Below are positions 1 to 64,000 of a stretch of 64,000 bases of DNA, one piece after another (position 1 is the stretch's first letter; every line of letters starts with the position of its first letter). The position numbers were made by a program, and so were the translations under genes. The notes below the pieces were generated by a model. It was not told the origin of the DNA. It saw only the letters and a list, made by a program, of their open reading frames with translations, and did not search any database. The stretch comes from Cryphonectria parasitica EP155 (lineage: Eukaryota > Ascomycota > Sordariomycetes > Diaporthales > Cryphonectriaceae), in NCBI RefSeq assembly GCF_011745365.1, contig NW_024468909.1:4712001-4776000 (forward strand). The letters are read 5' to 3'.

Positions 1-2
1 GC

Positions 3-2180
3 GAAGGTATCATCGAGTGGGAAGACGTGGAGCAGCCTGATGGCCAGATCGCTCGCACGCGCCTTTCCAGACTCGCAGCTGGTGAGACTACCGACACGCG
101 GGTCATCATTCAGCATATCGAGCAGGCGATCAATCTCGAGGACATGGCCCGAGCCGGCAGCACCCCGGAGACACAGCCGGGGCAAAAACTCCTTCCCCTT
201 GACCTCACTATAGCGCAGGCAGAGATGCTGCTGGAGCTCGAGTGGGCTCATCGTGCCCTCATGCAATCGTACCGCATCGCGGTCATGGACAACAAGGACT
301 CGTTCCAGAACCTCCGCCAGCTCACCATTGCGCGCTGCTCTGGTTGCCACATTGCAACATGGTGCAACAGTTCGTTCTGGGAGACCATGACCTGTATCGA
401 GACACTTCACCTGGGCGTGATTGCTGACTGGCGCGAGGTTCACAAGCAATCAAGTGGTCATGTCGTTGAGCGTCGTAAATCCCCACTTTTCACCTGCGGC
501 AGTGTCTTTAAGCTCCTGCAGGACTATGTTGGCGAGCAGCCCAACATCAGACATGTCTCTTTTGAGTGGATCTGTGGCGGCGAGTATGCCATGGGCAAGA
601 GCCAGCGTGATCGCTACATCCTGCCAGCTCCTGTTGTCTCCAGAGTCGAGCACATGACCTCTTCCCAGCATGTGATGGAGCCACATGAAGTTCTCCACCT
701 TCCCTATGTGCAGAGGCTGTCTCTCAAGAACTGCTGGTTCTCTCCACATGTGTTCCTGTGCTTCTTCAAGCACATGGGCATGGAGGCTCTTGTCCACGTC
801 AACCTGAACTCTGTGTCCCTCTCAGGACCCGTAAGCACAGGCCCAGAGGTCCGCATCTATCCCCACACGTCTGCTGGTGAACCCAAACCTACTCATTGGC
901 CCTGGCCGCTCTGTGCTGGAGCTGAGCCTGGAACCTGGTTTCTCCTTGAGAACCCCCTCGACAACACTCCCAACCCTGCTTGGACATGGCTTCCTGGTGC
1001 TGCTGGACATGTGCCTGCTCCTGGTGTTGGTGTTGGTGGCGGCGGCGGTGTTGGTGGCGTCGTCCCTATGCAGCTAGCAGCTCCCCCTCAGGCTGCTGCT
1101 GCCCCTCCACCCCAGGCGGGAGGAGCTCAGGCAGCGGCCCACGCCACTGGAATCGCAGTGAACTCGGGCATTCCTCCTATCCTGAACGAGGTGGTCGTGT
1201 ACCCTCTTCGATGGCGTGGATGGTCCTGGCCTCATATCCTGGCACGACTGGGATTGGCGCCAACGGCTATCCAACTGCTGAACCGTACCGTAGGCGGTCA
1301 GGAGTATCTGCAGGTTCTGGACAATCTCGAGAAGAATCTCACGGCGAACTGGTCCCGCATTTTCCGGGGCCGGGAGGATAAACAGAGCCTCCAGTCCATG
1401 ACTTTCAGATCCTGCGGCTACGTCTTGATTGACATACCCTCCATCAACAACTGGCAGATCATCCCGGACTATCCAATCCATGTCAAGCACACCGAGAGCC
1501 TGGTTGGCAAGCTGAGGGAGTACGATCTCAAGATGTTGACGTCCGATGAGGACCTGCTCGCCAAGATCATGCCTCACATCACCGAAAAGGAGAAATATCA
1601 GATGCGGGCCGTCTTTGGCTTTGGCTTTGGCTGGCAGCGTTACTTTGAGGACACCGTCATCCAGGCCGCTATGGCCGATGGCAATCCTAATCCTGGCCAG
1701 GGACGCTTCTTTGGTCGGGCGACGAAAGTCCCCACATCCCTCGATGCGGACGAAGAGGTCCAGCTAGAGTTGATGCAGCTCACTTCGCGCGGCCCCTAGG
1801 AGGACCTGAACGACAGTGACGGCGACTATTGGATGTATGCGGACGATGACAACTACGATGACAACTACGACGACGACAACGACGACGAGGAGCACGGTAT
1901 CATTGATGCGGATGGACACGAGAGCATTGACGATGGCCAAGACCAAGTCGATGACGACGATTGGGCTCAACTCGTCCCAGTTCCACAACTTGTACCGTAC
2001 ATCAGCGGTAACCCCGTTCATCAGTCTGGTGAGGAGGAAGACGCGGGTACAATTCTCAATGACGACGCCGGCGCTTGGGGCAGCGCAAACCAAGCTTCAC
2101 TCGACGAAATCCGGGCCGATCTCAATCTCAGTGGTGGCGATTGGGGCACCGCAGCTTCAGGCTCGCACAGTGCCTGGTGA
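3..2180 (+). CDS. LRR/F-box-like hypothetical protein, 5' partial, with in-frame TAG
   Basis: The frame is open from the left edge and its first in-window codon is not an ATG, so the gene starts outside the window. Leucine-rich segments such as LRQLTIARC, IETLHLGV, IRHVSFEW and VQRLSLKNCWFS recur at the spacing seen in fungal F-box/LRR proteins. No F-box is visible; it would lie upstream. A Gly/Pro/Ala-rich insert sits at about 960-1140. At 1797-1799 the frame meets TAG. Immediately beyond it, in the same frame, is a long Asp/Asn/Tyr acidic tail ending at TGA 2178-2180. The TAG could be removed by a very short intron (1758-1799, 42 nt, or 1728-1799, 72 nt; both keep frame but have poor donors), read through, or be a mutation. 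The role is inferred only: substrate-receptor-like or unknown. Confidence 0.6.
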
Positions 2181-2274
2181 ATGAATGAAAGAAAGAGAAA
2201 GTAAAGAGAAGGGAAAGAAGAAGAACAAGAAGGGGAAAAAAAGAAACGAAGAAAGAAAAAGAAAGAAAAAAAGA
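2181..2274 (+). repeat. Polypurine tract
   Basis: About 94 bases of almost pure A/G (GAAA, GAAG units) start right after the stop codon of the LRR-like gene. It probably lies in that gene's 3' untranslated region. Such a tract could form triplex or R-loop structure; that is inference. Confidence 0.7.
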
Positions 2275-4024
2275 CTGTCGGCCACGTCGTTGCGAGTATG
2301 ACAGAGAGCAACTCAGCAGCTCTTCTACATTGCTCGAGGCCGCCAAGGATTGTGTTGTGGTCTTATCGGGAGCCCTCGGACCAGACGCTGGCCGGTGTAG
2401 CTTGGCATATGGACTCCTCCGGGTCGACAGTATCCTTCGAAAACTCGGCCTCACCGTGTCCGACAGATTGTGTTAATGATGACAGCAGTTCCTCTTTCAT
2501 TTGCGGTTGTACTGCAGAGGAAAGGCCTCGGAGGCCTCTCAATGGTGGAAGCTGCCCGGAAGGCTATCTACGCCCTGATGTACCACAAGTGGTCGGACTC
2601 AAGGTCCACGGGTGGCTTTGCAACACCAGAGTCCGTGGCTTTTTTGTTTTGTATTTCCTTTTATTCCTGTATCTTCCTCCTTGTTGTTCTTCCTACCCCC
2701 TTCCCCTTCCCAGGGCGTTCTGGCTGCCATTGTACAATAACGCAAACTTGGTCTATGCTGGCCATCACTTGGACTATGGCATTACGTACTCTGCGATGTT
2801 GACATTGCGAGGGTGGGAGAACTTTCCTCTGTTGTTTCTCTTTTTGTTTTTTTCTTCCTTTCTTGATTTCTCCCTCTCTTTTCATACTTTCCCAGGGCGT
2901 TCTGGCTACCATTATGAGGCAGGGCACAATGCTGGCCTATGCTGGCCCTTACTTGGTCTACGGCATAGATTGCATTCCCTTGCGACATCGGTCTCGCAAA
3001 GGTGGGAGGACAGTCTGTTTTTCTCAAAGCATATGGGGGGAAAACCCTAACAACATCACGGCGTTCTATCAGATGGGAGGGCGGATTTGCCCCACATGTC
3101 AGGTGGCTAAGAGGCGTTTTCTTCAGCATACCGGAGCATACAAAGGTCATAATAATGAAAGAGGGGAGGGTTGGCTCTGTCAACATCTGTTGATGCATCA
3201 TCGGGAAAGGAAAAAAAAAAATTGTGTACGATTACTTCTTTCCCTCATTGAGGGAAACTGAATATGAAATGACTTTACCATGAACTTTACAGCTACATTT
3301 ACAACCTTGGGACTAGACACAGAGGCTGACCTTCTGGGTTTACAACCTTTTCCGAGGACGACGTTGAGGCCTGTCTGTTTGTTTGCATGCAGCATATGTG
3401 GTGAGGCATGGATGAATGGGTTTTTCAGTGGTGTACACCTCCCGTCACTGGGTGGGGTGAGGGAAAAGCAGGCCTCAGAGGACACTGACTCGTGGGAACA
3501 AGTAATGGAAAGACCTTTGCTCGTAGAGCCAAGATGTGCTTATTGTAAAAGACTGCAGGATGCCGAATTCTGTCATGAGGATGTTATGTTGTAAGGCAGC
3601 GGGATCCAGTGGTGACGAGCCTGGGGTCCAGGACCAAGAAACACACTCAAGCATGTGTGTATTTGCTGGCAAAGCACTTTTAGACATGCGTTTACTGCTT
3701 TTTGAGTATGCCACATTGGCACCCTTATTTCCACCATCTTGGAACACCTGGTTCTGCGCAAATGGTCTTTGTGGTATTGGGAAATTTCATTCGTGAATTT
3801 TATCCGCTTTGCGTGGATATTTTCTTTTCGCATGCCAGACCGTTTCTGACCCGAAATGCCATGCCTCAATACACCGGTCCCAGAAAAAGCGAAGCCGTTC
3901 CCTTTGCACAAAGTCCATTTATTGTGAATTGCTCCCGCCCCCACCTTAAAATCAGCAGTGACCGACCGACAAGTCCATCACGGCGCCACTACCATCCAAG
4001 ACCACCGCCTCTGGTTGAGAGAAT
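2275..4024. other. No confident gene; possible decayed gene remains
   Basis: This stretch holds the duplication at 2638-3010. Upstream, open segments at about 2320-2470 and 2518-2630 are separated by a splice-like GTTAAT...TGCAG interval, which hints at a degraded multi-exon plus-strand gene. I do not recognise its product. From 3010 to 4024 I see nothing coding that I can support; the last part is probably the 3' region of the ribosomal protein gene on the opposite strand. Confidence 0.4.
2638..3010 (+). repeat. Imperfect tandem duplication resembling intron+exon
   Basis: Two adjacent units of about 180-190 bases share one order of parts: a T/C-rich stretch ending in CCCAG, then GGCGTTCTGGCT, CCATT, CTATGCTGGCC and ACTTGG.CTA.GGCAT, closing with GGTGGGAG. 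The CCCAG/GGCG junctions are at 2713/2714 and 2895/2896, so the offset is 182 bases. Unit 1 has a TAA in the frame that stays open in unit 2. The polypyrimidine-CAG pattern is that of a 3' splice site, so this looks like a duplicated intron plus exon of a decayed or unrecognised gene. Confidence 0.6.
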
Positions 4025-5054
4025 TTAGGCGGCGGTGATGGCCTTGCGCACACGCGAACCGCGCTGCCTGGAGTTCAGGCGCTCCTCACGGGCGACAACA
4101 GCCTCGGACTTCTGGACAACCTCCTCGGCCTCGGTGAGGATCAGCTCGATGTGGCAAGGGTTGGACATGTAGGGGTTGATCTAGACGATGGTGTCAGTAA
4201 AATTGGCCAGTCGAAATTTGGTGGGCTGTCCCTTGTTGGAGTGGACTTCGGTTCAGACGTACACGACCGTGGGCACGGTAGGTTCGGCGGCGCTGCTTAG
4301 GAGCCTGGTTGACTTGGATGTGCTTGACGACCAGGGCACCAGTGTCGAGGCCCTTGGCATCAGCGTTGGACTCGGCGTTCTTCAGGAGCTGCAGGAGGAA
4401 CTCGGCAGACTTGACGGGCCACCGGGCACGAGAAACACCCCACTGCTTGCCTGTTCATCATAATCAGTCAGTCTCATGTCGCGTCTTCATAAGAATAACC
4501 ATGCCGTCCGCCTCATCCACAATCGCCTGCATCGTAGTCTGGGAACTCTTTCAGGCGCTTCTGTAGTTCCCCCCTCTTGACCATGTGCACTTTTCCTCCC
4601 CCGGGAAACCCTGCATTTCCCGTCTCCATCATGTCTCTCGTACAAAGTCGCATTCGAGGGGTAAATCGTACCTTGGGCAGTACGGCCAATGGAGCCAGCG
4701 TAACGGCGCATGGGGACAGCCTCCTTCTTCTCCTTGACGTTCTCGAGGAACTTGACGGCGCGCTGCAGCTTCCAGCCGTTGATGGCCTGGGCGGTCTCGC
4801 GGGTGTTCTTGAACGAAACTCGGAGGTAGGCACCGCGGGCCTTGGCCGACTTGGACGGCGCAATCTCGGTGGCGGCGTATCGAACCTAGTTGTCGGAAAG
4901 CAGAACGTGTCAGCCCTCAAGACTATCCTCAACCACGTCGTCGTCCCCCGTTTTCGCAATTGTCCATCGCAGTTTTCTCCACTCTATCAATTCTTGGGCA
5001 TCGATCATAATCGTTCGAATTCGAAAATCGCAAATGGAGGATGCAACTCACCAT
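4025..5054 (-). CDS. RPL17: 60S ribosomal protein L17 (uL22 family)
   Basis: Cytosolic large-subunit ribosomal protein of the uL22 family, which lines the peptide exit tunnel. Exons on the minus strand are 5052-5054, 4672-4885, 4263-4450 and 4025-4180, giving 186 residues, close to the family's usual size. Family landmarks are clear: [17 protein letters not shown], the AQGKQWG junction across intron 2, [39 protein letters not shown] and the basic C-terminus. The ATG stands alone as a three-base coding exon before a GTGAGT donor, a layout common in fungal ribosomal protein genes. Introns are 166, 221 and 82 nt. It is divergent from NOP1 across 5055-5589, which suggests shared ribosome-biogenesis control. 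The gene identity is near certain; exon edges were set by splice signals and frame. Confidence 0.96.
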
Positions 5055-5589
5055 CTTGACGGATTGGGTGTGGAGATGGTATCGGGTGTTGTTGATTGAG
5101 GGAGGTCGTCTCGGTCTGGCTGGCCAGCAAAATTTAGATGGGGTTGCTCGAGGTTGCCGCTACTGAAAACTCTTGGGAAAGTGCGGCCCAATTTCAAGAT
5201 CACGTGCGGTCTTCACGGCAGGCGCCGTGAGCAAAGACTGAAGCTAGCTGCGGGCCATATTCCCCTGCCAGCTGACATAAGCGGGATCCGGCAAATCCAT
5301 TTTTGCGAACAGCCAACTAGAGAGTGAGATGAGGACCCCACCTGCTCTAAGCCGGCGGGCAAGAGTGTGGGGAGTACCCAGGTACCTCTTAGGCTTAGGC
5401 CCCTACCTTGAAATTTTTCAACTTTTTTTCTGCACGGGCAAGCTTTCCAGGTACAATTTGCCTTGACGAAAGTTGCAACATCAGTGACTTCCATTGAAGG
5501 GTACTCACTACAACCACCCTTCGTAGCTCACTCCAAATCAATCTCAAAAGCTATTTACCTCTTTCTTGTCAATTTTCGAAAGCACAGCA
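5055..5589. promoter_or_regulatory. Shared divergent promoter region of RPL17 and NOP1
   Basis: This 535-bp interval separates the two start codons. It contains ATCACGTG at 5199-5206, which fits the RTCACRTG site of Cbf1-type bHLH factors. It also has T-rich and AG-rich stretches near 5400-5440. Both genes serve ribosome production, so one bidirectional regulatory region is a reasonable inference. No clear TATA box is seen for either gene. Confidence 0.55.
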
Positions 5590-6803
5590 ATGGGTTTCGC
5601 GCCAAGAGGACGTGGTGGTGACCGTGGAGGCCGCGGGGGCGGCTTCCGTGGTGGTGATCGAGGTGGTCGCGGCGGTGGCAGAGGTGGTGGCAGCTTCCGC
5701 GGTGGTGACCGAGGTGAGATAAAAATTCGTGTTGCTGAAGGTTATACAACACCATTGCTAACGTTAACCCAGGCGGTCGCGGTGGTGGCAGGGGTCGTGG
5801 CGGTCCTGGTGGCCGTGGTGGACGCGGAGGTGGTCGTGGAGGTCGTGGAGGCGCAGGCGGCGGCGCTGGTGGAAAGAAGATGATTGTGGTACGTCCAAGT
5901 CCCCCCTTTCACGAGCTGCAGATTATGTTGAAGGGTCGCTTACATACCATCTTTGCAGGAACCCCATCGTCACGGAGGTGTCTTTGTCGTCCGCGGCGGC
6001 AAGGAAGATCTCTTGGCCACTGCCAATCTGACCCCGGGTGAGAGCGTCTATAACGAGAAGCGCGTTGCGATCGAGAATGCGAAGAGCCAGGACGGCACCA
6101 CGACCAAGACCGAATACCGTATCTGGAACCCTTTCAGATCGAAGCTGGCTGCTGGTATCCTGGGTGGTCTCGAGACCATTTACATCAAGCCTGGCTCCAA
6201 GGCTCTCTATCTCGGTGCTGCTTCTGGTACCTCCGTTTCCCACGTCGCCGACATCGTCGGACCTACTGGCACCGTCTACGCCGTCGAATTCTCCCACCGG
6301 TCTGGTCGCGACCTCATCAATATGGCCACCCGCCGCACAAACGTTGTTCCCATCGTCGAGGATGCCAGACAACCCCTCAAGTACCGCATGCTCGTCGACA
6401 TGGTTGATTTCATCTTCGCAGAGTATGTCAAAGTCCTAACTCTTTGGATTGCAGTGGACAGAAAAGCTAACGAACCATAGTGTTGCTCAACCTGACCAAG
6501 CCAGAATCGTCGCTCTGAATGCTAAGCTCTTCCTGAAGCAAGGTGGTGGCATGCTCATCTCCATCAAGGCGAACTGTATCGACTCGACTGCGCCTCCTGA
6601 GCAGGTCTTTGCCCAGGAGGTCGAGAAGCTGAGATCGGAGAAGTTCTTCCCCAAGGAGCAGCTTACCCTGGAGCCCTACGAGAGAGATCACGCTGTAGGT
6701 CAACCCTGTGCTTGCATATATGTTTAAAACACGTCACATGATGTCGCTAACAACCACACAGATGGTGTCTGCGGTCTACCGGCAGAAGGAGTTCGTGGAA
6801 TAG
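5590..6803 (+). CDS. NOP1: Fibrillarin, rRNA 2'-O-methyltransferase (NOP1)
   Basis: Catalytic subunit of box C/D snoRNPs in the nucleolus; it 2'-O-methylates rRNA using SAM, and homologues also methylate a histone H2A glutamine. Exons are 5590-5713, 5773-5888, 5959-6422, 6481-6694 and 6762-6803, giving 319 residues (yeast Nop1 has 327). Residues 1-77 form the Gly/Arg-rich GAR domain. The Rossmann core follows, with [20 protein letters not shown] as the SAM-binding loop, [10 protein letters not shown] carrying the acidic ribose-binding residue, VEDARQP, and MVDFIFADVAQPDQ built across intron 3. It ends [10 protein letters not shown]. Three of the four introns carry perfect GCTAAC branch sites. 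All splice phases close. It shares its upstream region with RPL17. Confidence 0.98.
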
Positions 6804-7807
6804 GCTAATGGCGGTTCCGCGGATGCGCGCTCTTCTTCCTTTGCGATTTTATGATTCAGGATGTTTCTTCGGTTGGAGGGCTTTTTATATCTCTATTCGG
6901 CAACGGCGAATGACGGCGTTCTAAGGGCATCATCAGGCTTTTCTTACGTGTGAATACAACACGTGTGTGATACTTCGTCCGCCGAGGACTCGGTAGATCA
7001 AAAATTGCTGGAGATATCCCATGAGTTAAGTGAAGTTGTATTGTCATTCCTGCAGGCCATGGGCTTGATTATGAACGGCTGTGCTACTTGTCTGTTGTGC
7101 TCATAGTGGCCACCAGAGCCTTGCGCATCTACACAGAGGCTCTGGTGCTACTGGATTACCGTCCTTACCCAAGTTTTTATAAAAGCTTCACAAACTCTCG
7201 GTGCAAGCTTCTCGAGTCCCAAACGGTCTTCCAAGGGTCTTGTCCGTTTCAACCCGCTCAAAAATCCGACTATGTTTACGGTTAGCCTTTTGCGTTGTCA
7301 CAGTCTGCTGAGCTGGTTTTGCTCCTATTCCTCAGACATGGAAAAACTTCTTACTTTCGATGGGAGGCTAACGGCACATCTCAACCTGTATGAAGAGAGA
7401 CAGTGAGATCCACACACGAGTAGGTTTGAACTTCTTGGGCGGGCGCATGTTGATACCAAGTATCAGTGACTGGAATTCACACCATACCTGATATAGAACA
7501 TACGATAACTACCGCGGATTTACATGTCGAGTCAGGATCATATCGCGGTAATTACTCGTACCCTACATCACCGCACAGTCTCACTACCAGCACCATAGGA
7601 GTGAGAAAAGAGAGAAAGAACAATGTGCTGGTAATATTGTACTCTATTACTTTTTGCCCCTTGTTTCAGTCCCTCGGCACCATTTTCCCCGAGCAAAATC
7701 CAGCCATCTTTTTAAAAACACCACAAATCCAGCACTGCTATCTCGTCACTCCTGCGCCGAATGGGTCATGATGTGAAGGATAGCCCTGAGATTTACACAA
7801 GCGTGCC
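6804..7807. other. Intergenic between NOP1 and the cysteine-repeat gene
   Basis: The two genes are convergent, so this is mainly 3' flanking sequence for both. The one feature I can point to is the perfect inverted repeat at 7111-7147. I see no supported coding region. Confidence 0.6.
7111..7147 (+). other. Perfect 11-bp inverted repeat (hairpin)
   Basis: CACCAGAGCCT at 7111-7121 is exactly complementary to AGGCTCTGGTG at 7137-7147, with a 15-base loop. It lies about 310 bases past the NOP1 stop, between convergent genes. It could be a 3' end or RNA structure element. Chance is possible, but an 11-bp GC-rich perfect stem is notable. Confidence 0.6.
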
Positions 7808-8430
7808 TCACTTCAGCTCGCTGTCGCCAGACTTGTGGACACCATGCGCGTTGCTGACGTTCGTCAGGCCGCTGGAGTCCGTGCAATTGCTGCAATTGAT
7901 CATGTTCTGCAACACACAACTCTGTCTGTCAGCCTCATCGGCGTCTTGTGGCCTCCACAAACAAGAAGAAAAAAAATTGGGGGGGGGGGGGGGGAGGTCT
8001 TCAAATCCGTCAGCGTACCCAGCAGTCTTCCAGGTTGCTGCTGTTCTTGCAGTTCTGCAGTCACGCGAAGATTGTTAGGGCGCTCAGAACGTCGCGAGCA
8101 ATGGGTCCCCTTCGTCTGATTCTCCAACATGTCTACGAGGGGGGTACTGCCTGGGTCTGGAGCAGGTGGCACTTACAGTGCAGTCCACGCAGTTGCTACA
8201 GCTATTGAGCTTCTCGCAATTGGTACCTGAAAAGGGTAAGCCAGATTGACTCGGACACGGGATGCTTGTTCCTGAGGATATATGAGGGGAAAGAATACGT
8301 CGCAACCTCGTGCTGGTGCGAACGGACAGTGGTCTGATTCCAGCCGGGACTTACAGTTGCTGCTATTCCGGCAGTCATAGCAGTCGATCATGTTTGAGCA
8401 GTCGGTATTACCGTTCTCGTCGGTACCCAT
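7808..8430 (-). CDS. Cysteine-rich tripeptide-repeat protein, 86 aa, four exons
   Basis: Exons on the minus strand are 8355-8430, 8177-8226, 8019-8054 and 7808-7906. Introns are 128, 122 and 112 nt; the donors are GTAAGT, GTAAGT and GTACGC, and the acceptors TTTTCAG, CTGCAG and TTGCAG. Phases close to give 86 residues. Residues 9-68 form 20 consecutive triplets of the form x-(N/D)-(C/S/L/M), for example SNC, TNC, VDC, EDC. All 12 cysteines, at 11, 17, 20, 26, 29, 35, 38, 41, 44, 53, 59 and 62, sit on the third position. No signal peptide or membrane segment is visible, so the protein is probably intracellular. Exon 3 is exactly four triplets. I do not recognise a named family. A metal-binding, disulfide or extended helical fold are all possible. 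The periodicity kept across three splice junctions is strong evidence that the gene is real. Confidence 0.82.
7979..7994 (+). repeat. G16 homopolymer inside an intron
   Basis: Sixteen consecutive G on the plus strand. On the coding (minus) strand this is C16 followed by a T-run within intron 3 of the cysteine-repeat gene, so it contributes to an extended pyrimidine tract. It is likely to vary in length between isolates. Confidence 0.9.
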
Positions 8431-11400
8431 GATTACTGATGCGGAGTAAGGAGAGTCGTACGGTTCAACGGAGAAGAATAAATTTTATGTTAAGTGTCGG
8501 GGTGAGATGCTTGACCTATCATTAATTGTATGACTTGGAATCCACAATCAGCCTTCTGGGACTACAATACAGAGTAATAACAGGGGAAGCGAGAACGTTA
8601 TAAAGCTTGAGGTTCTTTGACTGTGCCCTTATCCTCGCCGCTCCTTTGACCCGCCCCCCCGGCAGCAAAGAGCGCGTACCCCGAATAGTGCATGTCCGTC
8701 TGACAAAGTCACGCACAATGACGAAATGGACATACGAAAACCTGCATCATCCTATCCGGACGTAATCCCCCGAAGAGCTGGCTTGTGAGACTGGATTAGT
8801 TGGGCCAATTGAGGCGGAGGACATCCTTCATCAGACCGTTCGACTTGCTGACGGCTACTTGGCAGATTGAGAAGAGGGTGTTATAGGGTGGTCATGCTTG
8901 CTTGATTTACGCGCCTTCGATAGAGACAATATGGGGCCAAAAACAGCAAGATTTCACTCTTGTCATCGTGATCGGAATCGGACGCCACTACCTATATCAG
9001 GGAGGTGAATTGAAGGACGAATCTTTGTGAGGGCTGTTGCTTCGCCAATGGAAGACCTCCGCTTCACTTCTCAAGTGACCTTCCCTTACCAGGCCAATCT
9101 GCTTTCTGTGTGGCCAAGATGAGTGCTGCTCCTGTTCCCGGGCTTGATGATGGCCCTTGTCGGCGTTATCTTTACGGAAAGGGTCGCAGGCCCCAGGACC
9201 TTGCGATTGTTGGATTTAACACAGATCAACCTGTCGCGGCTGACCATCATAGGCAATCTGATGAAAGATACATCGTCGGTTCCTTCGGACAACGAGACCT
9301 CTCGTATGCGACAGCTAAAAGGAGTGACCACTCCCAGCTGACTGGAAACGGCTGTGGCCTATATAGCTGCGTAAAACGGTCGGACTCACACATCTCGAAG
9401 CTGGTGAATCACGACGAGTGCGTCGTACGCAAAAGTCAGCTATTCCAGCCGTGTCATGTCCATCTCATACTTCAGGTCCTGTGCCTCGATTTCTGCATCC
9501 CACTGAGAAGCAGCAGTGGTAGCAGTGGGACAGCACCATTACTGCTCGTTGGGCCGCCCAGTTGGCTTGGTGTCCTAGCCTGGTCTGTTAGGCAAGGCGA
9601 CGCCGGGCCTCTCTTGCTTGTGGCGACCACCGCATCCATGGGTACGAACATCAGGATGACAGCCTCATCCTCCTCTTGTCCATCTTGACCATACCTTGTA
9701 TGGCCACGGTCTGATTCAGTCAGAGTTGAGATGCGATGGTACATGTGAGAAGAGGGACCTGCGTTTATCAAGAAGTCTGTTCGGCTACTGTGGAAGCTCT
9801 CAACGGGACAGTCATGATGTACCTATACCATAAGCGTCCACAAATCCATGGTAAATACGCAGCAAGAGGGGCGATCTGCAGAAACCCCGGAGCCACGAGC
9901 TACTGGCGGTTATTTGAGAAAGAAAAGGCAGGAAGCACACACTGCAAACCAAGCCTTACTTGTAACTGGGTGCTGTCCTCGAGGTGATACCCTTTCAAGC
10001 AACAACAGCTTCGATACATGGTTAACACTTGGAAGTCGAGCAGAGAGCTCCATGGCGGCCATACACAACTTTTGACAGGCAACGTCAACCAAAAAAAACC
10101 TTTCTTATTGGAAAGGAGAGAGAATGCCACAACCTTATGGACTTTCGATGGAGCCCAGCCAGACAGCAGGGCCTCCTTTACATTTAGACCTGCGGTCATG
10201 CTTTCTGATTGAGTGAGCGAAGAGCTTCATGATCTTCCTCAATATAATAATTCCCTCACAGAAAAGTCGTACCCGCTCAAGATACACCTTACAGCAAGAA
10301 AACACGTCTCAAGGGATCATCCTAGAGATCTTAGCCTTTTTCTCTAGCAGGTGTTGCTTGTATATCAACGTGCAACACCCTTCGCCTTATCCTAAGATCC
10401 CAACAAATCTCCAAGAGGAACGTTGAGGATGATCAGAATCGCCGGGAAACTTGAGAATAAGGGAGCAGGGAATGTACCGCACAGAAAGGCCGACAATGAA
10501 GACTCGCCGACGAGCCAAGGACTTTCACTTCTGCTGGATCTTCGGTTCTCAGGGGGATTTCCAGGACTACGGGGTGAATTCCTGGTATCGCAACTTTGCA
10601 GAAGTTCCCCTTCGAAGCGCTAGCCACATAGGACCGTCACGTTCTCCGTCCCAAGGTCAAGATGGATCGTCAAAGACACGAACCAGGTAAGATCACCAGG
10701 GTCTGAGCGGCGGTGAGTTCCTCTCAAGGTGAGGCTTACATCCCACGTCCATCACTTCATGTCTTGGGAGGTCGATCAGTTCCGCGGTAGCCATGGAGAT
10801 GCCACGAGTTGTACTTCAGATTGAGACTATATCCTCTTTCAAAGGGACGTTTGTTTATACATGGTATTATGGTAGGAAAAATGGATTGCTGAGGATCAGT
10901 TCCTAGAAAATGATATGACTGGGTACTGGCAGGAGAGCCTCGACGCTGACGTCGTGGGTATAATCCTCTCTACACCTCTGCTGCAGACACTCGACGCCAA
11001 GTATGGTATTTCAAAGCTGAGTAATATATGACTGCTCAGTGTTCACGCTCACCTTTCAGTTGTCCACTTCCGATATGTGGCGTGGTGAAAGTATAGCGAA
11101 ATGGCATTGCAAACTGGGAGTATCGGACCGACTTCGACCTGCTGGGAAAAGAAGAAAGGCTGCGAGGTGGTTCCGGTGTTTCGAAGCTCGCAGCCGAAAA
11201 GAAAGTCACCGCATGCGAGCTTACTAGGAGGGAGGCAACCAGGCACTGATATCCCATATCGCCTTGTGCGAATCTACACAGGAACACAAGCGAAGATCGT
11301 TAAGGGGGCGTCACAGGGGTTTGAGCAGCTGGCGCAAACGCGTACCGGAAACTTTTCTGACGTTTTGAAGCCCGCAAGGAAAAATGTAAAGCCCTTGTCA

Positions 11401-13491
11401 GTGACCCGCACTGTTCCCCAGACACATGCATGCAGCAGAAAACCTCGGGATTATGTTGGGAGGCCGAGAGCCTGGATGTTCACAAATTACTCTGTACATC
11501 TCCGTACGGACATGCAAACCCTTTTTGGAGCAGGCCGACGATTAGAAGGCGGATGTGTCAGACCAGTGGAACCTCAGACTCGCTGCACCCGCAGCCAATA
11601 AAGTCACCCCCCAGGAGACCTGAACGGTTTATAAAAAGATTGTGGCCCACAGTGGTACACGTAGTAAGTGACTGTGGAGAAGCTTTTCTTCTATTTTTTT
11701 CTTCTTTTTTTCCCTCACATACATATGCTTTTCTTTTTTCAAAAAAGAAAAAGATTCGAACGTCCTCGTGAGCAGGCCTGAAGCGAGCTGGGCGTGGGGA
11801 AAGGCGGAAGTTTGGGTCAAATGAAGGTGCTGAGGCTGCCCTGCCGCACATGCTCTAACTAATATGGGAAGTGTATGCGACGAGCATGCGACATGTCACC
11901 TCTGGCAGAACAACGCACACTTTGTTCAAGTCCGTACAATGTACGTCAAACCGGCACTCTCCTCTACTGCATTGACCCCTTTTGCCTGGTTGTGCTTAAG
12001 AATGTGGTCTCAGATTTTTGTGCTGCACAACTACCTCTCCGCGGTGAGGAACCAACTGCCCGGAAGTCACGGCAACAGACAAAACGTCTTAAGAGAGACA
12101 CAGTGATATTTTTATATATCAATTTTCAGAATCAGGGTTTTATAGAGGGTGAGATGAGACCTCTTTCGAACCGTAGGGGCAATGGACCCTGAACGATAGT
12201 TTTTCAAGGTATTTGGTTTATGTATTCTAGATTATGCTAAGTAAAGTACTTGAGCAGTAGGGAAACAAACAGGGATCCAAGAATAGTGAATTGATGTTTC
12301 TGAGACCATAGAATTAAGGAAGAACAAACATAGATCAGAATTTTCTTTTTAATGCCTACTAGCAATGTGTCTCACTTGACAACATATGAGATTGAGGGAC
12401 TTTTCTCATCTTCTGGTGAAACAGGATGTTGATGCTACTGTCTGGCACTCTGATGGTTTGAGTGGTGGTCGGCCCAAATTATGGCATCCACCAATTGCAT
12501 CTAAGTACTTCAGTAGTATGGTACTTGTTTCCAGCACCGGCCACAGGAGTACCTATCATAGTATTGTGGTACCAGGGTACCTGATATTTTTGATGAAATA
12601 GAAAAGTCCAGCCTGATAGCGAGTTGGGGACCTTCATTGTAGCTGCTTGTGCCGGCACTCAAGTGAACTACAAGAAAAAGAGTCCCATTCAGACAGCATT
12701 GATAGACCATGAGAAGGCAAGGTTCGCATGGTCCTGCACAGGTGGCCGAGATAAACAATCAGACATGCATGGTTCCCGTGTGGGTCATCGTATTGGAAAT
12801 GGTGTAGCATGTGTAGGAAGGTACATGATCAGGGTCCTTAGGTTCAGAGGAAGCACGGGCCAGTCCCCCCCCGGAAAGAGTGGATCTCACCATGGGATAA
12901 AACTTCCGTGGTGGGGCCTTCCTTCTCCATGTGCTCCATCACAAGAAAGCTTGCCATCTCTTCCCACCCACAGCTCTCCACCTTGCCTGCTCCCTCACCA
13001 GGAACAGCCACCCACGACGCGAGGCACACGGAAGCCCTCACTTGCCTCACAACCTATCCGGTGACCAGATCACAACCTTTTCAGATTTGTGGCGCCTGGG
13101 GGGTCACTGCCGGCTCCCCACATCCTGCGAATCCGGACCCAGTCCAGCCCACAGGATTACCACTTTGCAATTCTGCTCTGATCGCCATCAAACGGACAGC
13201 ACCCTCTGGATCCCTCCTACCCCTCGCAGGAGGAATGGGAGAAAATTCCAGCAGTCTGACAGCCTTCTACTAATGTCCATTAGGACGACGTTGGACTATC
13301 ATGGCGCATCCCAGGAACAATAGTCAGGCTTGCCACGTGAGGCCAAGCAGCCCTCGACGGCCCAGGATCGCAGAGACGTTGAGGATCCTGGCTTCGCATA
13401 CTGAGCACACCGCGTCACGTCAGTGGGGTCTACCGACGATCTGTATACATACTAAGGCAGTAGCCTCGTCTACTGTATGCAAGTAGGACTG
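8431..13491. other. Long interval without a confident gene
   Basis: About 5 kb. It starts with the presumed promoter of the cysteine-repeat gene. It holds one copy of the dispersed 84-bp element (9309-9392). A possible minus-strand terminal exon lies at 9440-9502 after a CTTCTCAG acceptor. At 10451-10906 open, splice-compatible frames occur on both strands. Open frames at 9110-9688 (+) and 11101-11601 (+) have no recognisable motif. Nothing here could be assigned a function. Confidence 0.4.
9309..9392 (-). repeat. Dispersed 84-bp element, copy 1
   Basis: It matches 55390-55471 in inverted orientation, with three substitutions and one 2-base indel. It contains the palindrome GGAGTG-AC-CACTCC and a CTATATA motif. 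Flanks do not match beyond about 9309 and 9392. It may be a relic of a short non-autonomous mobile element or a copied promoter core. Orientation is given so that it reads the same way as the plus-strand copy at 55.4 kb. Confidence 0.85.
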
Positions 13492-13968
13492 TTACGACGT
13501 AGTGACAGACAGGTCTGCTGCTGGTGGTATTGGCACCAGCTTGTCGGTAGCGCTTCCCAGCAGGGTTCCAATCACGAAGGACAAAAGTACAACGCCAGTC
13601 AGTGGCCCTCTTCCTCGAGTCGAATGCACCCACTTGCCTGTGCTCTCCGAAAGACCGTATGCTGCCTCTCTGAAGTCTGCTCTATTCCTCAATTGGCGGC
13701 CCCGTCTCCAAATAATCGGCAGAATCTTGCCGATCTCGAGTGGCAGGAATACAGCGTTCGGATGATATTGTCACCGTATGGTTTTATGTTGCTCAGCAGC
13801 TTTGGAAGACCCCCGACGAGGACGAACGAGATGGTTACAGGACCATCAGCAATCTTGATCCTGACTGGTCGCAGTCATGCCGCCTGTCTAGCCTCTCCAC
13901 GGTTTCCATTACGGCCCTCCAAGACACGCAAACACACTCTTGCAAATGCCGAGGAGCCGCCTCAACAT
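13492..13968 (-). CDS. Possible small membrane protein, three exons, 113 aa
   Basis: Exons on the minus strand are 13913-13968, 13753-13860 and 13492-13669, with introns of 52 and 83 nt. The donors are GTAATG and GTATTC and the acceptors GTCAG and CTTCAG. Phases close to 114 codons. The product opens MLRRLLGICKSVFACLGGP, continues with a moderately hydrophobic VTISFVLVGGLPKLL, and has a convincing membrane segment GVVLLSFVIGTLLG near the C-terminus. I do not recognise it. The donors are weak and the start could be internal: minus-strand open stretches at 13969-15037 may hold upstream exons. The gene model is tentative. Confidence 0.35.
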
Positions 13969-15507
13969 TGGTCTTCTTCTCGTGGGGGGGGGGGGGTTCC
14001 TTTTCTTTTTCTTTCGAAGGATATTGCAGAGCCCACATCCCGGAGCCAACATCCTCACTCGATCCACTGGTAGGATCTTCATACGTCTAGCTGTTTGCAA
14101 GGACCAGCACCACACTGCTTGAAAACGATCAGGCATCATACAACATTGGATCCAGGCTGAGATGAATACCCACATTCTGCAATGTGCCCCTTAGGGTTTG
14201 CAGCTTAACTACAACTATCGAGTGTGATTCGCGTCGACCAGGGGATGTTGACATCGACCGGTAGTTGGGTTTTTTCTTCTTCTTTCTTCATCAAACACCT
14301 GGGCCTGCTCACCATGAGATTCTGGCCGCCTTCCAACTAAACTTCCGCAGGGCTCGCGTCGTTGCGTCTCTACCTTGGCTCATAGTATCAGTGCAGGTGA
14401 CCAGACAGGTATGGGATGAACAGCCAAGAAGCTGTCGTCACGATTCTCACTGCGTCGAGCCAGTGCGCCCATACCTCGCAACATAACCCCGCGTCTAGTG
14501 CGAAATGCACAGTCCTCCACGACATGGCGGCTGCACTCGCGAGGCAGCTCGTGTCGCAAAGCTGCGAGACGGGTGTCTCTCTTCATTATGATCCCCGCAC
14601 CCACACAATTCGCCCGGCCGAGCGGCCGACTGTCGATTTCAGAGGAGAACACCACCTTGCCCTGCCGTACCGGGGACCAACATTGGCCCTTCCAGTGCAC
14701 CATCCGCTCAACAACAGCGGGTATCCCGGCCCTGGTTTCCCAAACCTCCACCCCACCCCTTGCTCGTGTAAGGGATGGATTAGATCAACCTAGCAAGCCC
14801 CTTGCCATACACACCACCCTCATAGCTCAGGCTTTTTGTATAGGTATGGTAAGTTGCTCCTCGATTTTCGTACTTTGCCAGAATTGACTGGACTTTTTTA
14901 CAAAAAGCCTTCTCCTTCCTCGTACCTGCCCCATCCCCCCCAATCCCCTCCACAGAGTTTGTGGTGGAGACGAGAAAACAAACCCGTGAGAGACCAATTT
15001 CCTCGTTTCTTGAAACCTCGATCTGCCTATACCTCACCTATTCTCCAAACCGTCTGATTTACTGGCGGCACTGGACGAGTACGCGCGGATACGTCTGTGT
15101 CCCGTCCTCGACACTTGTCTGAGCAGGAAACATTGCTTTTCTCGCGCTCAGGGCCTCTGGGCTATTTATCCCCCGTCATAACACCGCATCTCTCCATTTA
15201 CGCCACAAAGGGAGCACAGGCACCAAGTATCCTCGGGAGTTCAGATCATCGACAATTTCCTGCATTTTAACTGCTCCAAACCATCGTCCTCATCACCGCA
15301 CAACAAAACCATTGCATACTATTTTGCAGCTGCGTTATGGGCTGAGTCTACTCAAGAGCCAAATATTGCGAGGACATCAACGAAACCTCCTGCGACGTTA
15401 CTGGTTGGCGTGGTCTGATCCAGGCCTGTGAACCAGAATTAAGACCGCCAGACCCGATATATATCCTCCCTTTCCATTTCGCAAGCGACCCGAACCACGA
15501 AGCCAAG
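13969..15507. other. Upstream region of the GPCR; possible minus-strand exons
   Basis: The right part should be the 5' region of the GPCR. On the minus strand, open frames without a proper ATG lie at 14780-15037 and 14380-14751. A short ATG-initiated frame ending at a GTGAGC donor lies near 14310-14385 (MSQGRDATTRALRKFSWK...). They could be exons of one gene continuing to 13492, but I could not join them consistently. A G13 run is at 13984-13996. Confidence 0.35.
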
Positions 15508-17216
15508 ATGTTGACCGACGATCTTACCGAGGCCGAACTCAATGTGTTCACCGTCCTCGAACGGGCAGCGTCGGTGGCTTCTTTGCTCGGCTGCGTCGTC
15601 ATCATCGTGACGTTTAGCTTTTCGAAAAGTTTCCACAAGCCTATCAATCGCCTAGTTTTCTATGCCTCATTGTCAGTTCACCTTTCCACCCTTTTCCCAT
15701 CTCCTCGACGATCCGCAGGTCCGCCTGGCGTAAACAGTGGATGGTGTTGCACATCCTGCCTATGTGTCTCTCGTCACGTCGTTCCAATTGATTCACTGCC
15801 GCTGACTCTTGATATGGACTTTATAGAGGCAATGCAATGACCAATGTCGCAACCCTCATGGCCAGGACGTATGTGGGTGACTCAGGCTCGGCAGGCTGCC
15901 AATTGCAAGGTTTCCTGATCCAGATGTAAGTCACACTCTGTCCATCCAGCCGTTTGTGCGTCGCGGCGTTAAACTGACACTGAGAATTTGATTTAGGTTC
16001 ATGCCTGCAGATGCCTTCTGGACATTGGCCATGGCCGTGAATGTCTATTTGACGTTCTACCGCAAGTACGATGCCCAGAAATTGCGGAGGATGGAGATAC
16101 CATATCTCCTTTCTTGTTATGGGCTGCCATTCATTATAGCCATAACATACATCTTTGTTCAGACCCCCAGCAAGGGCCGGATGTACGGCAACGCCACGAT
16201 CTGGTGTTGGATTCAGCAGTCATGGGATGTTTGGCGAATCGCCACCTTCTATGGACCTGTGTGGTACGGCACATTGTTCCTCAAGCCCTAAATGACCGAG
16301 TCAGTGAGTACCGACAAGCTGACACTACCACAGGGTGGCTATCGTCGCAACCTTTTTCATCTACATCCGTGCTGGACGTGAGATCTACCGCAAGCACCAA
16401 CAGCTCAAGGATCTAAACTACACATCACACTACGAGCCCGAGCCTCTGCCGATGAACGAGGTGGCCAACAGCAAGACGACCGAAGTCTCTGTGACCGTGA
16501 CCAGCGCTGGGGAGGCTATCGACCTCGCACCGCTCGGTATCAACATGAACAAGCACGACTCGATCTCCGGACATTCCCTTGGCGACCCGTCTCCGTACTC
16601 CGTCTCCATCAGCGCCAAGCCTCAGCCCGCGGCCGAGTCTAGCACGGCGGCGGCAGCAGCTAACACCAGCAGGGTGAGCACGTACGGCGCACAGCAGGGA
16701 CAGGGGCAGGGCTTCCAGATGCCAGGGCTGCCGAAGCTGCCCTCACGGCGCAAGATCACGCTAGATGCGCACAACGCCGCGTGGAGCTACACCAAGGTGG
16801 CGCTGCTCTTCTTCACGGCGATGCTGGTGACGTGGATCCCCTCGTCCTTGAACCGGCTGTTCAGTCTGGCGGAGGCGGGCCAGATCAACCTGCCGCTCGA
16901 GTACATGTCCGCATTCGTGCTCCCTCTGCAGGGCTTCTGGAACGCCGTCATCTACGTCATCACAAGTTGGAAGGCGTGCAAGTCCTTCCCCGACGACGTG
17001 GCCTCGCACTGGAGTGGGTCGTCGTCATCGTCGTCGTCGTTGAAGATAATCTCTGGGATGAACGGCAGAGCCCATCATGGCGGTGGGAGGGAGAGGGAGG
17101 ACAGTGGAGATGCTACTGGAAGAGGAGGTTCGTATGGGAAGAGCTCCAAGAACGCAAGCGAGACGGAGAGTATGGAAGAGTTGGCGGTCCGGAGCCAGTC
17201 GATTTCCTCATGTTGA
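15508..17216 (+). CDS. cAMP-receptor-like G-protein-coupled receptor
   Basis: Seven-helix plasma-membrane receptor of the fungal cAMP-receptor-like/Git3-related group, expected to signal through a heterotrimeric G protein. Exons are 15508-15671, 15827-15925, 15997-16263 and 16334-17216, giving 470 residues. Helices are visible at about 20-38 (ASLLGCVVIIVTFSF), 50-68, 90-108 (PADAFWTLAMAVNVYLTFYR), 124-142, 169-188, 330-350 (ALLFFTAMLVTWIPSSLNRL) and 369-388. The cytoplasmic loop between helices 5 and 6 is very long, about 140 residues, rich in Ser, Ala, Gln and Gly. The tail has a Ser run and ends in polar residues. The DAFWTLAMAVNVY segment is typical of this class. Introns 2 and 3 have CTGAC branch sites; intron 1 has an unusual GTCAGT donor. 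The ligand is unknown. Confidence 0.9.
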
Positions 17217-20200
17217 GGGGAAAAGAAAATATTTTTTTTATAAAAAAAAAAAGAAGAAAAAAAGAGGAGGAAGGGGAAAAAAAAAATCAATAATTCATTT
17301 TGGTCTCGGGAGACGAATGTACGACGACACTTGTCTGTGTTTTTACCACGTAATCTTCTACATACCCCCCCCTTTGCTTCCAAAAAGAGCGCGCAGAGCC
17401 TATCTTTCGCAATAACATGCCATCAACAATTCATTCCTTTTCGAAAACGTGACTGAATGGTCTCTACATGCGATGCTTGTCTTTCTGTCTCTCTCTATAC
17501 CATAATACTTGACGTTTGCGACTTGAGCAGTTGGAAGGGGATGCTCACACACCCTCACTCGTAGTTTCGCAGGAACAGTAAACTCAGAGAGCGGGATGTG
17601 ACCCCCAGTGTGAGCAATCCTCCCGTCGTGCTGCTGACGCAGGTGGGTTACATCCACGCATCACCACTATCGCCTTCCCTGTCCGCCTTGCATATTCTAC
17701 CAGACTATAGTACTAGTACAGTACTGTGTCTTGTTTCATCCCTGTTTTTCTTTTTTTTCTTTTTCTTTCTTTCTTTCTTTCTTTCCTTCTTCTTGCCCCT
17801 GCGTCATGCATGCATCATGTATGTGCACTGCGGAAGGTGCTCACACTTTGGGTGCATACCACCACCTCTCCGTCCTAGGTAGGTTCAAGCTCACGTGGGC
17901 TACTGCTATGTCCTTTACGCATGTCCTGTCCTTCGTGGCTCGTCACACGCTCTGTTTGGGAAAAGTCATATCGCTTGTTTGGGAAGATTTCTACGCTACT
18001 ACGTACAAAGAATATGGACCTCGCACGGATCGCAACCCACCTAGGAGTCGGTCGATTTACAAATGTCGACTCAGGAACCGAGGCAAGTGCCGTTGAATCA
18101 GGTAAGCCGACATGAATACTCATTACAATTACCCCTGCTCGTTGCTCTCGCCGCCTTCATTTCCAAGAGACCTAAAAGGTCTCACATCAAGCCCCCAAAC
18201 TGGGGTTGTTTGCAACTTTCTGCCTCTCATGGGCCGCTCTACTACGAATTTTGTCTATCATTTAGCCCGGTCGATCCGTGAACGAGTGACTTTTGATTAT
18301 CGAGCATCTTTCTCTGCGGGCGCTCATTGATTCGAGCCTTCTTATTCATACTGAGGCACTCCGCGGTTTCTCTCTGCCCATGGCTTGCTATCTTGGGCTC
18401 TCTCTCCACTGCGAGTCAACACCCCCGCACCCAAATCGTCGGGTCGGGGGTAGGAGAGAGACTTCGAGTCCGGGGTGGTGGGGGTGGAACAGTAGAGGAC
18501 CCTCTTGGCGCGTGTGTCCCCTTTTTTGGGTCCACCCTCCAAAAGAGTGATGAACTCTTTTTGCCTCCCGGTGGGAGAAAGAGTTTCAGACACCTGCCTT
18601 AGGTCCGCACCTTGGAACGCCACTATGAGCAAGGCTATAACGCTTGTGAGAAGGTTTGAATGTGGCCCGACCTGACAGACGGCCCTCGTTGATCTTGAGG
18701 CGACCTCCACCAGGCCTCGTCCATGCCGTTCGTCCGTCGTGGTCATTACGCATCCTGTGGGACCTCCCCCCCCCCCCCCAAACAAACAAGCAAGCCAAGC
18801 TATGAGAGATCTTCTCGGCTTGCCTCTCTCCCGCGCTGGTCATTTCTCTTCAAAATGGAGGAGGATCGTCGTTTGACCGATGAGAGCCCTGGAGACGGAA
18901 TTTTAGTTTGGCTTTTCTTGTGTCTATGGGGACCAACTTCTTTCGGCTTCGTCTCCCCCTCCCTTACTTTCTCTTATTTGAACCAGGAGCAGACCCTGCA
19001 ATCAGACCACGACTTGTGACTTGAGAAAAGACGGTACCGCGCCGACTGTGCCGCATTCTAGGACCAGAGACGTTGATGGACAAGCTGCAAGGTGGTGGTA
19101 CACAGCCGTTCACGCTGATCTTATCTATGCACGATTACTTAGTCGTCCCAATTCAGAAGTGACAGCCTGGGACCACCAGCCCGCTCCGGACTAGACTGCT
19201 GTTGCTGACCCGGGGCCTTCTACGTTTCAATCGTCTCTAATTACAACCGTGCGGTGATGTGGCTTACTCCTCTGGCACACTTGTCGGGATGACAAAAGAA
19301 AGAATAAAAAAACAGGGGGGATGACGGACAACCCCCCGCCCCTCTCCCATTGGTGACAACTGTTGGTCTCATCGAACGTTCCTGCAGCAGCGGAAATTAG
19401 GCGCACGCTAGCAAGCAACCACGGCACGCGTCGCTTCAACCTATCAAGATAGAGAAGCTTTATGTGCTAAGTCCCCCAAGTATTGATGTGATGAGTACAC
19501 AGTACTATGGCTAAATAAGACAGGCTCCCCAGGCATCTCGTCCTGGCTCAAAGCGTGTGGCATTCATTGTCGGACGATGAATCGCACCGGTATCAAAGCC
19601 AGCAGTCAGAGCGGGCAACAGCCGCACCACGTGAGGGAAGGATGATGCTGGCCAAGGAAACCTGCCAGGGCGTGCTTGACAAGGCAGGGGAGTTTGGGTG
19701 GGAAGGGGCAGGGGGAGAAGACCTGCCGAAGGATCAGGCTGAGGTTGGATAGGGCAGGTACGAAAGAAAAGTAGAGACCCCTGACGGCGACAACCTAGGG
19801 AATTTGGGGTACTGATTGCGTGGAGAGAGAAACAAAGGAGGTACAGCCTGCGACGTCGCGTTCAACATCCCTCTCATCTTTCTCTTTCTCTCGCAAGCAG
19901 GACCCAATGAACAGGTAAAGGTCAACTGCACCCGGTGCTAGTGATCGATCAGGTAGTCCGCCGACACCGAAGACTGCGACAGGGCCAGCCAGTCGCTGCT
20001 GAGCCACCGCCACCTTTGCGAACCACCATCACCCCTCCTCTTTCAACTTGTACATCGATCGGATGCGTTCAACGTCGAACCTATGATCGATCCACCGAAC
20101 CATTTTGAATACACCATAAGAGGAGTCACAGGCACCAACGATCCTTCACCAGATGTCGATATCGTGGGAGGAGAGGATCGTTGTTGAGCGGTAGTGCGTG

Positions 20201-21076
20201 CTACTGCAGGTATGGTATGGCGTCTCCTAGCTTAGAGGTGTGGTAGATAAGCAAGTGCTAAGTAGTCTCTTGCTTCGTCATGGTTGCACCGGCCCTTCTC
20301 AAGGGCCAGGCATGGCACGTGGAACGCGGAGATGGCGTCCTCGTTGACAGGAGGCCTGAGCGTGTACGCCCCATTCCAGGGGTTTTGTTGGGTTGAATTG
20401 CGACGACGGACGCTACAGCAGCTGGGCTCGGTCTTTGCGGAGATCGAAGCTGGACCAATGATGGCCAGGTAGGACGACTCTCTTTCGGTCAACGAGATGA
20501 CCACACCGACTCGCTCGACCAATCTGGTCTATCGTTTCTCTCACTAGGAAAGGTAATAGATGGCAGAGCAGAGCGGCAAGGATTCGAAGAACTCGTGAAC
20601 TTACTCAGATTATGGTCATCCTCATCTTTGACAGTGTTCAGAGATGGACAGATGTCTGTGCTGGTTGATCATCAGCTCAGGAGAATTGGCACAACATAAC
20701 GGCATGGAACAGGTCAAGCAAGAAGGTACCACTGGATGAAGAAACCCGTCTCTTCATTGACTCGTCTCAAGGTGGTGCTGTACGCCCATAGGGTATCTCC
20801 TCCACGAAACAACTCCTGTTAACGCCACTTGGTTGTGATTATCATGGTTGAAGATGCTCAAGATTTCCATCTGTTCATCCATCTAGTCCAATGCACTCAG
20901 CCCAGGTATTGCAGCCGGCGATGTGTAGCCTAGAAGAAGAAACCTTTAGACAAGGGGACCGAGAAGTTTGAACGCAAAAAGAAAACTAAAGCATCTATCT
21001 CTGTGTCTCTCTCTGTGTTTGTGTGTATTTGCTCTTACACCATCCCGGCAGACCAAGCATTTACACATACACTCAC
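17217..21076. other. Long interval without a confident gene
   Basis: The left end (17217-17300) is A/T-run-rich 3' flank of the GPCR. Other simple sequence includes T-rich runs at 17740-17790 and C14 at 18766-18779. At 18063 an ATG opens a 13-codon stretch ending at a GTAAGC donor. On the minus strand, 20232-20522 is open without an ATG and is preceded by a GTAAGT donor about 80 bases upstream; both could be gene fragments. I assign nothing. Confidence 0.4.
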
Positions 21077-23545
21077 TCAATCCTCAGAGGCTTTGCAGGC
21101 GGCGATGATGCTATACTCCCAGTAGGTCTTGTGCTCAACGCACTCGTCGACAATCTCGGGTATCTCCCACCACCAATTATCGCCCGTGACGAACGAGCCC
21201 CAGATCTCCTGCCACAGCAGACGGCCGACCGTGGTGCGCAGCTCCCGAGTGATGGACGGGGTGTCCGACCCGGTGCTGCTGCTGCCACCACCGCCACCAC
21301 CGCCACCACCGCCACTGCCGCCACTGCCGCCACTTTGGTGGTGACCCCCTTGAGAGACGGCGAGGAACCGCGCGTTGGTGATGATGCTCCCCTTACCGCG
21401 CAGCCTGGCCTCCTCAAGCCAGACGGGGAAGTTCCTACTCGGGTGGCCGACCCTGAACTGTAGCTCCAGGTTAAACACCAGGTTGCCGTCGATCCAGCTC
21501 TGCAGGAGCGGGCCCATGGACCGGGCTACAGGCCACGGGTCGATGATGACCATGTGCAGGTAGCCTCCGGAGGCGAGGATGCGGTGGATGCCCTGCAGCA
21601 GTTTGGGGATCTCGGCGGACGGCAGGATGGAGGTCATGAGCAGGCACGAGACGGAGGAGAAGGACTCGGTGGCCAGGGCGAGCATCGAGACCGAGATGGT
21701 CGGGCAGATGATGGGGTGGATGTTTGGGTAGTGCTTGTGGCTGAGGGGCTCGGGCGAGAGGTGGTAGACTGGGGTCGAGATGTTAATTCCTGCCAGGTAT
21801 GATGCGGTGGCTTGTGATGTGCCGCGTCAGCAGAGAGTCCAGAGCGGAGTAGGATGAATGGAATGAGAGCCCTACCTGAGCTCTCAAACAGAGCAAGAAC
21901 CTTCTGAACGCTGGGCCTCACAGCCGGTCCGGACAGTTGGTCCTCGGGAACCCAGATCGTCTCCATGTTGTAGAGAGCAGTCAGCAGCCAGCGCTTCCTC
22001 TCCATCTCTCGCTCCTTGTAAACCAACGCGACATCGTTGGCTCGCTGCGCATCGGTGCGTTGGTGGTGATCATCTGCGTACGCAGCACTCTGGATAGTAG
22101 TAACAGGAATGTTGCTGGTCACCCCTCTCTGGCCGTTGAGATGCATCAAAACGACCCTGGGCGAGGCACGCAACATGCGCTCCGTCTCGCGCTGCACGTG
22201 GGCGATATCCAGTGTAGCGGAGGCGTGCTGGTCGGATGCTGCGGGGTCGAAGGACTCCTCAGGAGGGCCCGAGAGGGCAGACTCAGTCGAGCTGATGGCC
22301 CAGTCGTTTGGGGCCTTCCAGGTGTCTGGCTTTTCGGTCGGCCGCATCGTGGCTGGGGAGATGGCGGGCGCGCTCAGCTTGGGACGGGTGTGGACGCGTT
22401 TCTGGTGGTGTGGCTGCTGCTTGGCGCAAGAAGGGCCGGCCTCCACACTCTTAGCATCGGAGGAGCCTTCTGCGATGACAGGCAGGGTGTGCGACTCGTC
22501 GATGTTCTTCTGGAGGGATGTTTCGACCGCGGGAGGTAGGTGAACCACTTCGGAGAAGTTCGTAGGAGTCTGCGAGGCGCTATGAAGTGTTAACCATCGA
22601 AGCTCACTATAGCATATCTTTTCGTTCGCTTACGGTGACTTGGAAGAGGATGGTCTGGATGGCGGGCGGTGGTCATCATCTCCAGCAGAGATGTAGACTT
22701 GGGACACAAGAAAGTCGCTGTGCTCCTGGGTCCGGTCTCTGATGGTGGTCACGGTGGTCTTGGTGATCATGGAACACCCATCCGTGAGCTCCTGGTATAG
22801 ACTGGTACGGCCTGGCTGGGGATTCGTTATATCACAACCAAAGAGGGAGCCGCCAGGAGCGCGTTCGCCCTCGTCAAGCTTACTGAAGACAGAGTCTGCG
22901 AAACCTGGTCTCCTTTTAGCCATGCTGTTCGCGTTGTTATTGCCCATGTTTGCATTAATGACAGTAATGCAGGGCGTTCAGAAACAGCACTGACAAGAAA
23001 AGGCGTTGCCAAAAAAAAAAATTTCTTGCAGAGTAACGACACTGTGCAAGAAGGTGAACGAACGGGTGACTAAACTCACTGGAGAAGCGCTTAGACGGAA
23101 GCCCTGGTGAATCTTCCACTCCACCGCCACCTGTGTCTGGCCGTCTGCTGCTGGATGACACTGACACCCTCTCATCACCAAGCTTCTCGTCGATCGTCGG
23201 AGACCGCAGCGACGAGCTTGCCACCGACTTGGCGTTGCCTTTGCGCGAGGATGACGAGCCGCCCTTGTGGCGATGTTTGCCACCAAAGAAGCCGAACTGC
23301 TTGTCCACAGAGGACACAGAGGTGCGCACCGATCCAGACGTCCGAGTGCCGCCGCCCTGGCTCAGGTGGTCGTCCAGCTTCTGGTACTGCTCGCTGTCGT
23401 CATCCTCATTCAGGCTGCTCGCGGTGGCGGCGTCCTTGTGGCCGTCCTTTTCCTTGCCTTTGCCCTTGCCTTTCTCCTTCTGCTTCCTGGCCCTACGGTC
23501 GCCAACGGACTCCCTGTTAGGGTCGCTCCAGTCGACGTCAAACAT
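21077..23545 (-). CDS. Methyltransferase-like protein with disordered N-terminus
   Basis: Exons on the minus strand are 23080-23545, 22634-22904, 21876-22579 and 21077-21789, giving 717 residues with closed phases (introns 175, 54 and 86 nt). The first 300 or so residues are low complexity (Lys/Gly-rich, Ser-rich). The second half resembles a class I SAM methyltransferase: LLQGIHRILASGGYLHMVII is the usual region after the SAM site, followed by DPWPVA and LEEARLRGKGSII, and the C-terminus holds WWWEIPEIVDECVEHKTYWE. The standard glycine-rich motif I (xDxGxGxG) is not visible where expected, near VQKVLALFESSGINISTPVY. A poly-glycine run of about 10 interrupts the domain. It may be a divergent or inactive methyltransferase. 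Substrate is unknown. Confidence 0.72.
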
Positions 23546-25570
23546 CCTGGATCGATCGTCACCTGGCTTCTAGTCTGTGTGTCGACGCATTTGGGATGAT
23601 GTTTTCCTCTTTCTATTTCTGGCCGCTGAGCTGAAGCTGGGGACTGAGCTTGTAGTAAACGATCGTAGGTTCTAATAGGAGGTGAATCTTCTTCGTAGTG
23701 GTTGAAGTGGTAGGGAAGGAAAGAAAGAGAAAAATGTGCTACAAATGATAGATCATTTTGGGCCATCGATGTCGCCTCAAACTTGATGGAAGGGCGCGGT
23801 GTGTTGTGTGACAGATAAGCTCTCAGCTGTTAGTCAGCTTCTCATCAAATGGAAAAAAAGGGGGGAGAGGGGGAATTGACTGACATACTTGGTTATTGGG
23901 GGGAAAGGGATGTCTGTGCAAGACAGCAGACACATGAAAGTGACGATGAGGCGGTGATGTGACCAAGTTGCTTTATCTTGCTCAAGTTGAAAGGAACATG
24001 AGATGGTCCTTGAGACCACATGTCTAGAAATGTGGTTAGGAAAGTGCTCAAGATATTGCAAATATGCTCATACATTATGCCCTTACTGATGCAAGGACGC
24101 GTTTCTTCAAACAAAGTTGTCCGAGAGGTGCGGAGGAAGAGAAATGGGATGAGGATAGCATAGGCAGGGTTGCCCAGGCTGGCGTGTGCGAAGTTGTAGC
24201 AAGGCTGTACACAGAGAGCCATGAAAACTTCTAAGTACACAAGGCTGAGAATATCTCAGGGCGCCGAAAGAGAAAATGAGCACAACAGGTTCCTAATAAC
24301 AGGAGTGGGAGGGTGGATACTTAGATAATTCTCCAAGGACCGACTACCTGCGAAAGGTTGATAGCAAGTTGTGTAAAAACCTGAACACTGTATAAAACAA
24401 GGAAAAAGGAACATAGAAGCTGCTGAATCAAGCTTTAGGTAGATAAGAAGTCAATTTTTCTCTCCCTAGTAGGTCTTGGAGTCAAGCCCAGCATCACCAC
24501 CAGGACAGCTTTCCCAGGGCAGATGAAGGTTCTGTCAATGCGATTCATACAAAAGCCACAGAGACACTCGGCAGCCATTGCATCATCTTACACATATAGG
24601 ACCTGAAATGTTTTGGGGTGCTCTGAGAGATCTCGATCAACACTGATCAGCCTGCTCAAGTAGACAAGGATTCTGAGGCCCAACGTCAAAGGAATAATCC
24701 TGGAGTAAGAACCAAGAGGCTGTCGTCATCTTACATCTAGCGCATGGGGCCTCTCATTCGGGGAGCAGCTATAATTTTCTGTACAAAACACTCACCCTCT
24801 TCTAGTATTGCTACTTGTATCTTGTCAGAAGAATGTTGTTGTTGACATTACTATAGGTTAAAAACAGGGCTTCGAATAATATCATGTATAGGTAGACCTA
24901 GAGGGTCTAGAAGTGGAAATCCTCATGCGGGTCAAAGACTCATCAGAGCCAAAGTCGTGAGATTGTCTATGACTCAGTAGTAATAGAGAATAGGCACTTA
25001 CTTACCCTATGGATTATAGATTGGTCAATGTCTGCATGCTGCATCTTGCCTCGTAAGTACATCTGCCAAAAGCCGTCAGTCACAGTAGGAAGTTTGAGTC
25101 AGCGGACCGAACCCGTCCGTCCACGGATGTCATTGCGTTGATACATGGCATCCAGATATTATTCCGCAAGGATCCTTTCCTCATGCAACAAACCGAGTCT
25201 TTGTCTTTCGTATTCACCTAGTAGTTCCCACGTCTCGTCCATTCCATTCTCGCTGCCCAGCTTCCAATCTCGGAAATAGAAACGTCGCACAACTTCCATA
25301 ATCACTGTACATACAGATTTTTGAAGCCTTATGCCCCGAATTCGAGCCTCGAAGAAGGCCTCTCACTGTCCCTTCCAAAGCCATCATACGCCCAGTTCCA
25401 TTGAGCAAAAAAGAAATCAGCGGCATTGAAAAACGCTAGACAGCTCCACACTGCGGACATTGTATGCAAATAGGTATGACAAGACGCCCGCACCCGAAGC
25501 CACTACCGCCCGTGTCCAAAGCAAAAGGAAGACGGCAAACTTGTTGTCAGATTCTCGCCCGAGAGTGGAG

Positions 25571-25601
25571 AGAGACACACACACACAGAGAGAGAGAGAG
25601 A
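25571..25601. repeat. Compound (AC)n(AG)n microsatellite
   Basis: An AC run passes directly into an AG run, about 31 bases in all, with no visible coding role. Confidence 0.9.
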
Positions 25602-26807
25602 CGGGAGGCCAGGACGTTTGCGCTTAGATCTCGTCATCTGAATCTGTCAACACCAGCGGTTGCATGGCCCGAGTGTGCTACAGGTACATGGCACGGTATT
25701 CCTGGGCCAGTGTCAGGCTGGCTGTTTTCTCACCGATTTTTCCTGTTGTCAAGTTGAATGCCATATAGTCTAGTTCACTTCTCCATGGGCGCTCCTGTGG
25801 AGGCATTTGTAACCGAAGCTTAGCGCCGGCAGCCTCGAGTTTCCTGCCTCCCGGGAGTGACAGCTCCGTGATCTCGTCTATCCAGTGTGAGGCAGAGGAC
25901 TATCTACAGACCTGATGAAAACGTTCTTCTTGGGAAAACCATCATCCCTCGTAAACTGCCCTGTGAGCTTCACAATCCTGCCAAGAAGGAAAAGAGTCAA
26001 TCACTGAGCACGGGCTCCCCAATATCTCGCTTCTTCAGGTCCTGCGTGAACTCGGAGATCACGGCACCAACCTCTCCGAGGTGCAGCACATGGACAGAAG
26101 ACACAAACTCTTCGAAGCGCTAGTTAATCGACACCGCTTTCGTGAAATTTCTCTCTCTCTTGGCCTTGGTAACACTCGCACAAGACATTGAGGCCTGCAA
26201 GTGCTCGGCTGAGCCCCTCCGCCGGTGGCAGGGCTCGGGTAGTTCATCCACTCAACTTCCGCCATCCGGAATCCACCGTGTTCTGGTCAATAGTCTCGTC
26301 TCGGAAGCACGGTGAGCTTGATTCCAAGTCAACGGCCGACAGCCACAGCACAGGGTACAAAAGAAGGGGAGAGAGAAAGGAGGAACCGAAGACGGATGCC
26401 TCGAGGGGTGGATTATGATGTATCTTGATCCGGACTTTGCATGACCGCCTCGCGCAGGCTGCAGCCATCCATAGGCCATGGCCGCCATATTCGTCCTCTT
26501 CAGGATAGCCGAGTTTTGATGGCGACCCCGTGGTGGAAGCCACTAGCTGGGAAGGCACAGAACATGGGCGGCCGCATTAGATTATGGTGAGTCTCGTTTG
26601 TTTCTGGTAATTAGGGGCCCTCATCACGACGCAATGGTAGCAGCCGCCATCAGAACCAAACGCGGCCCGTCGGTTGGCTATCTCTGGTGGTTTCCACACA
26701 CACTCTCTCTTTCTTGCGATGCATAGCATGAGCAGGGTCGCGGTAACCTCAAGCCCGTCACTCACGAGATCGGTCTCACGACGACCTCATGCTGCTAACT
26801 TGCACGT

Positions 26808-26810
<3 letters not shown>

Positions 26811-26838
<28 letters not shown>
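26811..26838. repeat. (GA)14 microsatellite
   Basis: Uninterrupted GA dinucleotides over 28 bases in intergenic DNA. Confidence 0.92.
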
Positions 26839-26840
<2 letters not shown>

Positions 26841-28216
26841 CGGCAGCATTTGCTGAATGCCCGGAAGGGAGAAAAGGGAGGGAGTACAGACGCATGCAGT
26901 GCTGCATGTACATGTATGTTGCGCCTTGCTGCGTGCGGTAAGCGAGTTTGCCACGATACAGAGCTGCGCAATCCCGATCCAGCATGTCCGTGTTGCTGTC
27001 TGTGAGACGTGAGAAACTTTGCGCAGATCGCACCAACAGGAGCCTCACCCCTTTCTTTTCTTTTCTTTCCTCTCTCCCCTATGGTGGAGTCTATCCGAGG
27101 GAACCGAAATCAGAGTCTCAAATGCTGGTCTCAATATTTTTGCTGGGAGGTTCAAGGGCTCGGCCAATTGTGTACGCCAACGAGCAGAATGCCCTATTTC
27201 GGTGATGATCTTCTTGTTCAGACATAGCTAACAAGGCAGACAAATGACAACTGTCCAAGTGGTTCTTATGGTAGTTACTGGTGATACACGCAGAATGAAG
27301 CAAGACATACCTGTAGAATGATGACCCGCCCCCTTGGATAGGTGAATCAGGCAATGGTAACCGTGGTTTCTCTTGTCGAATGAGGTCAACTTCAAGGAAA
27401 GAAAAAAAAATCCCACCTTCTCGGCATGATCCTTCCGGATTGGTCAGAGTCAGTGTCTCTTGTTTTCACCGTCGGCCGCCGAGGATGACTTCCGTTGACC
27501 GTGCTACCCAGTAAGGTGTCAGAAAGCATTGGGTAACATGAGAAGTCCATCGATAGTGCAGAATGGACAAGATGTAGCCGGGCCCCAGCTGCGTCCTCAA
27601 GCCACCGAATCAACGCTCTGTCGTCGTGTTACTGCAGGCCCATGCTCTAAAGTTCTGGGACTCGGCCTCGAGAGTAGCTAGGTTTCTGGTCCTTGTCTAT
27701 CAACAGCTTGTTCTGTTTTCCCTCCTCCTCCGTTCGTATCGTCTCCCAATTTCAAAGCAACATCTCTCAGTCGAGGCCTGGCCCGCGGCTATTGTTGCTG
27801 CTCGGAGTTTCACACACGAATTTGGATTCTAGCATACGTCAAGTACACTAGTCGAATCGCTGATGATTCTATGGACTAGAATTGGTATGTTTAAGAGCCC
27901 CTGCATAAGGCGGAACCGCCATACTGCGACATCTGAGATCCCAATGACATGATAATCCAGTTCTAATATCACAACCCGTTCTAATCTTCGATTTCAAATA
28001 GGCTCACGACGCATTGTGGGGAATCGTCACACAGACAACCGATTCTGATTCAAAAACTGTCTCTGCTCTTCTTTTCTGCGTGCCTGAGGTCTTTTGCCGT
28101 ACACGAGCATCGTTCTCCCCACTTGGCCGTGTTCGTTCCATTCCTCCTTCCGCTGATTCTCTTGTGGTCTCTCAGTCGTTCCTTGAACAACCTTCGACGC
28201 CTTATTCTTCTTCTCC

Positions 28217-30763
28217 ATGAAGGATAGATGTCACGCTGATTGTGTCCTCGAGGGCATTATGGAACTTCAAGACGGTGACAACGAGCATGAGGGCCAGCAG
28301 CCAGACCGCTATGTCTACGGCCAGAGCTTCATGGCAAGGACCTTTGGCCGGGTCATGGACATGCTCAGAGGCTTCGAGACCTCTGTCAACCAGTCGACAT
28401 TCGGTCGGGTCTTCAGGCTGGGCGGATCTGGTCACGTAAGTGACTTCAAATACATGGAATGGTGACACCGTTTCGATTAGGCATACTAACGTCTTTTCCT
28501 CAATTCGGTGCAGCCGGACCAGATCCAAGGCGCCAGCTTCTACACCGAGATCCGAGCAGGCTTGACAACTTTTGCGACCATGGCGTATATCATTGCTGTT
28601 AATGTATGTGAGGCAGGGGAAAAGAAGAGAAGAAGAAGAAGACAAAAAGAGAAAAGGGAATCGTGCTCTTGTTATGCTCCTTTAAGTCACTGACTTTGTC
28701 GACTCCAGGCCGACATTCTTTCGGAAACGGGTGGTACCTGCGTATGTGAGAAACCTCTCACCGCAGCGGGGACCTGTGCAAATGAGACGGAATGGCAGTC
28801 CTGTGCAAATGGTGAGAACGTGCCTTGCCCGTAGTCACGAAGAGAAGGCAAAGACGTGCTGACGAAGCCATATATAGTCGTCAAGCAAGACCTCATAACA
28901 GCGACGGCGGCACTATCAGGACTGGCCAGTATCCTCTTTGGCTTTTTCACCAATCTCCCTGTCGCACTGGCGTATGTCGTCAACTAGACGTCCCTTACCC
29001 CCGGCCCCCCCGAGCTTTCGGAAGACCAAGCTGACTGAAGATACAGCCCCGGTATGGGTTTGAACGCCTATTTCGCCTTTCAATGCGTCGGAATCCGCGG
29101 GACAGGCTCTGTCCCATACTCTCTTGCACTGACTGCAGTGTTCGTCGAAGGCTTTATCTTCATCGTGCTTGCACTGACTGGCATGCGACACTGGCTGGTG
29201 AAAATCATACCCGGGACGATTAAAACAGCTAGCGGCGTTGGTATAGGTCTCTTTCTGACCATGGTAGGGATGTCGTACTCTGAAGGCATCGGTATCATCA
29301 CCGGCAATCCATCGACGCCTCTGACGATTGCGGGTTGTGACGCGGCGTACCTCGATCCCAAGACCGGGGCGTGTACAAGCAATCTGATGACGAGCTCCAA
29401 GATGTGGCTCGGTATCACGTGCGGTGGTCTCCTGACAGCCTTTCTCATGGCATTTCGGGTCAAGGCCGCCATCATCATCGGCGTGGCGCTCGTCTCGATC
29501 TTATCCTGGCCGTAAGTCCTGCCAGATTCTGTTTCCCATAGGTGGGCGTGTGCAAAATCTAACGTGTGCCAGCCGCAATACACCGTTCACGTACTTTCCC
29601 AACACAACTGAAGGCGACGAGCGCTTCGCCTTTTTCAAAAAGGTTGTCTCGTTCCACCCTATTACCCACACATTGAATGCGCAACAGTGGGACCTCTCCG
29701 GTAGCTATGGTGCCTCCTTTGCCCTAGCGCTTTTTACCTTCTTGTACGTCGACATCATCGACTGCACAGCAACCTTGTATTCCATGGCAAGATTTTGCGG
29801 CCGCGTGCAGCAGCAGAAGGACCGGCCCAAGAAGCGTGGATCAAGCAGCGACGGAGACTTTCCCAGGTCGACGGTCGCGTACTGCATTGATGCCGCGTGT
29901 ATCTCGATCGGTTCGCTGTTGGGGTGCTCGCCTGTTACAGCTTTTATCGAGAGCGGTGCGGGTATCGCCGAGGGCGGGAGGACCGGATTGACAGCCATGG
30001 TAACAGGGCTGTGTTTCTTGATATCCGTCTTCTTTGCACCGATTTTTGCTTCCATTCCGCCTTGGGCGACGGGCTGCACGTTGATCTTGGTGGGTATCTT
30101 TCCTCCCATACTTTTGACCAAGGTCAACGCAAATGCTGACATCTGTTAGGTTGGTTGCTTGATGATACGCCAGGTGTCGGCTATCAATTGGAGTTATATC
30201 GGCGATGCCATCCCTTCCTTCGTGACCATAGCCTTCATTCCCTTCAGCTACAGCGTAGCGTACGGCCTCATTGCGTAAGTCGCTACTTTCCTGGGTCGAC
30301 TGCATTGCTCCTCATGCTGACCAAGAGGTGCAGTGGTCTCTTCATCTACGCCGTCCTCAACGGCATGATAGGGGCCGTCATGTTCCTGAGCCGCGGCGCA
30401 CACGAGCCCAAGGACTACCACCGGCGGGAGTACTGGACATGGAAGCCCGCGGGAGAGAAGCCGTGGATCTTTCGGATCTTCACCAAGGGCCGTTTCTGGG
30501 AGGACGAACGGCGCAAGACGCGGCGGTCCCAGGAGAGCGCCAAGGAGGCGTGTGACGCGTTCGCAATGTCCGAGGTGGACCTGGATTCTATGAGGACCTC
30601 GAGAATCGCGACCTCGTTCGCTGCGTCCTCACAGAGAATTTCGGCCGGGGCGGCGGACGAATCGGGCGCTCATGGGCTGGGGGAGATCGGGAGCGACGGC
30701 GAGACGCACGAGCTGGACATTGTGGTCGTTCCGAAGCAGGTGGCCCAGGTGTCTCATGAGTAA
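28217..30763 (+). CDS. azgA: AzgA-type adenine/guanine/hypoxanthine transporter
   Basis: Plasma-membrane proton symporter for adenine, guanine and hypoxanthine, of the AzgA-like (NCS2-related) family. Eight exons: 28217-28435, 28514-28603, 28709-28811, 28878-28971, 29047-29511, 29573-30089, 30150-30274 and 30334-30763; 680 residues if the first ATG is used. Signatures are TFATMAYIIAVNADIL in the first helix, TGGTCVCE, APGMGLNAYFAFQC, LYVDIIDCTATLYSMARFCG and GCSPVTAFIESGAGIAEGGR. Many helices cover residues 110-560, followed by a charged cytosolic tail. Intron 1 has a perfect TACTAAC branch site. Later in-frame ATGs at 28259 and 28331 are also possible starts and would give an N-terminus closer to known AzgA. 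A GATA site upstream fits nitrogen control, which is inferred only. Confidence 0.95.
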
Positions 30764-31526
30764 AAATGGACATAGGGGCCACTTCTGAAACTCATCATCG
30801 AAGGGCCAAACCAAACAATGGCAGCAGATGTAGAAGGAGGTGACCACTGACAAAGTTCAAGACAGCATCAGCAGCCTCAGTCACCCCTTCACAGCTTTTG
30901 ATTTAGTCACCGGGGTCTAGAGCTCTGCTACTGGCGCAGGTTCTTGTCCAGGGCCAGCTGTTGTTGATGGGATCTTTCTACACGAAGAGACGGTAAATGA
31001 ATTATGGCATGTTATAGGATGGGAGGCATGTGAAGATGATGAAAATGTGAAGCATAAGATATTTTGGCAGGGATTGTCAGAGATAGCTCTGTGCAGGATG
31101 CTGCCTGTAGGACTTGTATTAATAAACGTCATGAGAGGTGCAAGACATGTTCAAAGCCAGTAAGAGCAATAAATCAAGTGAGATTGGCAAGAAGGAAGGG
31201 GTGGTTATCAGAAAGCTTCCTGAGGCGCGGTGGCTTATGTCAGCATCAAGTGGTACTGTACTTGATTGCTTTTGGCGGCGCTCTTTATGACGGAGCTAGA
31301 ACTTTGGAGCTGCTCTGACAAGCATTCAAGCTCTCCAACCTCGCCACAGAATCATCACAAGCATAGCTTCCTGCTCTTCCCTCTGGGTGATTGGGGTTGC
31401 TACAGTACTCTCTCGTTTCCTTCTCTTTCTGCTAGTGGCTGTGCTGCTCTTTATCCTGGGCGCTCCCTTCCACGCTCCCTCCATTATCCCGCGCACGAGG
31501 TGCCTCCGTTGCCTCAAACCATCAAG
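30764..31526 (+). other. Intergenic between azgA-like gene and UCH37
   Basis: The left half is 3' flank of the transporter. The right part, from about 31320, is pyrimidine-rich (TCTCTCGTTTCCTTCTC) and runs into the UCH37 start, so it is probably its promoter and 5' leader. No other gene is visible. Confidence 0.6.
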
Positions 31527-32706
31527 ATGAGTGGCGGTTGGAATACCAGTAAGTTTTGTTGCTCTCCATTCTCCTGGCAACAATAGAGATCACTCAAATG
31601 CTAACTTTGCCTGTAATAGTTGAGTCCGACGCAGTATGTGGACACCGCTTCCTTGACCCGTTTTCGCCCTATACCAAGGCGTTGCCTGCTCGCCCGCGCC
31701 CCGTGTCTTACACCACGACATCCAGCTTGCATGCGCTAACCGTTCACAGGGCGTCTTCACTTTTCTTCTCGAGAACCTCGGCGTTAAAGATGTGCAATTC
31801 GAGGAGCTGATCAGTATGGATCCCGAGGCCCTTGCCCAGCTGCACCCGGTCTACGGCGTCATCTTCCTCTTCAAGTATCCGACAGACACCCCGTATACGT
31901 CCGCGGAGAAGCCCCTCGAAGGCACCTTCGACCACGATGCCGCGGTGAATCTCTGGTTCGCCAACCAGACCATTCAGAACGCCTGTGGGACCCAGGCCGT
32001 CCTCTCCGTGCTCATGAACAAACAGAATAAGCAAAGCCCTGAAGGCCCAGAGGCGGGATACATTGATGTCGGCGAGCCACTCCGCGAGTTCCACGACTTC
32101 ACAGAGAGCCTCCCTGCTGAGTTCCGCGGCGAGGCTCTGTCCAATAGTGTATTGATTCGAGACGTGCACAATGCGTTTGCGAAAAGCCAACCATTCGTGG
32201 ACGAGACCCAGCGCCAAATCGGCGAGCCAGAGGATGTCTACCACTTCATTGCTTACACACCCATCGGCGGCACGCTGTACGAGATGGACGGTCTGCAGCC
32301 TGCGCCCATTAGCCACGGGCCTTGCACCCAGGAGCAGTTTCCCGCGATAGTCATGGACGTCCTGCAGCGAAGGATCAACCGTTACGACACTGCTGAGATT
32401 AGATTCAATCTCTTAGCCATGGTGCGCGACCTGCGCATTCGCGCCAATGAGATTGGTGACGCGGAGTTGCTCGAGCGTGAGGGGCAGAAGCGTTGGGATT
32501 GGCAATTCGAGAACGCTCTGCGGAGGACCAACTTGATTGGCTTTGTGGGAGAGGTGCTGAAGGGAGTAGTGGCCGACAAGCTGAAGACGGGCGGCGAGGA
32601 TGCCTACCAAAAGTGGGTGGATGCTGGGCATTCGAAGATGAAGCAGCGGATAGACACCAAGAAGAAAAAGACAGGTATGGCGGAGGATGTAGAGATGGGA
32701 GGTTGA
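31527..32706 (+). CDS. Ubiquitin C-terminal hydrolase, UCH37/UCHL5 type
   Basis: Cysteine protease of family C12 that removes ubiquitin; UCHL5/UCH37 homologues act at the proteasome (via Rpn13) and in INO80. Exons are 31527-31548, a 14-base microexon 31620-31633, and 31750-32706; 330 residues. The spliced N-terminus WNTIESDAGVFTFLLENLG matches the family only when the microexon is included. The catalytic set is present: Gln85 and Cys91 in QTIQNACGTQAVLSVLMN, His177 in DVYHFIAYTP and Asp192 in LYEMDGL. The C-terminal ULD-like helix region (residues about 235-320) ends in a Lys-rich tail. Both introns have GCTAAC branch sites. It is convergent with the ankyrin gene, with 294 bases between stops. 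Confidence 0.96.
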
Positions 32707-33000
32707 ACGGAAGGAAACATCATGAACGCCGAGGCCGATGATGGGCAGGTTTAGACAACTCGTCGGCGACCTATATTTATACCCCTGAAGGACGCATTCT
32801 CTCTTTCCGCTACTCCTTTGAGCTCATTGCACAGCGGAGACATGACGACGGAGCAGGCCGGCGGGCGGCAGTTGGTGACAACAAAAACTTCTCTGTGCAT
32901 TGCGAGATGGAGCTGACGTTTCTTAGATGCCTACTGTTCACCAAGCCACCGCTGTTGTACCCATTGCTTGCTCAGTCTCGAAAACAAGGACCAGCTTTCC

Positions 33001-35188
33001 TTAGTCTAAGTCTATGGCAGGTCCGTACTCAAGAAGACCCTGCTCATACACAGTTGGTGGTGGGAAAGGACTCTTCAACATTGACATGACCCTGGTGCGT
33101 TTTCGATTCGACACCTGCCGCTGCTTTATCGACGGCCCATCGAATAACCTCACCAGGACTCTCAGAGATTTTGAATACTCGACACCGGTCTCGTCTGTCC
33201 GCGCGGCGCTGTTCCTCTTGACACAGATGTCCAGCGCCGTCTCATTTGCGCTATTCCTCGTCTGCGGATCGGCTCCGTGTTGAAGAAGCGCCTCAACAAA
33301 CCGTGGTAGGCACCAGTATGTGGCATGGTGCAGAGCGGTGTTGCCCTTCAGGTCGATCAATCTCACATCTGCTCTTCGCCACAAGAGGTTTTCTAGCCAT
33401 GCCATGCCGACCTCTTCGGACAAGCGTCCACCGCCGACTGCTCGGATCAAAGCCATTGGGCAGGTCTCACCGCGCTCGTTGTACGTGTTGGGATCGTCGA
33501 ACGAGACAGGGCGCGAGATGCTGGGCGAGTTGGACACATCGCGCGCCGTCAACCACGCGTGAAATGACGTCTGTGCCAACGAGGGATCGCTCGATACTTC
33601 TGCGGATAAAGCGTCGTCCATGATCTGGCTGTATCTATTCGCCAACTCGGAGATGGATGTCGCTTCCACATACCCTCTTTCCATGTGCCACAAGGCTTGT
33701 CTCTGAAAGCTCTGCGCGATCCGACGCCCTGTCAACTCACCTGTTGAGGTGGGCATCATCAGCGCTGCCAGAGGGACGGATTGATTTTGCTCAGATATCA
33801 TCTGGAGTATATCCTGAAATCCAGAGACGAAGTCCATCCTCTCTCTGAAACCGAGACCCTGAATCGCTGCATCATTCGCAACAAGGGCTGCTAGGCAGTT
33901 ATCCCCAGCAGAATCGCCCTGCGTCCAACGGAATTTCTTGTCCTGCAGAATTCGGAACAGGAAGCGAACGTTGCCAGCTAATGTTGTCGGATTCAAAAGG
34001 TGCATGAAGGTTTGGCCGGTGTGGTCCTTCACGTTCAGCAGATCGTCGGCGCATCGCTGCACAAGGTTACACAGGAATTTGATATCGTCTCTCCACCTTG
34101 CTGCGATATGGAGGGCAGTCTCATTGAGAGTAGTTCGGCCGCTCTCGAATCTAAAATCCCGAGGACCAAACTCGACCCTCGGGAGTTGCAATGGCTCTCC
34201 GGTGATGTCCGTCATAGCTGTGACGACCTTCCGATGCAGACATTCTGACCGACGGCCACAGCAGACTTCGACAACCAAGTTTGTATACACCATCGAGCCC
34301 GGCGTATCTGACATGATGCTACCGGCAAGAGACTGGGCATTGAGCGACGGCCGCCCGGACCGGGTTGAATCTGTAGAGAAGCTCAGAAGACTGCGAATCT
34401 CAGCCAGAAGAGAAGAACTCGGACGGCTCCTTGAGCTGAGTGACCTGACGGATGTCTGCAAAAGTCTGGTGCCCTTGATAGACGGTGTCTCGCCTGCTGC
34501 GGACCCGCGTACTGCCGTCTCGCTCAAAGTCGAGTGAGCGCTGTTATACTGAGAGGGCGGTGTCACTGCGAAATGCTAGGAGCGATGGCTTAGCCGTGTG
34601 GGAGGCTCACGAACGGTGTACCAGAAAACATACCGGTAACCCTATACTGGGCTCATCCTGTGGCGACCATAGATCATTTGACAGCGTCTGTTGGGCATTG
34701 GTCGGTCGACTGGTCTGATGCCTGGTTGATACCCGTTGACGATTCCTCACGATTCGATACGAAGCAACGCGCTCTCTCGCAATATCGCGTGTTCTGGGAC
34801 GTGCAGTCTCGCTAGACAGCAAGCGCTGGAGTTCGACCTGCGTGGACCGTTGTCCCGAGTTCAAGCTATATGAGGGGAGAGAGAGATGCTAAGGACTCTC
34901 GTTCTTTCTTTGGCCCGCAAGAGGGAGTAGTTCTCACCTGCTGCCGTACTTGATCGAGGCCAGGGCGGATAGTATCTTGCCAATGACGGTGGTCCTGAGG
35001 GTTGTGCAGTAATACAGCCTGACGAGGTTCCTCTTCATTCTGGGGCTCTGCCAGACACGAGCAGCGGTTGAGGGACGTCCGCGTCGATACCCAAAGGAGC
35101 CGGTTCTCTTCCTGACACGGCCACTGTCGTGGGCGAGCTTAGGCGACGAGGATGGCGATGAGGTCTCGGACTTGCGTGAGGGCGACAT
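33001..35188 (-). CDS. Ankyrin-repeat protein
   Basis: Exons on the minus strand are 34938-35188, 34634-34865 and 33001-34548, giving 676 residues. The N-terminus is basic and Ser-rich (MSPSRKSETSSPSSSPKLAH). Ankyrin-like units appear as TTLNETALHIAARWRDDIKF with DHTGQTFMHLL, and later LKGNTALHHATYWCLPRFVE, LLQHGADPQTRNSANETALD. The region between them is helical-looking with no domain I can name. The acceptor of exon 3 was chosen at CTCTCAG (34550-34549) because only it keeps frame with exon 2; a nearer AG at TTTCGCAG would break it. Intron lengths are 72 and 85. Function is unknown; ankyrin repeats suggest protein-protein contact. Confidence 0.82.
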
Positions 35189-36738
35189 GATGGTTAGGTT
35201 GGGTGGATATCCCGCTTCAGTGATGTATGATTGGCATCGCACTATGTTTCTTCAATTTGTTTTTCCATTCAATTTTTGCGTATCTTTCTTGCGCGCGGGG
35301 CACAATGAGTCTTATATCGACATCTCACCACCCCGCTTTCCTCTCGTTGCGCAGCCTCACAAGCTGTGAGATGTCGCCCGCGTCAGAACATATGGCTCGT
35401 GCACAACTCCTCCTACCTGAGGAGTATTGATGTGGACTAAGTTGTTCAGCGCAAAAAAGAATTGTCCAATGGATAAGAACGTCATGCACGTGATGTGGTG
35501 CTGGGTGTCAGCAAGCTCAGCCTCCCGACCCCTCGTAAGTCCCCGTCCCGTATTTTTTGCGCGAGGGCTATTTTCAGAAGCAGGATGCGTGCCACATACT
35601 GTAAGAAGGCAGGGTTGGTATTGTGGAGGCAAAATGTGCCCCACGCTGTTCGACATTTTGCTAGCTGCCTAGAGATATGTCATCGCGCACGCAACAGTCG
35701 AGAAACTTTTTGCTTGCAGATGCCAAGGGCTCGCTTGACCTCGCCACCTCTTGCAGTATTATATCGTTACTCATTCCACTCTTCTCATCTTCGTGATCTG
35801 GTCAATAATCATCGATTGAGGAGACATTCCTGCTGGGGAATGGACTGCGCCGCGCTCTCACTGGACCTCAGCACTGTCCAGCGAGCTGCAGCAGGCGCAC
35901 AGGTTCGAATTGGGTCAGAGCTTTTGCGAGGTTCTGGAAGACGGGTCAACAGCCCCTCGTAGACGGCCACGTGGTAATTGGTATCTGGCGTGTGAATGTG
36001 TCAATCAACCGCGGGTGTTCAAGGTGATAATCGTTAAGCCATCGCTACAGAGCCTCAAGTCCATGGTGCATGAACAGACGGCTCTTGTGGGTACTCCATT
36101 TTCGGTGGTGCCAATGCCTGCAACAGATCGTCTCCAGAGACATGACGATGTCGATATCAAACTGCAAATTGTGTGCTCGGAGGGATGCTTAGGTACAGCT
36201 TGGGCCCTTGTAAATTAGAAATGATATCCACAATGTCAAGACAACCCACCACACGATGCAAAGGAATCTGGCTTTTGATGCGTCCACGGGTAGCAGCGGT
36301 CGGGGATTGTCGTGAGCTTCACGGGCTGATACTCCGGGGCCGGGTCCCGGCCAAAAACAAAGCGGCACGGCGGGAGAGCACTATTAGAAAAAGCACCGAG
36401 CCGGCGAAAGCGACTAGACTCCGCTATCTGTCCCGGTTTTCGTGCGCACCGCACTGCTGTAGACTTCCGACGGCTGGGTGTTGCTACTCCAATTACCTTC
36501 AGGCTATGCATCGGTATCAGCTACCAAACCAGCTAGCCTGCAGCCATAGCTGCGCAATGGTTTCGGGACAGCTGGCGCGCCCGTGCGGGAAACGATGAGC
36601 ACGTATCGAGTGAATATTGGAGAATCACGCATGAGGGTTGCATAGAGAGCCAGACTTATTATAGACGACCTAGCCCGACACACTCACGCCATCGATAGTC
36701 ATTCTTGAGGTACTGCGAGCCCCTTGCTTCCTTATCTT

Positions 36739-36782
36739 TCTCTCTCTCTCTCTCTCCTCCCGAGGCCGCGCCCCCCCCCCCC
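36739..36782. repeat. (TC)n followed by C-run
   Basis: A TC dinucleotide run (36739-36756) is followed by a C12 run (36771-36782). A second C13 run lies at 36953-36965. Homopolymers of this length often vary or are misassembled. Confidence 0.85.
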
Positions 36783-37801
36783 TTCTTTCCATTCCACCCC
36801 CTTCCACTTCGAGATCGTAGCCAAAGCCGGGAAAGGCAGACTGGATATGGAAGCTGAGCTTGGTCAAGATAGAAAGAGTGCCGGTGTTTCATGATATGAT
36901 AGTAGATCTGTCCATTGGTTTACAGTGGCTTGCTGAGCGAACTGCCTTCCCGCCCCCCCCCCCCCTTTCTTCCTTCATGTTCTTCCCCCCCCCTTCGCCC
37001 CCCTCTTGCGTGCATCTCAAACGTGTATCCTTTCTTGAGGACGGGCCACCGGATGAGGGGGGTCTGTTCTCTTGATTGTGTAAGTCCTGAAAACGGTGGC
37101 CTCACCGTTTTACGGGCTGCCCTCTGTTGCGGTCGTTGCTCGTCTCCCTGCCTCGCCCTGGTTTAGGTCCGCTGCGGGCCTTGACGAGTGGCCTTCCAGC
37201 TTAGGCAGGATGCATACCTGCCTAGTCCGACAACAGCAGCAGCAGCAGCTCAATATACCACGAGGGGCTGAATTCACTTCCCACCACGCGGGGCATGAGA
37301 CAAGATGTCCTCAGCTATACATGGGAAGTCCAATATCACCACCATACTATCGAGGGGTCACCACACCTTTTTTTTCTCTGTCTCCTTCTTCCTCCTTCTT
37401 AATTCTCCATTTTTTTCTTTCTTTTTTCATTCTTCTTTCTTTCAAGAATCATTAGATAAACCATGAGAGTGCCATCTGGAGAAGTGTATAGTAAAATAAA
37501 GATAATAAGCTTAATGTTCAGGAAACCCTTCTTCGGACGAAACACTGACAACACACACACAAGGTTGACAGCAAGGATTAGATACTCGATAAGGGCGTAT
37601 CGTAGAACCACCTAAAGATTGTCGTCAAATACACACGAGCCAACGTTTCGTAAGGCGTCTCGCTACATGCACGCTCAGACAGATTTCCAACCCAGCGCGG
37701 ACAGCCAATGCGCACGTGTCGGACCAGATTCGCACGCCCCCAACGACCGACCGACATGTGTCTGAACACTAGGCACCCAAAAAAAGAGATATGGGAAGCG
37801 C

Positions 37802-37822
37802 AAAAAAAAAAAAAAAAAAAAA
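37802..37822 (+). repeat. A21 homopolymer
   Basis: Twenty-one consecutive A. A poly-A run on this strand could mark an old retroposed transcript end, but no target-site duplication or coding remnant is visible next to it. Confidence 0.85.
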
Positions 37823-39412
37823 GCAGAACAAAAGAGTTCTATACGAGGGGCGCGGGGGCTAATGTTTCACGAAGGCGGCCCCCAAGAAAGTTTCGTATGT
37901 CCTTTCAGGTGCAAAGAAAGAAAAGGCAATGGAATGGAAAATAATCCTCTTGGTCCCCCTTCTCGGCCTCGTGTCCGGGGCTTTGCCATTGCATCGGGGT
38001 TGGTGCGCCTGGGCATGGTCCGTGCATGTACGGTCATGGCGGGCGCAGCTGTAGGGGGCCTGCATGCTCGCATCCTCTCTCCCTTTGGTGTGCCGCTTTC
38101 GCGGTGGGATCGTGTGCCATGGATTGCATCATCCTGTGGGACGGAAGGAGATGCTGCAAAAGGAAGAGAAGGGCAGTGTATTTCATCCATCCCTCACTTT
38201 GAGATGCCGCCCCCCCCCGCCCTGCATCCAGAGAATACCAAGTGCGAAATGATTTAGTATACAATCCAAGAATGAGGAGAGTGATGACGGTGAATCCTTT
38301 GTTGCAGAAACCCAGGGCCATGTCTCACACCTCCACCACAACAAAAAAAAAAACCAAAAAAACCTCGTGACGACTCTTCTGGATCTTTTCCTTTTTGCCT
38401 CTCCTTGAGTTACTCGTCCCTACTAGAAAAAAGAAGAAAAAAGAAGGAAAAAACAAGAGACGAACAAAAGACATCGGTCTTGCTTGATAATGAAACTGGG
38501 GGAAAAAGAGAGAGGGAGAGCAGTGTTTTCTAGTGGAGGAAGGTGGGGAGGCAGGGATACTGTTTAACCAAGACACGTTCCAGAAGTAGGCTAAGCTGCT
38601 TAGTTAGGGACCCCCCCCCCCTTGAACCTTATTTACCTACCCGCATCACGTAAAGTACTCTTCAACTACCACAGTCCTTTGTACCACCCATCATATATAC
38701 TAATTCAAATCCCTAGGATCCATGTCCACCCCAATATCACTACAAGACAAATACACACAGTCGTACATTCCAAACATGTGACATGGCATTTTCCCGTAAG
38801 ACAAGCGCCACGTCCACCAAAAAAGCTGCCTCAGGGAGGTGAGCGAAGACACACGGCCGGCTAGATCAGACAGGAGGGATTGGGGAACAAGTTTTTTGCT
38901 TTCTTCTACTCTTTTTTTTATTTTTTTACGCGTGCGCCATGGTGAGGAATGCCAGCGAAAGAGACATGGCTCAGTGTCGCTTGTCTCTTTCTTTTTGTAT
39001 ATTCGAGCAGGTCAGCCAGTAAATGTAGACTTGCCGAGAAAAGGAATGGGTGCAGTGCTGGTCATATAAAAGGGTGACTAAAGGAAAAAGAAAAGAAAGA
39101 GCAAAGAGGAAAGAATAGCCTGGTCCATACTGTAGTAACCCTACATTTATGCAAATGTATGCTAAATGCACACAACATGAACGCAACATGTGAGCCAAGT
39201 GACACAAGTGACACAAAACGACGTCGTGTTTTCACTACAAAGGCGTTTCTTCGCCCTAGGGCGGGGCGTGTGACACCAGGTAGCCGAGGGCTCGAGCTTT
39301 GTCGGGTTCATGGCTGGCTAGCTGGCTGCAAGATGAAAAAAAAAAAACGAGCCCTCCGTGTATGCAAGAGAGACAATCTTTGGGTCATGGTGGATGCAGG
39401 GTAGCACAGGTC

Positions 39413-39432
39413 TGTGTGTGTGTGTGTGTGTG
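39413..39432. repeat. (TG)10 microsatellite
   Basis: Ten TG dinucleotides without interruption, in intergenic DNA. Confidence 0.9.
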
Positions 39433-40172
39433 ATTGTGACCGACGACGGTGGTGGTGGGCGGCCAAAACAGAAAGTAGGGAGAAACACTCAAAAAAGTCC
39501 TGCATAGTAATTTGTATTCGGAGGGTGGTTTGGCTATCTGTCGAACAACTCCGTCTTGGTCCGACGCCATGACTTCCGCCTCCCCAAAGCAGTTTGGTGG
39601 TATCATAAATTCTCGTAAAATGCACTGCTGGCAGACTCATCCCTCCCCCTCCGCCTGTTCTTCTCATACTTTGTGTCCTCCCTTGACCCGACATGAAAGT
39701 GCGGATTTTAATGCAAAAGCCGTCGCCGCCAAATGTGTGCGGCCAACGGACCATGATAACAGAAATTAGAGTGGAAGAAAAAAGATGGGGAAAAAATGAA
39801 CCCAGAAAAAAGACCAGACGCCGTATTGACCCCAAGTATGCGAGAAGTGCGCGCGCGCACACACGCTTGCAAGTAGTTGTCAGATGAAACTTCCCCCATC
39901 ACCGCAGGTATTCCCCCTCCATGAAAACGCCCCAGTCAAAATCTCAAAAAATACCGGTCAAGGATGTTGTTGTTGTTGTTGTTGTGTATGTGACCGGCCA
40001 CCAGTAATGACGACATCTTTCCCTCCCCGAACCCTGTGGGTTGATTGATTTGATTGATTGCTGTAAATCTCTCCCCATACCGGAACTCCGACGCTCTTGA
40101 ATGCTTATCCTTTGTGTAGCAGATTGACCACCGGATGACTGAAAGACCATGATGATGTGTATTGAGGACCTC

Positions 40173-41684
40173 TCACAGCTGAAGCTTCCCTGGGAGCTTG
40201 ACGCTCATCCGCCTCCGGCCGAAAGTGAATGTAGATGCACGCTTGTTAGGCGTGAGGGGGCTGGGTGTCGTCAGGGGCGACATGGGCGAGATAGGTGACT
40301 CAAGCCCGTGCTCGCCCTGGAATGTCCGGGTGACGGACATGTGTTTTGCCATCCTCGCGTTTCTCTCCGCTATCCTGACGATCTCGTCGTGCGTGATGGG
40401 CGCCAATTGTGGGCGAGGCGGTGACCGCGTAGGGGGCGATGGTGGTGTCACCGCCCTCTCGCTTCGTGTCTCCATCCGCCTCAACGGCGGCGATGTCTCC
40501 TGGGGCTCCTTGGCCGGCAGCTGCTCCATGGAAATTGGTGGCTCGGCGTCCTCCTCTGTGATGCTGGCTTCTGACGGTGAGCCAGGTCGGCCGCCAATCT
40601 CGCCCAGTGCCAGGAAAGCCTGGTTCATCCTCGGGACGCTTCTCCTCTTCATGAGGCTCATGGCCCTGGCGACGCCCTTGAACATCTTGGTGGGTGTCTT
40701 TGGTGTCTTGGGCCGGTCCTCTTCCGCCGGCACTTTCACCTCCGACCTCACTACCTCCTGAGGCACATAAGCCTCCCTGGTGGAGTTGACTTCGCCTTGT
40801 GTGTTGCCCAGCGAGTATGTGCTGCCGTTGGCAAAGGGGTCGACCTTCAGGAAGGGAAGGTTCGGTCTCGATGATGTCCCAGGAGGCTGCATACTGCTGC
40901 TCCTGAGCAGGTGGGCAGGGCGCGAGAATGAGTGTGCAGACAACCGGGAGGATGTCGTCGAGGTGGACATTCTCCTCCTGCTCTTCACCTCCATCTCGTC
41001 GTTGTGGGAGGCTGCTTGCCGCAGCTTGTTGCTGTTCTCGAGGTGTTCGATTGAGGTCGGTGAGAGCGATCGCCGGTTCTGTGGTACCTGGATCATGGAG
41101 GGCTTCCCTGAGAAGATGACAGACACCACCCTGGCCGTGACCTGATGCTTCCTGCCGTCCTCGGCGGGTGACGGTGACAGGTCGTCGCTGCTGGACTCGT
41201 ACTCGAAGTCTGAGAAGTCATCCGTGGTAGCAGACGCCTCCTCTTCGGAGGAGAGGTACTCGTCATGAGGGGTCTGGCTGAACGCTGGAGGGTCGACGGG
41301 CGCCACGATCTTGAGGCCGACCAGACCGTCCAGCATCCGGGACGCTCTCAGAGCACTCTTCGGTGGCAGGACGGGTGCCTGCTCCTCGACGACCTGGTGG
41401 TCTGAGGTGGGTGTTGTGATCTCCTGGACGTCCATTGTGTCGTAGTACTGGCTCTGCATGGAGTCATAAGTTGCTGCTGCTGCTGCTGCTGCTGCTGCCG
41501 CCGAGGGGAGGTTCTTCTGCTTCTTGATGGGCTGGGAGGCAGCGAGGAGAGTCTCCTCAAGACGGGCGGCCCGACTGGGGACGGCGTCCATGTTAAGAGG
41601 TCCTGCTGCGTGGCCCTCGCTTCGGGGTGAATCCACCTCAGCCTTCATGGGTGGTGGAAGGGTCTGCTCCACCGCCAGAGACAT
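40173..41684 (-). CDS. Serine/proline-rich hypothetical protein, 503 aa
   Basis: One uninterrupted frame. The ATG at 41684 (MSLAVEQTLPPPMKAEV) is preferred. The frame stays open to 41909, but that extension starts at a weak upstream ATG and has no domain, so it is probably 5' leader. The protein has a poly-alanine run (TGC repeats at 41472-41498 on the plus strand), acidic patches such as EYLSSEEEASATTDDFSDFE, many Ser/Thr-Pro sites (RPKTPKTPTKMFKGVARAMS, SPISPMSPLTTPSPLTP), and a basic C-terminus GRRRMSVKLPGKLQL. No catalytic domain or membrane segment is seen. It looks like a phospho-regulated, largely disordered protein; I do not recognise a family. Confidence 0.75.
   Translation of the reverse strand: MSLAVEQTLPPPMKAEVDSPRSEGHAAGPLNMDAVPSRAARLEETLLAASQPIKKQKNLPSAAAAAAAAAATYDSMQSQYYDTMDVQEITTPTSDHQVVEEQAPVLPPKSALRASRMLDGLVGLKIVAPVDPPAFSQTPHDEYLSSEEEASATTDDFSDFEYESSSDDLSPSPAEDGRKHQVTARVVSVIFSGKPSMIQVPQNRRSLSPTSIEHLENSNKLRQAASHNDEMEVKSRRRMSTSTTSSRLSAHSFSRPAHLLRSSSMQPPGTSSRPNLPFLKVDPFANGSTYSLGNTQGEVNSTREAYVPQEVVRSEVKVPAEEDRPKTPKTPTKMFKGVARAMSLMKRRSVPRMNQAFLALGEIGGRPGSPSEASITEEDAEPPISMEQLPAKEPQETSPPLRRMETRSERAVTPPSPPTRSPPRPQLAPITHDEIVRIAERNARMAKHMSVTRTFQGEHGLESPISPMSPLTTPSPLTPNKRASTFTFGRRRMSVKLPGKLQL
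41472..41498. repeat. (TGC)9 coding trinucleotide repeat
   Basis: Nine TGC units that encode the poly-alanine run of the serine/proline-rich protein on the minus strand. It is likely to be polymorphic in length by whole codons. Confidence 0.9.
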
Positions 41685-44600
41685 GATGTTGCGGTGGAGA
41701 CGGGTCAGTGAAAAGGAAAAGGAAAAAAGGTTATTGTTGTTTGTTGCGTTGTACGTATGCCACGGCCCGGCTGGTCTGTCCTGGGAAGTTGTTTCCGGAC
41801 AAGGGAGTTTATTAGAGACAATGTCCCTCTCTCTCTTTCGCGGGGTGGTGGAACTCTTTCTTTCTTCGGGGCTTGGATTGACGCTCAGGTCAGGAAGGGG
41901 TTTTCTCACGGAGGGAGTAGGAGCACTGCAACGTTATGAAGTGAGCCTTTGTGCCTCTCACCCGACTGTGGAGAATGGGCATGGTCTGCAGGGACATTGA
42001 AGGGGTGCACGACAAAAACTCCGAGGGAGCAAATGGAAATGGGAGGCTCCTAGGTGATTTAACAAGTTGGCTGGTGGTGTGAGAGGGCGAGATATGGGGA
42101 TTAAGGGCACCTTGGCGCGTGCAGAGACACCTAGAGTGAGAGGACAAACCCAGGCGGCGTATCCCTGAGATTGACACCCTCGTCGGTCGACCCCTTCCCC
42201 CTGTCTGATACATTGTACTTGTCTAGTGCAGCAGGGACAAGGTGTGTGGGGTGGAGAAAACGACATAATCCCTGCCCCCTGTCTCTGGCCCCCCTTGTCT
42301 AGCCACCGCCCACAGGTCCTTTGCTCATCACCTGTGGAACGGAATTGGGGGGAGGGGGCGGGGGTTGCATACCAGAAAACGGAGAGCTGAAAACGGAGGA
42401 TAAGAGAAAACGGCAACTTACACGAAATCCTGATCTTCTTGTTGATGTGGCCCTTGCTGAGACTCCACTGTTTTATCAGGAATAATTCCGTCCTCCACCT
42501 GATCTGAACAATGATGATGATGAAAATGATGATCCTTAGAGAGCAGATTGGATCGCCCGCCGTGGCTGGCAGGTTTTGCAGCTCCTGTGTAAGAGCGATC
42601 AATTGCGGAGTGTAGTGGTCTGGTAACAGACTTGATTCACGTTGCGGGATCTGCAACAGATGGGGGAGAGAGACACAAGTCGAGACACTATGTGCATCGC
42701 AACCCGCTCTGCAGGCCAACTTTCAGTGCGCACAGGGAGAATTCGTGTGGGTTTTAGAGAAGGGGAGGCAAGGCGATAAAAGACGGGACGGTTCGACAGG
42801 CGTCAGGGAGCTTCGAAAGCACGGCAGATCCTGTCTCGGCGCGACTCGTTGGTGTGTCACTGGGGCACGAGGAAAAAAGGTTGAGCTGCTGATCGAGAAG
42901 TCGCGGGCGAGAAAAAAAAAAAAAAAAGGCAAGAGAGAATCACCGGGAAAAGCCAAAAGGGAGCCAGGGAGGTGTTTCAGATAAAACAAGGGAAAAAGAG
43001 CTGCAAATGCTCCTCCGGCTTTATGTCGGCCGGTAGGTACGGGCGGGATCGGACTAGTCGTCTGGTTAAAGTTGTCGACGCCGTGATGTTTATTTCGTTA
43101 ATGAATGATAAAAAGTAAATTTGGGGACAAGGACAAAGAAGGTTGTTTGAGGGGAGGAAGAGCATCTATAATATGTAAATGGTGAACATGAAAGCAGGCA
43201 GGACGAAACATAGATGCCTACGTGATGAAGCCGCAGCAGGGCTGGGGGCCACGGCAGAGACCTGATGGCCCTTTTGCCCTAGCATGCCATAGTGTGGTCT
43301 ATGTACCATAGTATATAGTAATGTAGCAGAAGACAGGCCTCTCGTTCAGGTCTCTCACGTGCATTTAACTATGTACATATCTCTGTGATGCAGTGCAGTC
43401 CAGGTGGCCTTTCGTCATGGCCCAGCGCAATGGCTGCGACCGTTTCCTGGCCAGCATAAGGCATTCTTAGGCTGTACCGCAGCGATTTCTCAAAATCACC
43501 CACTCAGCACTCAAGCCACTGTCTGGGGGCAAAGGCTTGAATTTGTGGAGGGACCAGGGTCGAAACGCTGAGTGAGCCAGGGTTGCGCCAGAGTGCGCTT
43601 TCGACGCCAAGTCGATTCGCCCAGGGGTCTTGAAGTCCCCCAATAAGTTTGGACCCTGGGGTCAGTAGCGCGAGGGGGCTTTCTGATGCTTCATTGGCTC
43701 AGAAAGCCTACACCATGTTTTGGGATCCAGAAATCGAGCAAAGAGATTTTGATCGTAAGATCCATATTGACAAGAGGAGTCATAACAAGTATGCCAGGGG
43801 ATTGGATCCTGTATGTACACTTTACAGAGAAGAGTGTTTTTTTTTTTTTGTTCTGCTTCCAAACCCCAGATCGTTGACCGACACACATGCACAACATGGT
43901 GGCGTGGAAAATGTCCTGAAGTAGCCACGAGGGTGGGCCCGTATTCCCTAGAGCGAGATTGTTCAGGTCCTCTGCAGTCTGCACCTGCGATTCCTGTTGC
44001 TCCTGCTACTCCTCCGTCTCTCCTCCTCCCGCTGCTGGGGGCCCCTATTATTTCGCAACCTCCCTCTTTCTTCCCGATCGGGAATGTGGCTTGCTGCTGG
44101 AAGACGATTTGGTAGAGGAAAAAATTCGCCCGCACCTCCTATGCTGCATCTGGACCCGCGGGGCGTCGTCCAAATGGCGCTGGCGCTGCTCGGGATGGAT
44201 GATGCACGGCAGCATTGAAAAAGGGGGAGCAGCCACCACCTCGGAACTTTGACAAGCCCTCCAACACGGCATGGCGTTCGCTGGCTGTAGCACAACATCA
44301 ATGTTGGGCGGCAGCAGCAATGAACTACCAATACACACAAAGCTCCCTCTCTCGACTTGCAGATCTTCTGCAGAACATGCGCTTATTCGCCCGTGGAACC
44401 CAGGATCTGTCGATCGCCTGACGCGACATCGCATCCTACTATAGTACATCAAATAAAATAGAAATGGAAACCCCCAATGGTCGTCTTTCTGTTTCCCTCT
44501 TCTTTTCATCCTTTCTCGTCAACGAGATTAAAATTTTAGACCCATTGCGTCTCGGCAGTGGACCGAACACAGCGTCCATTCAGTGGCATTTGGCTCCCCT

Positions 44601-45189
44601 CGACCGTCAAGATTGCGAGGCGCCGCTAGGATAAATGAACTGGTGATCAGTGCACAGACGACAAGCACGTCCCTTTCTTTCCCCATCAAAAAAGGTGGGG
44701 CCCTTCAGCGCCCTCAGCGTGGCAGGCCGCAGTTACCGCCAGACTCGCTTCTCGCGATCATAGACAGGGCGGCTGTTGACACCCCCGCTGTGTCCCATCG
44801 CCCGCCGTTCCGCACTCCGTTTTTTACCCTTCTTTTTTATCTTTTTCTGCCTGACCCAACCGCGATCAATCAATAATTCGCAGTACTACTCTATCCGCCG
44901 TTTTAGTTTCCCTGACCCTCCTACGGATGAAGTGGGAGAGGGTCTAGACACGGAGGCAAACGCATCTCTTGGAAAGCCATACAGTATAGTATCTCCCAAA
45001 GTGGTTGCAGCATTGAGAGCAGCAGCCGAACCAAGAAACTCGAGCCAGTCAGAACAGCCTCTCGCCAATCTCTCCTATTGACGGACAGAAACCCCTGATC
45101 CGTAGGCAGCGGACCTGCAGCGGCCGTCCTGGACCGCTCTGGACGGCCTCCCTCCGCGTGGGCATGCGTAAACTTGCGGGGGGCCGCAA

Positions 45190-45209
45190 GAGAGAGAGAG
45201 AGAGAGAGA
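45190..45209. repeat. (GA)10 microsatellite
   Basis: About ten GA dinucleotides followed by a near-perfect continuation to 45219. Confidence 0.85.
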
Positions 45210-46758
45210 CAGAGAGAGGAAAGTCTGGGGGGGATGACGCCGGGGTGCTTCCACGAATCATAGCGCAAAACAGCCGCAAGAGGTGTGTGATCCCTATCGA
45301 GCAGTCGTACATAGCTGTGGGTGGTCGCCTTTTGGGGTCATGATTTTCCCAACCGCCAAGCCACTTAGCATGCGAGCTGTGGCATGGCTTTTCTGGTCAC
45401 CTGTCCACGATTGACTTACCGACGGAGCCATGCTCCTCTCTTGTCACAACCCTCCTTCATGCTCATCCTCATCTTCGACACCATCATTGTGTTCCTTTCG
45501 CAATCTCACGACTCCATCGTTTGCTCTCATCTGAAAAGCCCTCTGGTCCGTAGGAGAATCGAGATCGGAATCAATGGGCAGGCCCTGCTTGCTGTGCTGC
45601 ACTCTTGGACCTTTTCTTCTTTCTTCTCCTCCTCCTCCTCCTCCCCTTCCTCATCCTTGTCCGGCACTGCTCACTCCCTGGCCAGTGATCTGCAGGGACG
45701 CAGGGATGTGAAGTCAAGATTTGCCTCTGAAGCCAGAGGCCAATCAGCGACATGAAACATTTGCCTATCGCAGAAGCGTTTTCCCGTTACAACCCCCACC
45801 ACACCCCATCAGATGTGACTATGTCAATGGTTTATGCAGCAGCCCTCTTCCCTGCGCCAAGAGAAGAAGAAGCAGAAGAAGACGAAGATCAATAGGTGGA
45901 GGCATAACGGAGGCAACAATCTAGGGCGACCATCTGACAATGCTACAGGCCAGATAATGCGCCCAGGCCAGACCTTTTCGAAAACACAATACAAAACGGG
46001 TGTGAATTGCAAAGTGTCGATAGATTGCGTGTAACTATTGTCAGGCAGCATCCGTTTGCAGCTTACTAGTGTCTCCTCAAGGCTGCGAGAGGGAGGGACA
46101 CACCCACACCAGATTGTTGTTTGAGGTAGGGCGGCCCAACACCCAGGTCAGCCGAAACTTATTGAAAACAGGTCAGTTTTGCAGCTTTCTTCATGATTCA
46201 GCCTTGTGGTGGGTGTACCAGGGCGCATGACAGTCCTATTGGCAGACCAAAACCGTTGACCGAGCGAAACGGAAAGAAGGAAAGGGGCCTTGCAAAGCAG
46301 TGGCCGCTGATCCGTTTCGAGGATCTGTCAACTTGCCCCCCACCCCATAACCTATCCTACCATGATGTCTACTTCTCTCTTGAAAAGATTACACAATGTG
46401 ACGACTGTGGGACTCATGTGTATGTGTGCGCGCATCAATCAGCCGGGCGGCCTTGATAGATTACAGTAGGAAGGGCGACAAAAACTTGGCAAAACAACGC
46501 ACACCCTCCTGAAAGGCTGGGTTTACAAAACTCTTGTCGTCCTGGTTTTTGACGAAAAGCGCCTGTCCGTCATCCTGCATCGGTCGCCACCCTCCTCGCC
46601 TTAGAATTCGACATACAAGTCGACCATCTTGTGCTAAAATATGTACGGTGATGGAAGAGGGAACCACTTTCTACTGTAGTATGGTTCTCTATCTTACCGA
46701 ATCGGCTGCCCGGCTACGTCAATTCGTTTAGCCTACCCTGTTTACCAGCCTCCTTTTT

Positions 46759-46774
46759 GGGGGGGGGGGGGGGG
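46759..46774 (+). repeat. G16 homopolymer
   Basis: Sixteen consecutive G in intergenic DNA; prone to length variation and sequencing error. Confidence 0.88.
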
Positions 46775-48086
46775 ACGGGAGGCGCAGTCAGTAAAAGTTA
46801 ATTATTCAAGGTTTCGCGCTCTCTCTGGGGCAGTCCCTCTCGCGCCCCAGTGCTCGCCGCCAACGGGCACAACAGAAGAGAAAAACAGGGGAAGTGGCAG
46901 GGACGGGAAAGCATGGCGCCATGATCTGCAACTCTGTCTGCCACTGAGAGAAATGTCGTCATAGGGACGCTTGCAGAGTTTCCCCCCCAACCCCCCAACC
47001 CCCCAGTGACACCAGCCGCAGGTGGCTGGTGTGTGCTTGGAATGTGGATTGCCAAAGCTTAATTCTATTCTTGGATCCCACACGAAAAGAAAACAAGCCA
47101 CACACTTGGACGCATCGGGAAGCCCGCTTGTTACTGGATTCTTTAACGTCGTCGGCCGCTCGCATAAGTGTGTACCAGCGTGCCGGGACTGCATTATCAT
47201 CAGATTTACTTAGTTCCCGTGGAAGCTGAACAGTCAAGTGACTCTCGACTGAAGAGTCAGTTCCAGTCTCAGCTTATATATCTGACCTCAGTTGTGCCGT
47301 CCCGCCTGTGGTGGTGTCTTCTGACTGGACTTCTCACACAAACCTAAATCGTCTAGGCCTGGGTGGTTCCAAATCCGAAGCGGGCCAACCATTCTCGAGT
47401 CATAATCTTGGTGTAATACGTGATACTCCATCGCCGTTCCCGGATATGCCAAGGTCGCGCCAATCACGGTACGGCCATATTGTGAAGACATTCGATCAGT
47501 ACAGTGACGTGAGCTTGTTATTATGCGCTTCCTATGACCTGCTCAGCTACTCTTAGTGGATTGGCTAAATCCTGAGGATAAGCTGTTACCAAAGGAGAGG
47601 GCGGTCCTTTTGCCTCAGCGTGAGGCACTTGGACCAATTATTTTGTGACCTACACCTCGTACTCGCGGGCGGAATTGGTAGCCACAAGTTTCGACTTCCG
47701 CGCGGTCCAAGCAGTCCAACGTTGGCTGAGACGTGCATCACATGCCAGACTCGAGCTGCCGAGCCGCTGGGGAGCTGGCCTGGTCTTGCAGAGACAAGAA
47801 CAAAACACAACGGCACATGAGAGCAAGAGGGTGTGCGCCTAGTTACTGCTGTGCCTTGTTGATAGCACTGCCCACTACCAGCACCATCTGCTCACCACGA
47901 AACACTACGAAGATTCATAATGGAAGGAAAAGTAAAAGTCAGTTTTCAGTGGAACCTAGTTAGGATACGAGTCACAGTCAGTTCGCTTGCAGTACCATGT
48001 ATTATTGTCCACTAATCACCTCGGCAACAATAAGATCCCCAGGGACGGAAAAAAAGACAAAAAAAGAAGTCGTTCGACGGGAATTG

Positions 48087-48178
48087 AGCCCGACGTGGGG
48101 GTCGAACCCACAACCTTGAGATTTCAGAATCGGAAACTCTGTAAGAGTCTCACGCTCTACCGATTGAGCTAGCCGGGC
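48087..48178 (-). tRNA. tRNA-Lys(CTT) with 19-nt intron
   Basis: On the minus strand the acceptor arm GCCCGGC pairs with GTCGGGC. The D arm is GCTC...GAGC with AATCGGTA loop, and the anticodon arm is TGAGA/TCTCA with loop CTCTTAA, giving anticodon CTT for lysine AAG codons. The T arm is GTGGG TTCGACC CCCAC. A 19-base intron beginning CAGAGTTTCC sits between positions 37 and 38, the standard place for nuclear tRNA introns. The mature length is 73 without CCA. The discriminator base reads as T. Confidence 0.96.
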
Positions 48179-51100
48179 GCCGGTGAAGGCGCTTGTTTGT
48201 TGAAAACTCAAGCTTTCCAAATGATTTATATCTGCAATAAAGAAAAGGCGCAATGGAACCTCCGTCCCCGTCGACCGCCGTCCAGTAGCGGTGACGGTGG
48301 AGCCTGCGGAGATTTTCACTACCCCCTTGCATTTGCAGCATGCCGGCGACAGCGAAGCCTAACTCGAACGCGCTTGACGCGTTGTTCATCGTCTTACCCC
48401 CTCCTCTCCTCTCTTTCTCTTCTTCCCCCCTTCCACTCCGCTTGTGTGGAGTTGACATGGACTACGTTTCCATCATGGTAAAATGACTCGCCATTGAACC
48501 TCCAGGGTCCTCATACGCAAGGTGGAGACGCAAGGAAAAAACCCTCCCCTCTTCGCCTACAGAAATTCGAAAAGGGAAAACGGTTGCAAGCCCAACGGGA
48601 GGAGAGGCGAAGGGGGGGGAGGGGGGAAACGCTCGCTTGCGGGCTGCTAGAGGCCCACGATGCGCAGGGTGGCCCCGGTTCATATTGTACGATCTACCCG
48701 TCTATCCTCATTTGAGAATCTGACAATCCGCGTGGCGTGTTTGTCCATCGGCTACAGGACCCATTCGGGAGGCCGTGCTAGCCTTGTGCTCTCTTCCTCC
48801 TCCTCCTTAGGGCCGGGTTAGCTGGGAGCCTCATCGTGAGGTGGCGGTCTACAGGAAGGCGGGCGGTCTGCCAGTAGCCAACCACCATGCACCTGAATGG
48901 AGTTGTCTTTTTTTTTCTTTGGGGAGAGCGGGGGAGAACCGTCCAGTCGGGCCTTGCGTGTGCTATTTCTGTCGGTCAGGCCGCTCTGAATTTTCTTCTT
49001 CTTCCTTTTCCTCTCACCGCTGGGCCAGCCTCGCCACTTCTGTGCTTGAGGGCGGTCAAAGTGAGCAAAGAGTCAGCCTCGCGACGCAGAGTTTCGGGAT
49101 GGTGGTGGCTGTCTACGGCGTCTGATCAACCCAGCTGAAGTCTATGCCGGGTCTTATGCACATCACAATGAGATAGGCGGGTTGTTTATCTGCCTCTGCA
49201 TCCGTGGCTCACAACGATATCTCATGCCCCCGGTCCTCATCTCCACCGCGCAAGCCTCTTGTGTGGGGGACAAGCCTCGTCGCTCATAATACTCCCTCAC
49301 GTCCGTCCGATCTTCCAACCTTCCCAGACGGTCGGTCATATTCGGGAGCGGTGGCAGACAAGAGATGGCCTCACAACTGGCCTTGGGCTTGACAAGTGGG
49401 TAAGTATAATAGCGGGCCCACATTCCACTTTGTTCTATTCGCGCGACCGCGCTATAGTACGTGTGGATATGGGAATCTCAAAAAAAACAAAAAAAAACCG
49501 CACTGGCTCGGTTACATTTCGATTTCCTTTTCAGCGGAGAACCACTCTTGAGGATATTGCCTCGTAACTACTATAACGTAGCATAAGAGAATACAAGGTG
49601 TGGCTTGCGAAATATGGTCCCATTCGGCCGAGACCGGGGCCAGAGGTGAGCTCGAAGGCTGGCCATGTGTTTCTGTAAATGCGACAGAGCAGAAGCAGCG
49701 AGCTCATCGAAGGCCTTTGGGGGCTCTCCCCCTTTGAGAGAGGTCGCGCAGCAGCGAGTACTCGAACCAGTGAACAAGATCCAGTCGCCCGACCACCGTT
49801 TTCAAGGATGTGCGGATAAGAAGCGCAAGGTTGCCACTCTCCAAGAAACTGTTTCTACGGAGTGAATGTCTATAGTAGGTATCCGCGTCAGCGAACCTAC
49901 CATTACCATCGACGACTTTTCCGGTAAAGAGGCGGCTTGGCACTGAAGCCCAGTCGTTCCAGATATAAAGATCCTCCCCGCCCATAAGGCGTTTCTCGGC
50001 CGCCAGAACGATAAGCAAACCCCAAGCCCACAATTTGTTTCGTTTCCATTTCTGCCTGTTCGAAAACATTCGTCTACTCGAAACACTGACAGCTCGCGCT
50101 AGACCAATTCACTGCAAACTACCAGTGGGGTCCTCTGTGCCCATAGTATTGGTATCTCATGCGGATTGGACTGGCGTGTATCAGGTGAATTGGCGTTTTT
50201 TTCTTTCTTCTTTTCGGAAGTGCCGAAAAAAGGGGAGGGAGAGAAAGAGAGGAGTGGCGGGGTTTTTCAGGTCGCGATATGCCTGGTTTACGCGGGATAC
50301 GAAGTTCGTGCCCGAGGGTTCATCCATGGATAGGAAAAACTGAATACGATGTTGAGGAGACCTCGGCAGCATTGTGGAATGGCGTTGCATGAGAAAAGAT
50401 GCATGGGATACCACTGCCTGCGAGATGCACTCTCAAGTGTCGCCTTCTGAACTCAGGTCGAGCAAGTGCTCCGGCTGCAGTCAGAGATGAAACATGTTGG
50501 CCAGGCTTCGATCTCAGGTCGAACCCGAGGATGAGCATACAGATGGCAGTTCCTGTCTATGACAAACGTCTTGGGCACTTTGTCCACCAAGATCGACAGA
50601 TCATCCTGAAGACGCGCCGGCCAAGTAAGCCCACCTCTCCAGGCTTCATCTCCTCAAGCGAGTTCCAGCCTTCCTGGATGATCTGTCTTTGGGGTCTTCA
50701 TGCGTCGAGACCTCGTCTGCAGGAGCAAATGATGTGATCTACAAAGAATTATGTCCTTCAAATTCCCGGAGATCGATGACAGGGGATGGAACCGGGCTTT
50801 TATGAGGAACCATTTCGCCTAAAGTAGACATGTGCCTTTTCGGAATGACCACCCTATATTGTGACCTATCACAGCCCAAAGTATTGAAAAGTGTGCTATT
50901 TCGAGGGGAAGCCTCCGTGGTGAAGGGGCCCAGATCTGCAAATTCGTCAATGTCTCTCCTGCGCACAGGACAAGTTGGCCGGATCGCCTTCTGATCGAGA
51001 GGGAAAGTTGGCGGAGAATCCAGGGCGTAGATCTTTAAGCACATTTCGTGAGTCTTGAAAAGGGTTTCCCTTTCGCCGCAATGACGCGACGCATATCACC

Positions 51101-51436
51101 GAGATGATCGAAAGGTCGAGTACTCAGGCGCGCACCTCAAAAGGACACACCGCGGGCCGTGTCAAGCCAAAAATTCTGACAACACTGGATGAGCGTTTTG
51201 CACATCGTACGAGGCTTTACGAATGATTTTCAAGAAACAAATCATATGAGAGCGAAGCCCCCTCTTGTACGTTGAACACAGCTGGATATTCAATTACCTT
51301 GCACCTTACTATACACGACTTAAACGCTATCACACTCGACATGCACGCGCCGCGCAGCAGGGCTGAGTTGCATTTGCTTTCCTGCTCCTCACACACACAA
51401 AGGACATCAACACAGTCTTCATTGAAACGAGCTCCG
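48179..51436. other. Interval without a confident gene
   Basis: About 3.3 kb. It holds several unremarkable open frames. The best is 50739-51044 on the minus strand, 101 codons with an ATG, in the downstream flank of the first NTA1-like gene and in the same direction; it has no motif I know. Another, 49704-50069 on the minus strand, has 121 codons with an ATG and one possible hydrophobic segment. Neither is convincing. Confidence 0.45.
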
Positions 51437-54417
51437 TCAGAGCAGAGCGCTTCGAGGCCTCTCATCAGAATGATCTGCTATCCTCTCGCTCAGAGACGGC
51501 CCCGGGTATCCAGCCCAAGCCATCGCAACATGATTGATGGTCGGCGGATGAACGGCAGCCGGGCAGTCCAGGCCAAGAATCATGGCTTTTGGCGTCCTCG
51601 GCTCGAATGAGCCAGGGGGAGGTGGCGTCACCGGCGATGCCTCGTAGGAGCTCAGAGTATCAAGGGAAGCCGTTGACAAATGTGGAGCCTGCAGCTCATC
51701 GTCCAGGTCATGGACTGACGTCTGCAGGGCCAAGGAAGTCAGGTCTTGTTGCCTTGCTGTCACAGGTCGAGCGATGGTCGGTGTCTTCTCGCTCTCGTCG
51801 TCAGATGCTAGACACTGTTGGCTATGTTTTCCTGGGCTCGTGCTGCCATGGTCATGTACCCGCGCACTGGACTCCCGACTTGGGGCGCTTCTGTTATCAC
51901 CAGTAGCACAGTTGGGTCGGCGGAAGATGATCTCGGCGACGATCTCATCATCGGGGTCTGCTGGAGGACCCAGGGATGGGTCTTTGACCGAACGAATCGG
52001 TACATTGACTCTTGGTGTCGTCTGCGTCGGCGATGTCCGTCTCGAGGTCGACATACTTGGGCTTTCTGGACGGGCTTGGCGGGAGACGTCACTGCGACTG
52101 TGGACTTGTCCGTATCGTGATCGTGCTGGCGACGACAAGGTAGGCGAAGATCCATCCTTAGTCCGTGAAGAAACTCTAGCCATATCGGCACCGCGGCTAC
52201 GACGTCGTCCTCGGAGGTCCTCGCTGGACTCGCCTGGTCCCACGTGCTCCTCCACGAGTCTCGATATCTCCTCCCAGAGCTTTGCATGGGCCTTTTGATG
52301 GTCGAGCCGTACAACGACATCCTCGACAGGATTACGCATCGTCCCATCAACGGAGGCCGACCTGCCTGCTGGGCCTGAAGACAAGCAACGCTGATGTGAT
52401 GTTGGTCTGACCGCGTCCTCGCGCATTGAACCTTGGCTGGTATTCCTCGTGCTTTTTGACAAAGATTCGTTCTCACTAGAGGCGACAAGCTCATCCCTCG
52501 CGTCGAGAGCGATGGATTGGAGGTAGAAGTCGAGTGCTCGCTCAAGCAGCTCATCATCCATGCCAGGGTATCGGCTAGAGAGACTTGCACTGCGTGGCTT
52601 GGGGAATTCTGGCCTCGGAGACACCGACAGTCTCCTGTGTTCCTGCTGTTGAGCCGCGTCGCGCCAGTCCAGCGCAGTAGCAGCGAGGTCCGCGCTAGAC
52701 AGACGCCGTCTGGGCCGCCCGACCCTGCTGACGTTGCGCGACTTGGGAGAGGATGGTCTGGCGAGTATGGTGTGGGTATTCGTGACCGATTCTCCAGCTC
52801 TTGAGGTCTGGTGGTATTCTGACTGCTCTGTTTGACAAGCCCTTTCAACCTTTACACCTTGGAGAGAGATGAATGATGTACTCTCCAGTTCTTCTGAAGA
52901 TCGAGCCGGAACATCTGCAGTACAGTCCCAAATGCTCGCTTCCTCTTCATGCTCTATATTCGAATCTTGCGAATTCATTGTGTCGCTGACCAGGGGAGTC
53001 CAGATACTATGTTCTTGGGATCTTGGAGAGCATGGCGCCGTTGGATTTCGCTCGGTGGGCGTACTATCCTCAAGACTCTCAGCGACAGGTGCACTGCTTA
53101 AGACTAGGGGAGAAGTTAACTTATGGTGCTGCTCATTACCGATATCCCTTTGGTCATGTGCCGAAATAGATTCTTCTGGGAGGTACTTTATCGGTGTCCT
53201 GTCGTCGGGGTCTATCGGGAAGGGTGTCAGCAGCACGCTATCGACAGCACTGGACTGCCCCCCATGCTTGTTGGTCTCGTGCTCTGGCACATTCAAGTGA
53301 CAGTTCTCCTTGCGCAGGATCAGTTTCGCCAGAGGAGGGTCGTCGGTATCTACAACCAGGAGATCCTTGACGCCCCGGCCAAGCAGGCCGTACACGTTGA
53401 CTTCCCCCTGGTGGATGCCGATGACAGCACTGGTTCCAGAGTACACGGCGTCACCCTCGATCCCGGTCCTGTTGCAGAAAACGATAACGATCTCGTCGCG
53501 GGACTCGTCCCTGATAACAGGCTCCAGGCGTTGGGCCCAGTAGGCGAGAGCCTCCATGTCGGGCTCGCCGGGAAACTGGGTGAAGTGTTCGCAGTCGTCA
53601 CCCGTGATCCAGGCCATGGTGACAATCACGAGGCTTGCGCGCACCTCGAGGATGTGGAAGGCGAATTCGAAGGCGTGCCAGGGTGCCTCGAGCCTGTATG
53701 GGTTGATGTCGGTACCTTGTTTATGATTGTTAGTCGTATTTCATCTATTACTACGAAAATGGAAAAGTGTGCATGGCATCAGCGAAAAAACTCCATGTCC
53801 TGACTTACAAATACCAATGGCCGTATTCCCCAGCCCCGAGATTTGACCACCAAAAAACCCTTGGCCTTCATCAGCCCACGCTTCGTCCAGGCGATATAGA
53901 AACGTCTTGCGGTAGTTTGCCACCGTCTCGCCGTCACCGTTCACGAGGATAGCCGAGTTGTAGAATTCCGGGTGGGCTTGGTGATGTCCTGACACATCCA
54001 CCTTCTCAGGGTAGCCGACGAGGACGCTGGTGTTGTGCTTGAGGGCCACTGTGCGAGCCCAGAGCGAGCTGATGCCGGACCCAGATGGCTCCAGATATGG
54101 TGCGATGTCCTCTGGGGACTGGAAATTCCATCCTGGGAAGGCACTGTCAATGGAATGCTCATTCCCATCCACCTCGAGCACCTTCCGCGAGTCGAGGAAA
54201 CAAGAACAAGGATAGCACCTTCTGCGTCCAGAAAGTCACAAGAAGAAGAAGAAAAAGGCCGGCAGCACAAACCTGAAAATGCAAGCTCGGGAAGCACCAT
54301 CAGATCCAAGCTGTCAAGGTCGTCCTGGCTTGCCTTGGCCAGCACCGCATCCGCGCGGTTCAGATTATTGTCTGTGTCGCCGACCTGCGGCGCAAACTGA
54401 AGACACGCTATGCGCAT
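51437..54417 (-). CDS. NTA1-like N-terminal amidase, copy A, with long tail
   Basis: Carbon-nitrogen hydrolase of the nitrilase superfamily, closest in layout to yeast Nta1, which deamidates N-terminal Asn/Gln in the N-degron pathway. Exons on the minus strand are 54273-54417, 53809-54132 and 51437-53715; 915 residues. The Glu-Lys-Cys triad is visible: Glu44 in VLPELAFSG, Lys124 in ANYRKTFLY and Cys157 in NTAIGICTDINPYRLEAPWH. The Cys codon is split by intron 2. The domain ends near residue 310. The remaining 600 residues are Ser/Arg/Pro-rich and look disordered, with islands (RPSSPKSRNVSRVGRP, DPDDEIVAEIIFRRPN, FEPRTPK) shared with copy B. Yeast Nta1 lacks such a tail. It lacks two introns present in copy B and has a longer final segment. 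Confidence 0.88.
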
Positions 54418-55389
54418 TTCGAAGGAAGGTATCTCGGGAAACACGCAACTCCAATGAAACAAAAACAATGAAACAAAAACAGAAGGATATAAGTAGAACT
54501 TCCACACACTCTCTCTTTCTCTCACTCACACACAACCAGTCTCGTCTAACACAAGGTGTTAAGTACGTATATATGTGAGAGGGTGAGGGAAAGGCTACCA
54601 GAGCCGAGCGAAGGAGACGACGGTAGGAAAACAGCTTCGTAACCAGCGAGAATCAGTAGAAAAAGAAAGACAGAATAGGGAGAGATATCAACAAGAAAAG
54701 GCTGGTGTGTACATCGGCCGCACCCGCATGATCCCTCCCAGCATCCTCGGATGATAATCAGGTCAGTGGAGAGGATAGGAAGAAGGGGGGGAGAGCTCGC
54801 TGCCCCATGGGCTAGGAATCCGAGCCCCTACATTGGAGTGCACACCTTTTGTTGACGACGTGAGCATGGCTCGGGTGACACGGACGACGTACACGCGCAT
54901 GGATCCCCCTGAACAGGATGCTGCCAATTGCAACAGTGATTGCTTGTATCCTAGCGTCACAATCAAGCCGACTGCATATGGAAAAAACAATGTGGTGTGG
55001 TGAGCAGCCAGTGACCTTGCGCCGTTAAGCGCTAGGGTCCCACTTTGCCCGTGCTAGGTTGAGATTTCGAAAAGTACGATCTTATCACGCACGAAACCCT
55101 GTCTTTTTGGGCACTGCATGTTCCTCCCATCCATATTGTCACCTTTCTATTGTCCCATGCAATGTTCTTTGCATCACTGTAGGAAGACACCCAAGTCCGA
55201 AGTGTCGAATCGGCTGGGACCGAGGCACAGTGGGCGAGGGGCGTTGGCGAATACGACATTCCTCCACGTGGAAGACTCGAGGGCGAGGGGGTTCTCGCGT
55301 GCTCAGTAGAGATGATGCAAAATATAACCGTCCAAAAAGCCAAATTGATCTGAAGGCAACGTGGACATTCCTTTTCTTCCGTCTTTTTC

Positions 55390-55471
55390 TGTGTGAGTCC
55401 GACCGTTACGCAGCTATATAAGCCACAGCCGTTTCCAGTCAGCTGGGAGTGGTCACTCCTTTCAGCTGTCA
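55390..55471 (+). repeat. Dispersed 84-bp element, copy 2
   Basis: It is the inverted match of 9309-9392, with three substitutions and a 2-base deletion. On this strand it reads CTATATAAG, a good TATA-like box, followed by CAGCTGGGAGTGGTCACTCC. Flanking sequence is unrelated to the flanks of copy 1, so the boundaries are sharp. Confidence 0.85.
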
Positions 55472-55710
55472 CACATTTTCTCCTTTCCTTCAGTAAGTCT
55501 ATCATTGTTTGATGCAGAGTGGGGCTGTGAGGATCGGCGGTTTCTATCAAAGTGTGTAAGATGATTGGATGGATGAGAGTGGGAGGGGTCTGATTAAATA
55601 ATGGAAAGCCCTAAGCATAAGGGACAAATAATTTTCGATCAACGCTGCAAATTTCGGGAAATGACTTTTAACAGACTATGATGGTACTTCGCAGCAGAGG
55701 TATCATGATA

Positions 55711-55732
55711 GAGAGAGAGAGAGAGAGAGAGA
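55711..55732. repeat. (GA)11 microsatellite
   Basis: Eleven GA dinucleotides in the spacer between the two NTA1-like genes. Confidence 0.88.
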
Positions 55733-56013
55733 AGAGGGAAAAGAAATCAAATTCAGACGTCCATTGATGTGAATCCCCTTTTCTAATCATTATCATCATT
55801 TCAAGGGAGAAAATTACTTGAAAACATGGAGAAAGAAAGAAGAGAAGAAGGAAATGTCAGAAAAGAAAGAAAGAAAGAACTGCCGTCTCGAATATTCACC
55901 AAGAAGCACGCTTGGCTCTCGGTATCTCCTCGCCCGCCGACTCATTCGCCAGCTCGTTCAAAGAAGGAAACCTCCCATCGGAGCGGGGATCAGAAGTAGA
56001 CGTCAGCACATTC

Positions 56014-59000
56014 TCAAAGTCCAGATCGAGCCTCATAGCCTTTAGGCGTCTTGGGCTCAAATACGTGCGTAGACGATGGGGTGGGCGAGGAGGTCTTGGC
56101 TGCCTCTGCCTGGCGACGTAAATCCTTCGTTCCAGGCAGTGTCGGTGCACTGTAGACCCTGCTATCGTCAGACAAGCTCTGGAGAGTCATGCCTTTCTCT
56201 GCCATCTTGGGTGACGAGCCATGCCTATTTGCTCTTGGCTCGTTGTGGTTGCTGCTGCTTTTTTCCATGTGCGACATGGCTCCTCTCTGCTGCACTGTCG
56301 GAGGAGGGCCGGACGGGCCTGCGGCTTGACCGGGAGAGCTGTGTGTCTCGACAGTCTGCCCAGGATTGGGCCCCTGGCTGATACTACGCCCAGAACGATT
56401 ACGAGGATGGAAGATTATCTCGGCTACGATCTCGTCCTCGGGATCATATGGCATCGACGACGCGTTCGGCACATCCGGTGCGAGGATGGTCCGAATGGGC
56501 TTGCGGCTCCCGCGGTCCTGCGATGCCAGGCGCTGCGCGGCTCCCTCCATGCCTTGCGTCGCACTTCCTCCTCCGCCTCTTTCTGGAGGAGACACTTTCC
56601 TCGTCAACGATGACGAGTCGGACGTAGTGAGGGGTGGGCGGCGGTTGGTGTCCATGTGTCTCCCACGGCTCTCGTCGCGCCGGCTCGGCTGCTGGTGGAG
56701 CACCTCTCCGACCATCCTGGACAGCTCCGACCATACAAGAGTCCTGGTATCATCAGGCTCGATGTGCGGATCGGCATTGTGACTCGTCAGCGAGGTGCTG
56801 CCCGTCCTGGACTGCGAGGGGAGGAATTTCGCGCCAGGTCTGGTGGAACCAGGTCTAGCTCCAGCCCAGCTTGGATTCTGCTTGCAGTTTTTGAGTATGT
56901 CAGACTGAGGGCGCTCGATCACGTCGTCTGTGAAGATACTCGGGCTTGCTATGAACGGGACGTCCTTGTAGGGGACACTACCGGGTCTCTGGTCATCATC
57001 ACTGGTCGAGTACTGCATTCCCGCCACTTTTTCTTGTTGTTGTTGTTCTTCTGCTGCTGTCGTCTGGTTGGCTGTGCTTGATTTTCGAGAGCGTTGTCGG
57101 CCCTGGCGTTGCTGCCCCTCTGCGACCTCACTATGGATCGAGGCCATCGCCGACCCGGGCCGCCGCCTTGCCAGAACTGCCAGCCTCTCTTCGACCTCGG
57201 AAGATACAAGACTGCTTGGTTCCGAAGGACGACTGTCCACAACAGGTCGTCCGCTGCGACTGGCGTTGCGCGACTTTGGCGAGGAGGGGCGGGGTGGTAC
57301 GGCATCCTGACCTTGTCCGCTATATTTCGAAGCTATGCTCTCTTGGTCTCGAGTAGGAAGATTGATAGTATCTTCTAGCGGATCGGAGCCCGTTTGGTTG
57401 TCCGACGGGTGTCCCCTCTTGCTGGCAGTCGGCGTCAATAGGGGTCCCTGGGATGCATCCAGGTGTATGTTGACAAATGAACTCGGCACTGCCTTGGCTG
57501 TCACGGCCGACGAGGAAGGAGGGTAGGCGTTGGGAAATCGGGTTTCCATGGGGCTTCTTAGCTGTGGCTGGGACGGAAGCGAGAAGTACTTGTTCGGGAC
57601 GCGCCGAGAAGCAGGTGAGGCAGCGCCGGAGGTGGCTGCACTAATTGAGACACGCCCGCTGAAGATCTGCGGCTGGCTTTGACTCGGAGAAATGTGATCA
57701 TACGGGTAGGGCATGTCGCTGTAGTGTTCCGTGGGCTGGAGATCGGGGCTGGTGATGTTGGGCCTTTGACTGAGCGGTGTGGGACTGGGGCAAGTCGGTG
57801 TTTCGATACCGGGGCTCTCTTCCGTGGGCGAGTCCTGGAGAGACAAGTGCCGATGATGGTGTTCTGGTATCTGTATTTTGGGAGATTGTGGCTTTACTCT
57901 CATCCTCTTCTCACTGTCGGAAGTGTTCGGTGTAGGACTCGGCCTCCTCTGCTTACTGCGTGTCCTGGGCGACTGATTTGCAGTTGTATTATGAGGGCTG
58001 TCTTGGCGTATCGATGGTGCTGTTGTCGCTGCAGTACTCTGGCGAGCCCTCCGAGACACTCCAGATACCTGAGAGGCTGATGTGTCATCAGACACAACAG
58101 ACGGCCGCTGTACCAACCTGGCGAAAGGTCCGTTATCAGTGTCGACGACAAGAAGGTCCTTGACGCTGCGGCCGAGGAGACCGTAGACTTTGACCTCCTC
58201 ATCTTTGATCCCAATCACAGCACTTGTGCCAGCATAGGTAATGTCGTCCTCCATTCCGGTTCGGTTGGCGAAGATAACAATCACTTCGTCTTGGCCCTCG
58301 ACTCGGATGAGCGGTTCGAGACGTTGCACCCTGAGAGGATAGTCAAGTCAATAAGAATGCGGCCACAAGAGGGGTTGGAAGAGGTAATCTTAGGGCAGAG
58401 AGCCTGGGAGGAAGAACAACAAGAAGCCGGAGAGATCGTTGAAAAAGCATGTTGCTCAACAATTAACGCACCAGTAAGTGAGTGTCTCCATATCCGGCTC
58501 CTCAGGCATACGGCTGAAGAGGCGGCCATCTTCACGAGTTACCCACGCCATGGTAACGATGACCAAGTTTGCTTCCTCTGCTAAAATGTGAAAAGCAAAT
58601 TCAAAGGCGTGCCACGGTGCTTCGAATTTGTAAGGACTGTGACAAGAGAGAGCGTTAATTAGTACTTCGGGGGACATATTAGACAGCGGAGATAGGCTCG
58701 AGGGGTTCTTACTTGAGGTCCATACCTACGAGCACAATCAGTAAGCGGCGGGGTTGAGAAAACAAAAACAGTAATACATCAAACACAGTTGAAGACTCTT
58801 GTAGAACTCACAGATTCCCATGGCAACGTTTCCGAGGCCGGGCACCTCGTCCGCAAAAAAGCCATCTTTGCTCTCCAGCGCCCAAGTCTCGTCTATGACA
58901 TAAAGAAAAGATTTTCGATAGTTTGCGATGGTCTCGCCATCGCCATTGACGACGATGGTCGAGTTGTAATACTCTGGGCCTGTCGGCCATCTCGGCGAAA

Positions 59001-59357
59001 CATCGACCCTCTCTGGGTAACCGACCACCACATTGGTATTGTACTTGAGAGCGGTCGTCCGGGCCCATAATGCACTGATACCAGACCCTTGAGGTTCGAG
59101 GAACGGCGAGATATGATTCAACGAGGTAAAATTGTAGCCTATTTTGTGCGTTCAGCATATGAATCAAGGCTGTTTGCCAACGCCGAGGGGTTCTTTCTTG
59201 ATAGTTTCATACCTGTGAAGGCCAGTTCGGGCAAGACCAGCAAGTCAAGATCCTCCAAATCTTCTGGGTTCGCTTTGGCCAGGACAGCGTCGGCTCGATT
59301 GAGGTTATTGTCAACATCACCAACTTGTGGCGCGAACTGAAGACAAGCAATCTTCAT
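56014..59357 (-). CDS. NTA1-like N-terminal amidase, copy B, with long tail
   Basis: Tandem paralogue of the gene at 51437-54417. Exons on the minus strand are 59213-59357, 58812-59138, a 13-base microexon 58713-58725, 58472-58636 and 56014-58330; 988 residues with closed phases. Triad residues are Glu44 (VLPELAFTG), Lys124 (ANYRKSFLY) and Cys158 (NVAMGICMDLNPYKFEAPWH); the last stretch exists only if the microexon is spliced in. ANRTGMEDDITYAGTSAVIG marks the end of the hydrolase fold. The tail of about 650 residues is rich in Ser, Pro and Gln and shares islands with copy A (RPSSPKSRNASRSGRP, DPEDEIVAEIIFHPRN, FEPKTPKG). CMDL is closer to yeast Nta1 than the CTDI of copy A. It probably carries the ancestral function; that is inference. 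Confidence 0.88.
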
Positions 59358-62300
59358 GACGACCCTCACAGCCCAAATGCTCGGTGCGCTTGGTTACTAG
59401 ACAACAAAATCCCACTGCTGGCTCGATTGTAGTGTTGTAGACCGACTGATAAGCGTTTGCGGAACTAGATGTTTCGAAGCCGTCGACTCAACTGCACGGA
59501 GATCAGGAACTAAAGCTATTAATGCTGAGATACAAAAGAAAATATTGGCGACGTCGCGGGACGAGCCACGATACCATTGCTCAAGACATGGCGTGGGGGA
59601 AAACCGTTGGAAGTGCAAAAGTCCAGAGATAGGCAGGGGCTCCAAGCAGTCATGGCAAGTTGGAACTTCTTTTTGTTAGAAAGTTCAGATCCAAGTATGC
59701 ATTCTCCACCCCACGCCTCACCATCTCTCGCCTAGGAGGTATAGTAGACTTGGGCTAACACAAGCTGACGCTTATTACCGTTCTGTCGGGATTGAAATGG
59801 CCTCCCAGAAGACCTATCACGGGCCGAGAGAATCACCAACGCGACACGGAACACGACATGAATGGCTCGAATGAACAGGCTGCATGTAGTCCAAGGAATA
59901 GTGCTCCACTGAGGTCCACTCGCCGGTACCTTTGCCCAACATCCGCGTTCAAATTACTGTGCTCGAGCATTATCAGACCCAGGATTCTAGAGCGGACTTT
60001 TGCACTCGTTGAGCTCCTGCACGCGGATGCTGTCTCTTCCGCATTCGCTGAAGGGTCAAGCAGGTAAGCGCTACGACTTGACTTGGGTGGGCACAATATC
60101 TGGTTGGGAATCCCGGGTCCACCACCCGCTGTCCCCCCAAGCCTAGAAGAAAGCGATCAGTGGCAGAGAGCGTCTTAAACTGAAATGGGTAGTCGTCTGA
60201 CATGCCAGACTGGTATGTCGGTGTCGTTCGGTGTCGGCCAAGTCCTTGACCGACTTCTTAGCTGTGATTCTTTTGCAAAGGGCTTGATAACATAAAGCTA
60301 GTTTGTGTCTCTCCACCAAAATGTGTGGATGATCCCTTGATAATGCGCACAATGCATCCATAGCGTTGCTCATGACGCCGGGGTTATGCCTGGACAGGAG
60401 ACGACGCCCCTTCCTTCATCTGTATGAGCGTGGAACCAACATCGTCTGCATACGTGGTCGCTCGCAGCTCGTCCTGCCACCGTGACGAGCAGACTAGGGT
60501 GTTAGCTGTAAGGGGGACTCGAAATCTGGCGTTGATGCCTTGGCACCCACTTAACGTCTGTAACCAATGAGCTTCGGGCATGCCAAGCTAATTCTGGAAG
60601 TGATCAACCACGGTATGCTGTCGAATCATGGACATAAGGGGAAGCTTGAGATGGTGTGCTACATCTGCCGATGATTGCCCTGACCGGACTCCCTCGCACT
60701 GACTTTACGCGATCGCACCTCTTCCAGTTGGCTCTCAGGTCCGAGTCCATTTGTCCAAGAAGTCAGGAGACAACCGAGGAAATCTTCGGCCAGCTGCTAA
60801 AGTTGTCCAGACATTAATGAAAGCCACGGGGGTTCTCCGCACTTAGAGAGCAGCCCGGATAAGCGTAGCAGATCCAAGAGAATACGGCCGTGAGCATAGG
60901 GCTGTCTGAGGAGTGCGCTGCAGAAGGATAAAAAGGAAAGATAGAAAGCCAGCTAGATGGCTGAGGCTGTCTACAGAAAGTTGTGGGGCAGTCAGCTGCC
61001 AGGCACGCACGGGCCTAAGTGGCTCACTGGTAGATAGGACATTGCTCCCGGTATGTTTCTTGACAAGAAGCACTTGTACTCACCTGGGATAGTCTCGTGC
61101 CAGCGAGCGGACTTTTGTTCGACAGGCTAAGAGTACTAGCTGCTGATCCTTGAATACGACAGAGTGTTTGATTTTGAGGGGTGGTACAGTATGGCTGTTG
61201 GCAAGACTTGGCCCAAGCAATCAGACTTTAGATCCTGGCAAAGAGCGGTATCGGACGGATGTAGTTCAACAAGTAGCGAGGGCTAACGTGGGAGAACGAA
61301 CAGGCGTCGATGTCCCCTGACCTCCTTCGATTCGTGATCCTGGTCCGATACCCTCCAACTCGTCATTCTTCGTAGCATTCTGTAAAGCGGGCGGTATAGC
61401 CTTTTGATGATGCTTGCTGTGCAAGGCCAGTGACCTCGATAGAATCTTAACACGCTCTTCGATGGCTCGAGGAAAACTAGTCGAAATTGTAAACGATCTG
61501 AATCCATCCTAATCTCGTTCTGTGCCCACAAGTATTCAAAAGCTGACTTGTAGCAAGAAATCCTTGCGCATGCTGGCCAGTGGTTCTTCCTACTATTTCT
61601 ATCCTTCTGCAGAGCAGCGCTATGCTCGTGTAGCCTGTTGTCGGAGGGAACGCCAGGGAGACATGGTCATAAGGATCTGGAGCGTGACGATCTTGATTCC
61701 TGATTTGAGAGCACAACTTGTCAAACGTAGATTGATCCAGAGCTGGCTGGATTGGTTCTAACGCTTGAGCAGGACCTGATGATGCTTTCTCAGTGAAAAC
61801 TGCCCATCTCCACACTCTGCTGGAGCCACCTATTATCAAAGCCATGGCGCGCGTCCACTTCTGGAGGCTATGAAGATTGCTGAATGAGCAGTTCCAGTAT
61901 GATCTCTGGACCACGGCCCCCCGTGACCCCCTCGTCGAATTGATGCCATGTCAAATAGCAAAAGTGCGCCTTGAAGAGGTAATGCATTGAATTATGAGGT
62001 GTAGCTAGTGTTGAAACACTAACGATCGTTTTGTTTTCGCCAGTTCCCTGTTATCCTGCATCCATGCATCAAGAAGGGAGTCTTCAGTATCTGCCTGGAG
62101 CCTCCCCACCGGTGGTAATTTTGCAAGATATCATCTCATAACTGTATCCGCAGTATTGCTAAACATTTAGTAGAATCAGCTAACAAGGGAATTGTCACAT
62201 AGAACGACATAGGTAGAATGATGATGGCGGGAATTGAAGATGCTCCCGTCGCACCCACACGTCGAAGGAGAAGGATGGCTGGAGCTCCACTGCCGTGAGC

Positions 62301-64000
62301 CATAGGAATCCGAAGCAGGGCTCAGCAGTTCTAGCGCCGAGTCACATAGATGCGTTGACTCGCAGCTCGGGTCTATCGCTCGCCATAAGCGCCGGTAATG
62401 TGGAGAGAACTCAAAGATGCTCATTGGAAAGGAGTGTGAGAGGTCGAGCAGATGATCGTGCTTCTGCTCAAGAGCACTCCACTTGTCAGACGCTTCCCGC
62501 TGCTATACCTGAATTAGCCGCCACCTTGTACATAGTAGCTAGGAGGCCAGATGATTGCCATCTTTTCCATGCCAGCCCCCCGGTCAAGTCATGCTTGTGA
62601 GCCTGTCAGCCTGTACCACCTGTTCTGGAATAGAGCAAATGCTGGGTAAGCAGAAGGCGGGCCGAAGCGTTTACCATTGTACAAGATGACAAGATGCAGA
62701 CAAAGCAAAGTCGAGCTGCAGAGAGACACGTAGCCCACAGTATCATGGCATATGCAACATGCAGTGTGTAGTCACAGTCACATCGAGTTGTTGGGAGGGG
62801 GATCAAAGGCCACAAGATCAAGTGCTAAGCGCCAGAGCGGCAAAGGTGACAGAGTTCAGGCTTTCACTGGGCAACAAGACGCGACTTGGCAGCCTGAGAA
62901 CCAGACTTTTCGAGATACCCATGTGCTTGAAGAGAGACCATCGATCTCTGTTCAGTGGAGCTCTTTCACAAACGAAATGAAACATTTGTGCCGGGACCAA
63001 GGTATCCAAGGCACTCGTCTAGATCTGTTTATAGACGAGGAGGAGAAGAACGAAGAAGCAAGCAGGTGATGGTGGAAGCGGGATCTAAGCCCACTCTCCC
63101 CTGCCCTCATCAACCAATACAATCGCTCTGTGGGCAATTGTGGGCAGGTGGCACCTGAAGATCCTGGCAGACGATCAGCAGCTTCCCGAAGCGCAGCAGA
63201 CATAACCCCTGTCCTCTTGGGCCTCTCAACGGCCACTGGTGGAGCCAGGGCGGCCTCGCTGAGCGGCCGGCGTCTAGAGGAACCACTCAGCGTCGCTCCT
63301 CGTCTTCGAGATCGACTTGCGAGCCCCCCACAGCCAGATCTTGGTTTGAATGGGAACAAACTTTGTTTGTATGGATGATGACCTGCATATGCGTTTACTA
63401 CCTCTTTCCCCTTCTTGGCCACTCACGAGGCCTGTTTCGCGCCGGCCCACTCCCCTCGGAACGCACACGATTGGAGGAGCCCTCATGAACCCTCTCCCAC
63501 ACCTGCGAGAAAGATGGTGGGGAGGTCTCGGGGTATAGCCACCATTCATTGGCTCTTTATTGATGTCGCCAGCCGATGTCCTCGTTGTTTGTTGTACAGG
63601 CAATTTACGAGCATGGCGACGACTTGCCCAAAGCGTCTTCTCGTCTCGCCCTCTTCGTTCGGGACCGCAGGGCCCTCGCGCCCCAATCGGTGGCGATTCG
63701 TCTGACATGCAGGCTTTATATCAGTCTTGCAGCCCCTTGGGCCACTACCCATACGTGTGAAGATGAACTCTTGCACTTGGCCTCCTCCTCCTCGTCCTCC
63801 TTTCTCCCAACCTTTGGGCTCTGCTGGACGGAAGCACAACATCCAGTCTTCCCTCCTCCTTCTCCTCTCTTACCCGGAGCGATAACACCGCAAATGGTTG
63901 CCATGACTGGCGGACTCTCGACACCATCTCTTTGTTGCTAACCTGACCTCTTCTTCCCCCCTCCTCCTTCTCTCCCATCTGTGGTGGCACAGGTCATGTC
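59358..64000. other. Right-end interval without a confident gene
   Basis: About 4.6 kb. The left end is the promoter of NTA1-like copy B. Open frames such as 61477-61914 (-) and 62952-63422 (-) are of modest length and have no recognisable motif. The last kilobase is pyrimidine-rich on the plus strand (63770-63990). A gene may begin beyond the right edge. I report none. Confidence 0.45.

Follow-up and report, generated by a model that had tools for sequence, protein, structure and literature searches.

The 64,000-nucleotide stretch of the Cryphonectria parasitica genome analysed here, referred to as the window, almost certainly carries on its minus strand a real, intron-bearing nuclear gene in which four exons join to give 86 codons and a stop. 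The protein that it encodes very probably belongs to a class of x-N-C triplet-repeat proteins, and the joint claim of a gene that is also a member of this class is considered likely. Judged from its sequence, the locus represents a fungal, intron-containing form of a still uncharacterised class of repeats that is also present in viral and prokaryotic contigs. A cysteine-triplet repeat catalogued in the PHROGs collection without a function can apparently also take the form of an intron-split fungal gene, seemingly one that annotation has missed.

Gene model and triplet register

Splicing the locus as originally predicted reproduced the coordinates, the length and the composition of the repeat. 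Residues 9-68 form 20 unbroken triplets of the type x-(N/D)-(C/S/L/M), in which the third position is cysteine 12 times, serine and leucine three times each, and methionine twice. The second position is asparagine in 11 triplets and aspartate in six (N/D in 17/20), with one lysine, one serine and one glycine. All 12 cysteines of the 86-mer fall into a single register, which is maintained across three introns with canonical GT and AG termini, again as first described.

Table 1. Features of the triplet gene, in window positions
Feature	Positions	Strand	Details
Exon 1	8355..8430	-	codons 1-25 and first base of codon 26; start ATG 8430-8428
Intron 1	8227..8354	-	GTAAGT...CAG; branch-site-like CTTAC 8240-8236; also found by spliced search
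Exon 2	8177..8226	-	one of the joined exons
Intron 2	8055..8176	-	GTAAGT...CAG; branch-site-like CTAAC 8078-8074; also found by spliced search
Exon 3	8019..8054	-	36 bases, 12 codons
Intron 3	7907..8018	-	GTACGC...CAG; branch-site-like CTGAC 7932-7928; also found by spliced search
Exon 4	7808..7906	-	includes stop codon 7810-7808
N-terminal cap D4-C11	8398..8421	-	motif D-x-N-G-N-x-(N/D)-C; common to some phage and bacterial triplet proteins
C-terminal tail T63-K86	7811..7882	-	Cys pattern fades; resembles P0140 C-terminus

The donor hexamer shared by introns 1 and 2 accounts for 0.29% of the GT dinucleotides in the window. In introns 1, 2 and 3, the A of the branch-site-like element lies 10, 20 and 22 bases from the intron end, respectively; across the whole window, a comparable stretch before YAG contains CTRAY in 263 of 3602 cases and CTNAY in 579 of 3602. 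The GC content at third codon positions (GC3) of the gene is 0.80, and the start codon has an A at -3 and a G at +4. The donor, branch-like and GC3 signals are independent of the triplet pattern scored below. In the unspliced frame of exon 1, a stop lies upstream, ahead of the stretch starting at 8484. Intron 1 is free of stops in the entering frame, so that an unspliced 85-residue open reading frame (ORF) is also present; introns 2 and 3 contain stops in their entering frames. Inside the introns, a weaker motif (RAY followed by a codon for C, S, L or M) occurs four times, out of register.

The strength of the pattern was assessed with a spliced dynamic-programming search that rewards N or D at the second position and C at the third (M, S, L, V, I and A to a lesser extent), allows GTRNG...YAG introns of 45-160 bases, and uses weights chosen after the original prediction had been read. 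The search returned exactly the three introns of the gene model, with a score of 84.5. Both strands of the window were covered by 160 overlapping chunks, of which the second-ranking one (27.5) overlapped exon 4 of the same gene, and the best score elsewhere was 15.0. Dinucleotide-shuffled versions of the locus, 1000 in all, gave a mean of 9.2 and a maximum of 21.5. The argument that chance stitching would be unlikely to hold such a register is borne out by these values, and the proposal of a hidden but real gene is supported by the pattern score, the splice signals and the relative P0140 described below.

The gene is probably unannotated, since a 100% match to an F-box-like gene of the window (P0001) was retrieved from the same protein database that yielded no match for the 86-mer. 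The F-box-like gene occupies positions 27-1799 on the plus strand and matches an 879-residue database protein; its best named relatives, from Cytospora and Diaporthe, share 43-45% identity with it across most of the protein, which points to a host of the Diaporthales type. A fibrillarin gene lies at 5953-6803 on the plus strand (Pfam Fibrillarin, E 1.1e-66 on the ORF 5953-6477), and its 3' end faces that of the triplet gene, which makes it a useful synteny anchor. No paralogue of the triplet gene was found in the genome itself (43.8 Mb, 17 contigs).

The x-N-C class and the closest relative

A search of the protein database with the 86-mer itself gave no homologue. With a synthetic triplet consensus as the query, 42 proteins were recovered from 51 candidates at E values up to 10. 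The PHROGs profile phrog_15341 matches all 42 of them at E values up to 0.01, and it matches residues 8-72 of the window protein with an E value of 1.3e-8. This last match spans profile positions 27-88, or 62 of 276, which places the window protein with the repeat class and not as a full member of phrog_15341; the PHROG matches may also partly reflect shared Cys/Asn composition and register. The expectation that no named family would be found held for Pfam (no family at E values up to 10, within HMMER's filters) and for NCBIfam, but the match to phrog_15341, which has no assigned function, means that the repeat is not unique. The CXXC zinc finger and the pentapeptide repeat of Pfam were both rejected at the same Pfam threshold. 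No paper on x-N-C triplet proteins was recognised in searches of the literature, a result that, with search terms of this kind, only weakly suggests that none exists.

At the DNA level, a pattern of six triplet units was matched in at least 119 stretches of prokaryote genomes and at least 120 stretches of viral contigs. Among the matches listed, the x-N-C frame is open across the match in 109/119 prokaryote and 120/120 viral cases, and neither of the other two frames of that strand is longer in 54/119 and 93/120. Many of the 80 prokaryote matches that were inspected are 9-base tandem repeats and probably do not encode proteins. A stricter filter on the matches listed left 72 distinct ORFs with varied triplets, nine of them in prokaryote loci, one of which (L088) still resembles a simple tandem. 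A query built by aligning P0140 with the window protein found 14 viral loci. Only a minority of the class carries the window protein's start cap D-x-N-G-N-x-(N/D)-C: four of the 42 database proteins and five of the 72 ORFs have it.

Several observations concern the class as a whole. In P0122, P0124, P0126, P0128, P0133, L050, L069 and L102, a head resembling D/S-x-N-N/G-x-K/R-W precedes the triplet array, and several of them also have a CGCF-like tail; Pfam gave no match for the head-bearing P0122 and P0124. A precomputed Pfam label of P0141, PF27784.1, was absent on rescanning against Pfam. Tandem repeats of 9 bases, which occur in the fungal genome itself as well as in many bacterial loci, can mislead searches for the triplet pattern; one such repeat, with a spurious frame that reads Cys at every third residue, lies at L005 1501-1524 in the fungal genome.

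The closest relative of the window protein is P0140, which has 167 residues, comes from the database's ENA section (23-kb contig) and provides the homologue with a conserved Cys register that the original prediction had proposed to look for. An ungapped alignment of the two proteins covers 74 residues (50% identity), running across all three splice junctions and into the less regular tail, and MAFFT places them in the same register across both array and tail. The ungapped score of 227 for P0140 was the best among the 42 triplet proteins, the next being 172. When all 23 triplets were permuted, 1 of 1000 trials reached this score; the figure was 48 of 1000 when only the first 18 were permuted and the tail was left in place, which indicates that triplet order adds little beyond the tail and that the specific signal resides mostly there. 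It is important to note that P0140 was found by the synthetic triplet query and was therefore selected without regard to its tail. The tail alone scored 51 against P0140 and 31 against the next protein, and none of 120 shuffled tails reached 51.

The shared tail, of the form SGL-x-N-x-SN-x-x-GVH after the triplet array, is found in only this one of the 42 triplet relatives; the word CSNM of the window protein also occurs in P0125 and P0148. P0140 differs from the window protein in its more regular array, with 17 successive Cys triplets, and in having about 100 extra N-terminal residues that include a hydrophobic segment. This presequence-like N-terminal part and its hydrophobic segment are absent from the window gene model. 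No upstream exon for such an N-terminus was found in the window, where short or diverged exons could escape detection.

Predicted fold, proposed function and alternative readings

The original prediction had suggested an extended helix with one Cys face. This is not supported by the AlphaFold2 model of P0140, computed for the protein alone, which appears as a beta-solenoid with strands every 12 residues and block means of 75-88 pLDDT over residues 101-150. When the window protein is arranged on a 12-residue coil, its third-position residues would form four columns, not one face. A narrow beta-solenoid with four triplets per coil is the slightly favoured fold, in which, by analogy with the model of the relative, C, L, M and S would be stacked inside and N/D would lie beside the turns. 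Self-similarity of the 86-mer peaks when the sequence is offset by 24 residues (p 0.002, or 0.027 after correction for the 12 shifts), which would equal two 12-residue coils; a shift of 12 alone is not significant (p 0.53), and a shift of 18 gives p 0.02.

An out-of-frame (RNC)n control, which had 7 Cys triplets compared with the 17 of P0140, reached about 50 pLDDT with the same 12-residue spacing. A published report describes AlphaFold2 as over-predicting solenoids for repeat sequences (PMC11795689), which makes the beta-solenoid reading of P0140 a weak one. A Foldseek search with the P0140 model gave two viral models in BFVD, with E values of 1.1e-3 (rmsd 4.2) and 2.2e-3 (rmsd 0.7 over 51 columns), and nothing at 0.001 or better in the PDB or BFVD. 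These two entries, H6SUK4 and A0A5B8IEK9, are labelled Caib/baif family and TNFR-Cys, labels that are suspected to be misannotations.

For the function, a small cytosolic structural or binding module with reduced thiols is put forward as a tentative model. The 86-mer has a net charge of -7, and hydropathy reveals no evident signal peptide or membrane segment in the gene model (highest 19-residue Kyte-Doolittle mean, -0.04), for which reason the protein is taken to be cytosolic. The small acidic protein might thus stay in the reducing cytosol, its cysteines would be packed mainly as reduced core thiols, and the solenoid would act as the module, all of which is proposed with less assurance than the fold. 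At the third position, cysteine is exchanged with L, M, S, V and A, a pattern that would favour packing over metal binding.

The main rivals to this function are a metal-thiolate protein and a mitochondrial protein, both of which are rather unlikely. As a metallothionein-like protein, the 86-mer would bind Zn(II), Cu(I) or Cd(II) through its 12 cysteines and buffer metal, and its six overlapping CxxC motifs, its acidity and the lack of a hydrophobic segment are consistent with such a role. However, CxC motifs and Pfam matches are absent, and the exchanges at the Cys position would be expected of a packed core and not of fixed ligands. If instead N-terminal exons had been missed, as P0140 suggests, the repeat would reside inside a mitochondrial compartment. 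Ahead of its triplets, P0140 has a positive N-terminus (net charge +6 over residues 1-60), an RSFSAS sequence and a single hydrophobic segment (the 19-residue maximum, a Kyte-Doolittle mean of 1.53, starts at position 64), and it shares its tail with the window protein; moreover, a tblastn piece of P0140 (residues 79-135) begins at 8481, upstream of the ATG, and a possible acceptor CAG lies at 8438-8436. Yet that piece scores mainly through triplets, and a stop just upstream closes its frame. Among the best 30 tblastn pieces, no other piece from the N-terminal part of P0140 exceeds 23.1 bits in the window, an upstream hydrophobic stretch (frame from 8628) is bounded by a stop on either side and followed by no GTRNG donor, and the context of the ATG at 8430 also argues against missed exons.

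Two further alternatives question the gene itself. That a degenerate 9-base DNA repeat reads x-N-C by accident, and that no protein gene exists here, is barely credible: such tandems do yield spurious frames of this kind, as in many of the inspected prokaryote matches and in the fungal genome itself, where L260 carries a 9-base tandem from position 1495 with Cys at every third residue, but the units of the window gene have diverged, vary at the first position while N/D and Cys codons are kept, and stay in register across well-formed introns, and the tail has a relative. It is very improbable that the locus is a non-functional copy, decayed or recently acquired, of a triplet gene from a phage or bacterium. 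The related loci that can be placed are in viral and prokaryote contigs, and the lack of a paralogue would fit such an origin; against it stand a frame open across four exons, fungal-type introns, the high GC3 and the presence of the same tail in P0140.

It is conceivable, if rather speculative, that fungal genomes contain a family of very small, unannotated genes encoding Cys-core beta-solenoids, which is shared with phages and bacteria through ancient transfer or common descent, is split by introns, and has been missed by gene finders because its exons are so small; its ladder of reduced thiols would then represent a new type of core. If the fold is correct, a core of stacked free thiols would be unusual, and with a protein of only 86 residues it should be easy to test.

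Comparison with known systems

The antifreeze protein of Tenebrio molitor (1ezg, 1l1i) is counted among the closest known systems. Insect antifreeze proteins of the Tenebrio type carry a TCT ice-binding motif, and membership of this group was rejected for the 86-mer, which contains no TCT. Fungal metallothioneins usually have CxC motifs, and the window protein, with six CxxC and no CxC, was likewise not assigned to them.

Closer likenesses lie within the triplet class. The family phrog_15341 consists of virus proteins and has the same triplet register as the window protein. In a methanotrophic gill symbiont of Bathymodiolus (L028), two stand-alone ORFs of 94 and 124 residues consist mostly of triplets and, like the window protein, have D-x-x-G-N-x-N-C near the start. 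The arrays of such stand-alone bacterial ORFs are longer than that of the window gene and carry Cys at almost every third residue, and each ORF is a single open frame. The PHROGs library is built of virus proteins, whereas the window gene is fungal and interrupted by introns.
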